In this document: one piece after another, positions 1-64,000 of the stretch
How positions within the stretch are numbered: the stretch's first letter is position 1
Layout of the letters: each line of letters starts with the position of its first letter
NCBI GenBank assembly: GCA_937995515.1
Contig: CALKJZ010000014.1
Span: 124,001-188,000 of the forward strand
From: an uncultured Sphingomonadaceae bacterium
GTDB taxonomy: Bacteria > Pseudomonadota > Alphaproteobacteria > Sphingomonadales > Sphingomonadaceae
Direction of reading: 5' to 3'
DNA length: 64,000 nucleotides
Notes under the pieces: model-generated
Seen by the model: the letters and a program-made list of their open reading frames with translations, nothing else
Database searches by the model: none
What the model was told of the DNA's origin: nothing
Made by a program: the position numbers and the translations under genes

Positions 1-318
1 GCGGCAGGCGCGGCCGAGCGGCTGGCGCGGCTTGGCCATGCCAATGTGCAGGTGCGGGCGGGCGATGGCCAGGCCGGCTGGCCGGAGGAGGCGCCCTTCG
101 ACGGCATCATCGTGACCGCCGCCGCGCCCGCCATCCCGGCGCCGCTGGTTGCACAGCTGAAGCCGGGCGGGCGGATGGTGATCCCGGTGGGGCCAAGAGA
201 CGGGGTGCAGGTGCTGAAAGTGGTGGAGAAGGGCGCAGACGGGCAGGTGACGGAGACGCCCATCCTCGACGTGCGCTTTGTCCCGCTCACGGGGGAGGGC
301 GCCTGCGGCCCGCGATGA
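1..318 (+). CDS. pcm: Protein-L-isoaspartate O-methyltransferase, 3' part
   Basis: The gene enters from the left edge in frame 1, so the N-terminus is missing. About 105 residues remain. PCMT enzymes use S-adenosylmethionine to methylate damaged L-isoaspartyl residues so that they can revert to aspartate. The visible part carries the typical C-terminal pieces: FDGIIVTAAAP, then PAPLVAQLKPGGRMVIPVG, and a final strand ending near FVPLTGEG. The stop at 316-318 is followed by a strong hairpin shared with the convergent transporter gene. The family call rests on these C-terminal motifs only. Confidence 0.9.
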   Translation, partial: AAGAAERLARLGHANVQVRAGDGQAGWPEEAPFDGIIVTAAAPAIPAPLVAQLKPGGRMVIPVGPRDGVQVLKVVEKGADGQVTETPILDVRFVPLTGEGACGPR

Positions 319-354
319 AGGTCGACCGCGGGCCCGGCCCTCCGTGCAAGGGAA

Positions 355-384
355 ACGGGGCGGTGGGATGCCCCACCGCCCCGT
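355..384. terminator. Bidirectional hairpin between pcm and the MFS gene
   Basis: A perfect 13-bp inverted repeat (355-367 with 372-384) has a 4-nt loop and lies between two convergent genes. There is no clear T-run, but a stem this strong between convergent stops fits a shared terminator. Confidence 0.7.
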
Positions 385-417
385 CCCCGCCTTCCGCAGG
401 CTGTGCTGGTCGGGCGT

Positions 418-2109
418 TCAGCTGTCGATGTCGCGGCGGAAGGTTTCGGGGAGGCACAGGAGGCCGACGGCCACCGTGAGCCCGGCCACGACGATCGGGT
501 ACCAGAGGCCGTAGGTGATGTCCCCCGTGGCCGCCACCAGCGCAAAGGCGATGGTGGGCAGGAACCCGCCGAACCAGCCATTGCCGATGTGGTAGGGCAG
601 CGACATGGCCGTGTAGCGGATCTTGGTGGGGAAGAGTTCCACCAGCAGCGCCGCGATCGGGCCGTAGACCATCGTCACATAGAGGACGAGGAGGAACAGG
701 ATCGCCACCACCATCGGCTTGTCGATGGCCGCAGGATCCGCGCTCGCGGGATAGCCGGCGGCGGCGAGGGCCTCCTTCGCCTCGTCGTGGAAGCCCGCGA
801 CGAGGCCCTTGCGCGCCTCGGCGTCGAGCGGCGCCGGGTCTGCCACCTTCAGCACCCGGTCGCCCACCGTCACGGTGGTGCCCGCGCCCGGCGCTGCGGC
901 CACATTGGCATAGTTCACGCCCGACTTGGCGAGGAACGACTTGGCAATGTCGCACGCGCTGCTGTCAAACCGGTTCTTGCCGATGGGGTCGAACTGGGTC
1001 GAGCAGGTGGCCGGATCCGCCGAGACGGTGACCGGCGCCGACTGCTGCGCGGCGTAGAGGGCGGGGTTTGCGGCCTTCTGCAGCGCATCGAACAGCGGGA
1101 AGTAGGTGACCGCCGCGAGCAGGCAGCCGGCGAGGATGATGGGCTTGCGGCCCACCTTGTCCGACAGCCAGCCGAAGAAGACGAAGAACGGCGTGGCGAG
1201 CACCAGCGCGATGGCGATCAGCATGTTGGTGGTGGCGCCATCGACCTTCATCATCTTCTCGAGGAAGAACAGTGCATAGAACTGGCCCGTGTACCAGACG
1301 ACCGCCTGGCCCGCGACCGCGCCGAACAGTGCGATGAGGACGAGGCGGAGGTTGGTCCAGTGGCCGAAGGCCTCCTTCAGCGGCGCCTTGGACTGCTTGC
1401 CCTCGGCCTTCATGCGCTGGAAGACGGGGCTCTCCTCGAGCTGCATGCGGATCCACAGCGAGATGCCGAGCAGGAACACCGACACGAGGAAGGGCAGCCG
1501 CCAGCCCCAGTCCTTGAAGGCCTCCTCGCCCACCAGCGTGCGGATGCCGAGCACCACGATCAGGGCTGCGAACAGGCCGAGCGTCGCGGTGGTCTGGATG
1601 AAGCTGGTGAAGAAGCCGCGCTTGTTGTTGGGCGCATGCTCGGCGACATAGGTCGCCGCCCCGCCATATTCGCCGCCGAGCGCGAGGCCCTGCAGCATCC
1701 GCAGCAGCACGAGGATGATCGGTGCGGCAACCCCGATGGTCGCATAGCTGGGCAGCACGCCCACCATGAAGGTCGCAAAGCCCATGAGACCCATGGTGAT
1801 GAGGAAGGTGTATTTGCGGCCCACAAGGTCGCCCAGCCGCCCGAACACGACCGCGCCGAACGGGCGGACGGCAAAGCCTGCTGCAAAGGCGCCGAGCGCC
1901 AGGATGAAGCCCGTCGTCTCGTTCACGCCCGAGAAGAACTGCGCCGAGATGATGATGGCCAGAAGCCCGTAGAGATAGAAGTCATACCATTCGAAGATCG
2001 TCCCGAGAGACGAGGCGAGAATGACCTTCTTCTCGCTCTGGGTTGGGGTGTGATGTTTTGGCAGCGCGCCGATATCATCGACCGTGCCGCCGATGGCAGG
2101 CGGTGTCAT
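418..2109 (-). CDS. MFS transporter, metabolite:H+ symporter (MHS/ProP-like) type
   Basis: A 563-residue inner-membrane permease. The start of the fold (GTIFEWYDFYLYG) and the loop motif FGRLGDLVGRK are typical of the MHS branch, which imports organic acids, betaine or similar solutes with protons. A second conserved loop is GWLSDKVGRK. Between the two halves (about residues 340-470) there is an extra hydrophilic segment with two cysteines, making the protein longer than ProP (about 500 aa). The gene lies 56 nt downstream of the porin on the same strand and next to acs, so a carboxylate such as acetate is a plausible substrate. That is inference from context; the sequence does not fix the substrate. 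Confidence 0.85.
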   Translation of the reverse strand: MTPPAIGGTVDDIGALPKHHTPTQSEKKVILASSLGTIFEWYDFYLYGLLAIIISAQFFSGVNETTGFILALGAFAAGFAVRPFGAVVFGRLGDLVGRKYTFLITMGLMGFATFMVGVLPSYATIGVAAPIILVLLRMLQGLALGGEYGGAATYVAEHAPNNKRGFFTSFIQTTATLGLFAALIVVLGIRTLVGEEAFKDWGWRLPFLVSVFLLGISLWIRMQLEESPVFQRMKAEGKQSKAPLKEAFGHWTNLRLVLIALFGAVAGQAVVWYTGQFYALFFLEKMMKVDGATTNMLIAIALVLATPFFVFFGWLSDKVGRKPIILAGCLLAAVTYFPLFDALQKAANPALYAAQQSAPVTVSADPATCSTQFDPIGKNRFDSSACDIAKSFLAKSGVNYANVAAAPGAGTTVTVGDRVLKVADPAPLDAEARKGLVAGFHDEAKEALAAAGYPASADPAAIDKPMVVAILFLLVLYVTMVYGPIAALLVELFPTKIRYTAMSLPYHIGNGWFGGFLPTIAFALVAATGDITYGLWYPIVVAGLTVAVGLLCLPETFRRDIDS

Positions 2110-2165
2110 GGCTTTCTCCTCTTCATATCTGGGTGTGGATCATTCTCTCAGTTTCACCTCTTCTG

Positions 2166-3533
2166 TCAGAAGGTGTATCGGGTGACGAACTCGACCCGGT
2201 CGAGCTGGCCGCGGGCGCCGTTCACGATCTCGCGCTCGCCGTGGCGCAGCTCGAGGCCCACATCGAGGCCCTTGACCGGGGTGGCGAAGATGTTGCCGGC
2301 AACGCTCCAGGCGGCCTTGTTGGCCGTTGCGGGCAGCTGCACGTCCGGCCAGTCCACCTCCTGGAAGCTGGCCATCACGGTCGAGCGGATCGCAGGGGTC
2401 CAGCCGAGTTTCAGGGCGGCGAAGCCCGCGACAAGCCCGACGGGGTGGACCCGCCCGTTGGTGAACACGCCATCCGGGGCGAAGTTGAGGCCGACATAGT
2501 GGCCGATGCCCTCCCCGCCGGTGAGCATGAAGCGCATGTCGTGGCGGCTGGACGGGCCGAACGGCACCCGGCCGGCGAGCGACAGGCCCCAGCCGAAGGC
2601 GCTGTCCTTGGCGGTGCCGTCGGAGACCGTCACGTCGTGCGCGAGGCCTGCGAGCGACACCTCGGCCGGCCCGAGCCGGCCCGACAGTTTCAGCACGAGA
2701 TCGGGGAAGGCGGCATCGTCGCTTTCGGCCAGCGCCGGCGAAAGGCTCGAGATCGACGAGGTGATCGGGTTCTCGGCGGCAAGCGCGAGGTTGGCGGCCT
2801 TGCCGAGCTTCGTTGTCCAGCGCACGAGCGGCTGGCGCACGAAGACGGTGCCCTCGGTCGGGCCGATGAAGTCGGTCGTCTCGGGAAGGGCTCCGACGTT
2901 CTGGAAGGTCGACCAGTCCTGCCCGGCGGTGAAGCCGCGCCAGCTGATGGTCGCCCGGCGCAGGGCAAGATTGTAGCCATTGGTGGTGCGGGCGGTGCCC
3001 TGGGTGCCGGGCGCTGTCTGGAAATCGACCTCGACATAGCCGGTCAGCGGCGCGCCATCGACAGTGGCCGTGCCGGAAAGCCACAGCCGGGTCTGCTTGG
3101 CGTGCGCGGAAAAATGGGTGCTGCGCACGCCGCCCACCGGCACTTGCTGCGGCAGCCAGAAATCGCGCACGAGGGCGCCCGGGGCCGGGTTGCCGTCGCC
3201 ATAGACCGAATAGGCGGTCCAGAGCTTCACGAAGCCGCCCGCCCGGAAGGTGGTGCCGCCGACGCGGAAGCCCTCGCGCGCCTCGGTTGCCGCCACCCGC
3301 TTCTCGAGCGCTGCAATCTCCTCGGCGCTGGCCGCCTGCGCGCCGGTGCCGGCGCCCTGCGGCGCGGCGGCTGCCGCGGGGGCTGCCGCGCGCGCGGCCT
3401 GAAGCTCACCGCGCAGCCGCGCCACCTCGGCCTCCAGTGCCGCCAGCCGGGCCTCCAGCGACCCCGCGCCCTGCGCCAGCGCCGGCGCCGCGGCACTGCA
3501 AAGGAGGAAGGCAAGGCCGATCGTTGCTCGCAT
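2166..3533 (-). CDS. Outer-membrane porin, DcaP-like
   Basis: Predicted 455 residues from the ATG at 3533, chosen because it begins a clean signal peptide ([20 protein letters not shown], cut after ALAQ) and has a GGGGAG ribosome site; longer in-frame starts have no such features. A short coiled coil ([19 protein letters not shown]) follows, then an Ala/Pro linker and a beta-barrel domain starting near [17 protein letters not shown]. The protein ends in the outer-membrane beta-signal VTRYTF. This layout matches DcaP-type trimeric porins, several of which admit dicarboxylates. It probably feeds the permease encoded just downstream. It is divergent from acs, with about 208 bp of shared regulatory DNA. 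Confidence 0.82.
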
Positions 3534-3622
3534 GTCTATCTCCCCAGCCCGCCCCGGCATCCCTCGTTTTCCGGGTTTTCGGGCTGCGGCGAACATGCCC
3601 CGGCGCACGAGGGGCTTCCTAC

Positions 3623-3654
3623 CCCGACCATGGTCGGGCACGACCAACGTCGGG
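3623..3654. promoter_or_regulatory. Two tandem near-palindromes, candidate operator between porin and acs
   Basis: A perfect 16-bp palindrome (3623-3638, core CGACCATGGTCG) is followed directly by a 14-bp relative (3641-3654, CGACCAACGTCGGG). The two 14-mers match at 12 of 14 positions and are phased 16 bp apart, roughly one and a half helical turns. They lie about 90 bp from either start codon. Which protein binds here is unknown; CrbR, encoded by the response-regulator gene just after acs, is the obvious candidate. Confidence 0.5.
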
Positions 3655-3741
3655 GGTTCGCCTGGGCGCGGCTGTTGGATAAGGTGCCGGTCGACGGGCG
3701 GGAGGGATTGCGGCCCGGAGACCGGATGGCGGAGGACAGCA

Positions 3742-5700
3742 ATGAGCGAGACACTGCACAGGGTGCCGGACGCCTGGGCCACAACGGCCCGCTACACGCG
3801 CGAGAGCTATCAGCGGCTCTACCGCGAGTCGCTTGACGATCCGGAGGCCTTCTGGCGGCGCGAGGCGCAGCGGATCGACTGGATCCGCCCCTTCACCCGG
3901 GTTTCAGAGTGGTCGTTCGAGGAGGCGGATTTCGGCATCCGCTGGTTCGACGACGGCACCCTCAATGTCGCGGCCAACTGCCTCGACCGGCACGTCGCGG
4001 CCGGCCACGGAGCGCGCACGGCCATCATCTGGGAGCCGGATGATCCCAAGACCCCGGGCCGCACGCTCAGCTATGCCGAGCTGCTCGAGGCCGTCTGCCG
4101 CCTCAGCAATGGCCTTCAGTCGCTCGGCGTGCGCCGGGGGGACCGGGTGACCATCTACCTGCCGATGATCCCGGAGGCCGCGATTGCCATGCTGGCCTGT
4201 GCGCGGATCGGTGCCATCCACTCGGTGGTCTTCGGCGGATTTTCGCCCGAGGCGCTCGCCGGCCGCATCCAGGATTGCGATTCGGGCATCGTCATCACTG
4301 CCGATGAAGGGCTGCGCGGCGGGCGCACCGTGCCGCTCAAGGCCAATGTCGACATCGCGCTCGAGCGCTGCCCAAGCGTGAAGACGGTGGTGGTCGTGGC
4401 GCGCACAGGCGCGGCCGTGCAATGGGTGGAAGGCCGCGATGTCGCCTATGAGGCGCTGGTCGGCGCCCAGCCGGCCACCCACCAGCCGGCCGAGATGGGT
4501 GCGGAGGATCCGCTCTTCATCCTCTACACCTCAGGCAGCACCGGCAAGCCCAAGGGGGTGCTCCACACCAGCGGCGGCTATCTGGTGTGGGCCTCGCTCA
4601 CGCACGAGGCGGTGTTCGACTATCGCCCCGGCCAGGTCTACTGGTGCGCGGCGGATGTCGGCTGGGTGACCGGCCATTCCTATGTCGTCTACGGGCCGCT
4701 TGCCAACGGCGCGACCACGCTGATGTTCGAGGGCGTGCCCAGCTGGCCCGATCATGGCCGCTTCTGGGAGGTGGTGGACAGGCACCGCGTCGAGATCTTC
4801 TACACCGCGCCGACGGCCATCCGCGCGCTGATGCGCGAGGGCGACCACTGGGTGACCCGGCATGCGCGCACGTCGCTTCGCCTTCTTGGCACCGTCGGCG
4901 AACCGATCAATCCCGAGGCGTGGGACTGGTATCATCGCGTGGTCGGCGAGCGGCGCTGCCCGATTGTCGATACCTGGTGGCAGACCGAGACGGGCGGCGC
5001 GATGATCGCGCCCCTTCCGGGCGCGACCGATCTGAAGCCCGGCTCGGCCACGCTTCCGATGTTCGGCGTGGAGCCGCAGATCGTCGATGCCGAGGGCCGG
5101 CCGCTCGAGGGCGCGTGCGAGGGCAATCTGTGCATCCTGCGCTCGTGGCCCGGGCAGATGCGCACCGTCTGGGGCGATCACCGCCGCTTCTTCGAAACCT
5201 ATTTCACCACCTTCCGCGGCAAGTATTTCACCGGCGATGGCTGCCGGCGCGATGCCGACGGCTACTACTGGATCACCGGCCGGGTCGACGACGTGATCAA
5301 CGTCTCGGGCCACCGCATGGGCACGGCCGAGGTGGAATCGGCGCTGGTGGCGCATGCCAAGGTGGCCGAGGCTGCCGTGGTGGGCTTCCCGCACGACCTG
5401 AAAGGCCAGGGCATCTACGCCTATGTGACGCTCAACGCCAACGAGGTGGCAACGCCCGAGCTGCGCCAGGAGCTCGTGCAGTGGGTGCGCAGGGAAATCG
5501 GCCCGATTGCAACGCCCGATGTCATCCAGTTCGCCCCTGCCCTGCCCAAGACCCGCTCGGGCAAGATCATGCGGCGGATTTTGCGCAAGATCGCCGAGAA
5601 CGATCTCGGCAGCCTCGGAGACACCTCGACCCTTGCCGATCCGGCGGTTGTCGACCAGCTGGTGGCCGGCCGCGCCCAGGCTGCGCCGCGGGCTGCCTGA
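3742..5700 (+). CDS. acs: Acetyl-CoA synthetase (AMP-forming)
   Basis: Makes acetyl-CoA from acetate, ATP and CoA through acetyl-AMP, in the cytoplasm. The 652 residues match the usual Acs length when the ATG at 3742 is used; GGAGG lies 5 nt upstream of it. Visible signatures are the phosphate loop [11 protein letters not shown] (262-272), the adenine/acetate region TWWQTETGG (411-419), and the C-terminal TRSGKIMRR with the catalytic, acetylation-prone lysine at about K608. The [12 protein letters not shown] hinge is also intact. The gene is followed after 6 nt by a response regulator, and a porin and permease diverge from it, so the whole block looks like an acetate-use locus. Confidence 0.96.
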
Positions 5701-5706
5701 GCGGCG

Positions 5707-6330
5707 GTGGCGGGCGCGGTTCTCGTTGCAGACGACCATCCGGCGTTCCGCGCGGCGCTTGCGCTCGCGGTGCAGGGGGCCGCGCCCGGGGCCCGGCTGA
5801 TCGAGGCGGCAACCCTTGCCGAGGCCGCCGAGGCCGTGCGCGCGGCGGCGGATCTTGCGCTCATCCTCCTCGATCTCGACCTGCCCGGCGCGGAAGGGGT
5901 GTCGGGCGTTGCGCTCCTCCACAGCGAGCGGCCGGAGGTGCCGATCCTCGTCGTCTCGGCGGCCGACCGGGAGGCCGCGCGCCCGGCCCGCGCCTTCGGC
6001 GCGCGCGGCTTCATTCCCAAAAGCGCCGAGCTGCCCGAAATCGAGGCCGCGATTGCCCGCGCGCTGGCCGGCGACCCGGAGCCGTTCGCCTGGCCCGATG
6101 CCGAGGCGCCCATGGCGGCCACGATCGCGACGCTCACCCCCACCGAGCTCAAGGTGCTGCTCGGCGTGCTGAGGGGCCAGCTCAACAAGCAGATTGCCCA
6201 CGAGCTCGCGATCAGCGAGGCCACGGTCAAGGGCCACATGACATCGCTTATGAAAAAGCTCGGGGTGCACAACCGGACGCAGGCGGTGCTTGCCGCGCGC
6301 GCGCTGCGCCTCGAGGCGGGGCCTGGCTGA
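5707..6330 (+). CDS. crbR: LuxR-family response regulator, CrbR-like
   Basis: 207 residues with a GTG start, 6 nt after acs. The N-terminal receiver domain keeps the acidic pair D9/D10, the phospho-acceptor D56 (LLDLDLPG) and the conserved K105 (FIPKS). The C-terminal helix-turn-helix of the NarL/LuxR class spans about 140-195 (LTPTELKVLLGVLRG, then ISEATVKGHM). In Vibrio and Pseudomonas, CrbR (also ErdR) has this architecture and activates acs together with the kinase CrbS. Here the regulator is co-directional with acs and convergent with a CrbS-like kinase only 13 nt away. The family call is firm; the CrbR name rests on architecture and neighbourhood. Confidence 0.82.
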   Translation: MAGAVLVADDHPAFRAALALAVQGAAPGARLIEAATLAEAAEAVRAAADLALILLDLDLPGAEGVSGVALLHSERPEVPILVVSAADREAARPARAFGARGFIPKSAELPEIEAAIARALAGDPEPFAWPDAEAPMAATIATLTPTELKVLLGVLRGQLNKQIAHELAISEATVKGHMTSLMKKLGVHNRTQAVLAARALRLEAGPG

Positions 6331-6343
6331 GCCGTGCCGCCTC

Positions 6344-9300
6344 TTATTCGGCTGCAGCGCTAAGGCGCGGGCGCGCAAGCGCGGCAAGAAGCGCGTCCGG
6401 GTCTGCCGGCTTGGGGATGAGCACGACGCCCAGCGCCTCGACGCGCCGCCGGTCCACCCGGCCGGGGCTTGCCGTTACCAGCACCAGCGGAATGTCGCCG
6501 AACCGGGCCCGCAGCCGTGCGGCCAGATCGAGCCCGCTTGGGCCCGGCCCCAGGTCGAGATCCAGCACGGCACCGGCAAGCCCGCCGGCTGCGGCGGCAG
6601 CGAGGGCCTCGGCGGCGCCTGCGGCCGGAACCGGCGCCAGCCCCACGCCCTCGAGCAGCGCGCCGAGCGCGGCAAGCGCCGCTGCATCGTCGTCGACGCA
6701 GAGGATCCGCCCGCTTGCAAGCGGCGCCTGGCTGGCCCGCTGCGCGGTCTCGGGCGGGCGTTCCGCCGCCTCGGCAAGGGGCACTGCAATCGCGAAGGTG
6801 GAGCCGCGGCCGGGCGCCGAGCGCAGCGTCACCGGCGTGCCGAGGAGCCTTGCAATCCGGTCGACGATGGCAAGGCCAAGGCCCGCGCCGGCGGCGTTGC
6901 GGCCCTGCCCGAGGCGCTCGAACTCGCGGAAGATGCGCGCATGGTCCCTCGGGTCGATGCCCGGGCCGCTGTCGCGCACCTCGAAGCGGAGCTGCCCCGC
7001 CTCGCGCCGGGCGCAGAGCATCACCCGCCCGCGGGGCGTGTAGCGCACGGCGTTCGAAAGCAGGTTGCGCAGCACCGAGGCGAGGAGGCCCCGGTCGGTC
7101 TCGATGGCGAGCGCACGCGGTCGCACCACCAGCTCGAGGCCCTTTTCCGCTGCCAGCGGGCCAAACTCGCGCGCCAGCTCCTCCATCAGGCCGGCCGCAT
7201 CGAAGGGGACCGGCTGGGGCTGGATGCCGCCGGCATCGAGGCGCGAGACATCGAGGAGCGCGCGCAGAAGCTGCTGTGCCGAGACGAGGGCGGCGCTGAT
7301 GTTCCCGACCAGCGGCCGCGCACCGGGGGGGACCTCGCGCTCGAGCGCGGCGGCGAACAGGCGGGCGGCGTGCAGCGGCTGCTGCAGGTCGTGGCTTGCC
7401 GCGGCGAGAAAGCGGGTCTTGTCTCGGGTTGCGGCCTCGGCGGCGGCCTTGGCCTCGGCGAGCGCGCGGTTCGCAGCCGCGAGATCGGCGGTGCGCTCGG
7501 CCACCTGCCGCTCGAGTTCGGCCTGGGCCTGTTTCTCGGCCGTGATGTCGGTAAAGCTCATCACATAGCCGCCGCCCGGGATGGGCGCGCCCGCGGTGCG
7601 GATCCAGCGGCCGGAGGGCCGCCTGCGCTCGAAGCTGTGCGGCAGCCCGCGCGAGAGGTGCCAGAGCCTGCGCGCCACATGGTCGTCCACCTCGCCGGGG
7701 CCGCATTCGCCGCGCTCGGCATTGAAGCGGATGAGGTCGGCGACCGGCCGGCCGATCGCGACCATGCCGGGCGGATAGTCGAACAGCTCGAGATAGCGCC
7801 GGTTCCACGCCACAAGGCGCAGGTTCGGGTCGATCACCGAGACCCCCTGGTCGATGGCCTCAAGCGTTGCGGCAAGGAGCGACCGCGACAGGGTGACGGA
7901 CTGGCCGCTCATGTCGAGGAGCCGGACGACCGCTTCCATGTCGAGCCGGCCGCCCTCCAGCGCCGAACCGATGACCATCCGTGCAGACGGCGCACCGATC
8001 ACCCGCGCCACGAGCTGTTCGGCCCGCCGCGCCGCAGCCGGTGTCACCGGCCCTTCCGGGGCGCCCGCCTCGGGCCCGAGCGCCGCCTCGGCCTCCGCCT
8101 CGCCAACAAAGCGGGCCGCAAGCGCCTTCAGCTCCGCCATGGTGCGGATGCCCGATTTCGCAACCGGGGCGCGCCAGACCGAACGGGCAAGCCGCGCCCT
8201 GTCGAGCGCCAGCGTGCCGGCCAGCGCGCCGGTGTTGAGCGCAAGGCTCCAGAACAGCCCATGGGCCAGCGGGTCGCCCAGGTCGAACCCGAGGAGCGCC
8301 TGCGGATGGAGGAGCCCGCCGGTTGAGGCCGCCAGCACGGCGCCGAAGCCCGGCCCGGCAAGCGACGGCAGGAACAGGGTGAAAAGCCAGGTGAGCCCGC
8401 CGGCCATCAGCCCCGCGCGGACGGCGGCCGGGCTCGCGATGCCGAAGAGCGTCGCGGCAAGGAGCGGCGGCGCGAACTGGGCGACGCCGGCAAAGGCCAC
8501 CAGCCCGATGGTGGCGAGCGAGCGGCTGCTGTCGAGCATTTCGGCATAGATGAGCGCAATGGCCATGATGGCCACGATCACCATCCGCCTGGCCAGCCGC
8601 ATGCGCCGGCCGAGATCGGTGGCCCGGCCGAGGCCCTCGCGCACGAGGGCCGGCGCGAGGAGATCGTTGGTCGCCATGGTGGCAAGCGCCAGCGTTTCGG
8701 CGATGATCATGGCGGTGGCGGCCGAGAAGCCGCCAAGAAAGGCGAGATGGGCAAGACCGGTCGCCCCCGAGGCCAGCGGCAGCGCCAGCACGTAGAGATC
8801 CGGCGGCACCGCGTCGCCGAGGCCTGTGAGCCCGGCGGCGGCCAGCGGCAGCACCACGAGCGAGACGGCGGCGAGATAGGCAAGAAAGGGCCAGCGTCCG
8901 GCCCGGACGGCCTCGGGCGAGGGCGCCTCGACAAAACCGAGATAGAACTGCCGCGGCAGGCAGAGGATGGCGAGGCCCGCCGCGACGGTTGCCGCAAAGA
9001 ACCCGACGCCCGGCCCCGCTGCGAAGCGTTCGGCAAGCGCGCCCGTGGCGGCCGCGGCATGGCCTGGCTCGCCGGCCAGCAGCGTGAGGGCAAACAGGCC
9101 GAGCGTCATCAGCGCGGCGAGCTTCACCAGCGATTCGAAGGCGACCGCGGCCACGAGGCCGCGGTTCTGCCGCGCAACCTCCACCGAGCGGGCGCCGAAC
9201 AGGATTGCGAATGCGGCAAGCGCGGCCGCCGTGACGAGGGTGACGGCGCCCGAGCGTTCGATCCCGGCGAGAACCGCGAAGGTGGAGGCGACGGCGCGCA

Positions 9301-9697
9301 GCTGCAGCGCGATATAGGGGATGGAGGCCACGAGCGCGATGCTGCAGACGAGCATGGCCACCTCCCGGCTGCGCCCGTGCATTTGCGCGAGGAAGTCGCC
9401 GATCGAGACCGCGCGCGCCTCGCGCACCTGGCTGGCGAGGCGTTCAAGAAGGCGCGGTGCGAGCAGGAAGACGAGCGCGGGGCCGAGATAGATCGCAAGA
9501 TAGGGCCAGCCGTCGGAGGCGGCCGTGCCCACCGCGCCGAAGAACGACCAGGAGGTGAAGTAGACCGCCAGCGAGAGCGGGTAGACAAGCCCCCTTGCGC
9601 GCGGCGGGAGGCCCGAGCGGTCGACCCGCCGCGCGATGACAACGAGCACCATCCCGTAGGCCAGCACGACAAGCGCAGGCAGGAGGCCAGCCGGCAT
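6344..9697 (-). CDS. crbS: Hybrid sensor kinase with N-terminal solute:sodium symporter domain, CrbS-like
   Basis: 1117 residues from the ATG at 9697, which has a GGAGGG site. Order of parts: an SLC5/SSS-type membrane domain of about 13 helices (1 to about 500), a STAC-like linker, a PAS domain (about 607-720), a coiled coil, HisKA with phospho-histidine near H769 (SHDLQQPLHAARL), HATPase (NLLSNAVRYT, DSGPGID, GAGLGLAIV), then a C-terminal receiver domain (about 995-1117) with acceptor Asp near 1046. This is the CrbS/MxtR arrangement, in which the transporter-like part senses or moves acetate-like ligands and a LuxR regulator is the partner. Beside acs and a CrbR-like gene, the assignment is strong, though the ligand is not shown. 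Confidence 0.86.
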   Translation of the reverse strand: MPAGLLPALVVLAYGMVLVVIARRVDRSGLPPRARGLVYPLSLAVYFTSWSFFGAVGTAASDGWPYLAIYLGPALVFLLAPRLLERLASQVREARAVSIGDFLAQMHGRSREVAMLVCSIALVASIPYIALQLRAVASTFAVLAGIERSGAVTLVTAAALAAFAILFGARSVEVARQNRGLVAAVAFESLVKLAALMTLGLFALTLLAGEPGHAAAATGALAERFAAGPGVGFFAATVAAGLAILCLPRQFYLGFVEAPSPEAVRAGRWPFLAYLAAVSLVVLPLAAAGLTGLGDAVPPDLYVLALPLASGATGLAHLAFLGGFSAATAMIIAETLALATMATNDLLAPALVREGLGRATDLGRRMRLARRMVIVAIMAIALIYAEMLDSSRSLATIGLVAFAGVAQFAPPLLAATLFGIASPAAVRAGLMAGGLTWLFTLFLPSLAGPGFGAVLAASTGGLLHPQALLGFDLGDPLAHGLFWSLALNTGALAGTLALDRARLARSVWRAPVAKSGIRTMAELKALAARFVGEAEAEAALGPEAGAPEGPVTPAAARRAEQLVARVIGAPSARMVIGSALEGGRLDMEAVVRLLDMSGQSVTLSRSLLAATLEAIDQGVSVIDPNLRLVAWNRRYLELFDYPPGMVAIGRPVADLIRFNAERGECGPGEVDDHVARRLWHLSRGLPHSFERRRPSGRWIRTAGAPIPGGGYVMSFTDITAEKQAQAELERQVAERTADLAAANRALAEAKAAAEAATRDKTRFLAAASHDLQQPLHAARLFAAALEREVPPGARPLVGNISAALVSAQQLLRALLDVSRLDAGGIQPQPVPFDAAGLMEELAREFGPLAAEKGLELVVRPRALAIETDRGLLASVLRNLLSNAVRYTPRGRVMLCARREAGQLRFEVRDSGPGIDPRDHARIFREFERLGQGRNAAGAGLGLAIVDRIARLLGTPVTLRSAPGRGSTFAIAVPLAEAAERPPETAQRASQAPLASGRILCVDDDAAALAALGALLEGVGLAPVPAAGAAEALAAAAAGGLAGAVLDLDLGPGPSGLDLAARLRARFGDIPLVLVTASPGRVDRRRVEALGVVLIPKPADPDALLAALARPRLSAAAE

Positions 9698-10189
9698 CGG
9701 CGCGCCCTCCCCTTTCTCCCGGTTTCTCCCGAACGAACCCCTTGCCGGAGAATGGGTCACGGTCAAGGGCCGGCCCTGCGCGAGGCCCGGCGCTGCGGCT
9801 TCTGCTGCGTGCGGCGGGCAGGGCAGCGGGCAGGGGGGCCGCCCTGCGAGGCGAAACGGGGGCACGGCCAGCCCCGGGGCATGCACCGCGCGCGCCGCCA
9901 TGGCGCGCCCGGCCCCGGCGTTCCCGCAACGGCTGCTGCGGTGGCGGGCGATGCCAGCCTCGCGTCCTGTTCGCTCCGGGCTGCTGCGGCCCGCCCCTGT
10001 CTTGGGTGCCAGCCGGGCGGGATTGCTCCCGGAAGGAAGGCATATCCCCGCTGCCGGCGGCGTCGCAGCCCCTGGTTCCCGCGCAGGATCCGGTCTGCCC
10101 GGCGGACCTTGCCCGGGCCGCGCCGGTCGGTCCGGCCTCGGCAGCAGGAGGGGCCCCCTCGCCGGCGGCCCTTGCGCGCGCCCGGATAA
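9698..10189. other. About 490 bp without a recognisable gene
   Basis: It lies between the kinase start and the broken vWA gene. Open frames exist on both strands because of the high GC content, but none shows a conserved motif or a plausible start. It probably holds the kinase promoter and perhaps the decayed 3' end of the vWA gene. Confidence 0.5.
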
Positions 10190-11086
10190 ATCGGATCGAG
10201 ATGTGAAGCTCGGCTCCGGGCGCCGCCGGCGGGCAGATCACCCGGAAGACCATGGTGCGCGGCACCCCCTCCGCGAGCGGCCCGATGGCGAAGCCCATGC
10301 GGCCGCCGCACGCCCGGCCGGTGCTGTCGCTGGCGCCCGCGCCACGCCGGCCGAGCCGGACGCCCTTGGGCACGTCGAGGGTGAGGTCGAGGCCTTCGAG
10401 GGGCGTCGTGTCGGCATCCTCGAGTTCGCCGGGGAGGACGGAGCGCATTTCCGCTTCCAGCTCGGGGTCGTAAAACCGGCCGCCGCACGCTCGCTCGGCA
10501 GCTGCGCGCCAGGGTCGTCGCCGATGCCGGAGGTGAAGGTGAGGACGCCGCGCGCGCAGGGCTTCGGCATGGGGGCCAGCTCGCCACGCGCTGCCATGCC
10601 CAGATTGGCGAGGCTGTCGCTCAGCAGCATCCCCCGCGTCGTCATCTGCGCCTGGGCTTCGGCGACGGCGGCCGTCCGGTCGGCCCCGGTGACCAGCCCT
10701 CCGACAGCCAGGTTCACCCGCGCGTTTGCCTCTCGCCGATGACGGAGCCGATCTGGTGGCGGCTTGCGGCCAAGAGGGCCTCGCCATCACGGTGCACGTG
10801 GATGTCGGAGGCCATGTCGGAGGCGAAGGAGACAGTCGACAGGTGGTCGGCCTCGTTCAGCCGCGCGACAAGGCCGAGCGCTGCGTCCCTCGCGGCTGCA
10901 CGCCTCGCCCCTTCCATCGAGCTGCTGGCGTCGATGGCACGCGCAAGGTTGCGCTTGCGGCCGGGCGGCGCGCGGCCATGCGAGCCATGCCGCCTTGAGC
11001 CGGACGGCGAGGTCGCAGCAGGAGCCTTCCTGCGCGAAGAGGGGGCGGTCGAAGGCGGCAGCGATCGAAAGGCTGGGGGTCGTCAC
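10190..11086 (-). pseudogene. von Willebrand factor type A domain protein, frameshifted
   Basis: Reading leftward from a GTG at 11086, four pieces in different frames together resemble a VWA-domain protein. The first is TTPSLSIAAAFDRPLF and a strand ending VRLKA. The second has the metal-site motif DASSSMEG (10915-10932) and VSFASDMASDIHVH. The third has MLLSDSLANLG and FTSGIGDD. The fourth has GGRFYDPELEAEMRSVLPGEL, then LDLTLDVPKGVRL and VFRVICPPAAPGAELHI. At least three frame changes are needed, near 10985, 10715 and 10500. The DxSxS core survives, so the damage may be recent, or partly sequencing error. The 3' limit is uncertain. Confidence 0.65.
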
Positions 11087-11489
11087 GGTGCGGGTCCTTC
11101 GCCTTCCCCCGCACCCGATGCAGATAGGCGCGTGCGGCACCGGCCGGCTCCGGCGCCTCCTGTGCCCCGCCCCTGGTCTCGGCCGGGCCTGCAGGGAGGA
11201 GCCCCCGGCCGATCTCGCGCATGCCGAGCCCGCGGACCTCCTTGAGCCTTGGCTTGCGCCCTGGGGCGCACGGATGGCCAGCGCGGTCCACATTCCCGGC
11301 CGGGCAGGTGGGGCCCCGGCCGGAGCCGCCGCGGGCGGGCGCCCCGCCCGGCGTGCCGGGAGGGGGCAGAAGGGGCTTTAAGGGGCGTCGCTGCCGGCCC
11401 GTCCGCCGTCACCCCATGTTGCCCGGGATGTCGCCCGGGGGCAGCCGCCCGGCCCGGGGTGATCAGCCCGGCGTGCCGGCGTTGCCCGT
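11087..11489. other. About 400 bp gene-poor stretch
   Basis: It lies between the broken vWA gene and the argJ stop. I find no convincing gene. On the minus strand, near 11200-11250, a short peptide (LKEVRGLGMREIGR) faintly recalls sigma-factor region 4, but too little else agrees to call a remnant. Confidence 0.4.
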
Positions 11490-12719
11490 TCAGCTTCGAT
11501 AGTCGGCGTTGATGGCGATGTAGCCGTGGGTGAGATCGCAGGTCCAGACGGTCGCACGGCCGTTGCCTAGCCCGAGGTTGACGGCGATTTCCACCTCGTC
11601 GCCGGCGAGGTGGGCGGCAACCGGCGCCTCGCAAAAGTCCGGCACCACCGCGCCGCGCGCGGCCACCTCCACCCCGCCGAAGCGGATCGAAAGCCGGTCC
11701 CGCTCCGCCGGTTCGCCGGCCTTGCCGACCGCCATCACCACCCGGCCCCAGTTCGCATCGCCACCTGCCACGGCCGTCTTCACCAGTGGCGAGTTGGCAA
11801 TCGTCATCGCCACGCGGTGCGCGCTCGCATCGGAGACCGCGCCCGAGACCCGCACCTCGATCATCTTCCGCGCGCCTTCGCCATCGCGCACTACGAGCTG
11901 GGCAAGCTTCCGACACACATCCTCGACGGCTGCGGCCAGCGCATCGGCGCCGGGGCTCTCCCAGCCGTCGACCACGGCGTTCCCGGCCGTGCCGGTCGCA
12001 AAGGCGAGGAGGGTATCCGAGGTGGAGGTATCGCCATCCACGGTGATCGCGGCGAACGACCGCGCGTTTGCGCTGGCGAGCAGCTCGTGCAGGAACCCGG
12101 GCGCAACAGCGGCATCGAGGAACAGGAAGGCGAGCATCGTCGCCATGTCGGGCGCGATCATTCCCGAGCCCTTGGCGATGCCTGCGATCCTGACCCGGCG
12201 TTCGCCCAGCATGGCATCAGCCGATGCGCCCTTCGGGAAGGTGTCGGTCGTCATGATGGCCTGCGCGGCATCGCGGAGCGTCGCCTCTCCCAGCGCGGCG
12301 TGCGCGGCCGCCACGCCCGCCAGCGCCTTCCCGGTGGGAAGGGGCACGCCGATGACACCGGTGGAGGCCGGGAAGACCTCGCCGGCCGGGCAGCCGAGCA
12401 GGCGGGCCACCTCGGCCGACTGCGCCTCGGCCGCCGCCCGGCCGGCTGCACCGGTGAAGGCGTTGGCGTTGCCCGCGTTCACGACCAGCGCCCGCGCCCG
12501 GCCGGCCGGCAGGCGCAGGCGGCAGAGCTCCACCTCGGGGGAGGGGCACTGCGAACGGGTCGTAAGGCCGGCAACGGCCGTGCCGGGGGCAAAGGCCATG
12601 AGCGCGAGATCCGCCCGGTCCCACGCCTTGTAGCCCGCCCTTGCCACGCCGATGCGGACCCCGGCCGGCACGGGAAGCTCGGGGAAGGGGCGGGAAAGCG
12701 GCGAGACGGCAGTTGTCAT
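11490..12719 (-). CDS. argJ: Bifunctional glutamate N-acetyltransferase / amino-acid acetyltransferase
   Basis: Arginine biosynthesis: transfers acetyl from N-acetylornithine to glutamate, recycling the acetyl group, and in bifunctional forms also uses acetyl-CoA. 409 residues, the usual length. The precursor cleaves itself before the nucleophilic threonine in the DMATMLAF motif (T194), giving alpha and beta chains; [11 protein letters not shown] precedes it and is intact. Other family marks are [12 protein letters not shown] (79-90) and STGVIGVPL (119-127). The C-terminus ends in [14 protein letters not shown], as expected. secA is divergent, with 549 bp between the two genes. Confidence 0.95.
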
Positions 12720-13182
12720 CGGCGTCCGCTAGCGCAGGATGGACGGCGCTGGAACAGGGATGGGCCTCATGCGGAGGCTTCGGGCTGCGGCCGCGGTTGC
12801 AATCGCCTGTCTCGCCGGTCTGCCGGCCGGTGCTGCGGTGATGGTGGCCGGCATGTTGTCATAGAAACGGGCGCGGGCCTGATCGACGGCGAGGCCTCGC
12901 GGGGGCGGTCCACCATCCGCAGGCTCGCCGATCCCGGGCGGGCCATCGCCGACCCGCTTGTTCCGGGCGTGACGATCCTGCCCCTTGCCGGCTCTCAAGT
13001 GGTTGGTCTCGGGTTCCGGCCGCTGCAGCGCCTCGGCCCGGGCAATGCCGATCGTCGGCTTCGGCCCTGTCGGCATGCCGCTGCGTCGGCCGCAGGCCGC
13101 CCAGGCCTGAATGGCGGGGCGTTGTCCTGCGCGAGCCTGATCGGCCCCTGGCAGACAAGCATGCCGCCCGGCGGTGCCCGCG
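12720..13182. other. Long argJ/secA intergenic region
   Basis: In related bacteria a peptidyl-prolyl isomerase gene often lies between secA and argJ. Here the minus strand shows only short disconnected fragments, with nothing that can be called a parvulin domain. I see no RNA gene. Confidence 0.4.
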
Positions 13183-13211
13183 TTGACGCCCGGCGGGCCC
13201 CTTCCTATGTC
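13183..13211 (+). promoter_or_regulatory. Candidate secA promoter
   Basis: TTGACG (13183-13188), a 17-bp spacer, and TATGTC (13206-13211). Transcription would begin near 13218 and leave about 50 nt of leader before secA. The same TTGACG-N17-TATG pattern occurs before rpsL. Confidence 0.6.
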
Positions 13212-13268
13212 ACTGACTTGGGCGCGGCCCCCCGGGGCCCGGCGCCCGTTTTGCTGCGAAGGCCCTCG

Positions 13269-16076
13269 ATGCTCGGATTGAACAAGGTCGCCAAGGCCCT
13301 CTTCGGCTCGTCGAACGACCGTTACGTGAAGTCGATGGGCGCAATCGTGCGCCAGGTGAACGCGCTCGAGCCCCGATACGAGGCGATGACGGACGATGAG
13401 CTGCGCGACCGCACCCGCGTGTTCCGCGAGGCACTGGCCGGCGGCGCGAAGCTCGACCAGCTGCTGCCGGATGCGTTTGCAACCGTGCGCGAGGCCTCGA
13501 GGCGGACGCTTGGGCTGCGCCACTTCGATGTGCAGCTGATCGGCGGCATCGTGTTGCACCGCGGCGAGATTGCCGAGATGCGGACCGGCGAGGGCAAGAC
13601 ACTGGTGGCGACGCTGCCCGTCTATCTGAACGCCCTTGCGGGCAAGGGCGTCCATGTGGTGACGGTGAACGACTATCTCGCCCGCCGCGACGCGGAGTGG
13701 ATGGGCCAGATCTACCGCTTTCTCGGCATGACGGTGGGCGTGATCGTGCCCAACATGAGCGACCCGGAGCGGCGCGCCGCCTATGCGGCCGACATCACCT
13801 ACGGCACCAACAACGAATATGGCTTCGACTATCTGCGCGACAACATGAAATATTCCCGCGACCAGATGGTCCAGCGGCCGTTCCACTATGCGATTGTCGA
13901 CGAGGTGGACTCGATCCTGATCGACGAGGCGCGCACCCCCCTCATCATCTCCGGCCCCACCGACGACAAGAGCGAGCTCTACATCGCTGTCGACCGGATC
14001 GTGAAGTCGCTCCAGCCGCATCATTACGAGAAGGACGAGAAGCAGAAGTCCGTGATCCTGACCGAGGAGGGCACGGAAGTTGCCGAGCGGGCGCTCGAGG
14101 CCGAGGGGCTGCTGCAGGGAGCCAACCTCTACGATTTCGAGAACACCCAGGTGGTCCATCACCTGAACCAGGCGTTGCGCGCGGTCGTGATGTTCCGCCG
14201 CGACACCGATTATATCGTCAAGGACGGCAAGATCGTCATCATCGACGAGTTCACCGGCCGCATGATGGAGGGCCGGCGCTGGTCGGAAGGCCTCCACCAG
14301 GCCGTCGAGGCCAAGGAGGGCGTGGAGATCCAGCCCGAGAACCAGACGCTCGCCTCGATTACCTTCCAGAACTATTTCCGCATGTATCCCAAGCTTGCGG
14401 GGATGACGGGCACGGCAGCCACCGAGGCCGGCGAGTTCTACGACATCTACAAGCTGAACGTGGTGGAGATCCCCACCAACGTGCCCGTCCGGAGGGTGGA
14501 CGAGGACGACCAGTTCTTCAAGACCGAGGCCGACAAGTTCCGGGCCATCGTTGCCGCCATCAAGGAGGCCAGCACCCGCGGCCAGCCGGTGCTGGTCGGC
14601 ACCGTCTCGATCGAGAAATCCGAGCGGCTCTCGGGCTTCCTGAAGGCCGAGGGCGTCGAGCACAGCGTGCTCAATGCCCGCTTCCACGAACAGGAGGCGC
14701 ATATCGTGGCGCAGGCCGGCCGGCTCGGCGCGGTCACCATCGCGACCAACATGGCCGGCCGCGGCACCGACATCCAGCTCGGCGGCAATGTCGAGTTCCG
14801 GATCGAGGACGAGCTGAGGGGTCTGCCCGAGGGGCCCGAGCGCGAGGCCCGCATCGCCGAGATTCGCGCCGAGGTGGCCGCCGAGCGCGAGCGGGTGCGG
14901 GAGGCGGGCGGGCTCTTCGTGCTCGGCACCGAGCGGCACGAGAGCCGGCGGATCGACAACCAGCTGCGCGGCCGCTCGGGCCGGCAGGGGGATCCGGGCC
15001 TGTCCCGCTTCTATCTCAGCCTCGATGACGACCTGTTGCGCATCTTCGGCCAGCAGAACCTGCTCGCGCGGGTGATGAACTCGGGCCTCGAGGAGGGCGA
15101 GGCGATCGTCCATCCGTGGATCTCGAAGGCGATCGAGACCGCGCAGAAGAAGGTGGAGGCGCGCAACTACGAGATCAGGAAGCAGCTGCTGCAGTACGAC
15201 GATGTGATGAACGACCAGCGCAAGGTCGTCTACGAGCAGCGCGGCGAGATCATGGACTCCGAGGATGTCTCGGAGACGATCCTCGACATGCGCCTTGAGA
15301 CGGTCGAGTCGATCGTCAACACCCACGCGCCTCCGGGCACCTATCCCGAGACGTGGGACGTCGACGGCCTTGCAAGGGCCGTGTCCGAAAACCTCGCGCT
15401 CGACCTGCCGATTGCCGACTGGGTGCGCGAAGACTCGGTGGACCAAGAGATGTTCATCGCCCGGATCCGCGAGGCGCTCGATGCCCGCATGGCGGAAAAG
15501 GCCGCGGCCGTGCCCGAGGCGACCTGGAAGTCGATCGAGAAGAACTTCCTGATCCAGTCGATCGATCATCACTGGAAGGAGCATCTGGCAACGCTCGATG
15601 CGCTCCGGCAGGTGATCCATCTGAGGGCCTATGCGCAGAAGCAACCAATCAACGAATACAAGCGCGAGGCCTTCCAGCTCTTCGAGCTGATGCTGGCGAA
15701 GGTGCGCGAAGACGTGACAAGGTGGCTCGCCCATGCGGAGTTCCGCATGCCCGAGCCGCCGCCGCTGCCGACCCTTCCCGACTTTCTGGGCAGCGGGCAG
15801 GGCAGCGGCATCCACCCCGAACCGGCCGGCCTCTTTGGCACCAATGTGGGGGCGCGCGCGCGCGCGGCGGCACCGGTGGCCGCTCCGGGCGTGTTCGCGC
15901 TGGGAGACCCGCTCTCCGACGAGGAGAAGGCATCGGCCCGCGCCGTCGCCCATCTTTATGGCCCTGCCTTCAATCCCGACGACCCGGAAACCTGGCAGCG
16001 CACCGTGCCGCGCAACGCGCCATGCCCCTGCGGCTCGGGCAGGAAGTTCAAGCATTGCCACGGCCTGTTCGCCTGA
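13269..16076 (+). CDS. secA: Preprotein translocase ATPase SecA
   Basis: Motor that pushes unfolded proteins through SecYEG; secY is in this window too. The ATG at 13269 begins [19 protein letters not shown], a normal SecA start, giving 935 residues. Walker A is [14 protein letters not shown]. The DEAD-box site is [17 protein letters not shown], and the second helicase lobe carries [15 protein letters not shown] and [11 protein letters not shown]. The C-terminal zinc/SecB-binding tail is intact ([16 protein letters not shown]) after a variable linker that contains a run of ARARA residues. A well-formed promoter candidate lies 58 bp upstream. Confidence 0.98.
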
Positions 16077-16233
16077 GGCGAAGCCCCCGCTCCTGAGGCC
16101 CTCCCCTTCGGCACAGCCGATGCGGCTGCGCCGCCGCACCCGCGCCCGCCGTCAGCCGCCCGCGCCGCGAGGCCCCTGCTGTCCGCTTCCGGCGGGCTTG
16201 ACAGACGGCCGGGTTCCCGGCCCTGGTCCTGCG

Positions 16234-18231
16234 ATGGCACGGGCGTGGTGGCAGGGGTCGGCGGCCGAGCTTCTTAAAGCCGGGCCGGATGCGGTCCTCG
16301 GTCGGCTCGTGCAGCAGCTTCCCTTTCCTGCCGAGCCCAGGCAGACCGAGGCGTGGCGCTTTACCATCGGCCATCTCGCCGCGCTTGGGCACGCCATGCC
16401 CGAGGCGCATGTCTTCCTCGAGTTTGCCATTCCGCGCATGGGGCGCCGGGCTGATGCGGTGGTCGTGGCGGGCGGCCATGTGTTCGTGCTTGAGTACAAG
16501 GTGGGGACCAGGGACTTTGCCCGGCACGCCCTCGCGCAGGTGGAGGGCTATGCGCTCGACCTGCGGCACTTCCACGAGACAAGCCACGATGTGCCGCTCG
16601 TGCCGATGCTGGTGGCCACGCACGCCCCGCCGCAGCCGATCGGGCTCGGCCTTCCGGCCGACGGCATCAGTCCGCCGATGCGCCTTGCTGCCTGCGATGT
16701 CGAGCCTGCGATCCGGCAGGTGCTGACGGCAGATCCGCGCCCGCCGCTCGATGCCGCGCAGTGGGCGGCCGGTGCCTACCGGCCCACCCCGACCATCATC
16801 GAGGCCGCGGAGGCGCTCTTCCGCGGGCATGGGGTCGAGGAGATCTCCCGCTCGGGGGCGGGGGCCGCAAATCTCACCCGGACAGCCGATGCGGTAGCCC
16901 GCGCCATTGCCGGGGCGCGCGCGACCGGCACGAAGGCGCTGGTGTTCATCACCGGCGTGCCGGGCGCCGGCAAGACGCTGGCCGGCCTCAACATCGCCTG
17001 TGCCCGCATGGCTGCACCGGGCGTGGACTCGGCCTTTCTCACCGGCAACGGCCCGCTCGTTGCCGTGCTGCGCGAGGCCCTGCGGCGCGACCACCGGCGC
17101 CGCGCCCGGGCGCCCGAGCCAGGCGATCCGGACGCCCGCCGCGTCGCTGCGCGTTCGCCCGACGCGTTCATCCAGAACGTGCACCATTTCCGCGACGAGC
17201 ATGTCGCCACCGACAGGCCGCCACCGGAGCATGTCGTGGTGTTCGACGAGGCGCAGCGGGCGTGGGATGCCGCGCAGACCGCGCGCTTCATGCGCAAGCG
17301 CGGCCACCCGGAGTGGACCATGTCGGAGCCCGCATTCCTCCTCTCGGTGATGGACCGCCGGCCAGACTGGTGCGCGGTCGTCTGCCTCGTCGGCGAAGGG
17401 CAGGAGATCAACACCGGCGAGGCGGGGATCGGCGCCTGGCTCGAGGCGGTGGCCGCCGGCCCGCAGCAGGGCTGGCGGGTGCACCATTCCCCCCATCTCG
17501 CGCGTGCAGACGAGCAATCGCGCCGGGCGCTCGCCATCCTCGCCGCGCGCGGGCAGGCCGCCGAGGAGCCCGATCTCCACCTTGCGACATCGATGCGTTC
17601 CTTCCGCGCCGGCAGGGTCTCGGACTTTGTGGCCGCCCTTCTTGCCGATCAGCCGGAAAGCGCCCGCGCGCTGCTGCCCGTCCCGGAGCAGTTTCCCATC
17701 TTCCGCACGCGCAGCCTTCCGGCCGCGCGCGCCTGGCTTCGTGCCAGGCGCCGCGGCACGGAGCGCGCCGGACTCCTTGCCGCCTCGAACGCGCTGCGCC
17801 TCCGGCCAGAGGGCCTGCACGTCAGGGCGCGGGTGGACGTCGCCCACTGGTTCCTGGAACCGCCGCCCGACATCCGCGCCTGCGACATGCTGGAGGATGT
17901 TGCAACCGAGTTCGACGTGCAGGGCCTCGAGCTCGACTGGACGTGCGTGGCATGGGACCTCGGGCTCAGGCGGGCGCGCAGGGGGTGGGAGCCCTGGGCG
18001 TTCCGCGGCAGCGCGTGGCAGCGGGCAAGGCAGCCGGAGCGGCAGGCCTTCATCGTGAACGCCCACCGCGTGCTCCTCACCCGTGCCCGGCAGGGCATGG
18101 TGATCTTCGTGCCGCAGGGCGATCCCGACGACCCGACCCGGCCGCCTGCGGCCTATGCCGCAATCGACGCCGCTCTTGCGCGCTGCGGCATTCCTGAACT
18201 GCCCGGGTCCTTCCGCACCAGCCCGTCGTGA
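16234..18231 (+). CDS. PD-(D/E)XK nuclease-like and DUF2075 helicase fusion protein
   Basis: 665 residues from the ATG at 16234. The N-terminal 130 residues look like a PD-(D/E)XK nuclease fold: LEFAIPRMGRRADAVVV with D74, then VLEYKVG with E87 and K89. The rest matches DUF2075 (Schlafen-3-like DNA/RNA helicase domain): Walker A ITGVPGAGKT (K247), Walker B VVVFDEAQRAWD (D338, E339), GEGQEINTGEAG, an SMRSFRA motif, GLELDWTCVAWD, and a final NAHRVLLTRARQGMVIFVP resembling helicase motif VI. Both active centres look intact. Proteins of this type are uncharacterised; roles in DNA repair or phage defence are plausible but unproven. The gene stands alone after secA with no partner genes. Confidence 0.8.
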   Translation: MARAWWQGSAAELLKAGPDAVLGRLVQQLPFPAEPRQTEAWRFTIGHLAALGHAMPEAHVFLEFAIPRMGRRADAVVVAGGHVFVLEYKVGTRDFARHALAQVEGYALDLRHFHETSHDVPLVPMLVATHAPPQPIGLGLPADGISPPMRLAACDVEPAIRQVLTADPRPPLDAAQWAAGAYRPTPTIIEAAEALFRGHGVEEISRSGAGAANLTRTADAVARAIAGARATGTKALVFITGVPGAGKTLAGLNIACARMAAPGVDSAFLTGNGPLVAVLREALRRDHRRRARAPEPGDPDARRVAARSPDAFIQNVHHFRDEHVATDRPPPEHVVVFDEAQRAWDAAQTARFMRKRGHPEWTMSEPAFLLSVMDRRPDWCAVVCLVGEGQEINTGEAGIGAWLEAVAAGPQQGWRVHHSPHLARADEQSRRALAILAARGQAAEEPDLHLATSMRSFRAGRVSDFVAALLADQPESARALLPVPEQFPIFRTRSLPAARAWLRARRRGTERAGLLAASNALRLRPEGLHVRARVDVAHWFLEPPPDIRACDMLEDVATEFDVQGLELDWTCVAWDLGLRRARRGWEPWAFRGSAWQRARQPERQAFIVNAHRVLLTRARQGMVIFVPQGDPDDPTRPPAAYAAIDAALARCGIPELPGSFRTSPS

Positions 18232-18346
18232 GCCGGGCTATGTCCTCCGGCCGGTCGTGATCGACCGGCTGCCATCCACGGGCTGTGGACCCGAGCTTGT
18301 CACAAAAACGTCATCCCGTGCGGCGTCGTCTGCGAGGGGCTCGGCC

Positions 18347-19642
18347 ATGGAGCCAACCGCTGCCCTCAAGTCGCTGGCGCTTGCGCTGGCCATCGGGCTG
18401 CTCGTGGGCCTCGAGCGGGGCTGGTCCACCCGCGAGGCGGCAGCCGGAACCCGGGTCGCGGGCTTGCGCACCTTCGGGCTCCTCGGCCTTGGCGGGGGCT
18501 TTCCGCGCTTGTTGCCGCGCCGCTTGCGTGGCTGTTGCCCGGCGGCGCGGCGGCGCTCGTCGTCGTCGGCTGTGCCCGCGTTTCGGCGTCGTCGGCTGTG
18601 CCCGCGTTTCGGCCGGGACGGACTCCCGCTCCGCCACGTCGGCGCTTGCGGCGCTCATCCCCATCGGGCTTGGCCACTTTGCAGCCGCCGGGCACCGGGT
18701 GGAGGCGCCTTCTGCTGCTGCCGTCATGATGCTGCTCCTCGCGCTGCGCCACAGGTCGCACCGGCTGCTGCGCGGTCTTTCCGAAGCGGAGGTGGAGGCG
18801 GTCGCCCGCTCTGCCATCGTTGCGCTCGTGATCCTGCCGCTGATGCCGGATGCCGACATGGGCCCGCTCGGGGCGTGGAACCCGCGCCGTCTGTGGTTCG
18901 CGGTGGTTGTCGTCTCGGCCATCAGCTTCCTCGGCTATGTGGCGCCCCGCAGCCTCGGGCCCGGGCGCTTCCTCATTGCACCGGCTGCTGCCGCCGCGCT
19001 GGTCTCCTCGACACGGGTGACAGCCGCCCATGCCCGACGGCTGCGCGACCCGCAGGCGCCCGCGGCTGCGCTGGTGGCGGGCATTGCCGTTGCCAACACG
19101 GTGATGTTCGCGCGGCTCCTCCTGATGACAGGTCTTCTTGCCCCTTTCGCGCTGGCCGGGCTTGTGGGCGTCGTCCTCCCGGCCGGGCTGGTGCAGGGCG
19201 CATTTGCCGCACGCGCGCTTCGCGCGCACGGCCATGCGCCCGAGGGAGCGCGGGTCAGGCTTGGCAATCCGCTCGATTTCCGCCCTGCGCTCGTGCTTGC
19301 GGCCCTCGTCGGCCTGCTCGCGGTTGCCTCGCGCTGGCTTCTCGCGCGGTTTGGCGATGCCGGTCTTGGCGCGCTGCTGCTGATCTCGGGCCTTCTCGAT
19401 GTGGATGCGGCCCTCATCACGCTGGCAAGCCTGCCGCCGGGTGCCGTCGAGCCGGGCCAGGCCGGCCTCTTCCTTGCCTCCTCCTTGCGCGTCCGGTGCC
19501 TGCCAACACGGCGCTGAAAGCCGGGCTCGTGCTTGCCGTCGCGCCGGGCGGGGCCGGCTTCCGCGCCGCCGTGCCGCTCGGCGCAAGCCTTGCCGCCGGG
19601 CTCGTGGCGCTGGTTGCGGGCCTTGGCCTCGGCCTTGCCTGA
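18347..19642 (+). pseudogene. MgtC/DUF4010-family membrane protein, frameshifted
   Basis: The start MEPTAALKSLALALAIGLLVG is typical of DUF4010/MgtC-like membrane proteins. The protein then needs three frame changes. The first is near a G-run at about 18496-18500, after which LAWLLPGGAAALVVVGCARVS appears in another frame. The second coincides with a perfect 26-bp tandem duplication (18561-18612). The third is near 19495, where SSLRV stops matching and NTALKAGLVLAV resumes in the original frame. In between, a long hydrophobic segment is well preserved (ALVAGIAVANTVMFARLLLM, ALLLISGLLDVDAALITLAS). The gene is therefore broken or phase-shifted, unless the lesions are sequence errors. Confidence 0.75.
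18561..18612 (+). repeat. Perfect 26-bp tandem duplication
   Basis: 18561-18586 and 18587-18612 are identical. Each copy encodes part of a VVGCARVS motif in a different frame, so losing one copy would rejoin the reading frame across this site. The unit length is not a multiple of three, hence the frameshift. Confidence 0.9.
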
Positions 19643-19686
19643 AGGACGCCGCGCGGGCAGGGTTCCGGGCCGGACGGGAGGATGGC

Positions 19687-20469
19687 ATGGCACTGGTGCA
19701 GGTGGATGTGACCGAGGGCGTGGCGACTGTGACGCTCGATCGCCCCGAGGCCATGAACGCGCTCAACCGCGCGCTGCGGCTGGAGCTTGCCGAAACCGTC
19801 CGCCGCCTCGATGCCGACCCGTCCATCCGGGTGCTCATCCTGACCGGCGCCGGCACGCGCGCCTTCTCGGCCGGGCTTGATCTGAAGGAGCTTGCCTCCG
19901 ATTCCTCGGCCATGGCCGACACCACGGCAACCGCGGCCGACGCCAACCCGTGCCGCGCCATCGAGCAATGCGCGAGGCCCGTCATCGGCGCGATCAACGG
20001 GGTGGCCATCACCGGCGGCTTCGAGCTGGCCCTTGCCTGCGATATCCTCATTGCATCCGAAAACGCCCGCTTCGCCGATACCCATGCCCGGGTGGGCATC
20101 ATGCCGGGCTGGGGCCTGTCGCAGAAGCTCTCCCGGCTGATTGGCATCTTCCGCGCCAAGGAGCTCTCGCTCACCGGCAACTTCCTCGACGCGGCAACCG
20201 CCGAACGCTGGGGCCTTGTGAACCGGGTCGTCCCGGCCGGGGAACTGCTGCCGGCCGCGCGCCGGCTCGCGGCCGACATCGCCTCGGTCGACCCGGCCTT
20301 TGCGGCTGCCTACAAGCGTCTCATCGACGATGGGTTCGCGCTGCCCTTCGGCGCAGCGCTCGCACTCGAGACCGAGCGGTCGACGGCGGCCAATGCCGCG
20401 GTGACGCCGGAGGCCGTTGCCGCGCGCAGGGCCGCGGTGCAGGCGCGCGGGCGCACCCAGGGGGCATGA
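19687..20469 (+). CDS. Enoyl-CoA hydratase/isomerase-family protein (crotonase fold)
   Basis: 260 residues from the ATG at 19687, with a GGGAGGA site upstream. The crotonase oxyanion hole is formed by AFSAGLDLKEL (59-69) and NGVAITGGFELALACD. Of the two catalytic glutamates of classical enoyl-CoA hydratase, the first is kept (E113), but the second position holds histidine (FADTHARVGIMPGWG, about H133). Such homologues are common and often of unknown reaction, so hydratase activity should not be assumed. The next gene, a class-III aminotransferase, starts 10 nt later, suggesting a two-gene operon. Confidence 0.85.
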   Translation: MALVQVDVTEGVATVTLDRPEAMNALNRALRLELAETVRRLDADPSIRVLILTGAGTRAFSAGLDLKELASDSSAMADTTATAADANPCRAIEQCARPVIGAINGVAITGGFELALACDILIASENARFADTHARVGIMPGWGLSQKLSRLIGIFRAKELSLTGNFLDAATAERWGLVNRVVPAGELLPAARRLAADIASVDPAFAAAYKRLIDDGFALPFGAALALETERSTAANAAVTPEAVAARRAAVQARGRTQGA

Positions 20470-20479
20470 GCGGGGCGGC

Positions 20480-21763
20480 ATGAGCGGGGTGGCCGATACG
20501 GCGCTGCGGGCGCGTGCGGCTGCGGTGATCCCCGGCGGCATGTATGGCCACCAGGCGAACCATCTCCTGCCGGATTGCTTCCCGCAGTTCCTCGCACGGG
20601 CGCGGGGCGCCCATGTGTGGGATGCCGACGGTCGCTGCTATCTCGACCTGATGTGCGCCTTCGGGCCAAATCTCTTTGGCTATGGCCACGCCGGCATCGA
20701 TGCGGCATTCACGGCGCAGCTCGCGCGCGGCGATACCATGACCGCGCCCTCGCCGCTGATGGTGGAGCTCGCCGAGCGGCTGGTGGCCCGGATTTCGCAC
20801 GCGGACTGGGTGATGTTTGCCAAGAACGGCACCGATGTGACCACCATGGCGCTGATGGTGGCGCGCGCCTCGACGGGCCGGCGCGCGGTGCTGGTGGCCC
20901 GGGGCGCCTATCATGGCGCCGCGCCGTGGTGCACGCCGGTGCCGGCGGGAACCCTGCCCGAGGACCGGGCGCATGTCGTTTCCTTCAGGTTCAACGACCC
21001 GGTCGACCTCGAGCGGGCAGCGCAGGCGGCCGGCGGAGACGTCGCCGCGATCTTCGCGGCCCCCTTCCGCCACGATGCCTTCGCGCCGCAGGAGGCGCCC
21101 TCGGCAACCTATGCACAGGGTGTCCGGGCGCTTGCGGACCGGCTGGGCGCGCTGCTGGTGGTCGACGATGTGCGCGCCGGGTTCCGGATCGCGCGGGACT
21201 GCTCCTGGTCGCGGCTCGGCATCGCGCCCGATCTGTCCTGCTGGGGCAAGTGCGTGGCCAACGGCCATCCACTGTCCTTTCTCGCCGGCAGCGAGCGGGC
21301 GCGCGCGGGTGCGGCCCGCATCTATGTCTCCGGCTCCTTCTGGTTCCAGGCCGCGCCCATGGCCGCCGCGCTTGCCACGCTCGATCTTGTCGAGGGCAGC
21401 GACTATCTGGAGCGGCTGGAGGCGCTCGGCGGCCGGCTGCGCGCCGGGCTTGCCGAGGTCGCCGCCCGCCACGGCCTGCCGCTCGACCAGACGGGGCCTG
21501 TCGTGATGCCGCAGATGCTGGTGGCCGGCGACGAGGATTTCCGCATCGGCTTCGCGCTCGCCGAGGAGATGCTCGCGCGCGGCGTGTGGTGGCACCCCTG
21601 GCACAACATGTTCCTGAACGCGGCGATGACCGAGGCCGACATCGACACGGTGATCAGAGCGGCCGATGCCGCCATCCCCGCCGTGCTCGGGCGCCGCGCG
21701 GCGCTCCGGCCGCATCCAGCCGTCTCCGCCCTCCTCGCCCGGGCCGGCGTGCCGGCGGACTGA
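20480..21763 (+). CDS. PLP-dependent class-III aminotransferase (glutamate-1-semialdehyde mutase-like)
   Basis: 427 residues from the ATG at 20480. It resembles HemL-like aminotransferases: the phosphate-binding region is FAKNGTDVTTMALMVARA, the aspartate pairing with the PLP ring lies in LLVVDDVRAGFR (D229/D230, where DEV is more usual), and the Schiff-base lysine is K257 in CWGKCVANGHPLSFLAG. The N-terminus has IPGGMYGHQ, recalling the gating region of GSA mutases. It is unlikely to be hemL itself, because WHPWHNMFLNAAM and other segments differ. Substrate unknown; the crotonase-like neighbour suggests a shared small catabolic or biosynthetic pathway. Confidence 0.82.
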   Translation: MSGVADTALRARAAAVIPGGMYGHQANHLLPDCFPQFLARARGAHVWDADGRCYLDLMCAFGPNLFGYGHAGIDAAFTAQLARGDTMTAPSPLMVELAERLVARISHADWVMFAKNGTDVTTMALMVARASTGRRAVLVARGAYHGAAPWCTPVPAGTLPEDRAHVVSFRFNDPVDLERAAQAAGGDVAAIFAAPFRHDAFAPQEAPSATYAQGVRALADRLGALLVVDDVRAGFRIARDCSWSRLGIAPDLSCWGKCVANGHPLSFLAGSERARAGAARIYVSGSFWFQAAPMAAALATLDLVEGSDYLERLEALGGRLRAGLAEVAARHGLPLDQTGPVVMPQMLVAGDEDFRIGFALAEEMLARGVWWHPWHNMFLNAAMTEADIDTVIRAADAAIPAVLGRRAALRPHPAVSALLARAGVPAD

Positions 21764-21816
21764 GGGCAGCGACAGGGTAACCGGCCTGCCGGAGGCGAAA
21801 TCGGCCTGCCCCTCTG

Positions 21817-21845
21817 TTGACGGGGGGGGTGTGCGGCGCTATGCG
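21817..21845 (+). promoter_or_regulatory. Candidate str operon promoter
   Basis: TTGACG (21817-21822), a 17-bp spacer that includes a G-run, then TATGCG (21840-21845). Transcription would start near 21852, giving a leader of about 235 nt before rpsL. Confidence 0.65.
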
Positions 21846-21887
21846 CACGCCTCGCTCACGGGCTGGTCGTAGGGCTTTGCCGCTCTA

Positions 21888-21951
21888 AACACAGACTTCG
21901 TGGAACGCTGCCATGCCATCGGCAGGCCCCTGCCTGCCGGTGGTCTGTGTT
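21888..21951 (+). promoter_or_regulatory. Structured leader RNA upstream of rpsL
   Basis: The outer arms AACACAGA (21888-21895) and TCTGTGTT (21944-21951) are perfectly complementary. Inside, CCATCGGCAGG (21916-21926) pairs with CCTGCCGGTGG (21933-21943) with one G-U pair. The result is a long hairpin with a 20-nt one-sided bulge. A smaller hairpin (21994-22010, AGCCGG/CCGGCT) follows. No known riboswitch was recognised. A role in ribosomal-protein autoregulation is possible. Confidence 0.5.
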
Positions 21952-22088
21952 GCATCCGGGCGCCCCCGCCCGGCCCCATGAGCGCGAGGACCGAGCCGGT
22001 TTGTCCGGCTGGCTGGCCTCCCCGTTGCGGCGGGGCCGGACGTCGCCTTGTGGCGCGGTCTTCGGGCAACCGATTTTGAAAGAGAAGC

Positions 22089-22460
22089 ATGCCGACGATC
22101 AATCAGCTGGTGCGCCATGGCCGGGAACCGCAGAGGGCGCGCAACACGGTGCCTGCCATGGAGGCCTGCCCGCAGAAGCGGGGGGTGTGCACGCGCGTCT
22201 ACACCACCACACCCAAGAAGCCGAACTCGGCGCTGCGCAAGGTGGCGAAGATCCGGCTGACCAACGGGTTCGAGGTGATCGGCTACATTCCCGGCGAGGG
22301 CCACAACCTGCAGGAGCATTCGGTGGTGCTGATTCGCGGCGGCCGCGTGAAGGACCTGCCGGGCGTGCGCTACCATGTGCTGCGCGGCGTGCTCGACACC
22401 CAGGGCGTCAAGGACCGCAAGCAGAGCCGGTCCAAGTATGGCGCCAAGCGGCCGAAGTAA
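22089..22460 (+). CDS. rpsL: Ribosomal protein S12
   Basis: 123 residues, the standard length. Decoding-site protein of the 30S subunit. The conserved loops [12 protein letters not shown] and [13 protein letters not shown] carry lysines at the positions whose replacement gives streptomycin resistance, so a sensitive-type sequence is predicted. First gene of the str operon; a long structured leader precedes it. Confidence 0.99.
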
Positions 22461-22471
22461 GAGGAAGAGGG

Positions 22472-22942
22472 ATGCCCCGTCGTCGTCGCCCTGAGAAGCG
22501 CGAAGTCCTGCCCGATCCCCGTTACGGGGACGAGGTGCTGTCGAAGTTCATGAACCTGGTGATGCTCCAGGGCAAGAAGTCGACAGCGGAAGGGATTGTC
22601 TACTCCGCGCTCGATACGATCGAGACCCGCCTCAAGCGCGATCCCTTGCCCGTCTTCCACGAGGCGCTCGACAATGTGAAGCCGATGGTCGAGGTCCGTT
22701 CGCGCCGGGTGGGCGGTGCGACCTACCAGGTGCCGGTCGAGGTGCGGCCCGACCGCGCGCAGGCGCTGGCCATTCGCTGGCTGATCGCGGCGGCGCGCAA
22801 GCGGCCCGAGAAGACCATGTCGGCGCGGCTTTCGGCCGAGCTCATCGAGGCCTCCAACAACCGCGGGTCGGCGGTGAAGAAGCGGGAGGACACGCACAAG
22901 ATGGCGGAAGCCAACCGCGCCTTCTCGCACTATCGCTGGTAA
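22472..22942 (+). CDS. rpsG: Ribosomal protein S7
   Basis: 156 residues from the ATG at 22472 ([20 protein letters not shown]), 11 nt after rpsL, with an AGAGG site. Binds the 3' major domain of 16S rRNA at the head of the 30S subunit. Conserved segments are [16 protein letters not shown] and [18 protein letters not shown]. In E. coli S7 represses the str operon by binding between rpsL and rpsG; the 11-nt gap here leaves no room for that site, so any control would have to use the leader. Confidence 0.99.
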
Positions 22943-22969
22943 CCCCGTCCTGCAGCCGAAGGTTTCCCC

Positions 22970-25042
<2,073 letters not shown>

Positions 25043-25091
25043 GCGGCGCCGCGGTTTAGCATCAACGACTTGAAGCCAAAGAGGAACGACA

Positions 25092-26282
<1,191 letters not shown>

Positions 26283-26295
26283 TAATGAAACTGTA

Positions 26296-26340
26296 ACCGC
26301 TCGGCTGCCGATTCTCGGGGTGGCCGGGCGGTTTCCTTTT
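26296..26340 (+). terminator. Terminator-like hairpin between tuf and rpsJ
   Basis: The 11-nt left arm (26296-26306) pairs with 26322-26332, mostly Watson-Crick with some G-U pairs, and is followed at once by TTCCTTTT. It would end or weaken str transcription before the S10 genes, yet I see no good promoter in the remaining 83 bp before rpsJ, so partial read-through is likely. Confidence 0.6.
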
Positions 26341-26423
26341 CGATGCGGGGCCTCGCTTGGCGGTCTGCCGGGCGGGCCCCTGCGGAAGCGACAGGCGCGA
26401 AAGCGACAGAGACCGGAACGGCC

Positions 26424-26738
26424 ATGGAAACGCAGAACATCCGCATCAGGCTGAAGGCCTTCGATCACCGGGTGCTCGATCTCGCCACCAACGAGATCGC
26501 CGACACCGCCAAGCGGACCGGGGCCGATGTGCGGGGCCCGATTCCCCTGCCGACCCGGATCGAGAAGTTCACCGTGAACCGCTCGCCGCACATCGACAAG
26601 AAGTCGCGCGAGCAGTTCGAGGTGCGCACCCACAAGCGGCTGCTCGATATCGTGAAGCCGACCCCGCAGACGGTCGATGCGCTGATGAAGCTCGATCTTG
26701 CAGCGGGTGTGGATGTGGAGATCAAGCTGCAGGGCTGA
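26424..26738 (+). CDS. rpsJ: Ribosomal protein S10 (NusE)
   Basis: 104 residues from the ATG at 26424 ([19 protein letters not shown]); in-frame upstream codons are not conserved. Part of the 30S head and also the NusE antitermination factor. Conserved [23 protein letters not shown] is present over the assembly loop. First gene of the S10 operon. Confidence 0.98.
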
Positions 26739-26804
26739 GTCCTGCTGCAGGCGTGAAGGTCAAGCCCCCGGGCGATGCCCTGGGGCCTCTGAGAGGAAGA
26801 TGGA

Positions 26805-27530
26805 ATGCGAACCGGCGTGATCGCCAGGAAAGTCGGGATGACCCGCCTCTTCTCCGAGGAGGGGGTGCATGTGCCCGTGACCGTGCTGGCCCTGGAGGGC
26901 TGCCAGGTGGTGGCGCAGCGCACCGCCGCGGTGGATGGCTATACCGCCCTCCAGCTCGGTGCCGGCACCGCCAAGGCCAAGAACCTGACCAAGCCCGAGC
27001 GCGGCCATTTCGGCAAGGCCGAGGTGGCGCCCAAGGCGCGTCTGGTCGAGTTCCGGGTCGACGAGGATGCGCTGGTCGAGGTGGGTGCAACCATTTCGGC
27101 CGACCATTTCGTCCCCGGCCAGCTTGTCGACGTGACGGGCGTGACCCAGGGCAAGGGCTTTGCCGGGGCGATGAAGCGCTGGGGCTTCGGCGGGCTTCGC
27201 GCAAGCCACGGCGTCTCGGTCTCGCACCGGTCCCACGGCAGCACCGGCAACCGGCAGGATCCCGGCCGGGTGTTCAAGAACAAGAAGATGGCCGGGCACA
27301 TGGGCGCGCGCCGGCGGACCCAGCAGAACCTCGAGATCGTGACAACCGATGCCGCGCGGGGCCTCCTGTTCGTCAGGGGTTCGGTTCCGGGCGCGAAGGG
27401 TGGCTGGCTTCTCGTGCGCGATGCGGTGAAGGCCCCGCGGCCCGAGGCGGCGCCCTTTCCGGCCGGCCTCGTGGCATCGGCGGCGGGCGTTGCGCCTCCT
27501 GCGCCTGCCGCCGGGGAGAATGGGCAATGA
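26805..27530 (+). CDS. rplC: Ribosomal protein L3
   Basis: 241 residues, somewhat long because of an Ala/Pro-rich C-terminal tail ([18 protein letters not shown]). Starts 50S assembly near the peptidyl-transferase centre. The central loop is conserved ([20 protein letters not shown]). The stop overlaps the rplD start as ATGA. Confidence 0.98.
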
Positions 27531-28192
27531 GGGTCGAGGTCAGGAGCCTGGATGGCACCGCGCAGGGGATGATCGAGCTGAGCGACAAGGTCTTCGGCCT
27601 CGAGCCTCGGCCGGACATCCTGCACCGGGTGGTGACGTGGCAGCTGGAAAAGCGCCGCGGCACGGCGCGCGCCGCGCGCGAGCGGTCGGGCGTCGACCGG
27701 ACGGGCAAGAAATATGGCCGTCAGAAGGGCGGGGGCACGGCCCGGCACGGCAACCGCGCAGCGCCGCAGTTCATCGGCGGCGGCAAGGCGCACGGCCCGC
27801 GCGCGCGCGTGTTCAACCCCTCGCTCAACAAGAAGGTCCGCGCGCTCGGGCTCATGACCGCGCTTTCGGTCAAGGCGCGCGAGGGCCGGCTGATGGTGGT
27901 CGACAATCTGGCGCTTGAGGCCGCGCGCACGAAGGCGCTGAAGGAGCGGCTGGCGGCGCTTGGCATCGAGAACGGGCTGTTCGTCGATGGCGCGGCGGTC
28001 GACCTCAACTTCGCGCTGGCCAGCCGCAATCTCTACAAGGTCGACGTGCTGCCGGCGGTTGGCGCCAATGTCTATGACATCCTGAACCACGACCATCTGG
28101 TGCTGACGCGCGCGGCGGTCGAGGCGCTCGAGGCGCGCCTTGCCGGCGCAGGCGGCCGGGAGACGAAGGAGCCGAGCCATGGCGAAGGCTGA
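27527..28192 (+). CDS. rplD: Ribosomal protein L4
   Basis: 221 residues from the ATG at 27527, overlapping rplC by 4 nt. Lines the nascent-peptide exit tunnel; the extended loop [18 protein letters not shown] is conserved. In E. coli L4 also represses its own operon. The 3' end overlaps rplW by 14 nt. Confidence 0.98.
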
Positions 28193-28493
28193 AGCCGCCG
28201 CGATCGATCTGCGCCACTTCGACGTGGTGCGCCGGCCGGTCGTCACCGAGAAGTCGACGCTTGCCGGCGAGCACAACCAGGTGGTGTTCGAGGTTGCGCT
28301 CGGAGCCTCGAAGCCCGAGATCAAGGCGGCCGTGGAAGCGCTGTTCGAGGTCCGGGTGCTGCGTGTGAACACGCTCATCAGCAAGGGCAAGACCAAGCGC
28401 TGGCGCGGCAGGCCCTATCGGCGGTCGGACTTCAAGAAGGCGATCGTCACGCTCGCGCCGGGTGACACGATCGACGTGACGACGGGAATCTGA
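28179..28493 (+). CDS. rplW: Ribosomal protein L23
   Basis: 104 residues from the ATG at 28179. Sits at the tunnel exit and docks trigger factor and [19 protein letters not shown] and the basic loop [15 protein letters not shown] are typical. The first 14 nt lie inside rplD, suggesting translational coupling. Confidence 0.98.
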
Positions 28494-28497
28494 GGCC

Positions 28498-29334
<837 letters not shown>

Positions 29335-29337
29335 GCG

Positions 29338-29604
29338 ATGGCACGCTCCGTCTGGAAGGGCCCGTTTGTGGACCTGCACCTGGTGCGGAAGGTGCAGGCT
29401 GGCCCCAAGGGGCCGATCAAGACCTGGTCGCGCCGGTCCACCATCCTGCCCGAGTTCGTGGGCCACACATTTGCGGTCTACAACGGCCGCAAGTTCGTGC
29501 CCGTTGCCGTGAACGAGGACATGGTGGGCATGAAGCTCGGCGAGTTTGCGCCCACGCGCACCTTCCACGGTCACGCTGCGGACAAGAAGGCGAAGAAGAG
29601 GTAA
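29338..29604 (+). CDS. rpsS: Ribosomal protein S19
   Basis: 88 residues. Head protein of the 30S subunit that contacts the A-site tRNA region. [18 protein letters not shown] and the [20 protein letters not shown] segment are typical. Lies 3 nt after rplB. Confidence 0.99.
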
Positions 29605-29605
29605 G

Positions 29606-29989
29606 ATGGGCAAGGCAGCAAATCCGCGGCGGGTCGGCGAGCGCGAGGCGATGGCGGTTGCCACGACGGTGCGCGGCAGCCCGTACAAGCTGAACCTGGT
29701 GGCGGGGCTGATCCGCGGCCGGCCGGCCGAGGAGGCGGTGACGATCCTCACCTTCTCGAGGAAGGCGATGGCGGTCGACGTGAAGAAGTGCCTGCAATCT
29801 GCGATCGCCAATGCCGAGAACAACCACAATCTCGACGTGGACCGGCTGGTCGTGGCCGAGGCGAGCGTTGGCAAGAGCCTTTCGATGAAGCGCTTTGCAA
29901 CCCGCGCGCGCGGCCGCTCGAGCCGGATCGTGAAGCCCTTCTCGCGCATCCGGATCGTGGTGCGCGAGCGCGACAGCGAGGAGGCCTGA
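29606..29989 (+). CDS. rplV: Ribosomal protein L22
   Basis: 127 residues from the ATG at 29606, one base after rpsS. Its beta-hairpin, ending here near [18 protein letters not shown], reaches into the exit tunnel close to the macrolide site. [16 protein letters not shown] marks the N-terminal domain. Confidence 0.98.
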
Positions 29990-29990
29990 G

Positions 29991-30686
29991 ATGGGTCAGA
30001 AGACGTCTCCGATCGGGCTCCGGCTGCAGATCAACCGCACCTGGGACAGCCGCTGGTATGCGGAGGGCGATGATTACGGGCGGCTGCTGCTCGAGGACCT
30101 GAAGATCCGCCAGTTCATCATGAAGGCCCACCCGCAGGCCGCGATCTCCAAGGTGGTGATCGAGCGCCCGGCGAAGCTTGCGCGCATCTCGGTGTTTGCG
30201 GCGCGGCCCGGGGTCATCATCGGCAAGAAGGGTGCCGACATCGACAAGCTGAGAAAGCAGCTTGCCGCGATGACCAAGAGCGATGTGTCGCTCAACATCG
30301 TGGAGATCCGCAAGCCCGAGATCGACGCGAGGCTGGTCGCCCAGGGGGTGGCCGACCAGCTGGAGCGGCGGGTCGCGTTCCGCCGGGCGATGAAGCGGGC
30401 TGTTCAGTCGGCGCTCAGGCTGGGTGCGGAAGGGATCCGGATCACCTGCTCCGGCCGGCTGGGCGGTGCGGAGATCGCGCGCACCGAATGGTATCGCGAG
30501 GGCCGCGTGCCGCTGCACACGCTGCGCGCCAACGTGGACTATGCCGAGGCCGAGGCGCACACCGCCTATGGCGTGTGCGGCGTGAAGGTGTGGATCTTCA
30601 AGGGCGAGATCCTGGGCCACGACCCGATGGCGCAGGACCGGCTGATGATGGAATCCCAGACTTCGGGAGTGCGCCCGGCCCGGTAA
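29991..30686 (+). CDS. rpsC: Ribosomal protein S3
   Basis: 231 residues. Part of the mRNA entry channel and its helicase activity. The KH-type core is visible ([20 protein letters not shown]), as is [20 protein letters not shown]. One base after rplV; a 60-nt gap with a hairpin follows. Confidence 0.99.
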
Positions 30687-30707
30687 GCGACGGCAGAACC
30701 CCGTCGC
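30687..30707 (+). other. Intercistronic hairpin between rpsC and rplP
   Basis: GCGACGG (30687-30693) and CCGTCGC (30701-30707) form a 7-bp stem with a 7-nt loop, starting right after the rpsC stop. There is no T-run, so an mRNA stability or processing element is as likely as attenuation. This is the widest gap in the S10 cluster after the one before rplC. Confidence 0.5.
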
Positions 30708-30746
30708 CTTATCGGAGGGCTCCTCCCTCGACTGAAGGCGAGACAG

Positions 30747-31172
30747 ATGCTGCAACCCAAACGGACCAAGTTCCGCAAGGCCTTCAAGGGCCGCATCCAC
30801 GGCACCGCCAAGGGCGGCACCGCGCTCAACTTCGGCGCCTTCGGCCTGAAGGCGCTGGAGCCCGAGCGGATTACCGCGCGCCAGATCGAGAGCGCGCGGC
30901 GCGCGATCACGCGCCACATCAAGCGCCAGGGCCGGCTGTGGATCCGCATCTTTCCCGATGTGCCGGTCTCGGCAAAGCCGGCCGAGGTGCGGATGGGCTC
31001 GGGCAAGGGCTCGCCCGAATATTGGGTGGCGCGCGTAAAGCCGGGGCGCATCATGTTCGAGCTCGACGGGGTGTCGGAAGAGCTTGCAGCCGGCGCGTTC
31101 GAGCGGGCGGCCGCAAAGCTGCCGATCAAGACCCGGATGGTCACCCGCATCGACGCGGCGAAGGAGGCCTGA
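30747..31172 (+). CDS. rplP: Ribosomal protein L16
   Basis: 141 residues. Late-assembly protein near the A-site of the 50S subunit. [19 protein letters not shown] and the loop [19 protein letters not shown], which contains the arginine hydroxylated or modified in some bacteria, are conserved. Confidence 0.98.
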
Positions 31173-31173
31173 G

Positions 31174-31389
31174 ATGGCAGACTATGCCGAGATCCGCGCC
31201 AAGACCGACGACGACCTTGCCCGCGAGCTCGCTGCGCTGAAGCGCGAGCAGCTGAACCTGCGCTTCCAGGCGGCGACCGGCCAGCTGGAAAAGCCGAGCC
31301 GGGTGAAGGAGGTGCGGCGCACCATTGCGCGCATCAGGACGGAACAGACGGCCCGCGCGAAGGCGGCGGCCGAGGCAGGACGGAACTGA
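31174..31389 (+). CDS. rpmC: Ribosomal protein L29
   Basis: 71 residues from the ATG at 31174, one base after rplP. Two-helix protein at the tunnel exit. [20 protein letters not shown] is the family signature region, followed by [12 protein letters not shown]. Confidence 0.97.
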
Positions 31390-31390
31390 C

Positions 31391-31687
31391 ATGCCCAGGC
31401 GAATCCTCCAGGGGACGGCGGTCTCCACCAAGGGCGACAAGACGGTGGTGGTGCTGGTCGAGCGCCGCGTGCCGCACCCGCTCTATGGCAAGATCATCCG
31501 CCGCTCGAAGAAGTATCATGCCCACGACGAGGCAAACCTCGTGCAGGAAGGCGATGTTGTGCGCATCGAGGAGTGCGCCCCCGTCTCCAAGCTGAAGACG
31601 TGGCGCGTGGTGGAACGGGTGACGCCGCAGGGCGCGATCGAGGCGCTGGCGCCGGCTGGCGCCGCGGAAGGGGTGGCCGCACGATGA
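31391..31687 (+). CDS. rpsQ: Ribosomal protein S17
   Basis: 98 residues from the ATG at 31391, one base after rpmC. 16S 5'-domain binder. [20 protein letters not shown] and [20 protein letters not shown] are typical. A roughly 15-residue Ala/Gly-rich tail extends beyond the usual end. Overlaps rplN as ATGA. Confidence 0.98.
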
Positions 31688-32052
31688 TCCAGATGCAGAC
31701 CAATCTCGACGTGGCCGACAATTCGGGCGCCAAGCGCGTGATGTGCATCAAGGTGCTTGGCGGCTCCAAGCGTCGGTTCGCGCGCGTGGGCGACACGATT
31801 GTCGTTTCGGTGAAGGAAGCCCAGCCGAAGGGCCGGGTGAAGAAGGGCGACGTGCACCGCGCGGTGGTGGTGCGCACCGCCAAGGACGTGCGCCGGCCGG
31901 ATGGCTCCGTCATCCGCTTCGACAGCAATGCCGCCGTGCTCATCAACAAGAACCAGGAGCCGATCGGCACCCGGATCTTCGGGCCCGTGGTGCGCGAGCT
32001 GCGCGCCCGCGGCCACATGAAGATTATCAGCCTTGCCCCGGAGGTGCTCTGA
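31684..32052 (+). CDS. rplN: Ribosomal protein L14
   Basis: 122 residues from the ATG at 31684, coupled to rpsQ by a 4-nt overlap. Sits at the subunit interface. [20 protein letters not shown] and [20 protein letters not shown] are characteristic. First gene of the classical spc set. Confidence 0.99.
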
Positions 32053-32054
32053 CC

Positions 32055-32372
32055 ATGGCGGCACGGATCAGGAAGGGCGACCGCGTCATCGTGCTCGCCG
32101 GCAAGGACAAGGGCCGCGAGGGCGAGGTGATCCGCGCGCTCCCGAAGGAGGGCCGGGTGGTCGTCTCCGGGGTCAACATGCGCACGCGGCATGTCAAGCC
32201 GAGCCAGGCCGACCCGCAGGGCGGCATCCGGCGCGAGGAGGCGCCCATCCACGTCTCCAACGTGGCGCTCAAGGATCCGCAGTCGGGCGCGGCCACGCGC
32301 GTCCGCTTCGAGGTGCGCGATGGCCGCAAGGTGCGCGTGGCGGTGAAGTCGGGTGAGGTGATCCATGGCTGA
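32055..32372 (+). CDS. rplX: Ribosomal protein L24
   Basis: 105 residues from the ATG at 32055, 2 nt after rplN. Assembly initiator with a KOW motif ([20 protein letters not shown]). The end overlaps the rplE start by 8 nt. Confidence 0.98.
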
Positions 32373-32949
32373 GGCGCGCAGGAAGGCCCGGCTCGAGGCG
32401 CTCTACGAGGCGCAGATCGTGAAGGCGATGCAGGCCGAGTTCGGCTACCGGAACGTGATGCAGGTGCCGAGGCTGGAGAAGATCGTCATCAACATGGGCG
32501 TCGGCGAGGCAACCCAGGACCGCAAGAAGGTCGAGGTAGCCGCAGCCGAGATGGAGGCGATTGCCGGGCAGAAGCCGGTGATCACCCGCGCCAAGAAGTC
32601 GGTGGCCTCGTTTAAGCTGCGCGAGGGCATGCCGATCGGCGTGAAGGTGACCCTGCGGCGCGAGCGGATGTACGAGTTCCTCGACCGGCTGGTCACGATT
32701 GCCCTGCCGCGGGTGAAGGATTTCCGCGGGCTGAACCCGGCGAGCTTCGACGGCCGCGGCAATTTTGCCATGGGCCTCAAGGAACAGCTGGTGTTCCCCG
32801 AGATTTCCTACGACCGGATCGACAGGATCCGCGGCATGGACATCATCATCACCACGACGGCGAAGACCGATGCCGAGGCGCGCGCGCTCCTGCGCCACTT
32901 CGGGATGCCGTTCGCCGGCGATGCCGCCCTGCGGCAGCAGGCCGCCTGA
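32365..32949 (+). CDS. rplE: Ribosomal protein L5
   Basis: 194 residues. Carries 5S rRNA into the 50S subunit and touches the P-site t[21 protein letters not shown] and [16 protein letters not shown] are conserved. A short Ala/Gln extension ([10 protein letters not shown]) ends the protein. Confidence 0.99.
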
Positions 32950-32969
32950 GCGACGACGGGAGACACGGG

Positions 32970-33275
32970 ATGGCAAAGCTGAGTTCCATCAACAAGAACG
33001 AGCGCCGCAAGGCGCTGGTGAAGCGCCATGCGCACCGCTTCGAGAAGCTGAAGGCGATTGCCGACGACGAAAGCCGCGACGAGACCGAGCGCCTGCTCGC
33101 GCGGCTGAAGCTGGCCGAGCTGCCGCGCAACGCCAACCCCACGCGGGTGCGCAACCGCTGCGAGCTGACCGGGCGCAGCCGGGCCTATTACCGCAAGTTC
33201 AAGCTGTCGCGGATCAAGCTCCGGGAACTGGCCAACAAGGGCCTCATCCCGGGTGTGACAAAATCGAGCTGGTGA
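32970..33275 (+). CDS. rpsN: Ribosomal protein S14, zinc-free type
   Basis: 101 residues, the long form without the CxxC pairs of zinc-binding S14. [19 protein letters not shown] is the family signature. Head protein of the 30S subunit, lying between rplE and rpsH as usual. Confidence 0.98.
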
Positions 33276-33282
33276 GCCGAGC

Positions 33283-33678
33283 ATGACCATGACCGATCCC
33301 CTGGGTGACATGCTCACCCGCATCAAGAACGGCCAGGCTGCCCGCAAGGACAGCGTGGTGACACCGGCCTCGAAGCTGCGCATCAGCGTGCTCGAGGTGC
33401 TGCAGCGCGAGGGCTATATCCGCGGCTGGTCGAACGACACCGGCGAGCGCCATCCATCGGTGCGCATCGAGCTCAAATATTTCGAGGGCCAGCCGGCGAT
33501 CCGCGAGCTGCGGCGCGTGTCGAAGCCGGGCCGCCGGGTTTATTCGGGCGTTGCCACCCTGCCGCGGGTGCGCAACGGGCTTGGCATCACCATCGTCTCG
33601 ACGCCCAAGGGCGTTCTGTCGGATGCGGAAGCCCGCGCGCAGAATGTCGGCGGCGAAGTTCTCTGTCAGGTGTTCTGA
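33283..33678 (+). CDS. rpsH: Ribosomal protein S8
   Basis: 131 residues. Central-domain 16S binder; in E. coli it represses the spc operon. Starts [20 protein letters not shown] and ends with [20 protein letters not shown], both typical. Confidence 0.98.
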
Positions 33679-33680
33679 TC

Positions 33681-34214
33681 ATGTCGCGCATCGGCAAGAA
33701 ACCCATTGCGATCCCGGCCGGCGTGACGGTGGCCGTGGAGGACGGAACGCTGCGGGTGAAGGGGCCCCGGGGCGAGCTGTCCATGCCCGTGGCCGACGAG
33801 GTGGTCTATGCCCTCGAGGAGGGCCGGATCTCGGTGAAGCCCGCCAATGACGGCAAGCGCGCGCGCGCCTTCTGGGGCATGCAGCGTACGCTCGTCTCCA
33901 ACCTCGTGACGGGGGTGACGGAGGGGTTCAGCAAGACGCTCGAGATGACGGGCGTGGGCTATCGGGCCAGCATGCAGGGCTCCACCCTGCGGCTGCAGCT
34001 CGGCTACAGCCATGATGTCCACTTCGAGGTGCCCGACGGCATCACCATCAGAACGCCGGACCAGACCACGGTCGAGATTTCCGGCACGGACAAGCAGAAG
34101 GTGGGCCAGGTGGCCGCCGAGATCCGCCGCTGGCGCCGGCCCGAGCCCTACAAGGGCAAGGGCATCCGCTATCGCGGCGAGTTCATCTTCCGCAAGGAAG
34201 GGAAGAAGAAGTAA
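33681..34214 (+). CDS. rplF: Ribosomal protein L6
   Basis: 177 residues. Sits near the factor-binding site of the 50S subunit. [17 protein letters not shown] and the C-terminal [16 protein letters not shown], with KEGKKK at the end, are typical. The stop shares one base with the rplR start (TAATG). Confidence 0.99.
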
Positions 34215-34570
34215 TGAAGCAGAAGCTTTCCCCCTTCGAGCGGCGCAGGCGGCGCACCCGCTCGCAGATCTCACGGAAGGCGGGCGGCCGTCCGCGCCTC
34301 AGCGTCCACCGATCGAACCAGCACATCTATGCGCAGGTGATCGATGATGCCGCGGGCCGCACCTTGGCTGCGGCCTCGAGCGTGGAGAAGGACTTCGCCG
34401 GCCGGACCGGGGCGACGATCGATGCGGCAAGCGAGGTGGGCAGGCGGCTTGCCGAGCGCGCAAGGGCCGCCGGCGTGACCGCAGTGGTGTTCGACCGCGG
34501 CGGCTTCCTGTTTCATGGCCGCGTGAAGGCGCTGGCCGAAGCTGCCCGTGCGGGCGGACTGGAGTTCTGA
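34214..34570 (+). CDS. rplR: Ribosomal protein L18
   Basis: 118 residues. 5S rRNA binder in the central protuberance. [20 protein letters not shown] and [20 protein letters not shown] are characteristic. Shares one base with rplF. Confidence 0.98.
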
Positions 34571-34572
34571 GG

Positions 34573-35262
34573 ATGGCAAACGAGACGGACATGCAGATGC
34601 CCGATGCCGCGGCAGACGAGCAGCGGCGCGGCCGCGGTGCGCGCGGCGGCGGCCGCAGCCGGGGCGGCGGGCCGGATCGCGGCGACCGGCGGCGGCGCGA
34701 GCCGGGCCAGGCCGCCGACGAGGGTCAGGAATACATCGAGAAGCTGGTCCACATCAATCGCGTCTCCAAGACGGTCAAGGGCGGCAAGCGGTTCGGCTTT
34801 GCAGCGCTGGTGGTGGTCGGCGACGGCAAGGGCCGGGTGGGCTTCGGCCACGGCAAGGCCCGCGAGGTGCCCGAGGCCATCAGCAAGGCGACCGCCGCAG
34901 CGCGCAAGGGCATGATGCGGGTGCCGCTGCGCGAGGGCCGCACGCTGCACCACGACGGGCAGGGCCATTTCGGGGCCGGCCGGGTCTATGTGCGCACCGC
35001 GCCGGCGGGCACCGGGATCATCGCCGGCGGGCCCATGCGCGCCGTGTTCGAGTCGCTGGGCGTGGCAGACGTGGTTGCCAAGTCGGTTGGCACCAACAAC
35101 CCCTACAACATGGTGCGCGCGACCTTTGCGGCGCTGACCGACCAGTCGAGCCCCAAGTCGGTGGCCCAGCGCCGCGGGCGCAAGGTGGCCGACCTTCTCG
35201 CGCGCCGCGGCGACATCAGCCCGGCTGAGGCCGTGGCCGATGCCGACGCCCAGGTCGTTTGA
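34573..35262 (+). CDS. rpsE: Ribosomal protein S5 with Arg/Gly-rich N-terminus
   Basis: 229 residues, about 60 longer than E. coli S5. The extra N-terminus is a basic, disordered stretch ([16 protein letters not shown]) of a kind seen in many alphaproteobacteria. The core is normal: [34 protein letters not shown] and [16 protein letters not shown]. Fidelity protein at the mRNA entry tunnel. Confidence 0.98.
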
Positions 35263-35273
35263 GGAGCGGGCAG

Positions 35274-35495
35274 ATGGCAACGGGCAAGACTTCGAACACG
35301 GCCGGGGCGCCCCGGAGGCTGAAGGTCACGCAGGTGGGCTCGCCCATCCGCCGCACCAAGGACCAGCGTGCGACGCTGATCGGCCTTGGGCTCAACAAGA
35401 TGCACCGGACGCGCGAGCTTCCGGACACGCCGGAGGTGCGCGGCATGATCGCGCGCGTGCAGCACATGGTGAAGGTGGAAGACGCGGGCGCCTGA
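35274..35495 (+). CDS. rpmD: Ribosomal protein L30
   Basis: 73 residues from the ATG at 35274, which has a GAGGAG site; an in-frame TTG at 35259 is less likely. [20 protein letters not shown] and [20 protein letters not shown] define the family. Confidence 0.97.
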
Positions 35496-35541
35496 CCAGG
35501 CCCCGATCCCCGCGCGACCCCAGCGAAAGCGAGTGCGAACG

Positions 35542-36024
35542 ATGAAACTGAACGAGATCAAGGACAATCCCGGCGCCCGTCGCGGCCGCACGCGGGTGGG
35601 CCGCGGCATCGGCTCGGGCCTCGGCAAGACCGCCGGGCGCGGCCAGAAGGGCCAGAAGAGCCGCTCGGGGGTTTCCATCAACGGATTCGAGGGCGGGCAG
35701 ATGCCGCTGCACATGCGGCTGCCCAAGCGCGGTTTCAACAAGCCCAACCGCAGGGAATGGTCGGAACTCAACCTCGGGACGTTGCAGGCGGCGGTCGACT
35801 CGGGACGGATAGCCGCCGGCGACACGCTCGACGTTGCGGCGCTGGTGGACAAGGGCGTGCTCACCCACGGCCGCGACGGCGTCCGCCTGCTCGGCAAGGG
35901 CGAGCTCAGGGTCCCGCTCCACCTGACGGTGGCCGGCGCATCCGCCTCGGCGCGCAAGGCCGTGGAAGCAGCGGGCGGAACCCTCACGATCGTCAGCCTG
36001 CGCGGGCGGGCAGAGGCGCAATGA
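35542..36024 (+). CDS. rplO: Ribosomal protein L15
   Basis: 160 residues from the ATG at 35542 ([20 protein letters not shown]); a GTG 9 nt earlier is less likely. The basic glycine-rich extension [18 protein letters not shown] that threads into 23S rRNA is conserved. A 137-nt gap precedes secY. Confidence 0.98.
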
Positions 36025-36161
36025 GCGGTGCAGCGCCCCGCGCTGAGGGGCGGCGCCGCTGCGGGTTGCGCGCCGGCGCGGGCTTCCCACATGGCCAGGG
36101 TTGACGCGGGCAGGACCGCTGGCGATTGCGGGGCCGGGCCCCGCTGATGCAAGGATTCTGA

Positions 36162-37514
36162 ATGGCCTCGGCAGCCGACAATCTCGCAGCCTCGCTGAGC
36201 TTTTCCAGCTTCGCCAAGGCGACCGACCTGAAGAAGCGCCTCTGGTTCACGCTCGGTGCGCTGGTGGTGTTCCGGCTGTGCTCCTTCGTCCCGCTGCCCG
36301 GCATCGACCCGGTGGCGCTCGCGCAGCTCTTCAGCCAGACCGCGGGCGGGGTGATGGATTTCTTCAACATGTTCTCGGGCGGCGCGCTCGAGCGCATGTC
36401 GATCGTGGCACTGGGCATCATGCCCTATATTACCGCCTCGATCGTGGTGCAGCTGATGGCCTCGATCTACGAGCCGTGGAAGGCGCTCAAGAAGGAAGGC
36501 GAGGCGGGGCGCAAGAAGCTCAACCAGTATACGCGGATAGGCACGGTCGCCCTCGTCATCTTCCAGGGCTATGGCATCGCCGTGGGGCTGGAGAATTGGG
36601 GCGCCTCGCAGGGGATGAGCGCGGTGATGGAGCCGGGCTGGTTCTTCCGCGTGACGACCGTCATCACGCTCCTTGGCGGCACCATGTTCCTCATGTGGCT
36701 GGGCGAACAGATCACCAGCCGGGGTGTCGGCAACGGCATTTCGCTCATCATCATGGCCGGCATCGTCGCGCATCTGCCGATTGCCATCGGCCAGCTGTTC
36801 GAGCAGGGCCGCACCGGCGCCATCTCGGGCGGGCTGGTGGTGCTGATCGTGGTCCTCGCCCTCGCGGTTGTCGCCTTCATCTGCTTTATGGAACGCGCGC
36901 AGCGGCGCATTCTCATCCAGTATCCCAAGCGCCAGGTGGGCAACCGCATGTTCGGCGGCGAAAGCTCGCACTTGCCGCTCAAGATCAACACCGCCGGGGT
37001 GATCCCGCCGATCTTCGCCTCGTCGCTCCTGCTGCTGCCGCTCACCATCGCCCAGTTCCTCGGCGCGGAAGGCTCAGGGCCGGACTGGCTGCTTGCGGTG
37101 ACCACCTCGCTCCAGCACGGCGCGCCGCTCTACATGGGGCTCTATGCGCTCGGCATCGTCTTCTTCAGCTTCTTCTACACCGCGGTCGTGTTCAATCCTG
37201 AGGAAACGGCCGAGAACCTCAAGAAATATGGCGGCTTCGTGCCAGGGATCCGGCCCGGCGAGCGCACCGCGGACTATCTCGACTATGTGCTCACCCGCAT
37301 CACGGTGGTGGGCGCAGCCTATCTCGCCGTCATTTGCCTGATGCCGGAGTTTCTCATCTCCGAGCTTGCGGTGCCCTTCTATTTCGGCGGCACGTCGCTC
37401 CTCATCGTCGTCAACGTGACGATGGACACGGTGGCGCAGATCCAGGGCCACATGCTCGCGCACCAGTATGAAGGCCTGATCCGCAAGTCCAAGCTGAGAG
37501 GCGGCCGGCGCTGA
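36162..37514 (+). CDS. secY: Protein translocase channel SecY
   Basis: 450 residues with ten membrane helices. Channel through which SecA (also encoded here) drives exported proteins. Signatures are LWFTLGALVVFRLCSFVPLPG at the first helix, ITSRGVGNGISLIIMAGIV and NPEETAENLKKYGGFVPGIR, with the C-terminal EGLIRKSKLRGGRR. Lies in the spc cluster 26 nt before adk. Confidence 0.99.
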   Translation: MASAADNLAASLSFSSFAKATDLKKRLWFTLGALVVFRLCSFVPLPGIDPVALAQLFSQTAGGVMDFFNMFSGGALERMSIVALGIMPYITASIVVQLMASIYEPWKALKKEGEAGRKKLNQYTRIGTVALVIFQGYGIAVGLENWGASQGMSAVMEPGWFFRVTTVITLLGGTMFLMWLGEQITSRGVGNGISLIIMAGIVAHLPIAIGQLFEQGRTGAISGGLVVLIVVLALAVVAFICFMERAQRRILIQYPKRQVGNRMFGGESSHLPLKINTAGVIPPIFASSLLLLPLTIAQFLGAEGSGPDWLLAVTTSLQHGAPLYMGLYALGIVFFSFFYTAVVFNPEETAENLKKYGGFVPGIRPGERTADYLDYVLTRITVVGAAYLAVICLMPEFLISELAVPFYFGGTSLLIVVNVTMDTVAQIQGHMLAHQYEGLIRKSKLRGGRR

Positions 37515-37540
37515 CGGGGCCGCCGGGGGGAGAGACCGGG

Positions 37541-38272
37541 ATGCACGCTGATGGACCCTCGCCCGCACGGGGCGTCAACATCATTCTCCTCGGCCCGCCC
37601 GGTGCCGGCAAGGGCACCCAGGCCGGCTTCCTGATGGACGATCTCGGCATGGTGCAGCTGTCGACAGGCGACATGCTGCGGGCGGCGGTCAGGGCGGGCA
37701 CTCCCCTCGGCCGCGAGGCGAAGGCCGTGATGGATCGCGGCGAACTCGTCTCCGACTCGATCGTCTCGGGCCTCATCGACGAAGCGCTCGGCGGGCTTTC
37801 GCCCGAGACGGGCGTGATCTTCGATGGCTATCCGCGCACGGCCGCCCAGGCCGCGCTTCTCGATGAGATCCTGGCCCGGCATGGCCGGACGCTCGACCAT
37901 GTGATCGAGCTGGCCGTCGACGAGGACGCGCTCGTCGACCGGATCACCGGCCGGTTCACCTGCGCCACCTGTGGCGAGGGCTATCACGACCGCCACAAGC
38001 TGCCGGTGCAGCCGGGCGTGTGCGACCGCTGCGGCGGCACCGAGTTTCGCCGCCGGCCCGACGACAATGAGGAAACGGTGCGCACGCGCCTTGCGGAATA
38101 TCGTGCCAAGACCGCGCCGATTCTTCCCATTTATGCCGCGCGCGGGCTTGTTCGCCGCGTTGACGGGATGGCCGAGATGGCGCAGGTGCGGGCCGAGATC
38201 CGGCGTCTCCTGCGCCCCGCCGGGCGGCGCGTGGAGCCGGGGCCGGCGGAAGCCCGGCCGCCGGCCGCCTAG
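37541..38272 (+). CDS. adk: Adenylate kinase, zinc-lid form
   Basis: 243 residues. Interconverts ATP and AMP with 2 ADP. P-loop LGPPGAGKGT (K24), AMP-site segment STGDMLRAAV and FDGYPRT are intact. The LID domain carries four cysteines (FTCATCGEGY and GVCDRCGG), indicating bound zinc. About ten residues precede the usual start, and a proline/alanine-rich tail extends the C-terminus, so it is longer than the common 215 residues. The secY-adk pair is standard in ribosomal clusters. Confidence 0.97.
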   Translation: MHADGPSPARGVNIILLGPPGAGKGTQAGFLMDDLGMVQLSTGDMLRAAVRAGTPLGREAKAVMDRGELVSDSIVSGLIDEALGGLSPETGVIFDGYPRTAAQAALLDEILARHGRTLDHVIELAVDEDALVDRITGRFTCATCGEGYHDRHKLPVQPGVCDRCGGTEFRRRPDDNEETVRTRLAEYRAKTAPILPIYAARGLVRRVDGMAEMAQVRAEIRRLLRPAGRRVEPGPAEARPPAA

Positions 38273-38293
38273 CCCTTTTGCAGCCAAAGCCGC

Positions 38294-38322
38294 TTGACAG
38301 TGGCAGGCCGGAGGCCTAGCAG
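38294..38322 (+). promoter_or_regulatory. Candidate alpha-operon promoter
   Basis: A perfect TTGACA (38294-38299), a 17-bp spacer, then TAGCAG (38317-38322), in the 191-bp gap between adk and rpsM. The -10 is imperfect. It would drive rpsM-rpsK-rpoA-rplQ separately from secY-adk. Confidence 0.5.
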
Positions 38323-38463
38323 CCTCGCTTCCGATTCCCTCGGCATCGCTCCCGCCCCGGTCTGGCGCCCGTCCGCCTGCCCCGGCGCGGGTCGCGCCCC
38401 GGGGAACCGGCATGCATCGAGATAGGGAGCCTCGCCCGGGCCCCTGTGGAGCAGGAGCATTCG

Positions 38464-38832
38464 GTGGCACGTATTGCCGGGGTCAACATCCCCACCAACA
38501 AGCGCGTCGAGATTTCGCTGACCTATATCCACGGCATCGGCCGCACCAAGGCGCGGCAGATCACGCACCAGCTTGGCATCCCGCCGGAGCGCCGGGTGCA
38601 GGACCTGACCGATGCCGAAATCCTCGCCATCCGCGAGACCATCGACCGCGACCATCTCGTCGAGGGCGACCTGCGCCGCGAGGTGGCGATGAACATCAAG
38701 CGGCTGATGGACCTCGCCTGCTACCGCGGACTCCGGCACCGCAAGGGCCTGCCGGTACGCGGCCAGCGCACCCACACCAACGCCCGGACCCGCAAGGGCA
38801 AGGCCAAGCCGATTGCTGGGAAGAAAAAGTAA
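38464..38832 (+). CDS. rpsM: Ribosomal protein S13
   Basis: 122 residues using the GTG at 38464 ([20 protein letters not shown]), preceded by AGGAG; an in-frame GTG six codons upstream is not conserved. Links head and body by contacting L5. The basic C-terminal tail ([15 protein letters not shown]) is typical. No rpmJ precedes it, as is normal in alphaproteobacteria. Confidence 0.98.
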
Positions 38833-39221
38833 TGGCCCGCGCACCCGAACGCCTGAAGCGCCGCGAGCGCAAGAACATCTCGGCTGGTGTTGCCCATGTG
38901 AACGCCAGCTTCAACAACACGATGATCACCATCACCGATGCCCAGGGCAACACCATTGCTTGGTCGAGCGCGGGCACGATGGGGTTCAAGGGAAGCCGCA
39001 AGTCCACGCCCTATGCTGCGCAGGTTGCAGCCGAGGATGCCGGCAAGAAGGCGGCCGAACATGGCGTCCGCACGCTGGAGGTCGAGGTCAAGGGCCCCGG
39101 GTCGGGCCGGGAATCGGCGCTTCGGGCCCTGCAGGCGGTCGGCTTCCAGATCACCTCGATCCGCGACGTGACCCCGATCCCGCACAACGGGTGCCGCCCG
39201 CCGAAGCGTCGCCGGGTCTGA
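38832..39221 (+). CDS. rpsK: Ribosomal protein S11
   Basis: 129 residues. Platform protein near the mRNA exit. Conserved [20 protein letters not shown] and the C-terminal [18 protein letters not shown]. Shares one base with the rpsM stop (TAATG). Confidence 0.99.
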
Positions 39222-39310
39222 CCGCCCGGCCGCGGCCGCGGAGGCCGGGGCAGACGAGACATTTCCGGGCCAGGCGCGTGGCGGCCCGGCCGAACCAAGG
39301 GTGAACGAGC

Positions 39311-40360
39311 GTGGCATCAGCATTTGCAAAGAATTGGCAGGACCTGAAGAAGCCCAACGAGCTGCGGATCGTGCCGGGCGCGGCGCCCAACCGCAACCAG
39401 TTCGTGGCCGAGCCGCTGGAGCGCGGCTTCGGGCTGACACTTGGCAACGCGCTGCGCCGCGTGCTGCTCTCGAGCCTGCAGGGCGCGGCGGTGACCGCGA
39501 TCCGGATCGATGGCGCGCTGCACGAGTTCTCCTCGCTGCCGGGCGTGCGGGAGGATGTGACCGATATCGTTCTCAACGTGAAGCAGCTGGTGGTGAAGAT
39601 GCAGGGCGACCAGCCCAAGCGGCTCAGCCTGTCGGCCACGGGGCCGGGCGAGGTGACCGCCGGCAGGATCCAGCTTTCCGGCGACATCGAGATCATGAAC
39701 CCCGGTCTCGTGCTGTGCACGCTCGATGCCGGCGCCACCTTCAACATGGAGCTGACGGTGCAGGCGGGCAAGGGCTATGTCCCGGCCGCGCAGAACCGGC
39801 CGGCGGATGCGCCCATCGGCCTCATTCCGGTCGATGCCCTCTATTCGCCCGTGCGCCAGGTGGCCTACAAGGTGGAGCCGACCCGGGTGGGGCAGGATCT
39901 CGACTATGACAGGCTGACGCTCACGGTCGAGACAGACGGCTCGGTCAGCCCGGAGGATGCGGTCGGCTACGCCGCCCGGATCCTGCAGGACCAGCTGCAG
40001 CTGTTCGTGAACTTCGACGAGCCGCGCGCGGTGCAGGCGGTGCCGCAGGTCGTCACGGGCGTGCCCGTCGAGGAGCCCACCGACATCCTGATGAACCGCA
40101 ACCTTCTGAAGAAGGTGGACGAGCTCGAGCTCTCGGTGCGGTCGGCCAACTGCCTCAAGAACGACAATATCATCTACATCGGCGACCTCGTCCAGAAGAC
40201 CGAGCCCGAGATGCTGCGCACCCCCAACTTCGGCCGCAAGTCGCTGAACGAGATCAAGGAGGTGCTGTCCTCCATGGGGCTGCGCCTCGGCATGGACATC
40301 CCCGGCTGGCCGCCGGAGAACATCGAGGAACTGGCCAAGAAGCTCGAGCAGGAGTTCTAG
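39311..40360 (+). CDS. rpoA: RNA polymerase alpha subunit
   Basis: 349 residues, GTG start. Scaffold for polymerase assembly (N-terminal domain, [20 protein letters not shown]) and contact site for activators and UP elements (C-terminal domain, [19 protein letters not shown] with [20 protein letters not shown]). Domains and linker are of usual length. Third gene of the alpha operon. Confidence 0.99.
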
Positions 40361-40468
40361 GGCCCGCCAGCCGGCCGGGTCCGGCCCCGATGCGCCTGCC
40401 GGGAGGCGATGCGGGCGTGGCACGGCGTACCCGGGGCATCCCGCGGCGCCCTGACGAACGGAGAGGAC

Positions 40469-40885
40469 ATGAAGCACAAGGTTGCCCACCGCAAGCTCGG
40501 CCGCACCGCGGCGCATCGCGAGGCGATGTTCCGCAACATGGCGGCAGCCCTCATCAAGCACGAGCAGATCATCACCACGCTGCCCAAGGCGAAGGAGCTG
40601 CGCCCCTATGTCGAGAAGCTGGTGACACTGGCCAAGCGCGGCGGCCTTTCCAACCGCCGGTTGGCCCATGCCCGGCTGATGGACGAGGTGCAGCTGGCCA
40701 AGCTGTTCGACGAGCTGGCGCCGCGCTACGCCGACCGGCCGGGCGGTTACACCCGCGTGCTCAAGGCCGGATTCCGCGCGTCGGACCAGGCGCCCATGGC
40801 GGTGATCGAGTTCGTCGACCGCGACGTCTCGGCCCGGGGCCGGGATTCCGGCCCGGCCGGAACGGAAGGCGCCGCCGAGGCCTGA
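40469..40885 (+). CDS. rplQ: Ribosomal protein L17
   Basis: 138 residues from the ATG at 40469 ([20 protein letters not shown]), with a GGAGAGGA site. Surrounds the tunnel exit. [20 protein letters not shown] is the family signature. End of the ribosomal block. Confidence 0.98.
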
Positions 40886-40944
40886 CCGGGACCGCCGCGC
40901 ACCCATTGCGCGCGCCTGCGGCGTCTGGCACGGCCCTTGCCTGC

Positions 40945-42078
40945 ATGCACGCCTTCGCGTTCCGCTATGGCCCCCGCCTTGTTGCGGGGGCGGGTGCCTC
41001 GGCAGATCTCGCCCGGCACCTGCCGGCAGGCCCCGTCCTGTTCGTGACCGACGCGACCCTCCTTGCGCTGGGAGTGGCGCGCCACGCCCTTGCCGGCCTG
41101 CGCCGGGCCGGGCATGAGGTTGAAGTGTTCGCGGATGTCGAGGCCGACCCGTCGTCCGGCACGGTGCTCGCCGCCGCAGCGGCAGGACGGGCCGCAGGCG
41201 CCGTGGCGGTCGTGGGTTTCGGCGGCGGCAGCCCGATGGACGTGGCAAAGCTCGCCGCCTGCCTCATTGCCTCAGGTCAGCCGCTCGAGGCGATGTTCGG
41301 GATCGACCGGGCCATCGGGGCACGCCTTCCGCTCGTGCTCGTGCCAACCACGGCCGGCACCGGCTCGGAGGCAACGCCCATTGCCATCGTGACCACCGGC
41401 GGCAGCGAGAAACAGGGCGTGGTCGCCGCGCCGCTCTGCGCCGACGTGGCCGTGCTCGATCCCGAGCTCACGCTCGGCCTGCCGCGGCACGTGACGGCTG
41501 CGACCGGCATCGACGCAATGGTGCACGCGATCGAGGCCTATACCTCGGCGCGGCGCAAGAACCCGCTGTCTGACGCGCTGGCGCGCGAGGCGCTGCGCCT
41601 GATCGCGGGCCATCTGCTTGCGGCCTGCGACCATCCGGAGGATCGCAGGGCGCGAGCGGCCATGCTGCTGGGCAGCCATCTTGCAGGCGTCGCCTTTGCC
41701 AATGCGCCCGTGGCAGCGGTCCACGCGCTTGCCTATCCGCTCGGCGGGCACTTCCACATTTCGCACGGCCACGCCAACGCGCTGATGCTGGGCCCGGTGC
41801 TCAGGCACAATCTGGCGGCCGCCGCGCCGCTCTATGCCGAGCTTGCCCCCATGTTCGGGGCGGGCGGGGCCGAGGGGTTCGTTGCAGCCATAACCCGGCT
41901 GTGCGCGGCAACCCGGCTGCCGCTTTCGCTCTCCGAGCTTGGAATCAGCCACAACCAGCTGCCGCTGCTTGCCGCCGACGCGATGCGGCAGGAGCGGCTG
42001 CTCGTCAACAATCCCGCCCCCGTCTCCGAGGCGGATGCGTTGCGCCTCTATGAACAGGCGTGGAGTCGTTCCCCATGA
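40945..42078 (+). CDS. Iron-containing alcohol dehydrogenase
   Basis: 377 residues from the ATG at 40945. NAD(P)-dependent group-III dehydrogenase. The nucleotide loop is GFGGGSPMDVAK (91-102). PTTAGTGSEATP and the metal ligands D190, H194 (GIDAMVHAIEAY), H260 and H274 (VHALAYPLGGHFHISHGHAN) are all present, so it should be active. The substrate cannot be read from sequence. A thioesterase starts at its stop codon (ATGA overlap), which hints at metabolism of an acyl or aldehyde compound. Confidence 0.9.
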   Translation: MHAFAFRYGPRLVAGAGASADLARHLPAGPVLFVTDATLLALGVARHALAGLRRAGHEVEVFADVEADPSSGTVLAAAAAGRAAGAVAVVGFGGGSPMDVAKLAACLIASGQPLEAMFGIDRAIGARLPLVLVPTTAGTGSEATPIAIVTTGGSEKQGVVAAPLCADVAVLDPELTLGLPRHVTAATGIDAMVHAIEAYTSARRKNPLSDALAREALRLIAGHLLAACDHPEDRRARAAMLLGSHLAGVAFANAPVAAVHALAYPLGGHFHISHGHANALMLGPVLRHNLAAAAPLYAELAPMFGAGGAEGFVAAITRLCAATRLPLSLSELGISHNQLPLLAADAMRQERLLVNNPAPVSEADALRLYEQAWSRSP

Positions 42079-42551
42079 CGGGGCGGGACGAGCCCCGGCC
42101 GCGCAGCGCCTATGCCGCATGGCGGACGATCCCCACCCGATGGATGGACAACGACGTCTACGGCCATGTGAACAACGTGGTCTACTACAGCTGGTTCGAC
42201 ACGGCGGTGAACGCCTGGCTGATCGAGGCGGGGTTGCTCGACCTTGCTGGCGGGCGCGTCATCGGCCTCGTGGTCTCGACCGGCTGCACCTATTTCGAGC
42301 CGCTGGCCTTCCCAGCTGCGGTCGAGGCCGGGATTGCGGTTTCGCATCTTGGCACCTCGTCGGTCCGCTACGAGGTGGGTTTGTTTGCCGAAGGCCGGGA
42401 GCGGCCCGCAGCCCAGGGGCATTTCGTGCATGTCTGCGTGGAGCGGGTGCAGCGCAGGCCGGTGCCGCTTCCCGGGGCATGGCGGGCGGGCCTTGCCCGG
42501 CTGGTGCGCGTGCCCGCGCCGCTGCCGGCCGGCGCCCCGGGCGCTGGCTGA
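42075..42551 (+). CDS. Acyl-CoA thioesterase, 4HBT hot-dog family
   Basis: 158 residues from the ATG at 42075, which overlaps the dehydrogenase stop; a GTG 15 nt earlier is less favoured. Hot-dog thioesterase signature [20 protein letters not shown] (22-41), with the catalytic aspartate at about D27. Family members hydrolyse 4-hydroxybenzoyl-CoA or other acyl-CoAs. The two-gene coupling with an alcohol dehydrogenase suggests a shared pathway, but the substrate is unknown. Confidence 0.85.
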
Positions 42552-42633
42552 TGCGGAATGCGGGCGGCGCGCATGTTTGGTCGGGCGGTGGGCGCGCCTT
42601 CCCAAATGCGCCCGCCCGTGTAGGCGGGGCGCC

Positions 42634-44172
42634 ATGATCCTGATCGTCGATTTCGGAAGCCAGGTCACCCAGCTGATCGCGCGGCGCGTGCGCGAGGCCC
42701 ATGTCTACTGCGAGGTGGTGCCCTTCTTCCGCGCGGCCGAGGCGATCGCCCGCCTCCGCCCGCACGGCATCCTCCTCTCCGGCGGGCCGGCAAGCGTGAC
42801 CGAGGCGGCGGCACCCGCTCTGCCGCCCGCGGTTCTCGAGGCCGGCGTGCCGGTGCTTGGCATCTGCTACGGCCAGCAGGCGCTGGTGCAGGCGCTTGGC
42901 GGCGAGGTGCAGGCCGGGCCGGCGCGCGAGTTCGGCCGCGCGGAGGTGGAGGTGGTGGCCGAGGTGCCCATTCTTGAGGGCATCTGGGCGCCGGGCGAGC
43001 GCCATGTGGTGTGGATGAGCCATGGCGACCGGGTGGAGCGCCTGCCGGAGGGCTTTGCCGTCATCGCCCGCTCGGAGGGGGCCCCGCACGCCTTCATCGC
43101 CGACCCGGCGCGGCAGATCTATGGCGTGCAGTTCCACCCCGAGGTGGCGCACACGCCCGATGGCGCGCGGCTGATCGAGGCCTTTGTGCGCGATATCGCG
43201 CGCGCGCCGGCCGACTGGTCGATGGCGAGCTTCCGGCAGACAAGGATCGAGGCCATCCGCGCCCAGGTGGGCGCGGGCCGGGTCATCTGCGGCCTTTCGG
43301 GTGGCGTCGATTCCGCCGTTGCGGCCGTGCTCGTCCACGAAGCGGTGGGGGCGCAGCTGACCTGCGTGTTTGTCGACCATGGCCTGATGCGGCTGCACGA
43401 GGCCGAACAGGTGACCCGGCTGTTCCGCGACCATTACAACATCCCGCTGGTTGCGGTCGATGCATCCGAGCGCTTCCTTTCAGGCCTTGCCGGCGTGACC
43501 GACCCGGAGGCCAAGCGGAAGTTCATCGGCAAGACCTTCATCGACGTGTTCGAGGAGGAGGCCGGGCGGATCGGCGGTGCCGATTTCCTCGCCCAGGGCA
43601 CGCTCTACCCGGACGTGATCGAGAGCGTCTCCTTTGCCGGCGGGCCTTCGGTGACGATCAAGAGCCATCACAATGTGGGCGGCCTGCCCGAGCGGATGCA
43701 GATGGCGCTTGTCGAGCCGCTGCGCGAGCTGTTCAAGGACGAGGTGCGCGCGCTCGGGCGCGAGCTCGGCCTGCCGGAAGCCTTTGTCGGCCGGCATCCC
43801 TTTCCGGGCCCCGGGCTTGCGATCCGCATTCCCGGCGAGGTCACGCGCGAGGCCTGCGACATCCTGCGCCACGCAGATGCGATCTGGCTTGAGGAGATCC
43901 GCGCGGCCGGCCTTTATGACAGCATCTGGCAGGCCTTTGCCGTGCTGCTGCCGGTGCGCACCGTGGGCGTGATGGGTGACGGGCGCACCTATGATCGGGT
44001 GTGCGCGCTGCGCGCTGTCACCTCGGTCGACGGGATGACGGCGGATGTCTTCCCCTTCGAGCCGGCCTTCCTGCAGCGGGTGGCGACCCGCATCGTGAAC
44101 GAGGTCAGGGGCATCAACAGGGTGGTCTACGACTATACCTCCAAGCCGCCCGGCACCATCGAGTGGGAATGA
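42634..44172 (+). CDS. guaA: GMP synthase (glutamine-hydrolysing)
   Basis: 512 residues from the ATG at 42634. Converts XMP to GMP. The glutaminase half has the nucleophile C78 ([10 protein letters not shown]) and the His/Glu of [10 protein letters not shown]. The synthetase half has the PP-loop [12 protein letters not shown] and ends in PPGTIEWE, the universal C-terminus. All catalytic features are intact. Confidence 0.98.
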
Positions 44173-44206
44173 GGCGGCTCTTTCGGCCCCGGCTCCGGGC
44201 GCTCGG

Positions 44207-44806
44207 TCACTCCCCGCGGAGCGTGCCGTCGGCACGCAGGTAGAGGCTGCGCAGCGGCCGTTCGAACACGCGCTCGACCATGGGCACGAAGGCCTCGAGC
44301 GGCATCGTCTCATAGTCCGGGTCGAAGGCGGCCTGGTCGTATTTCTCGCAGAAGGCGGCGCAGGCCTCGAACTGCGGGTGGCCGCGGAACTGTTCGCGCA
44401 TGTCGCGGTCGAGCCCGAGGTGGTGGAAGAAGTAATACCCCTGGAAGATGCCGTGGTTGGCGACGATCCACAGCAGGTCGTCGGCGAGGAAGGGCTTCAG
44501 GATCGCTGCTGCAATGTCGGGGTGGTTGTAGCTGCCGAGCGTGTCGCCGATGTCGTGCAGGAGCGCCATGACCACGTAGGGCTCGCTCTCGCCCGCGCGG
44601 TGGGCGCGGGTTGCCGTCTGCAGGCTGTGGGTGAGCCGGTCGACCGGGAAGCCGCCGAAATCGCCGTCGAGAAGCCGCAGGTGATCGACGACGCGCGCGG
44701 CAAGCCCGCGGCTGTAGGGCGCCGCATGGGCGGCGATGATCGCCCAGTCCTCGGCGGTCCCCTCGGTCATGGCGCGGAACCTCGCGCGCTGGGGCAGCTC
44801 GGTCAT
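44207..44806 (-). CDS. HD-domain protein
   Basis: 199 residues from the ATG at 44806, with a GGGAGAGG site. HD-superfamily metal ligands are in place: H60 (LTHSLQTATRAHRAG), H84-D85 (ALLHDIGDTLG) and a later H118 (NHGIFQGYYFFHHLG). The compact size and the NHGIFQ segment recall HD proteins related to PhnZ/TmpB-type di-iron oxygenases, but the diagnostic residues for that activity cannot be confirmed here; phosphohydrolase activity is equally possible. Lies 122 bp downstream of trmFO on the same strand. Function unassigned. Confidence 0.75.
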   Translation of the reverse strand: MTELPQRARFRAMTEGTAEDWAIIAAHAAPYSRGLAARVVDHLRLLDGDFGGFPVDRLTHSLQTATRAHRAGESEPYVVMALLHDIGDTLGSYNHPDIAAAILKPFLADDLLWIVANHGIFQGYYFFHHLGLDRDMREQFRGHPQFEACAAFCEKYDQAAFDPDYETMPLEAFVPMVERVFERPLRSLYLRADGTLRGE

Positions 44807-44928
44807 TCTCTCCTCTCCCTCCTCGCCTCTCGCCCGGCCCCTCGGCCGGACTGTCTCGCCCGGCGCTGTTCGGCCGGCCCTCTTCCTGCCGCCCCGGCGC
44901 CTCGCGCCCGGCCCCGGTTCCCGCGCGG

Positions 44929-46302
44929 TCAGGCCGCAGCCGGCACCTTCTCCCCTTCCAGCCAGGCGTGCAAGGCCCTTCGGGCGCGCGCGGTGATGGC
45001 GCGCTTGCGGTCGTCCCTGCGCGCGGCCGTCTCGAGCGGCGGGAAGAGGCCGAAGTTGATGTTCATCGGCTGGAAGGTCTCGGGGCAGGCGTTCCCGGTG
45101 ATGTGGGCGAGAAGCGCGCCCAGCGCCGTCTCGGGCGGGGGGATCCGCGCCGGTCGCCCTGCCCGCGACTCGGCGATGAACCGCCCGGCAAGCAGGCCGA
45201 TCGCCGCCGATTCCACATAGCCCTCGCAGCCGGTGATCTGGCCTGCAAAACGGATGCGCGGCTCGGCCTTCAGGCGCAGATCGGGGGAAAGCAGCACAGG
45301 CGAGCGGATGAAGCTGTTGCGGTGAAGGCCACCGAGGCGCGCGAAGACCGCCCCCTCGAGCCCGGGGATGGTGCGGAAGATCCGCACCTGCTCGGCGTGG
45401 CGCAGCTTGGTCTGGAAGCCGACCATGTTCCACAATGTGCCCTGCAGATTGTCCTGCCGCAGCTGGACCACGGCGTGCGGGCGCCGGCCCGTTCGCGGGT
45501 CGCTGAGGCCCACCGGCTTCATCGGGCCGAACCGCAACGTGTCGAGCCCCCGCGCGGCCATCACCTCGATCGGCATGCAGCCCTCGAAATAGGGTGTTCC
45601 CTCCCACTCGCGGAACGAGATCGTCTCGCCTTCGCGCAAGGCGGAAACGAACGCCGCATACTGGTCGGCGTCGAGCGGGCAGTTGATATAGTCGCCCCCG
45701 CCTCCCGGATCCGAGCCCCTGTCGTAGCGGGACTGGCGCCACGCGATCCCCATGTCGATCGTCTCGGCATGGACGATGGGGGCAATCGCGTCGAAGAAGG
45801 CAAGATGCGCCTCGCCCGTGCGCGCGGCGATCCATTCGGCAAGGCCCGCCGCAGTCAGCGGGCCGGTGGCGATCAGCACGTCTGCCCAGTCGGGCGAGGG
45901 CGCTGTCACCTCCTCGCGCACGAGGAAGACCAAGGGATGGCCGGCAAGCGTTTCGGTCACGTGCCGGGCGAACACCTCCCGGTCGACCGCCATGGCCGAG
46001 CCGGCCGGCACGCGGGCGCGCTCGCCCGCGGCCATGACGAGGGAGCCCGCCGCGCGCATCTCCTGGTGCAGGAGGCCGACGGCGTTGCGCTCCGCATCGT
46101 CGGAACGGAAGCTGTTGGAGCAGACCAGTTCGGCCAGTCTGTCGGTCTGGTGCGCGGGCGTGGTGGTGACCGGGCGCATCTCGTGCAGCACCACCGGAAT
46201 GCCGCGGGCGGCGAGTTGGAAGGCCGCCTCGGAGCCGGCAAGGCCGCCGCCGATGATGTGGACGGGGCGACTGGCGGGCTCGGCCCCGGAACTGTGAAAC
46301 AC
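44929..46302 (-). CDS. trmFO: Folate-dependent tRNA m5U54 methyltransferase TrmFO
   Basis: 457 residues, GTG start with AAGGAG 6 nt upstream. Uses methylene-tetrahydrofolate and FADH2 to methylate U54 of tRNA, replacing SAM-dependent TrmA. The FAD-binding motif is [15 protein letters not shown] (16-30). Family marks are [23 protein letters not shown] and [13 protein letters not shown] near the end. An AT-rich patch just upstream (46315-46340), unusual for this genome, probably holds its promoter. TrmFO is common in alphaproteobacteria. Confidence 0.97.
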
Positions 46303-46798
46303 CCTTAACTCCTTGACCTTGTTTTACAATATGGTTCCAGACGCGCTTGCCTTCCGCGGCCTTTCGGGCTTTGGGTCGGCGTGCAGGAACTCCGGCGCAA
46401 CGGGGCCGGGCGAGCCCGGGCCGCGACGGGCGGGCCGAGGCTAGCAGGGTCGGGCAAGACGCGCACCCCTGCGGCGAGGCTCGCCCCCGGGGGCGGCGGG
46501 GTTCTTCGCGTGCCGGGCTGGAAGGCTGGCCCGGGCAGGGTCGGCGGAGGGCCGGCGGATTGCTCCGCCGGCCGTGCCGGCCTCGCGCGCGGCCGACGCA
46601 GGCCAGGGGGCTTTGCGTGGCCCGTGCCGCGCGGCTTTCCGCGGCCGTTGCCGCAATCCCTTCCGCGGCCTTTGCCGCAGTCCCTTCCGCGGCCTTTGCC
46701 GCAGTCCCTTCCGCGGCCCGTCCCCCGGTCCGTTCCGCGTGCCTTTCCGGGTTCTTTCCGGTTGGAGCGTGGCCCCCCTCTCGCCTAAGACCGGCGGC
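46303..46798. other. About 500 bp intergenic region with a tandem repeat
   Basis: It separates divergent trmFO and the TauE gene. It contains an AT-rich promoter-like patch near trmFO and a 24-bp tandem repeat (annotated separately). Open frames on both strands are Arg/Ala/Pro-rich repeats without homology signals; I do not call a gene. Confidence 0.6.
46637..46756. repeat. Five-unit 24-bp tandem repeat
   Basis: Units start at 46637, 46661, 46685, 46709 and 46733, each beginning TTCCGCG. The second and third are identical (46661-46684 and 46685-46708). The first differs at two positions and the last two are degenerate. It lies within the intergenic region about 45 bp before the TauE start. 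The unit length is eight codons, so every frame stays open across it. Confidence 0.85.
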
Positions 46799-47719
46799 AT
46801 GGAGATCTACCTCCCGATCGCGGAAATGTCGGTCAACTGGGCGCTCATTGTCGCACTCGGGCTCCTCGTCGGGTTCATGTCGGGCATGTTCGGCGTGGGC
46901 GGCGGGTTTCTCACCACACCGCTCCTCGTGTTTACCGGCATTCCGGCGGCGGTGGCCGTTGCCTCGTCGGCCACGCAGATCACCGGGTCCAGCGTGTCGG
47001 GCGCGGTCGGGCACTACCGGCGGCACGCGGTGGACGTGAAGATGGGCGGCTTTCTGGTGGCAGGCGGGCTTGTTGGAGCCGTGCTCGGCTCGCTGCTGTT
47101 CCGCTGGCTGCAGAAGCAGGGGCAGGTCGATGTGACGATCGGCATCATCTACGTGCTGTTCCTTGCCTCCGTGGGCGGGCTGATGCTGCGCGAATCCGTC
47201 GCCGCCATCCGCGCGGCCGCGCGCGGCGAGCCGCCGGCGCGGCGGGCACGGCGCCCGGTGCGCGGGCTCGATCGCCTGCCGTGGCGGATGCCGTTTCCCC
47301 GCTCGGGTCTCGTGCTCTCGCCGGTTGCGCCCTTCCTCCTCGGCCTGTTCGTTGGCGTGCTCACGCTCATCATGGGCATTGGCGGCGGCTTCGTGATGGT
47401 GCCGGCGATGATCTATCTGCTCGGTATGCCGGCCTCGGTCGTGGTGGGCACCAGCCTGTTCCAGATCGTGTTTGTCTCGGCTGCCGCAACGCTGCTGCAC
47501 GCCACCCAGTCGCAGACCGTCGACATCCTGCTTGCAGCCCTGCTGCTGGTCGGCGGGGTGGTGGGCGCCCAGCTTGGCGCGCGCACCGCCGCACGCCTGC
47601 CAGCCGAGCGGCTGCGCCTGTTTCTCGCGCTCTTGCTCCTCGGCGTGGCTGTCCGCCTGCTGCTGACGCTGACCGTCACGCCGGCCGAGCTCTTTTCCAT
47701 CCAGTCGGCAGCCGGCTGA
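46799..47719 (+). CDS. TauE/SafE-family (DUF81) membrane transporter
   Basis: 306 residues from the ATG at 46799. Eight-helix permease with the internal duplication typical of the family: SGMFGVGGGFLTTPLL in the first half and LIMGIGGGFVMVPAM in the second, joined by a basic cytoplasmic loop (about 140-165). Members export sulfite, sulfoacetate or other organosulfur anions. The next gene, a TIGR02186 protein, overlaps it by one base; this pairing is widespread in alphaproteobacteria, so the two probably work together. Substrate unknown. Confidence 0.9.
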   Translation: MEIYLPIAEMSVNWALIVALGLLVGFMSGMFGVGGGFLTTPLLVFTGIPAAVAVASSATQITGSSVSGAVGHYRRHAVDVKMGGFLVAGGLVGAVLGSLLFRWLQKQGQVDVTIGIIYVLFLASVGGLMLRESVAAIRAAARGEPPARRARRPVRGLDRLPWRMPFPRSGLVLSPVAPFLLGLFVGVLTLIMGIGGGFVMVPAMIYLLGMPASVVVGTSLFQIVFVSAAATLLHATQSQTVDILLAALLLVGGVVGAQLGARTAARLPAERLRLFLALLLLGVAVRLLLTLTVTPAELFSIQSAAG

Positions 47720-48480
47720 TGCGCGGTCTCGCCCTGTTGCTCTTCCTCTGCCTCGCAATTCCCGCGCCCGCGGCGCCGCGGCTGGTGACCGAGCTCTCCC
47801 AGAGCCGGATCGACATTTCCTATCGCTTCGCCGGGGCCGAGCTCCTCGTCTTCGGCGCGATCCAGTATCCCGGCGGCCGCACCCCGCGCGAGGCGCCCGG
47901 CATCGCCATCGTGGTGCGCGGTCCGACAGAGGCCGTGATCGTGCGCGAGAAGGCCCGGGTGGCCGGCATCTGGGTCAACCGCGAGTCGATGCGGTTCGAG
48001 ACCGTGCCCGGCTTCTATGCGGTGGCCACTACCGCCCCGCCGCGCGACCTGCTCGATGAGCGCAACGCCGCCATCTACGAGATCGGCGTGCGCCATCTGC
48101 AGCTTTCGCCTGTCACCAGCGCCGGGCCGGACAAGGTGCGCCACTTCGAGGATGGGCTGGTGGGCGTGCGCGCCCGGCGCGGCCTGTTCGTCGAGCAGCC
48201 CTATGGCGTGCGGATCACCGACGACGTCCTGTTCCGCGCGCGGATCCCCTTTCCCTCGGCCGTGCCCGTCGGGCCCTACCAGGCCGAAATCTACCTCATC
48301 CGCGACGAGCAGGTGCTCGCCCGTGCCACCGCGCCGCTGATCGTCGACAAGTCCGGCTTCGAGCGCGGGATGTGGCTGTTCGCGCACCAACATGGCCTCC
48401 TCTATGGCCTGCTCGCCGTGGGTCTTGCAGTCGGCTCCGGCCTTGCGGCCGGGAATCTGATGAGCCGGCGGGAGGGCTGA
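47719..48480 (+). CDS. TIGR02186-family membrane-anchored protein
   Basis: 253 residues from the ATG at 47719 (TGATG overlap). Signal peptide about 1-19 (MRGLALLLFLCLAIPAPAAP), a periplasmic beta-rich domain (SRIDISYRFAGAELLVFGAI, VVRGPTEAVIVREKARVAGIW), then one C-terminal membrane helix (GLLYGLLAVGLAVGSGLAAG) and a short basic tail. This is the Alph_Pro_TM family, found beside DUF81/TauE permeases. It is likely a periplasmic partner of the upstream permease; the biochemical role is unknown. Confidence 0.85.
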   Translation: MRGLALLLFLCLAIPAPAAPRLVTELSQSRIDISYRFAGAELLVFGAIQYPGGRTPREAPGIAIVVRGPTEAVIVREKARVAGIWVNRESMRFETVPGFYAVATTAPPRDLLDERNAAIYEIGVRHLQLSPVTSAGPDKVRHFEDGLVGVRARRGLFVEQPYGVRITDDVLFRARIPFPSAVPVGPYQAEIYLIRDEQVLARATAPLIVDKSGFERGMWLFAHQHGLLYGLLAVGLAVGSGLAAGNLMSRREG

Positions 48481-48484
48481 GCCG

Positions 48485-51097
48485 GTGGACGGGTGCGCCG
48501 GCCCCGCCATGCCCGGCAGCGCGCCTCCCGCGCGGCAGGTCGCGCGCTGCGACTGGACGCCGCCGGTCTGGCTCGTCGACGAGGCGTGGCTGCGCCTGCG
48601 CCTCGACCCGGAGCGGACCGAGGTGGAGGCCCGGCTCGCGCTGCGCCGCGCCGGCCCGCCCGGTTCCCTGCTGCGGCTCGACGGCGGCGGCCTCGTCACC
48701 CGAAGCCTGCGGCTCGACGGCGTGGCAGCACCCCTGCCGCCCCCCGGGGCGACGCGGGTGGAGCTTGCCCCTGCCGGCGCCAGGGCCCTTCTCGAATCGC
48801 GGGTCGAGATCGCGCCCGCACGCAATCCCGCCGGGCTCGGCCTCCACCTGTGCGGCAGCATCCTCCTCAGCCAGTGCGAGCCGGAAGGGTTCCGCCGGAT
48901 CACCTGGTTCCCGGACCGTCCGGATATCCTCGTGCGCACCCATGTGCGGCTCGAGGCGCTGCGTGCGCGCTTTCCCGTGCTGCTCTCCAACGGCAACCCG
49001 GGCGCCTCAGGCGACCTCGGGGGCGGCTGGCATTTCGCCGAATGGCACGACCCATGGCCGAAGCCCTGCTACCTGTTCGCGCTGGTGGCCGGCCGCCTCG
49101 CCTGCCTCGAGGACCGGTTCGTCGCCCGCTCCGGGCGGGCTGTCGCGCTGCGGCTCTGGGCCGGGGAACGCGAGGTCGGCCGCGGCCGGCACGCGCTGGA
49201 ATCGCTGCGGCGCGCTCTCGCGTTCGACGAGGCGGCGTTCGGCCGCGAGCCGGACCTTGATTGCCACAATCTGGTGGCCGTCCCCGGCTTTGCCTTCGGC
49301 GCGATGGAGAACAAGGGCCTCACCATTCTCAATGCCCGGCATGTTCTTGCCGAGCCGCAGACGTCGACCGATGCCGATCTTGCACGCGTGAGCTCGGTCG
49401 TGGCGCACGAGATCCTGCACAATTGGTCGGGAGCCCGGGTCCCGATCCGGGACTGGTTCCAGCTGGCGCTGAAGGAGGGCCTTACGGTGTGGCGCGAGCA
49501 GCGCTTCGCCGAGAGCCTCGGCGAGGGCCCGGTCGCGCGGCTGCGCGAGGTGGAACAGCTGGACGAGCTGCAGCCCGCCGGCGCGGAGGGCGAGGAGGCC
49601 CTGCCCGCCCGGCCCGAAACCTTTGCCGATGCGCGCGAGCTGCATGCGCCGGCGGTCTATGGCCGGGGTGCCGAGATTGTCGGCATGATTGCCCGGACGG
49701 TCGGCGAGGCGCGCTTCCGCCGCGCGCTCGCGCGCTTTTTCGACCGGTTCGACGGGCGGCCGGTCACGATCGAGGATTTTCTCGGCTGCATGGCTGCAGA
49801 TGGGCTCGACCCGGCCGGCCTCGCGCGCTGGTACGGCGTGCCGGGCACCCCGTTCGTCGTCGTGCACACCCGGTGGGACAAGGCCCGGGGCGAAGCCACG
49901 CTCCACCTGCGGCAGGCAATGCCGCGCGCCGGCCGAAAGGTGCCGCCGTTGCCCATCCCGCTCGACATCGCGCTGTGGAGCCCCGATGGCCGGCTGCTCG
50001 CCGGCCCCGTGCTGCACCTGATGCGCGGGCGCGCGGAGACGCTGCGCTTTCCCGGCGTCGATGCCGAGCCGGTCGCCGCGGTCAACCGCGGCCTGTCTGC
50101 CCCGGTGCGCGTGGTGGCTGACACCGGGGCAGACGCGCTCCTCGTCCTCGCGCGGTTCGAGCGCGATGCCGTGATCCGCTGGCAGGCCCTCGGCGCGCTT
50201 GCGGCCGGCTGCATTCGCGCCCGGCTGGGGGGCGGCTTGGCCGCAGAGGAGGCCGGGCTCGGCGCGCTGCTCACCGATCTCCTTGCCGACGGCGCGGCCG
50301 ATCCGGCGGTCGTCGCCCGTCTTGTGGCGCTGCCGCCGCTCCGGCGGCTTGCGGCCGGCGTGCCGGCGCTCGACCCGGAGGCGCTGCTCGACGCCCGCAA
50401 TGGCCTCGGCGAGGCGCTCGCTTCCCCGCTCGCCGGGCGCGCGGCCGAGGTCTGGCGCGCGTGCCTCTCCGCGCAGCAATCGCTCGACCCGGCCGATGCC
50501 GGGCGCCGCGCGCTCGGCAATGCCGCGCTTGCCTGGCTGGTCGAGACGGGCGGCGCCGAGGCCCTTCGGGCGGCCATGGTCCAGCATGCGTGCGCCGCCG
50601 GGCTCACCGGGCAGCTGGGCGCGCTTGCCGCACTTTCGCATCGCGAGAGCGGGCAGCGCGCAGAGGCGATCGCCGCGTTTCGCAGGCGCCACGCCGATGC
50701 GCCGCACGCGCTCGACCAGCTGCGCGCGGTGCTGGCTGCGGCGCGGCGGCCCGGGGCGGTGGAGGAGGTGGCCGCCCTCGCCGGCGAGCTGGCCGACTGC
50801 GGCGCCGGCGCCGATTCCGTTCACGCCCTCTTCAGCGCCTTCGCGCAGAACCTGCCGGCGCTGTTCCGGGCGGATGGCGCAGGCGTGCGGCTGCTGCTGG
50901 ACGAGGCCGCCCGCCACGCGGCAGACCAGCCGCTGCTCGCCGCCGGCCTTGTGCGGCCGCTTCGGGCATGGCCGCAGTTCGCGCCGCCGCTTGGGCAGAT
51001 GGTGCAGCGGGAGCTTGCCCGCCTCGGCCGGCGGCCGGGCCTGCCGCGGGAGCTTGCGCGCGAGGTGGAAAGGCTGTTGCGATGCGAACGCTGGTGA
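48485..51097 (+). CDS. pepN: Aminopeptidase N (M1 family)
   Basis: 870 residues with a GTG start preceded by GGGAGGG; an ATG at 48509 is an alternative. Zinc aminopeptidase releasing N-terminal residues from peptides. The substrate-binding GAMEN motif is at 272-276. The zinc site is HEILH (H308, E309, H312), with E331 in LALKEGLTVW. The family more often has HEYFHNW, so the HEILHNW variant is slightly unusual. No signal peptide, so cytoplasmic. It follows the TIGR02186 gene by 4 nt and overlaps the next peptidase gene. Confidence 0.94.
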   Translation: MDGCAGPAMPGSAPPARQVARCDWTPPVWLVDEAWLRLRLDPERTEVEARLALRRAGPPGSLLRLDGGGLVTRSLRLDGVAAPLPPPGATRVELAPAGARALLESRVEIAPARNPAGLGLHLCGSILLSQCEPEGFRRITWFPDRPDILVRTHVRLEALRARFPVLLSNGNPGASGDLGGGWHFAEWHDPWPKPCYLFALVAGRLACLEDRFVARSGRAVALRLWAGEREVGRGRHALESLRRALAFDEAAFGREPDLDCHNLVAVPGFAFGAMENKGLTILNARHVLAEPQTSTDADLARVSSVVAHEILHNWSGARVPIRDWFQLALKEGLTVWREQRFAESLGEGPVARLREVEQLDELQPAGAEGEEALPARPETFADARELHAPAVYGRGAEIVGMIARTVGEARFRRALARFFDRFDGRPVTIEDFLGCMAADGLDPAGLARWYGVPGTPFVVVHTRWDKARGEATLHLRQAMPRAGRKVPPLPIPLDIALWSPDGRLLAGPVLHLMRGRAETLRFPGVDAEPVAAVNRGLSAPVRVVADTGADALLVLARFERDAVIRWQALGALAAGCIRARLGGGLAAEEAGLGALLTDLLADGAADPAVVARLVALPPLRRLAAGVPALDPEALLDARNGLGEALASPLAGRAAEVWRACLSAQQSLDPADAGRRALGNAALAWLVETGGAEALRAAMVQHACAAGLTGQLGALAALSHRESGQRAEAIAAFRRRHADAPHALDQLRAVLAAARRPGAVEEVAALAGELADCGAGADSVHALFSAFAQNLPALFRADGAGVRLLLDEAARHAADQPLLAAGLVRPLRAWPQFAPPLGQMVQRELARLGRRPGLPRELAREVERLLRCERW

Positions 51098-54018
51098 TGC
51101 TGGTGGCGGCCTGTGCGGCGGCGCTCGCCTTGCCGCCGGGGGTGCCGGCCGCACGTGCGGCTGCCGGGCCTCCCCAGCCCCCGGCCGGGGCAGCACTGGC
51201 ACCGGCCGTGCCGCTCCGCCAGCTCGTCGAGGCCATCGACATTCCAAGCACCCAGTTCCGGCTCAACAACGGCCTGCGCGTCGTCGTCCACACCGACCGC
51301 AAGGCGCCGCTGGTGCATGTCGGGGTCTGGTATCATGTGGGCTCGCGGGACGAGCCGCTCGGTCGCTCGGGCTTTGCTCACCTGTTCGAGCATATCATGT
51401 TCCGTGGCTCGAAGCACAGCCGTCAGGATCATTTCCGAACGCTCGAAGATGTGGGCGCAACCGATTTCAACGGTACAACCAGCTTCGAGCGAACGAATTA
51501 CTTTCAGACCGTGCCGACGCCGGCTTTGGAGCTTGCGCTGTTCCTCGAATCCGACCGGATGGGATGGCTGCTGCCGGCCCTTTCGCAGGAGGTGCTCGAC
51601 CAGGAGCGGGCAATCGTGATCAACGAGAAGCGGCAGGGCGAAAATGCGCCGGGCGGGCTTGTCCGCGCGGCGCTGCTGCGCGGCCTCTTTCCGCCCAGCC
51701 ATCCCTTCAGCGTCTCGGCCATCGGCCTCGTGCCCGATCTCGAGGCCGCAACCCTCGACGACGCGCGCGACTGGTTCCGCAGCCATTACGGGCCCAACAA
51801 TGCCGTCCTCGTGCTGGCCGGCGACATCGATGCCACGACGGCAAGGCCGATCGTCGAGCGCTGGTTTGGCCAGATCCCGCCCGGGCCCGTGCCCGCGCGC
51901 CCGGCCGTGTGGGTGCCCGACCGGCCCCAGACGACACGCGAGACGCTGGCCGACCAGGTGGCGCAGCCCCGGCTGGTTCGTGCCTGGGCCGTGCCCGGCC
52001 GCGGCACGCCGGGCCTCGGCAGCCTCGACGTGGGGCTTGCAATCCTTGGCAATGGGCCCACTTCGCTCCTCCACGAGGCCCTGGTGCGCGACCGGCGGCT
52101 TCTGGTCTCGGTCTCGGCCGGGCTGCAGACGTTCGAGGGGGTGGGCATGGCCACGATCAGCGCCGAGGTGCGCCCCGGGGTCGATCCGGCCGAAGCCGAG
52201 GCGGCGATCGATGCGGTTCTCGATGCGTTCCGCGCGACCGGGCCCGAACCCGATGCCGTGGCGCGCGTGGCGATGCGCACGGCCGCCGCCACGATCCGCG
52301 GGCTCGAGCGGATTGGCGGCTTTGGCGGCAAGGGCGCGGTGCTCGCCGAGGGGCTTCTTCTCGAGGGCGACCCGGCGGCGTGGAAGCGCGAGCTTGCCGA
52401 GATTGCCGATGCAAGCCCCGAAAGCGTGCGCGCGGCCGTTGCGCGCTGGCTGGGGCCGGGAGACCATCGCATCACCTTGCTTCCGGGGCCGCGTGCGCCT
52501 GCCGAGATCGCCGTGGCGCAGGAGGTGCGGCCGCTGGCATCGCGCGCGCGGCCAGCGCCGGGCCGGTTCCGGCCTCAGGGCGCGCCGTTCGACCGAACCG
52601 CAGGGCCGCCGCCCGGTGGGCCTGCCACGCGGCTTGTTGCGCCTGCAATCGAACATGCGCGACTGGCCAACGGGCTTGCCGTCCGCTTTGCCCGCAACAC
52701 CGCCGTGCCGGTCACCCGCGTGCAGCTCAGCTTTCCCGTCGGCGTGGCAGGCGACAGCGCCGACAGGCCGGGCACGCAGCGCATGCTGCTTGCGCTGTTG
52801 CCCGAGGGCAGCGCGGGCCGGCTCGGCCCGCTCGACGGGCCGGAGATCGCCCGCGCGGCCGAACGGCTGGGCGCAGCCGTCGGTGCAAGTGCCGGGCTCG
52901 ACAGCACGCGCGTGAGCCTCAGCGTGCTCACGCCCAATCTTGCGCCCGCGCTTGCGCTGTTTGCCGATCTCGTGCGCGCGCCCGCCTTCCCGCCCGACCA
53001 GCTCGAGCGCGTGCGCGGCCAGGTGCTGGCAAGCCTTGCCGCCGAGGCCGTCAACCCCTCCGGCATCGCCATGCGGGCTGCGCCCGGGCTGATGTTCGGC
53101 CCTGCCCACCCCTATGGCCGAAGCTTCAGCGGCTCGGGCACGCCCGAAGGCGTGCGCGCCGTCACCCGCGCCGATCTCGTCCGGTTTCACGCCGAGGAGC
53201 TGCGGCCGGCAGAGGCCACACTGCTCGTGGTGAGCGATCTCGAGCCTGCCGCCGTGCTGCCGCTGCTCGAGCGCGCCCTGGGCGACTGGTCGGGCCCCGC
53301 CCCGCGCCCGGCGCCCCCGGCCGCGCCCCCCGCCGCACCCCCCGCCGCACCCCAAGCGCCAGGGCGCGTCATCCTCTTCGACCGGCCGGATGCGCCGCAG
53401 TCGCTCATTCTGGCCGGCGCGCCACTGCCGCTCACCGGCCGCGACGACACGCTCCCGCTCAGCCTTGCCAACGACCTGTTCGGCGGCATGGCAACCGCCC
53501 GGCTCAACCGGCTGCTGCGCGAGGAGAAAAACTGGACCTACGGCGCCTTCTCGCGGGTGACGGTGGCAGCGCGAAACATGCCCTTCCTCATTTCCGCACC
53601 GGTCGAGACGGGGCGCACCGCCGACAGCATTGCCGCGATCCGGGGCCTGCTTGCCGAGCTGCACGGGGCAAGGCCTGCCGAGGCCGACGAGCTCGAACGG
53701 GCACGCCAGGCCTTCATCCGCTCGCTTCCCGGCGATCTCGAGACCGGCGGCGCCTTCCTTGGCGCAATGGAGCGGGCGGTGGTGCTGGCTCGCCCCGACG
53801 ACTGGCTGGAGACGCTGCCGGGTCGTGCGGAGGCCGTCACGCTCGCCGAGGTGCGCGCAGCGCCGCTGCCGCGGCCGGACGAGCTCGTCTTCATCGTGGT
53901 GGGAGACCGCAAGGCCATCGAGCCGCAGCTCAGATCGCTCGGGCTTCCCCTCGAGGTGCGGAATCCGGCGCCGACTCCGGCAGCGGGCGAGGCGCCGAGG
54001 CTGCCAGCTCCGAGATGA
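51082..54018 (+). CDS. Exported double M16 zinc peptidase
   Basis: 978 residues from the ATG at 51082, overlapping pepN by 16 nt. A signal peptide covers about 1-27. The first M16 half carries the inverted zinc motif HLFEH (H100, E103, H104) with downstream VLDQERAIVINEKRQGE. The second half lacks HxxEH and is the usual non-catalytic partner. Near residue 760 a low-complexity PAAP linker (APPAAPPAAPPAAP) separates parts of the second half. Probably a periplasmic insulysin/PqqL-like peptidase. The 3' end overlaps the convergent MFS gene by 89 bp. Confidence 0.92.
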   Translation: MRTLVMLVAACAAALALPPGVPAARAAAGPPQPPAGAALAPAVPLRQLVEAIDIPSTQFRLNNGLRVVVHTDRKAPLVHVGVWYHVGSRDEPLGRSGFAHLFEHIMFRGSKHSRQDHFRTLEDVGATDFNGTTSFERTNYFQTVPTPALELALFLESDRMGWLLPALSQEVLDQERAIVINEKRQGENAPGGLVRAALLRGLFPPSHPFSVSAIGLVPDLEAATLDDARDWFRSHYGPNNAVLVLAGDIDATTARPIVERWFGQIPPGPVPARPAVWVPDRPQTTRETLADQVAQPRLVRAWAVPGRGTPGLGSLDVGLAILGNGPTSLLHEALVRDRRLLVSVSAGLQTFEGVGMATISAEVRPGVDPAEAEAAIDAVLDAFRATGPEPDAVARVAMRTAAATIRGLERIGGFGGKGAVLAEGLLLEGDPAAWKRELAEIADASPESVRAAVARWLGPGDHRITLLPGPRAPAEIAVAQEVRPLASRARPAPGRFRPQGAPFDRTAGPPPGGPATRLVAPAIEHARLANGLAVRFARNTAVPVTRVQLSFPVGVAGDSADRPGTQRMLLALLPEGSAGRLGPLDGPEIARAAERLGAAVGASAGLDSTRVSLSVLTPNLAPALALFADLVRAPAFPPDQLERVRGQVLASLAAEAVNPSGIAMRAAPGLMFGPAHPYGRSFSGSGTPEGVRAVTRADLVRFHAEELRPAEATLLVVSDLEPAAVLPLLERALGDWSGPAPRPAPPAAPPAAPPAAPQAPGRVILFDRPDAPQSLILAGAPLPLTGRDDTLPLSLANDLFGGMATARLNRLLREEKNWTYGAFSRVTVAARNMPFLISAPVETGRTADSIAAIRGLLAELHGARPAEADELERARQAFIRSLPGDLETGGAFLGAMERAVVLARPDDWLETLPGRAEAVTLAEVRAAPLPRPDELVFIVVGDRKAIEPQLRSLGLPLEVRNPAPTPAAGEAPRLPAPR

Positions 54019-55351
54019 TCCGCGCGTGCACGTCGGCGGTGATCGGCCACCCGCGCGCGAGGGCCGCCGCAGCCAGGCCGAGCACGATGGGCGGGGCGAC
54101 AAAGAGGAACAGGAGGCCGGAGAGAGCCTCCGGCCCGTTGGCTGCGCCCGGCGCGGGATCGAAGCCGAACAGGCCAAGGAGCGGGTAGGTGAGCCCGACC
54201 GGGATGGCATAGCCGAGCTTGGCGGTTGCCGTGAGCAGCGCGTAGCTGAGACCGGTTGTCTCGGTGATGCCCGCACCACCCTCCATCTGCTGGTCGAGCG
54301 TCTGGGCATCGACGAGATCGGCAAGCATTGCCCGCAGCAGGAAGGTGGGCGCGGCAAAGGGAATGCCAGCCACCACCATGCCGGCTGCCATCAGCGGATA
54401 ATGGGCGGCCGGAATGGCGACGACGCCGAGCTGGGCGAGGCCGATCCAGAGCGCCGAGAGGGCCGCCGCCCGATGCTTGCCCAGCCGCTGTGCCAGCCGG
54501 ATCCACAGCGGCGCAGCCGCGAGCCCGGCAACGAAGTAGAACAGGAGGAGGCTCGAGGCCTCGCCGGCGGTGAAGCCGCGTGCGGCGGTGAAGAAGAACA
54601 GGAACAGCGCGCCCACCATGCCCGGCACCACGGCCAGCAGCAGGTCCACCGCCAGCAGGCGGACCATCCGCCGGTCGGCCAGCACGCGCGGCACGTCGGC
54701 AAACCGCACCCGCTCGGTCGAGACGGCCGCGCGGCCTTCGGGCACCACAAGGGCGGCCGGCACGATGGTGAGCGGCAGCGCGACGACCACGGCAAGCCCC
54801 ATGGCGTGGACGGCAGCCGACGGCCCGGCGCCGGGGGCCAGCCAGCCGACCAGCGGGGGCACGAACAGGATGAGGATTGTGCCCACCACGTTCATTGCCG
54901 TCCACCAGCCGAAGATCCGCGCGCGCTCCCCATAGTCGGACGACAGGCGCGCGCCCCAGCTGGTCTGCGAGAGATAGACGCATGAAAACCCGAAGTAGAA
55001 GAGCATGAGCGCAAGGAACGCCTGCGTCGCCGAGACACCGGGAGGCGCGAAGAAGATCGCGGCGACACCGGCCATCATCACCAGCCCGCCGCCGAGCAGC
55101 CACGGGCGGAACTGGCCGATCCGCGTGCGGCTGTTGTCCATCAGCGCGCCGAGCAGCGGATCGAGGGGCATATCGAGCAGGCGCACGATGGCGAACAGGA
55201 AGCCGACGGTGGCCAGCGGCAGACCGAGGGTGCCAGCATAATGCGGGGGCAGGTAGACGACGAGCGGCAGCCCGACGGCGGCGGCCGGGAGGCAGGGCCC
55301 GCACCAGGCGAAAAGCGTCGTCGTGCGCACCCTGTGGCCTGCGGGCTGCAT
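53930..55351 (-). CDS. MFS transporter, GPH (sugar:cation symporter) type
   Basis: 473 residues from the ATG at 55351. Twelve-helix permease of the MelB-like GPH group: RLLDMPLDPLLGALMDNSR with RIGQFRPWLLGG is the loop signature of the family, and AGEASSLLLFYFVAGLAAAP and ATFLLRAMLAD-type segments follow. GPH proteins import glycosides or other small solutes with Na+ or H+. The substrate is unknown and there is no catabolic gene beside it. Its last 30 codons lie opposite the end of the M16 peptidase gene. Confidence 0.85.
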   Translation of the reverse strand: MQPAGHRVRTTTLFAWCGPCLPAAAVGLPLVVYLPPHYAGTLGLPLATVGFLFAIVRLLDMPLDPLLGALMDNSRTRIGQFRPWLLGGGLVMMAGVAAIFFAPPGVSATQAFLALMLFYFGFSCVYLSQTSWGARLSSDYGERARIFGWWTAMNVVGTILILFVPPLVGWLAPGAGPSAAVHAMGLAVVVALPLTIVPAALVVPEGRAAVSTERVRFADVPRVLADRRMVRLLAVDLLLAVVPGMVGALFLFFFTAARGFTAGEASSLLLFYFVAGLAAAPLWIRLAQRLGKHRAAALSALWIGLAQLGVVAIPAAHYPLMAAGMVVAGIPFAAPTFLLRAMLADLVDAQTLDQQMEGGAGITETTGLSYALLTATAKLGYAIPVGLTYPLLGLFGFDPAPGAANGPEALSGLLFLFVAPPIVLGLAAAALARGWPITADVHARIISELAASAPRPLPESAPDSAPRGEARAI

Positions 55352-55420
55352 GGCATTCGAGACTGCCAGAGCCGGGCGGCTCTGGCCAGCGCTTTGCGCC
55401 TCGGCTAGCCCCTCGCCGCC

Positions 55421-56893
55421 ATGGCCGCGCCGCCCACCGATACCAGCGCCCTTGCCCGCGGCGGACGGCACAATGTGCTCGGCTATGTCCTGCGGCTGGG
55501 GGCGCGCATCCCCTTCCTGTTCATCGCCGGCCGCCTTTACGGAGCCGAGGAGCTTGGCCGCTTTGCCTATGCCGTTGCAATCGTCGAGTTTGCAGCGGCG
55601 CTTGCCATGCTTGGCCTCAAACGCGGGCTGGCGGCGGCGCTCGCCAACAACCGCCAGCGGCCCGAGACGCACATCGTCATGGACGGTCTCCTGCTCGTGC
55701 TGCTTGCAGGCGGTGCCGTCGCAGCGCTGCTGGTGGCGCTGCCGGTCCTCCTGTTTCCCGATGGGCCCATCACGCCGGCCATGCGGCTCCTGCCGCTCGT
55801 CATCCTGTTCATCGTCACCTCCGACCTCACCCTGACAGCGCTCGCCTTCCGCCACCGGATCGACGCGCAGGTGCGCGCGCGCGCGATCATCGAGCCCTGG
55901 GTGCTCACGCTTGCGGCCACGGGGATCGCGTTCACGGCCTGGGCCTCGAACGGGCTGATGATTGCCTATGCGGTGTCGCTGGCCGCAGCGGCGCTTGCCT
56001 CCGTCGGGCCCTGCGTGCGGCAGTTCGGACTGCCCACTGGCTGGCGCCCATCGGCTGCGCGGCTCCTCGCCCTTGCGCGGGCCAATCTGCCGCTTGCCGG
56101 CGCGGATGCGATCGAATGGTCGATCCGGCGTGTCGATGTGGTGATCCTCGGCCGGCTGGCGCCAGCCGAGGTCGTGGGCATCTACTATGTCGCGCAGCAG
56201 GTCGCCTCGCTGGCGGGCCGCCTGCGCTCCTCCTTCGATCCGATCCTGGCGCCGATGCTCTCCATGGCGATGGCTCAGGGCCGCCGGAGCGATGCCGCGC
56301 ACGACATTTCGCAGGTCGGCTTCTGGGTGATGAGCGTGCAGTTTCCCGTCGTCCTTGCGCTCGGGCTCACGGCCGAGGGCACGATGGGCCTGTTCGGCCC
56401 GGAGTTCGCAGCCGGCGCCGCCGTGCTTGCCCTTCTGCTGGTGGCAGAACTGCTGGGCACGCCCGGGGCGGTTACCGAGACGGGCCTCGTCTATTCCCGC
56501 CCGCGCGAGAACCTTGTGCTTTCGGCAGTGGCGATCGGTCTGGTGGCGGTGGTGGCCTGGCTTGCCGTGCCCCGCCTTGGCGGCGCAGGGGCCGCACTCG
56601 GCCTGCTGGTCGCCCTCGGCTTCGCCTCGCTGGGACGCGCCCGGCTTCTTGCCCGCGCGCTCGGCCAGCCGGCGCCGGTGTGGCGCTGGTCGCTCATCGG
56701 AGCCGCGGCACCGGCAGCCGGCGTGGGCCTTGCCGCGCGGCAGCTTCCCGAACTGTGGATGATGGCACTGGGGATCCCGGCCATCCTCCTCGCTTATGGA
56801 GTGGTGATCTGGCGGTTCGGCTATAGGCAGGCGGACCGGATGCTGTTTCAGGCCGCACGCGCGCGGCAGAAGACCATGGAGGAGGGACAATGA
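55421..56893 (+). CDS. Oligosaccharide flippase-family membrane protein
   Basis: 490 residues with about 12-14 membrane helices, beginning GGRHNVLGYVLRLGARIPFL. The RLYGAEELGRFAYAVAIVEF segment is typical of polysaccharide flippases (MVF/Wzx-type), which move lipid-linked sugars across the inner membrane. There are no glycosyltransferases nearby, so the cargo cannot be guessed. Its end overlaps the NADP-dependent reductase gene as ATGA. It is divergent from the GPH transporter, 69 bp away. Confidence 0.85.
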   Translation: MAAPPTDTSALARGGRHNVLGYVLRLGARIPFLFIAGRLYGAEELGRFAYAVAIVEFAAALAMLGLKRGLAAALANNRQRPETHIVMDGLLLVLLAGGAVAALLVALPVLLFPDGPITPAMRLLPLVILFIVTSDLTLTALAFRHRIDAQVRARAIIEPWVLTLAATGIAFTAWASNGLMIAYAVSLAAAALASVGPCVRQFGLPTGWRPSAARLLALARANLPLAGADAIEWSIRRVDVVILGRLAPAEVVGIYYVAQQVASLAGRLRSSFDPILAPMLSMAMAQGRRSDAAHDISQVGFWVMSVQFPVVLALGLTAEGTMGLFGPEFAAGAAVLALLLVAELLGTPGAVTETGLVYSRPRENLVLSAVAIGLVAVVAWLAVPRLGGAGAALGLLVALGFASLGRARLLARALGQPAPVWRWSLIGAAAPAAGVGLAARQLPELWMMALGIPAILLAYGVVIWRFGYRQADRMLFQAARARQKTMEEGQ

Positions 56894-57888
56894 CCATGAA
56901 CCGGACGGTCCGGCTTGCAAGGCGGCCGCAGGGCCTGCCCCCGGCCGACACATGGGCGATCGCCGATGAGCCGGTGCCGCAGCCGGGCGAGGGCGAGGTG
57001 CTGGTCAGGGTGAAGGCGATCTCGCTCGACCCGGCCATGCGCGGCTGGATCAACGAGGGGCGGAGCTACATCCCGCCGGTTGCGATCGGCGAGGTGATGC
57101 GCGCGGGCGCCGTGGGCGAGGTGGCGGAAAGCCGGCACCCCGATTTTGCGCCCGGTGATGCGGTTGCCGGCGGCTTTGGCGTGCAGCGTTTTGCCGTGGC
57201 ACGGGCGTTGGATCTCGAGCGGATCGACCTTCGCGTGGCCGACTGGCCGACCTGGCTCGGCGTGCTCGGAATGCCCGGCATGACCGCCTATTTCGGCCTC
57301 CTCGACGTGGGCGCGCTGAAGGACGGCGAGACGGTGGTGGTGAGCGCGGCAGCAGGCGCGGTCGGTGGGCTGGTCGGCCAGATTGCGAAAATCCACGGTT
57401 GCCGGGTGGTGGGCATCGCCGGCGGGCCGGACAAGTGCCGCCATGTCGTGGAGACCCTGGGCTTCGATGCCTGCATCGACTATCGAAAGGGCGATCTCGT
57501 GCGGCGGCTCGCAGCAGCCGTGCCCGACGGCCTCGACATTTATTTCGACAACGTGGGCGGCGAGACGCTCGAGGCGGCGATCAGCCTGCTGCGCCGGGGT
57601 GCGCGCGTGGTGATCTGCGGCGCGATCTCGGGCTACAATGATTTCACCAAGATCACGGGCCCGCGCAACTATCTGAACCTGCTGGTGCAGCGCGCGCGCA
57701 TGGAGGGGTTCATCGTGTTCGACTATGCCGGGCGCTACCCGGAGGCGAAGCGCCAGATCGCCGAATGGCTGCGCGCGGGCCGGGTGACGGCGAAGGAGGA
57801 TGTGCAGCACGGGATCGACCGCTTTCCCGAGGTGCTGAACATGCTCTACACGTCGAGGAACTTCGGCAAGCTGGTGCTGGTGCCCTAG
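56890..57888 (+). CDS. NADP-dependent oxidoreductase, zinc-free MDR family
   Basis: 332 residues, coupled to the flippase gene by an ATGA overlap. Medium-chain reductase of the leukotriene-B4 dehydrogenase/quinone-reductase group without structural zinc cysteines. [20 protein letters not shown] and the Rossmann loop [20 protein letters not shown] are diagnostic, as is [13 protein letters not shown]. Such enzymes reduce alpha,beta-unsaturated ketones and aldehydes with NADPH. Physiological substrate unknown. Confidence 0.92.
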
Positions 57889-57901
57889 GCCCGCCCCAGC
57901 C

Positions 57902-57923
57902 GCCCCGGATACCGCGCCGGGGC
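57902..57923 (+). terminator. Short GC hairpin after the reductase gene
   Basis: GCCCCGG (57902-57908) pairs with CCGGGGC (57917-57923) around an 8-nt loop, 13 nt after the stop. There is no T-run, so it may be a weak terminator. Confidence 0.4.
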
Positions 57924-57929
57924 AGGGGC

Positions 57930-57958
57930 TTCCACGAACGGCCCCGGCTTCCTACATG
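57930..57958 (+). promoter_or_regulatory. Weak candidate hslVU promoter
   Basis: TTCCAC (57930-57935), a 17-bp spacer and TACATG (57953-57958), about 55 bp before hslV. The -35 departs from TTGAC; a heat-shock sigma factor might use it, but no clear RpoH box is seen. Confidence 0.3.
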
Positions 57959-58013
57959 GCCGAAAGACATCCGCGGCCGCATTGGGCGACCGCGCGCAGG
58001 ATCCTGGCCTTTC

Positions 58014-58559
58014 GTGACGACATCGGGCAATCAGTGGCACGGCACCACCATCCTTTCGGTGCGCAAGGGCGGCGAGGTGGTGGTCGCAGGCGACGGCCAG
58101 GTGAGCCTCGGCCAGACGGTCATCAAGCCCAATGCCCGCAAGGTGCGCCGCATCGGTGCCGGCGATGGCGTGATCGGCGGCTTTGCCGGCTCGACGGCTG
58201 ATGCCTTCACCCTCTTCGAGCGGCTCGAGGCCAAGCTCGAGCGCCATTCCGGCCAGCTTACCCGTGCGGCGGTGGAGCTGGCGCGCGACTGGCGGCAGGA
58301 CCGCTACCTGCGCCGGCTGGAAGCGATGATGATCGTTGCCGACCGCACGGCGACCCTGATCGTCACCGGCATGGGCGACGTGCTGGAGCCGAACGACGGG
58401 ATCGCGGCGATCGGCTCGGGCGGCAACTATGCGCTTGCCGCCGCGCGCGCGCTGGCCGATTCCGGCCACGATGCCGAAACCATCGCCCGCCGTGCCATGG
58501 CGATCGCGGCCGAGATCTGTGTCTATACCAACGCCCATCTGACGGTGGAAAAGCTGTGA
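58014..58559 (+). CDS. hslV: HslV peptidase subunit
   Basis: 181 residues using the GTG at 58014. Proteasome-like threonine peptidase. After loss of ten residues the catalytic threonine is T11 ([20 protein letters not shown]). [20 protein letters not shown] and [15 protein letters not shown] are typical. It degrades misfolded proteins fed by HslU, whose gene overlaps by 4 nt. Confidence 0.97.
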
Positions 58560-59896
58560 ACATCCTGCCTGAGGCATCGGCCTTCGAGGCGCCGCAGGCG
58601 CTCACCCCCAGGGCCATCGTGGCCGCGCTCGACCGCCACATCGTCGGGCAGGCCGAGGCAAAGAAGGCGGTTGCCGTCGCGCTCCGCAACCGCTGGCGGC
58701 GCCAGCAGCTCGATCCCGATCTCCGCGAGGAGGTCACGCCCAAGAACATCCTGATGATCGGGCCGACGGGGTGCGGCAAGACCGAGATCGCCCGCCGGCT
58801 GGCGAGGCTGGCCGATGCCCCCTTCATCAAGGTGGAGGCGACCAAGTTCACCGAGGTCGGCTATGTGGGCCGCGACGTGGATTCGATCATCCGCGACCTT
58901 GTCGAGGATGCGATCCGGATCGTGCGCGAGAACCGACGCGCCACCGTGCGCGAGGCCGCCGAGGCGGCCGCCATGGACCGCCTGCTCGATGCGCTGGTGG
59001 GCAAGGATGCCTCTGAGGCGACCCGGCTCGCCTTCCGCGACCGGGTGCGCGACGGCTCGCTTGCGTCCCGCGAGGTGGAGATCGAGGTGGAGGACTCAGG
59101 CGGCGGCCTGCCGTTCGAAATCCCCGGCATGCCGCCCGGCTCGGTGGGCATGATCAGCCTGTCCGACATCATGGGCAAGCTGGCCCCCCGGCGCACCAAG
59201 CGGCGCAAGATGCCGGTTCCGGCCGCGCTCGAGCTCCTCGTCGCCGAGGAAAGCGACCGGCGGCTCGACGACGAGGAGATCACCCGCGAGGCGGTGCGCG
59301 CGGCCGAAGCCAATGGGATCGTGTTTCTCGACGAGGTCGACAAGATCGCGGTCTCCGACATCCGCGGCGGCTCCGTCTCGCGCGAGGGCGTCCAGCGCGA
59401 CCTCCTGCCGCTGATCGAGGGGACGACGGTTGCCACCAAATATGGGCCGGTGAAGACGGACCACATTCTCTTCATCGCCTCGGGGGCTTTCCATGTCGCC
59501 AAGCCCTCCGACCTGCTGCCCGAACTCCAGGGGCGCCTGCCGATCCGCGTGGAGCTCAAGGGCCTGACCGCCGAGGATTTCCGCCGGATCCTGACCGAGA
59601 CCGAGGCCTCGCTCACCCGGCAATATGCCGCGCTTCTGGCGACGGAAAATGTCGCCCTGTCCTTCACCGACGACGGGATCGAGGCCATTGCGCGCTTTGC
59701 GGCGCTGGTGAACGAGCAGGTGGAGAACATCGGCGCGCGGCGGCTTTCGACCATCATGGAAAAGTTGCTCGAGGACTGGAGCTTCGAGGCCTCCGACATG
59801 GCGCCGGGGACGGCGCTGACAGTCGATGCCGCCCATGTCGAGCGGCAGCTGGCCGACATTGCCCGCAACACCGACCTGTCGAAGTTCATCCTCTAG
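58556..59896 (+). CDS. hslU: HslU ATPase subunit
   Basis: 446 residues, GTG start overlapping the hslV stop. AAA+ unfoldase: Walker [16 protein letters not shown], Walker [12 protein letters not shown], and the C-terminal SKFIL tail that inserts into HslV to activate it. The I-domain (about 110-240) is present. It forms the HslVU complex with the product of the gene before it. Confidence 0.98.
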
Positions 59897-59914
59897 CCGC
59901 ACCCCGGCCTCGGG

Positions 59915-60793
59915 CTATTCGGCCGCAAGCGGCAGGTCGCCCCCTGCATCGCCGGCCAGCAGCGACAGCATCGCCTGCGCCGTCCTGGCAAAAGCCCCGA
60001 GCACCTCGGCCAGCAGGCCGGCGAGAGGTCCGAAGTCCGGCCCCGGCTCGAGGGTTGCCGGGTTCATGTAGAGCCCGCGGTCGATTTCCAGCTGCAGCAC
60101 GTGGAGGCCCGCGGCCGGGGCGGCGTGCCGCCGTGTGGTGTGGCCGCCCGCATAGGGCTGGTTGCGGGCCACCCGCAGCCCGCGGGCGGCAAACAGGCCA
60201 AGGAGCGAGTCGACGAGCGGGCCGGCCGCGCTGCGGCCATGGAGATCGCCGATCACGATCTGTGCCGGCGGCCCTGCGAGCGCGGGCAGGCCGGGCATCG
60301 AGTGGCAGTCGACCAGCACGGCCGCACCGTGGGCGGCGCGGATGGCGCGAAGCCGCCGGGCCAGCTCGGCATGATAGGGGCGGTGCACGCGCGAAAGGCG
60401 CATCGGGGCCTCGGCCGGATCGAGAAGGTCGCGGTAGATCGGCCTGTCGGGCGCAATCATGCGCGGGATCACGCCATAGCCCGCGCGCACCCGGTCCGTC
60501 AGCCGGATGGGCAGGTCGATCGGCCCATCGAACATCGTCCGGTCGAGCTCGGTCTCGGCGCGGTTGAGGTCGAGATAGCTGCGTGCGAACCGGGCGGCCA
60601 CGAGCGGCAGGCCCGCCTGTGCCGCCGGCCCGAGCAGCGCGTCGACATGCGCATCCTCGAACTGGCGCAGCTCGGCCCTCGAAAGCCTGGCGCCTGCAAG
60701 AAACGCAGCCGGCATGTGCGTGCCGCTGTGCGGCGAGGCGAGAAGCACCGGATAGCCGGCTGCAGCCGGGCCCGAGGCGACCCAGGGGGTCAT
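59915..60793 (-). CDS. N-formylglutamate amidohydrolase-family protein
   Basis: 292 residues from the ATG at 60793, overlapping the upstream photolyase-like gene by 4 nt (ATGA). FGase fold with metal-site motifs ASPHSGTHMP (H22), DAHVDALLG, RSYLDLNRAETELD and VDCHSMPG. Classical members hydrolyse N-formylglutamate in histidine breakdown; no hut genes are nearby, so the real substrate may be another N-acyl amino acid. Confidence 0.88.
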   Translation of the reverse strand: MTPWVASGPAAAGYPVLLASPHSGTHMPAAFLAGARLSRAELRQFEDAHVDALLGPAAQAGLPLVAARFARSYLDLNRAETELDRTMFDGPIDLPIRLTDRVRAGYGVIPRMIAPDRPIYRDLLDPAEAPMRLSRVHRPYHAELARRLRAIRAAHGAAVLVDCHSMPGLPALAGPPAQIVIGDLHGRSAAGPLVDSLLGLFAARGLRVARNQPYAGGHTTRRHAAPAAGLHVLQLEIDRGLYMNPATLEPGPDFGPLAGLLAEVLGAFARTAQAMLSLLAGDAGGDLPLAAE

Positions 60794-61983
60794 GCCACGA
60801 GCCGTGCGATCTGCGGGCGGAAGGCGAAGAAGCCCTTGCGCGCGTGCGGCCACGCGGCCCTGTCCCACTGCCGCATCACCGGCACGAGCGCGATGCCGGC
60901 CTCAGCGAGCGCGCGTGCTGCGGTGGCCACCCGGTCTGCCACGGGCCCCACGGGCGCATGCGGCGTCACCACCTGGCGCAGCCGGCTGGCGGTGGCCCAT
61001 GCGACGAGCCCAGCCTCGACATCGGGCTCGGGAAGGCGGGTGACGGGCGCCTGCCAGTGGGCGCTGGCACGCGCGCAGGCATCTGCCAGCCCGGCATCGG
61101 CATGGGCGCGTTTCAGCGGGGCCGGATCGCCGCCGATGCCGTCCACTGCTGCAATCGCCGCAATCGGCGGCAGGCCGATCGTCTCGGGCGAAAGATCCTC
61201 GGTGGTGATCCACAGCCCGGTTGCAAGCTCCGGGTCTGGCGCCGGCGGGGCCGGCAGCGGCACCAGCGGCACCGGCGGCTCGGCCGGCAGCGGGGGTGCC
61301 TGCGTGGCGAGCGGTGCCTCCACCCGGAACCGCCCGCCCGAGACCCGCCGGATCGTCTCGGCGCTGGCGAGATAGGTCTTGCCGACGGTCTGCAGCCCGG
61401 CCACCCAGCGCCACGAGAGCGTGTTGGAGGCCGGGCAGGCATCGAGGAGGTGGCGGAAGAAGAAGGCCGCTCCCAGCTCCCAGGGCAGCCGAAGCGTGAA
61501 GATCCAGATCGAGGCGAAGCTCATGCGGGCGTGGTTGTGGAGGTAGCCCGTGGCTTCCAGCTCGCCCACCCATGCATCGAAACAGTCGATGCCGGTGCGC
61601 GAGGAGATGGCGTCGGCATAGGTTGCGGCAAGCGCGGGCTCGCGGGCGAGGCGCTGTTCGGCCTGGGCCACGCCCGACACAAAGCGCTGCCACGCCTGCG
61701 GCCGCTGCTCCAGCCATCCGCGCCAGTAGCTGCGCCAGCAGACCTCGGCGACGAACTTCTCCGAGCTGGCAAGCCCGTGCGCGGCGACCGCCGCGCGGGC
61801 GACTTCTTCCTCGGTGATGAGCCGGCGACGGATGGCGGGCGACAGTTCCGACACGGTGGTGCGGCGGCCCGGCCCCTCGTCGAGATTGCGGCGCGCGGCA
61901 TAGGCCCGGCCCGCGCGCGGAACAAAGGCCGCAAGGCGGGCGCAGGCCTCGGCCCGCGTGCGCGCAAATCCGGGCTCAGCCAC
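60790..61983 (-). CDS. Photolyase/cryptochrome-like FAD-binding protein, domain order unusual
   Basis: 397 residues from the GTG at 61983. The first 215 residues are the helical FAD domain of photolyases: TVSELSPAIRRRLITEEE, FVAEVCWRSYWRGW, ISSRTGIDCFDAWVGELEAT, GYLHNHARMSFASIW, and SNTLSWRWVAGLQTVGKTYL. The N-terminal alpha/beta antenna domain that normally precedes it is missing. Instead, after a proline-rich linker (about 228-252), a 140-residue C-terminal part follows (VVTPHAPVGPVADRV, LAEAGIALVPVMRQWDRAAW, KGFFAFRPQIARL), which may be an equivalent small domain. Repair activity or light sensing is not shown. It is overlapped by genes on both sides, so it sits in an operon. Confidence 0.82.
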   Translation of the reverse strand: MAEPGFARTRAEACARLAAFVPRAGRAYAARRNLDEGPGRRTTVSELSPAIRRRLITEEEVARAAVAAHGLASSEKFVAEVCWRSYWRGWLEQRPQAWQRFVSGVAQAEQRLAREPALAATYADAISSRTGIDCFDAWVGELEATGYLHNHARMSFASIWIFTLRLPWELGAAFFFRHLLDACPASNTLSWRWVAGLQTVGKTYLASAETIRRVSGGRFRVEAPLATQAPPLPAEPPVPLVPLPAPPAPDPELATGLWITTEDLSPETIGLPPIAAIAAVDGIGGDPAPLKRAHADAGLADACARASAHWQAPVTRLPEPDVEAGLVAWATASRLRQVVTPHAPVGPVADRVATAARALAEAGIALVPVMRQWDRAAWPHARKGFFAFRPQIARLVA

Positions 61984-62674
61984 GGCGGAGAAGCGCGTCG
62001 GCCACCTGCTCGCGCGTGATGCACACCATCTGCCTCGGCGGCCAGCCCGGCTGGTAGTCGTCGAACACGGCCACCGGCGCGCGCGGCACGTTGAACGGCG
62101 GCTGGAACAGGTCGAACCAGCGGAAGCTGCCCGAGCGGATGTCGCGGTTCTTGACCTCGGGGCCGGTGTGGATGGTGGTGAGCATGAGCGGGATGGCCGA
62201 GCGGGCGAAGTTCGCAAGGGCTGCAAACACGTCGGCATTGGAAAGGTGAAACAGGCAGTCCCGGCACAGCCACAGTTCGGCAGCTGGCAGCGGGTCTTCC
62301 ACGATGTCGAGCACCACGAAGCGGGCCTGCGGCCAGTCGGTGGCCGCGCGGGCCCTTTCCACCACCGCCGGCACGAGGTCGGCACCTATATAGGCAATGC
62401 CCATCTCCGGCAGGATGTGCCGCATCCAGTTGAGATCGCCGCACGGTGCATCGAGCAGGGTCTTCACGCCCAGCGCGCGGACGAGGGCGGGCAGCTCGCG
62501 GCGGATCGTCTCGGTTGCCGCAAGGTGCGAGCCGGGGCCCGAGACGCTTTCCGCCGCGCCCCAGAGATTGTGGTCGTGGATGCGCTGGAAGGCCTGCCGG
62601 CGGTCGGCAAAGGCAAGCAAGAGCTCCGCGCGCAGGTGCCTGAGCGACGCGCGCATGCTGGCAAGGCTTGGCAT
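61976..62674 (-). CDS. Class I SAM-dependent methyltransferase
   Basis: 232 residues from the ATG at 62674; TTG at 62710 is a weaker alternative. SAM-binding motif LLDAPCGDLNWMRHILPEMG, then YIGADLVPAVVERARA and VVLDIVEDPLP. The C-terminal segment RWFDLFQPPFNVPRAPVAVF recurs in alphaproteobacterial homologues. Target unknown. It overlaps the photolyase-like gene by 8 nt, so the two are probably co-translated. Confidence 0.85.
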   Translation of the reverse strand: MPSLASMRASLRHLRAELLLAFADRRQAFQRIHDHNLWGAAESVSGPGSHLAATETIRRELPALVRALGVKTLLDAPCGDLNWMRHILPEMGIAYIGADLVPAVVERARAATDWPQARFVVLDIVEDPLPAAELWLCRDCLFHLSNADVFAALANFARSAIPLMLTTIHTGPEVKNRDIRSGSFRWFDLFQPPFNVPRAPVAVFDDYQPGWPPRQMVCITREQVADALLRRG

Positions 62675-62758
62675 GCCACGAGGTGAAGCCGAGCGGCCGG
62701 CGCGCGTCAATGGCGCCGGTTGGCCCTGCGCCAGTGCGAGGCGCTGCGGCAGGGGCGG

Positions 62759-63124
62759 CTAGACGGTGAAGCTCTCGCCGCACCCGCAGCTGCCTTTGGC
62801 GTTGGGGTTCTCGAACACGAAGCCCGCGGAAAAATCATCCTCCCGCCAGTCCATCACCGAGCCGATGAGATAGAGAAGCGAGGCGCCATCGACGAACAGC
62901 GTGCCCGATGGCGTGACGATCGCCTCGTCGCCCGGCCTTGGCTCGGTTGCGTAGTCGAGCGCGTAGGCAAGGCCCGAGCATCCGCGCCGCGGGGTTGAAA
63001 GCCGCACGCCGGCGACCGGGCCGGGGGCGCTTGCCAGCAGCTGCGCGATCCGTGCCTCGGCTGCCGGCGTGAGGGTGATCGCCGCCGGGCGCGGGCGCGC
63101 GCGGGCCAGGGTTTCGCTCGTCAT
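62759..63124 (-). CDS. sufA: Iron-sulfur assembly protein, HesB/IscA type
   Basis: 121 residues. A-type carrier that receives Fe-S clusters and hands them on. The three ligand cysteines are C49 (RRGCSGLAY) and C113/C115 (GSCGCGESFTV). ITLTPAAEARIAQLL is the usual start of the fold. Last gene of the suf run here, 21 nt after sufT. Confidence 0.95.
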   Translation of the reverse strand: MTSETLARARPRPAAITLTPAAEARIAQLLASAPGPVAGVRLSTPRRGCSGLAYALDYATEPRPGDEAIVTPSGTLFVDGASLLYLIGSVMDWREDDFSAGFVFENPNAKGSCGCGESFTV

Positions 63125-63145
63125 CCCGTCCTCCTCTCGCCCCCG

Positions 63146-63616
63146 CTACAGCATCCCGAGCTCAAGCCGGGCCTCGTCCGACATCATCGAGGGATCCCAC
63201 GGCGGATCCCAGACCAGCTGGACCTCGGCCGAGGCGACCCCGGGCACCGCCATGGTGCGGATTTCCACTTCCGCCGGCATCGATTCGGCCACCGGGCAGT
63301 GCGGGGTGGTCAAGGTCATGGTGATGGTCACATGACCGTCCTTTATCCCTACTCCGTAGACAAGGCCGAGATCGTAGATGTTCACCGGGATTTCGGGGTC
63401 GAAGATCTCGCGCAGCGCTGCGATCACGGCGTCGCGCAGCGCCTCGTCCCCCTCGGCCGCCGGTTCCGGCTGCCGCGAGAGAAATCCTTCGAGATAGTCC
63501 CGCTGGCGCGGGGCGGCGCCGGCGGGCGGGCCGGCAAGCGGCGGCGCCTTGGGGGGCGGCTCCACGCTGTCGACGATCTCGGTCTCGAAGATGCGCTGCG
63601 ATGCCTGGTCGTTCAT
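63146..63616 (-). CDS. sufT: SUF-associated MIP18/DUF59 protein (SufT)
   Basis: 156 residues. An N-terminal proline-rich stretch is followed by the DUF59 domain: DAVIAALREIFDPEIPVNIY, DLGLVYGVGIKDGHVTITM, and the TLTTPHCPVAESMP cysteine motif. Supports maturation of Fe-S proteins. It overlaps sufS by 4 nt. Confidence 0.94.
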   Translation of the reverse strand: MNDQASQRIFETEIVDSVEPPPKAPPLAGPPAGAAPRQRDYLEGFLSRQPEPAAEGDEALRDAVIAALREIFDPEIPVNIYDLGLVYGVGIKDGHVTITMTLTTPHCPVAESMPAEVEIRTMAVPGVASAEVQLVWDPPWDPSMMSDEARLELGML

Positions 63617-64000
63617 CCGAAGATCCTCCGGACCCGTTGCAGCCCGTCCACCAGCCGGCCGATATCCGCCTCGGTCACATGCGCGCAGATGCTGGCCCGC
63701 GCGGTCGCCGCCTCGCCGAGCCGTGCCATCAGCGGCTGCGCGCAGTGGTGCCCGGCGCGGATGGCAACGCCGGCCTCGTCGAGGATGGTTGCGACATCGT
63801 GCGGGTGGACGGAGCCGATGTTGAAGCTCAGGATCCCGAGTGGGTTGGCTGGCCCGAAGATGCGCACGCCGGGGATCGCAGCGAGCGCGTCGCGCGCCTG
63901 GGCGGTGAGCGCCCGCTCGTGCGCCTCGATGGCATAGAGGCCGACCTGTTCCACCCAGTCGATCGCCGCGTGCAGGCCGATGGCGCCGGCGATGTGCGGC
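63613..64000 (-). CDS. sufS: Cysteine desulfurase, C-terminal part
   Basis: Partial: the gene runs off the right edge, so only about 128 C-terminal residues are visible (from PHIAGAIGLHAAIDWVEQVG). SufS frees sulfur from cysteine for Fe-S assembly. The active-site cysteine lies in IRAGHHCAQPLM. The VHPHDVATILDEAGVAIRAG segment is typical of the SufS/CsdA class. Confidence 0.94.
   Translation of the reverse strand, partial: PHIAGAIGLHAAIDWVEQVGLYAIEAHERALTAQARDALAAIPGVRIFGPANPLGILSFNIGSVHPHDVATILDEAGVAIRAGHHCAQPLMARLGEAATARASICAHVTEADIGRLVDGLQRVRRIFG

Follow-up and report, generated by a model that had tools for sequence, protein, structure and literature searches.

The open reading frame at positions 61983 to 60790 on the minus strand of the window (the whole stretch of 64,000 nucleotides that was analysed) very probably encodes a photolyase of the NewPHL/Phr7 type, in which the FAD domain comes first and the alpha/beta domain follows, and which would most likely repair cyclobutane pyrimidine dimers (CPDs), preferably in single-stranded DNA. 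The domain order, the conserved residues, the fold prediction and the placement within the family are direct results of the present analysis. For the photolyase family, they provide evidence that the C-terminal domain would be the canonical alpha/beta domain relocated. Further, the window gene gets a better name; its plasmid-borne relatives, where annotated, are called only 'FAD-binding domain-containing protein'.

Reading frame and FAD domain

The frame has a GTG start and a stop-free translation of 397 residues (CDS 60790..61983 with the stop included), and the open frame, the orthologs and the Pfam match of the FAD domain mark it as an inverted, photolyase-like protein. An ortholog was the best match (E 2.4e-79 or better) in 11 of 59 genomes, the window's own among them; ten of these 11 cover both domains and the remaining one (G002) ends at the contig end. 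The ORF is real and conserved. Elsewhere in the same genome we found a photolyase of conventional order, its alpha/beta domain being N-terminal (contig C8, 71485-72627).

A Pfam search with the full protein matched PF03441 (FAD_binding_7) at residues 77-204 (3.2e-20), the profile being covered only to position 126 of 203. No second Pfam family, PF00875 included, was matched at E up to 10, and the NCBIfam photolyase/cryptochrome models match far under their cut-offs. All 39 PDB sequence matches at E up to 1 are photolyases or cryptochromes (some given under the bare locus name RE11660p). The top one, to a photolyase, spans residues 11-196 (2.1e-13), the best matched stretches all lie within residues 11-222, and none of the 39 covers the C-terminal part. 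In the AlphaFold2 model residues 1-236 form a photolyase FAD-domain fold, with which Foldseek is concordant, and residues 1-234 superpose on 1iqr (Z 15.9, 216 aligned, 3.0 A) and 1dnp (Z 14.6). A sequence-only reading had proposed that the FAD domain opens the protein with nothing before it. This agrees with what we found, as the domain begins at about residue 6 and an N-terminal antenna domain is absent before it; we delimit the all-helical N-terminal FAD-binding catalytic domain as residues 6-214 (61342..61968, minus strand).

Structure of the C-terminal domain

The same reading had described a proline linker followed by a C-terminal part, and both are seen in the model. The proline-rich linker, residues 215-254 (61222..61341, minus strand), is free of helix and strand, with pLDDT 92-97 by blocks of 10, and the C-terminal photolyase-type alpha/beta (antenna-like, 'Z') domain occupies residues 255-397 (60793..61221, minus strand). 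As input for AlphaFold2 we used alignment A3, whose 81 rows are the window protein and the unchanged translations of the best 80 of at least 581 relatives, homologs with identities of 39-53%. The full-length model reached a mean pLDDT of 94.8 and a pTM of 0.92, the latter denoting a confident relative placement of the two domains in the predicted model. Residues 250-397 alone were predicted with pLDDT 93.1 and pTM 0.86, and the three segments that had been quoted from this part, KGFFAFR among them, are present and lie inside this confidently predicted domain. Residues 255-396 run through the model as strand, strand, helix, strand, helix, strand, helix, strand, helix, helix.

Structure prediction and comparison with photolyases had been named as the check, and they gave an ordered C-terminal fold on which photolyase N-terminal domains align. 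Residues 3-161 of 1owl align with 141 of the 148 model residues in native strand order (Z 10.5, 3.6 A), CryB 3zxs aligns over 127 residues (Z 10.8), and the universal stress protein (USP) 7ji4 (Z 10.7) ties with the photolyases but has 110 residues aligned. Photolyases and cryptochromes make up 32 of the first 50 structure matches. Foldseek with the C-terminal domain alone returned no match at 1e-3; its top rows were methylglyoxal synthase and USPs, and the first cryptochrome came sixth (2.7e-2). The residues D374, G384 and F386 are identical in all 81 rows.

The 81 C-terminal domains were also searched with Pfam. PF04273 (BLH_phosphatase) was matched by six (best 7e-5), PF00875 by two (best 0.0099) and PF20256 by two, and fourteen further families matched one domain each. 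The window's own C-terminal domain had no Pfam match.

As a side observation, a protein of a Trypanosoma brucei mitoribosome assembly intermediate (PDB 7pub/7pua chain Ff) aligns with the full-length model over model residues 1-323 (Z 14.9), and a different part of the same chain matches the alpha/beta domain model (Z 9.4), so this protein may have a photolyase-like fold.

Origin of the C-terminal domain

A direct profile comparison of NewPHL-type C-termini with 21 canonical N-terminal domains (those passing a motif filter among 28 loci) scored 14.6, with shuffles scoring up to 17.6. As this gave no signal we used a two-step chain through a linking set of 13 sequences, namely nine of the downstream alpha/beta ORFs discussed below, the Deinococcus sp. 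QL22 gene and three Deinococcus C-termini. The step from NewPHL-type C-termini to the linking set scored 42.9 with a probability of 88.9%, against 18.9 for the highest of 30 column shuffles and 15.2 for the reversed alignment. The step from the linking set to the canonical N-terminal domains scored 55.2 (95.5%), against 18.6 and 11.7. Both steps are collinear over 129 columns each. PF00875 was matched by 8 of the 13 linking sequences (best 5.5e-5), with bit scores of 19.5-21.6 in the three examined, under the cut-off of 26.6, and no other family was matched by more than one. Two Deinococcus plasmid relatives carry, after the FAD domain, a stretch matching PF00875 under the cut-off (7e-4 in L034, 1e-3 in L152), and a third, L153, has no PF00875 match. 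On the Deinococcus sp. QL22 plasmid (L154:1396-2687) the second part has a gene of its own, which matches PF00875 at 2.3e-4.

The end-to-end alignment with 1owl and the profile chain via relatives indicate that the small domain comes after the FAD domain, and they support the conclusion, drawn from sequence and model, that residues 255-397 would represent a whole photolyase alpha/beta domain, in native order, moved behind the FAD domain. The earlier suggestions that the C-terminal part resembles a photolyase alpha/beta domain, and that the small domain was moved to the C-terminus, are thereby borne out: the order of the domains is reversed and that of the strands is native. One could instead read the C-terminal domain as an unrelated Rossmann or USP-like domain that was captured by an ancestral FAD-only photolyase, which would make the protein a fusion and not an inversion. 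The Z score of 7ji4 stands beside those of the photolyases, Foldseek ranks methylglyoxal synthase and USPs first, the direct profile comparison was not significant, and short ancestral photolyases without an alpha/beta domain are a published model, as quoted in an excerpt of PMC9649867. We nevertheless regard such a capture as improbable. Most photolyase rows reach the end of the domain (1owl 3-161 on model residues 4-148; CryB only to 138), whereas single-domain USP rows stop at residues 120-128 and two UspE rows at 131 and 140. Further, both steps of the chain are collinear and score well above their best shuffles, and PF00875 is the only family that recurs in the linking set.

Conserved residues and probable activity

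In all 81 rows of A3 the residues Y28, S45, L47, E80, W83, R84, N150, R153, M154, W168, D181, N187, W191 and W193 are identical. The FAD/CPD-contact equivalents of the A. nidulans photolyase among them are Y28, S45, L47, E80, W83, N150, D181, N187, W191 and W193, together with M154 and W168, the CPD contacts having been mapped by us onto the window protein. By alignment with 1owl, N187 corresponds to N378 in E. coli numbering. The FAD-contact positions of the A. nidulans photolyase were taken from the accessible part of PMC9426592. At the A. nidulans FAD position T240 all 81 rows have V or I, and at A385 mostly S. The position of D382 is C183 in the window protein and Asp in 80 of the 81 rows, and because C183 replaces a conserved Asp, the FAD chemistry may be altered in the window's lineage. 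The same Cys as C183 (61435-61437 of the window) was observed in four relatives (L002-L005).

At the position of the FAD switch, NewPHL are described as having a conserved Asn (PMC12083526, in part); the window protein has N187 there, and all 81 rows agree. They are also described with a Trp dyad instead of a triad (PMC8948257, in part). At the position of A. nidulans W314 the window protein has R114 and the other rows mostly T, D or A, in a loop that is poorly aligned, a nearby column being W in 28 of 81 rows. No Cys follows the FAD domain in the window protein, and the stretch 214-246 has none in 74 of the 81 rows and one or two in the other seven. The four Fe-S cysteines C169, C254, C257 and C263 (L156 numbering), common to five aligned relatives, are missing here, so that, judged by sequence, the window protein lacks the Fe-S cluster cysteines.

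To judge by its sequence, the window protein probably repairs CPDs, and a preference for single strands would follow by analogy with the reports on NewPHL (PMC9426592 and PMC13274461, both in excerpt). More generally, that the protein binds FAD, repairs dimers and prefers single strands, how electrons move through it and what its C-terminal domain does are all inferred from conserved positions and from what is published on relatives. In the proposed mechanism, blue light would excite the reduced FAD that sits among the helices of residues 6-214, a CPD would flip into the pocket and be contacted by E80, W83, N150, M154 and W193, and an electron would pass to the dimer and then back. Electrons for the re-reduction of FAD may enter via W191 and W168. 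The C-terminal domain would cover the FAD domain, and an antenna pigment is probably absent.

A cryptochrome-like light sensor in place of a repair enzyme seems to us a little less probable again than the capture of a foreign domain. C183 departs from an otherwise conserved Asp, and the host's conventional photolyase means that repair would already be covered, both of which would suit a sensor. Against this, the mapped CPD-contact positions do not vary among the 81 rows, and the neighbours examined, an amidohydrolase, a methyltransferase and an iron-sulphur assembly gene, point to no signalling partner; relatives are moreover reported as CPD photolyases in the available parts of PMC9426592 and PMC13274461. 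That the gene is a degenerate, truncated photolyase we consider highly improbable. The protein is shorter than canonical photolyases, has no N-terminal antenna domain and is matched by PF03441 only over the first part of the profile, but none of the 11 orthologous genes from the 59 genomes (one cut by a contig end) contains an internal stop, the catalytic positions are constant throughout A3, and the model is confident over nearly its full length.

Known reversed photolyases

NewPHL were reportedly described by Emmerich et al. in 2020, and an SPL by Xu et al. in 2021. The excerpts available of PMC9426592 describe Phr7 with the FAD domain first and a 'Z-domain' (an atypical, short photolyase domain) last, and a reversed domain order also for Phr4/Phr5 and Phr6, and those of PMC13274461 give NewPHL/SPL proteins an inverted topology and name D. 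shibae A8LJA9 among the members, with the further accessions M7YZC8, Q2N8F4 and B6IPR5. Phr7 is reported, in the part of the literature accessible to us, without Fe-S cysteines. SPLs are mentioned in passages of PMC9498864 and PMC9178010, and Xu et al., whose SPL is quoted by both PMC9649867 and PMC9178010, probably dealt with Phr4. The sequence-only reading had called the permuted arrangement a little-described form, which does not hold in the light of these descriptions of NewPHL/SPL, Phr7, Phr4/5 and Phr6. Our literature search, partly at the level of titles, returned no account of reversed photolyases beyond these. The reversed form is thus not new, and the window protein is a further member of a known, widespread bacterial group.

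The window protein fits NewPHL/Phr7, an assignment made via published descriptions of members and not by alignment with a characterised one; by title, none of the loci of the best 80 relatives comes from the four named NewPHL species. It resembles NewPHL/Phr7 in having the FAD domain first and the alpha/beta-type domain last, in lacking Fe-S cysteines, in carrying Asn at the switch position of FAD and in occurring in Alphaproteobacteria; C183 in place of the conserved Asp in the window's lineage is the only difference among the features compared. Phr4/Phr5 and Phr6 have the same reversed order as the window protein, but there the alpha/beta domain is often a separate gene, whereas it is fused here, and Phr4 and Phr6 have the Fe-S cysteines that the window protein lacks. 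The class I CPD photolyases (1owl, 1dnp, 1iqr) are alike in FAD-domain fold, contact residues and alpha/beta fold, and differ in that their alpha/beta domain (PF00875) is N-terminal. Class I CPD photolyases are known to match PF03441 over its full length, whereas here the match ends at position 126 of 203.

Distribution and phylogeny of the family

A pattern scan of public genome contigs matched at least 594 stretches, at least 581 of which encode a relative, and the best 80 were kept. These 80 loci comprise 70 from Alphaproteobacteria, 6 from Actinomycetota, 2 from Gammaproteobacteria and one each from a Betaproteobacterium and Vulcanimicrobiota. Six of the ten non-alphaproteobacterial loci are by title MAGs or uncultured and could be misbinned; the other four are from named strains. 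The alphaproteobacterial loci share their orders with the NewPHL species that PMC13274461 names. Among 398 genomes of the phylum, 23, the window's own included and all of the same class, have a match at 2.4e-115 or better, and 22 of them are matched more than once. On viral contigs the pattern matched 17 times, with no relative among the matches.

We built a tree of 62 FAD domains, with 45 inverted rows, for which 19 of the best 80 homologs were used, and 17 canonical rows that are mostly alphaproteobacterial. The neighbouring canonical genes of L163 and L155 were kept as canonical rows, while that of L037 (the L150 gene) and the partial L151 were dropped. The 45 inverted rows fall on one side of the branch from the 17 canonical ones (100/100), and within them 29 fused NewPHL-like rows fall on one side (100/100) and 16 sister rows on one side (96/92), these values coming from a bootstrap that was unsettled (0.984). 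Relatives resembling Phr4/5 and Phr6 account for the rest of the inverted rows. Three cysteines follow the FAD domain in 7 of the 16 sister rows (L034, L152, L153, L154, L160, L161 and L162), and the others (L037, L155 and L163-L169) have none or one. We considered 'Fe-S type' as a name for the whole sister group and discarded it, as only those seven rows keep the three cysteines. Over 44 tree rows (the split L168 being left out of the count) the fused and split states require at least three changes. It should be noted that the tree is silent on the order of events, being unrooted and drawing its canonical rows mostly from Alphaproteobacteria. At L163 and at the Persicobacter loci L037 and L155 a gene for a photolyase of conventional order lies near the inverted one.

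Split short photolyases

A class-wide sample of 385 genomes was searched with a profile of the sister-group FAD domains at 1e-40. Matches were found in 18 genomes, ten being FAD-only genes and eight being fused with a NewPHL-type C-terminal domain. Directly downstream of all ten FAD-only genes lies a separate alpha/beta-type ORF, whose first possible start is at most 17 bases from the FAD stop in each case; six of the ten overlap the FAD stop in a 1-base-back ATGA/GTGA pattern. Three of the ten FAD-only genes keep the three cysteines after the FAD domain. These gene pairs resemble the cyanobacterial phr4/phr5, and they show that outside cyanobacteria, too, a FAD-only short photolyase can have a separate alpha/beta gene next to it. 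The plasmid of Deinococcus sp. QL22 likewise has a FAD-only gene followed by a separate alpha/beta ORF, as in the ten genomes of the class; the two products are WP_249396019 and WP_249396018.

As a separate alpha/beta ORF adjoins all ten genes, the 'short' FAD-only photolyases seem not to be domain-less. We put forward, at about even chances, that the short photolyases (NewPHL together with SPL/Phr4) form one inverted clade in which the alpha/beta domain is always downstream, either fused or encoded by a translationally coupled gene of its own, and has changed repeatedly from one state to the other. If this is true, short photolyases are two-part enzymes and not domain-less ancestors of the family. 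The split pairs and the moved domain bear on the published idea of ancestral short photolyases lacking the alpha/beta domain.

Gene neighbourhood

The neighbours of the relatives' genes include iron-sulphur assembly genes (SufA-like, PF01521) and an N-formylglutamate amidohydrolase (PF05013); the gene next to the SufA-like one is presumably DUF59-like. In two of four loci the full set of neighbours was found, in one the amidohydrolase only and in one the iron-sulphur genes only. We imply no functional link between the photolyase gene and these neighbours. In the window a methyltransferase gene (Methyltransf_25, 61976-62659) shares 8 bases with the beginning of the photolyase gene. It was considered as an operon partner and rejected, as the loci of four relatives gave no match to it at 1e-5, and for the same reason it perhaps reflects a local insertion or loss.
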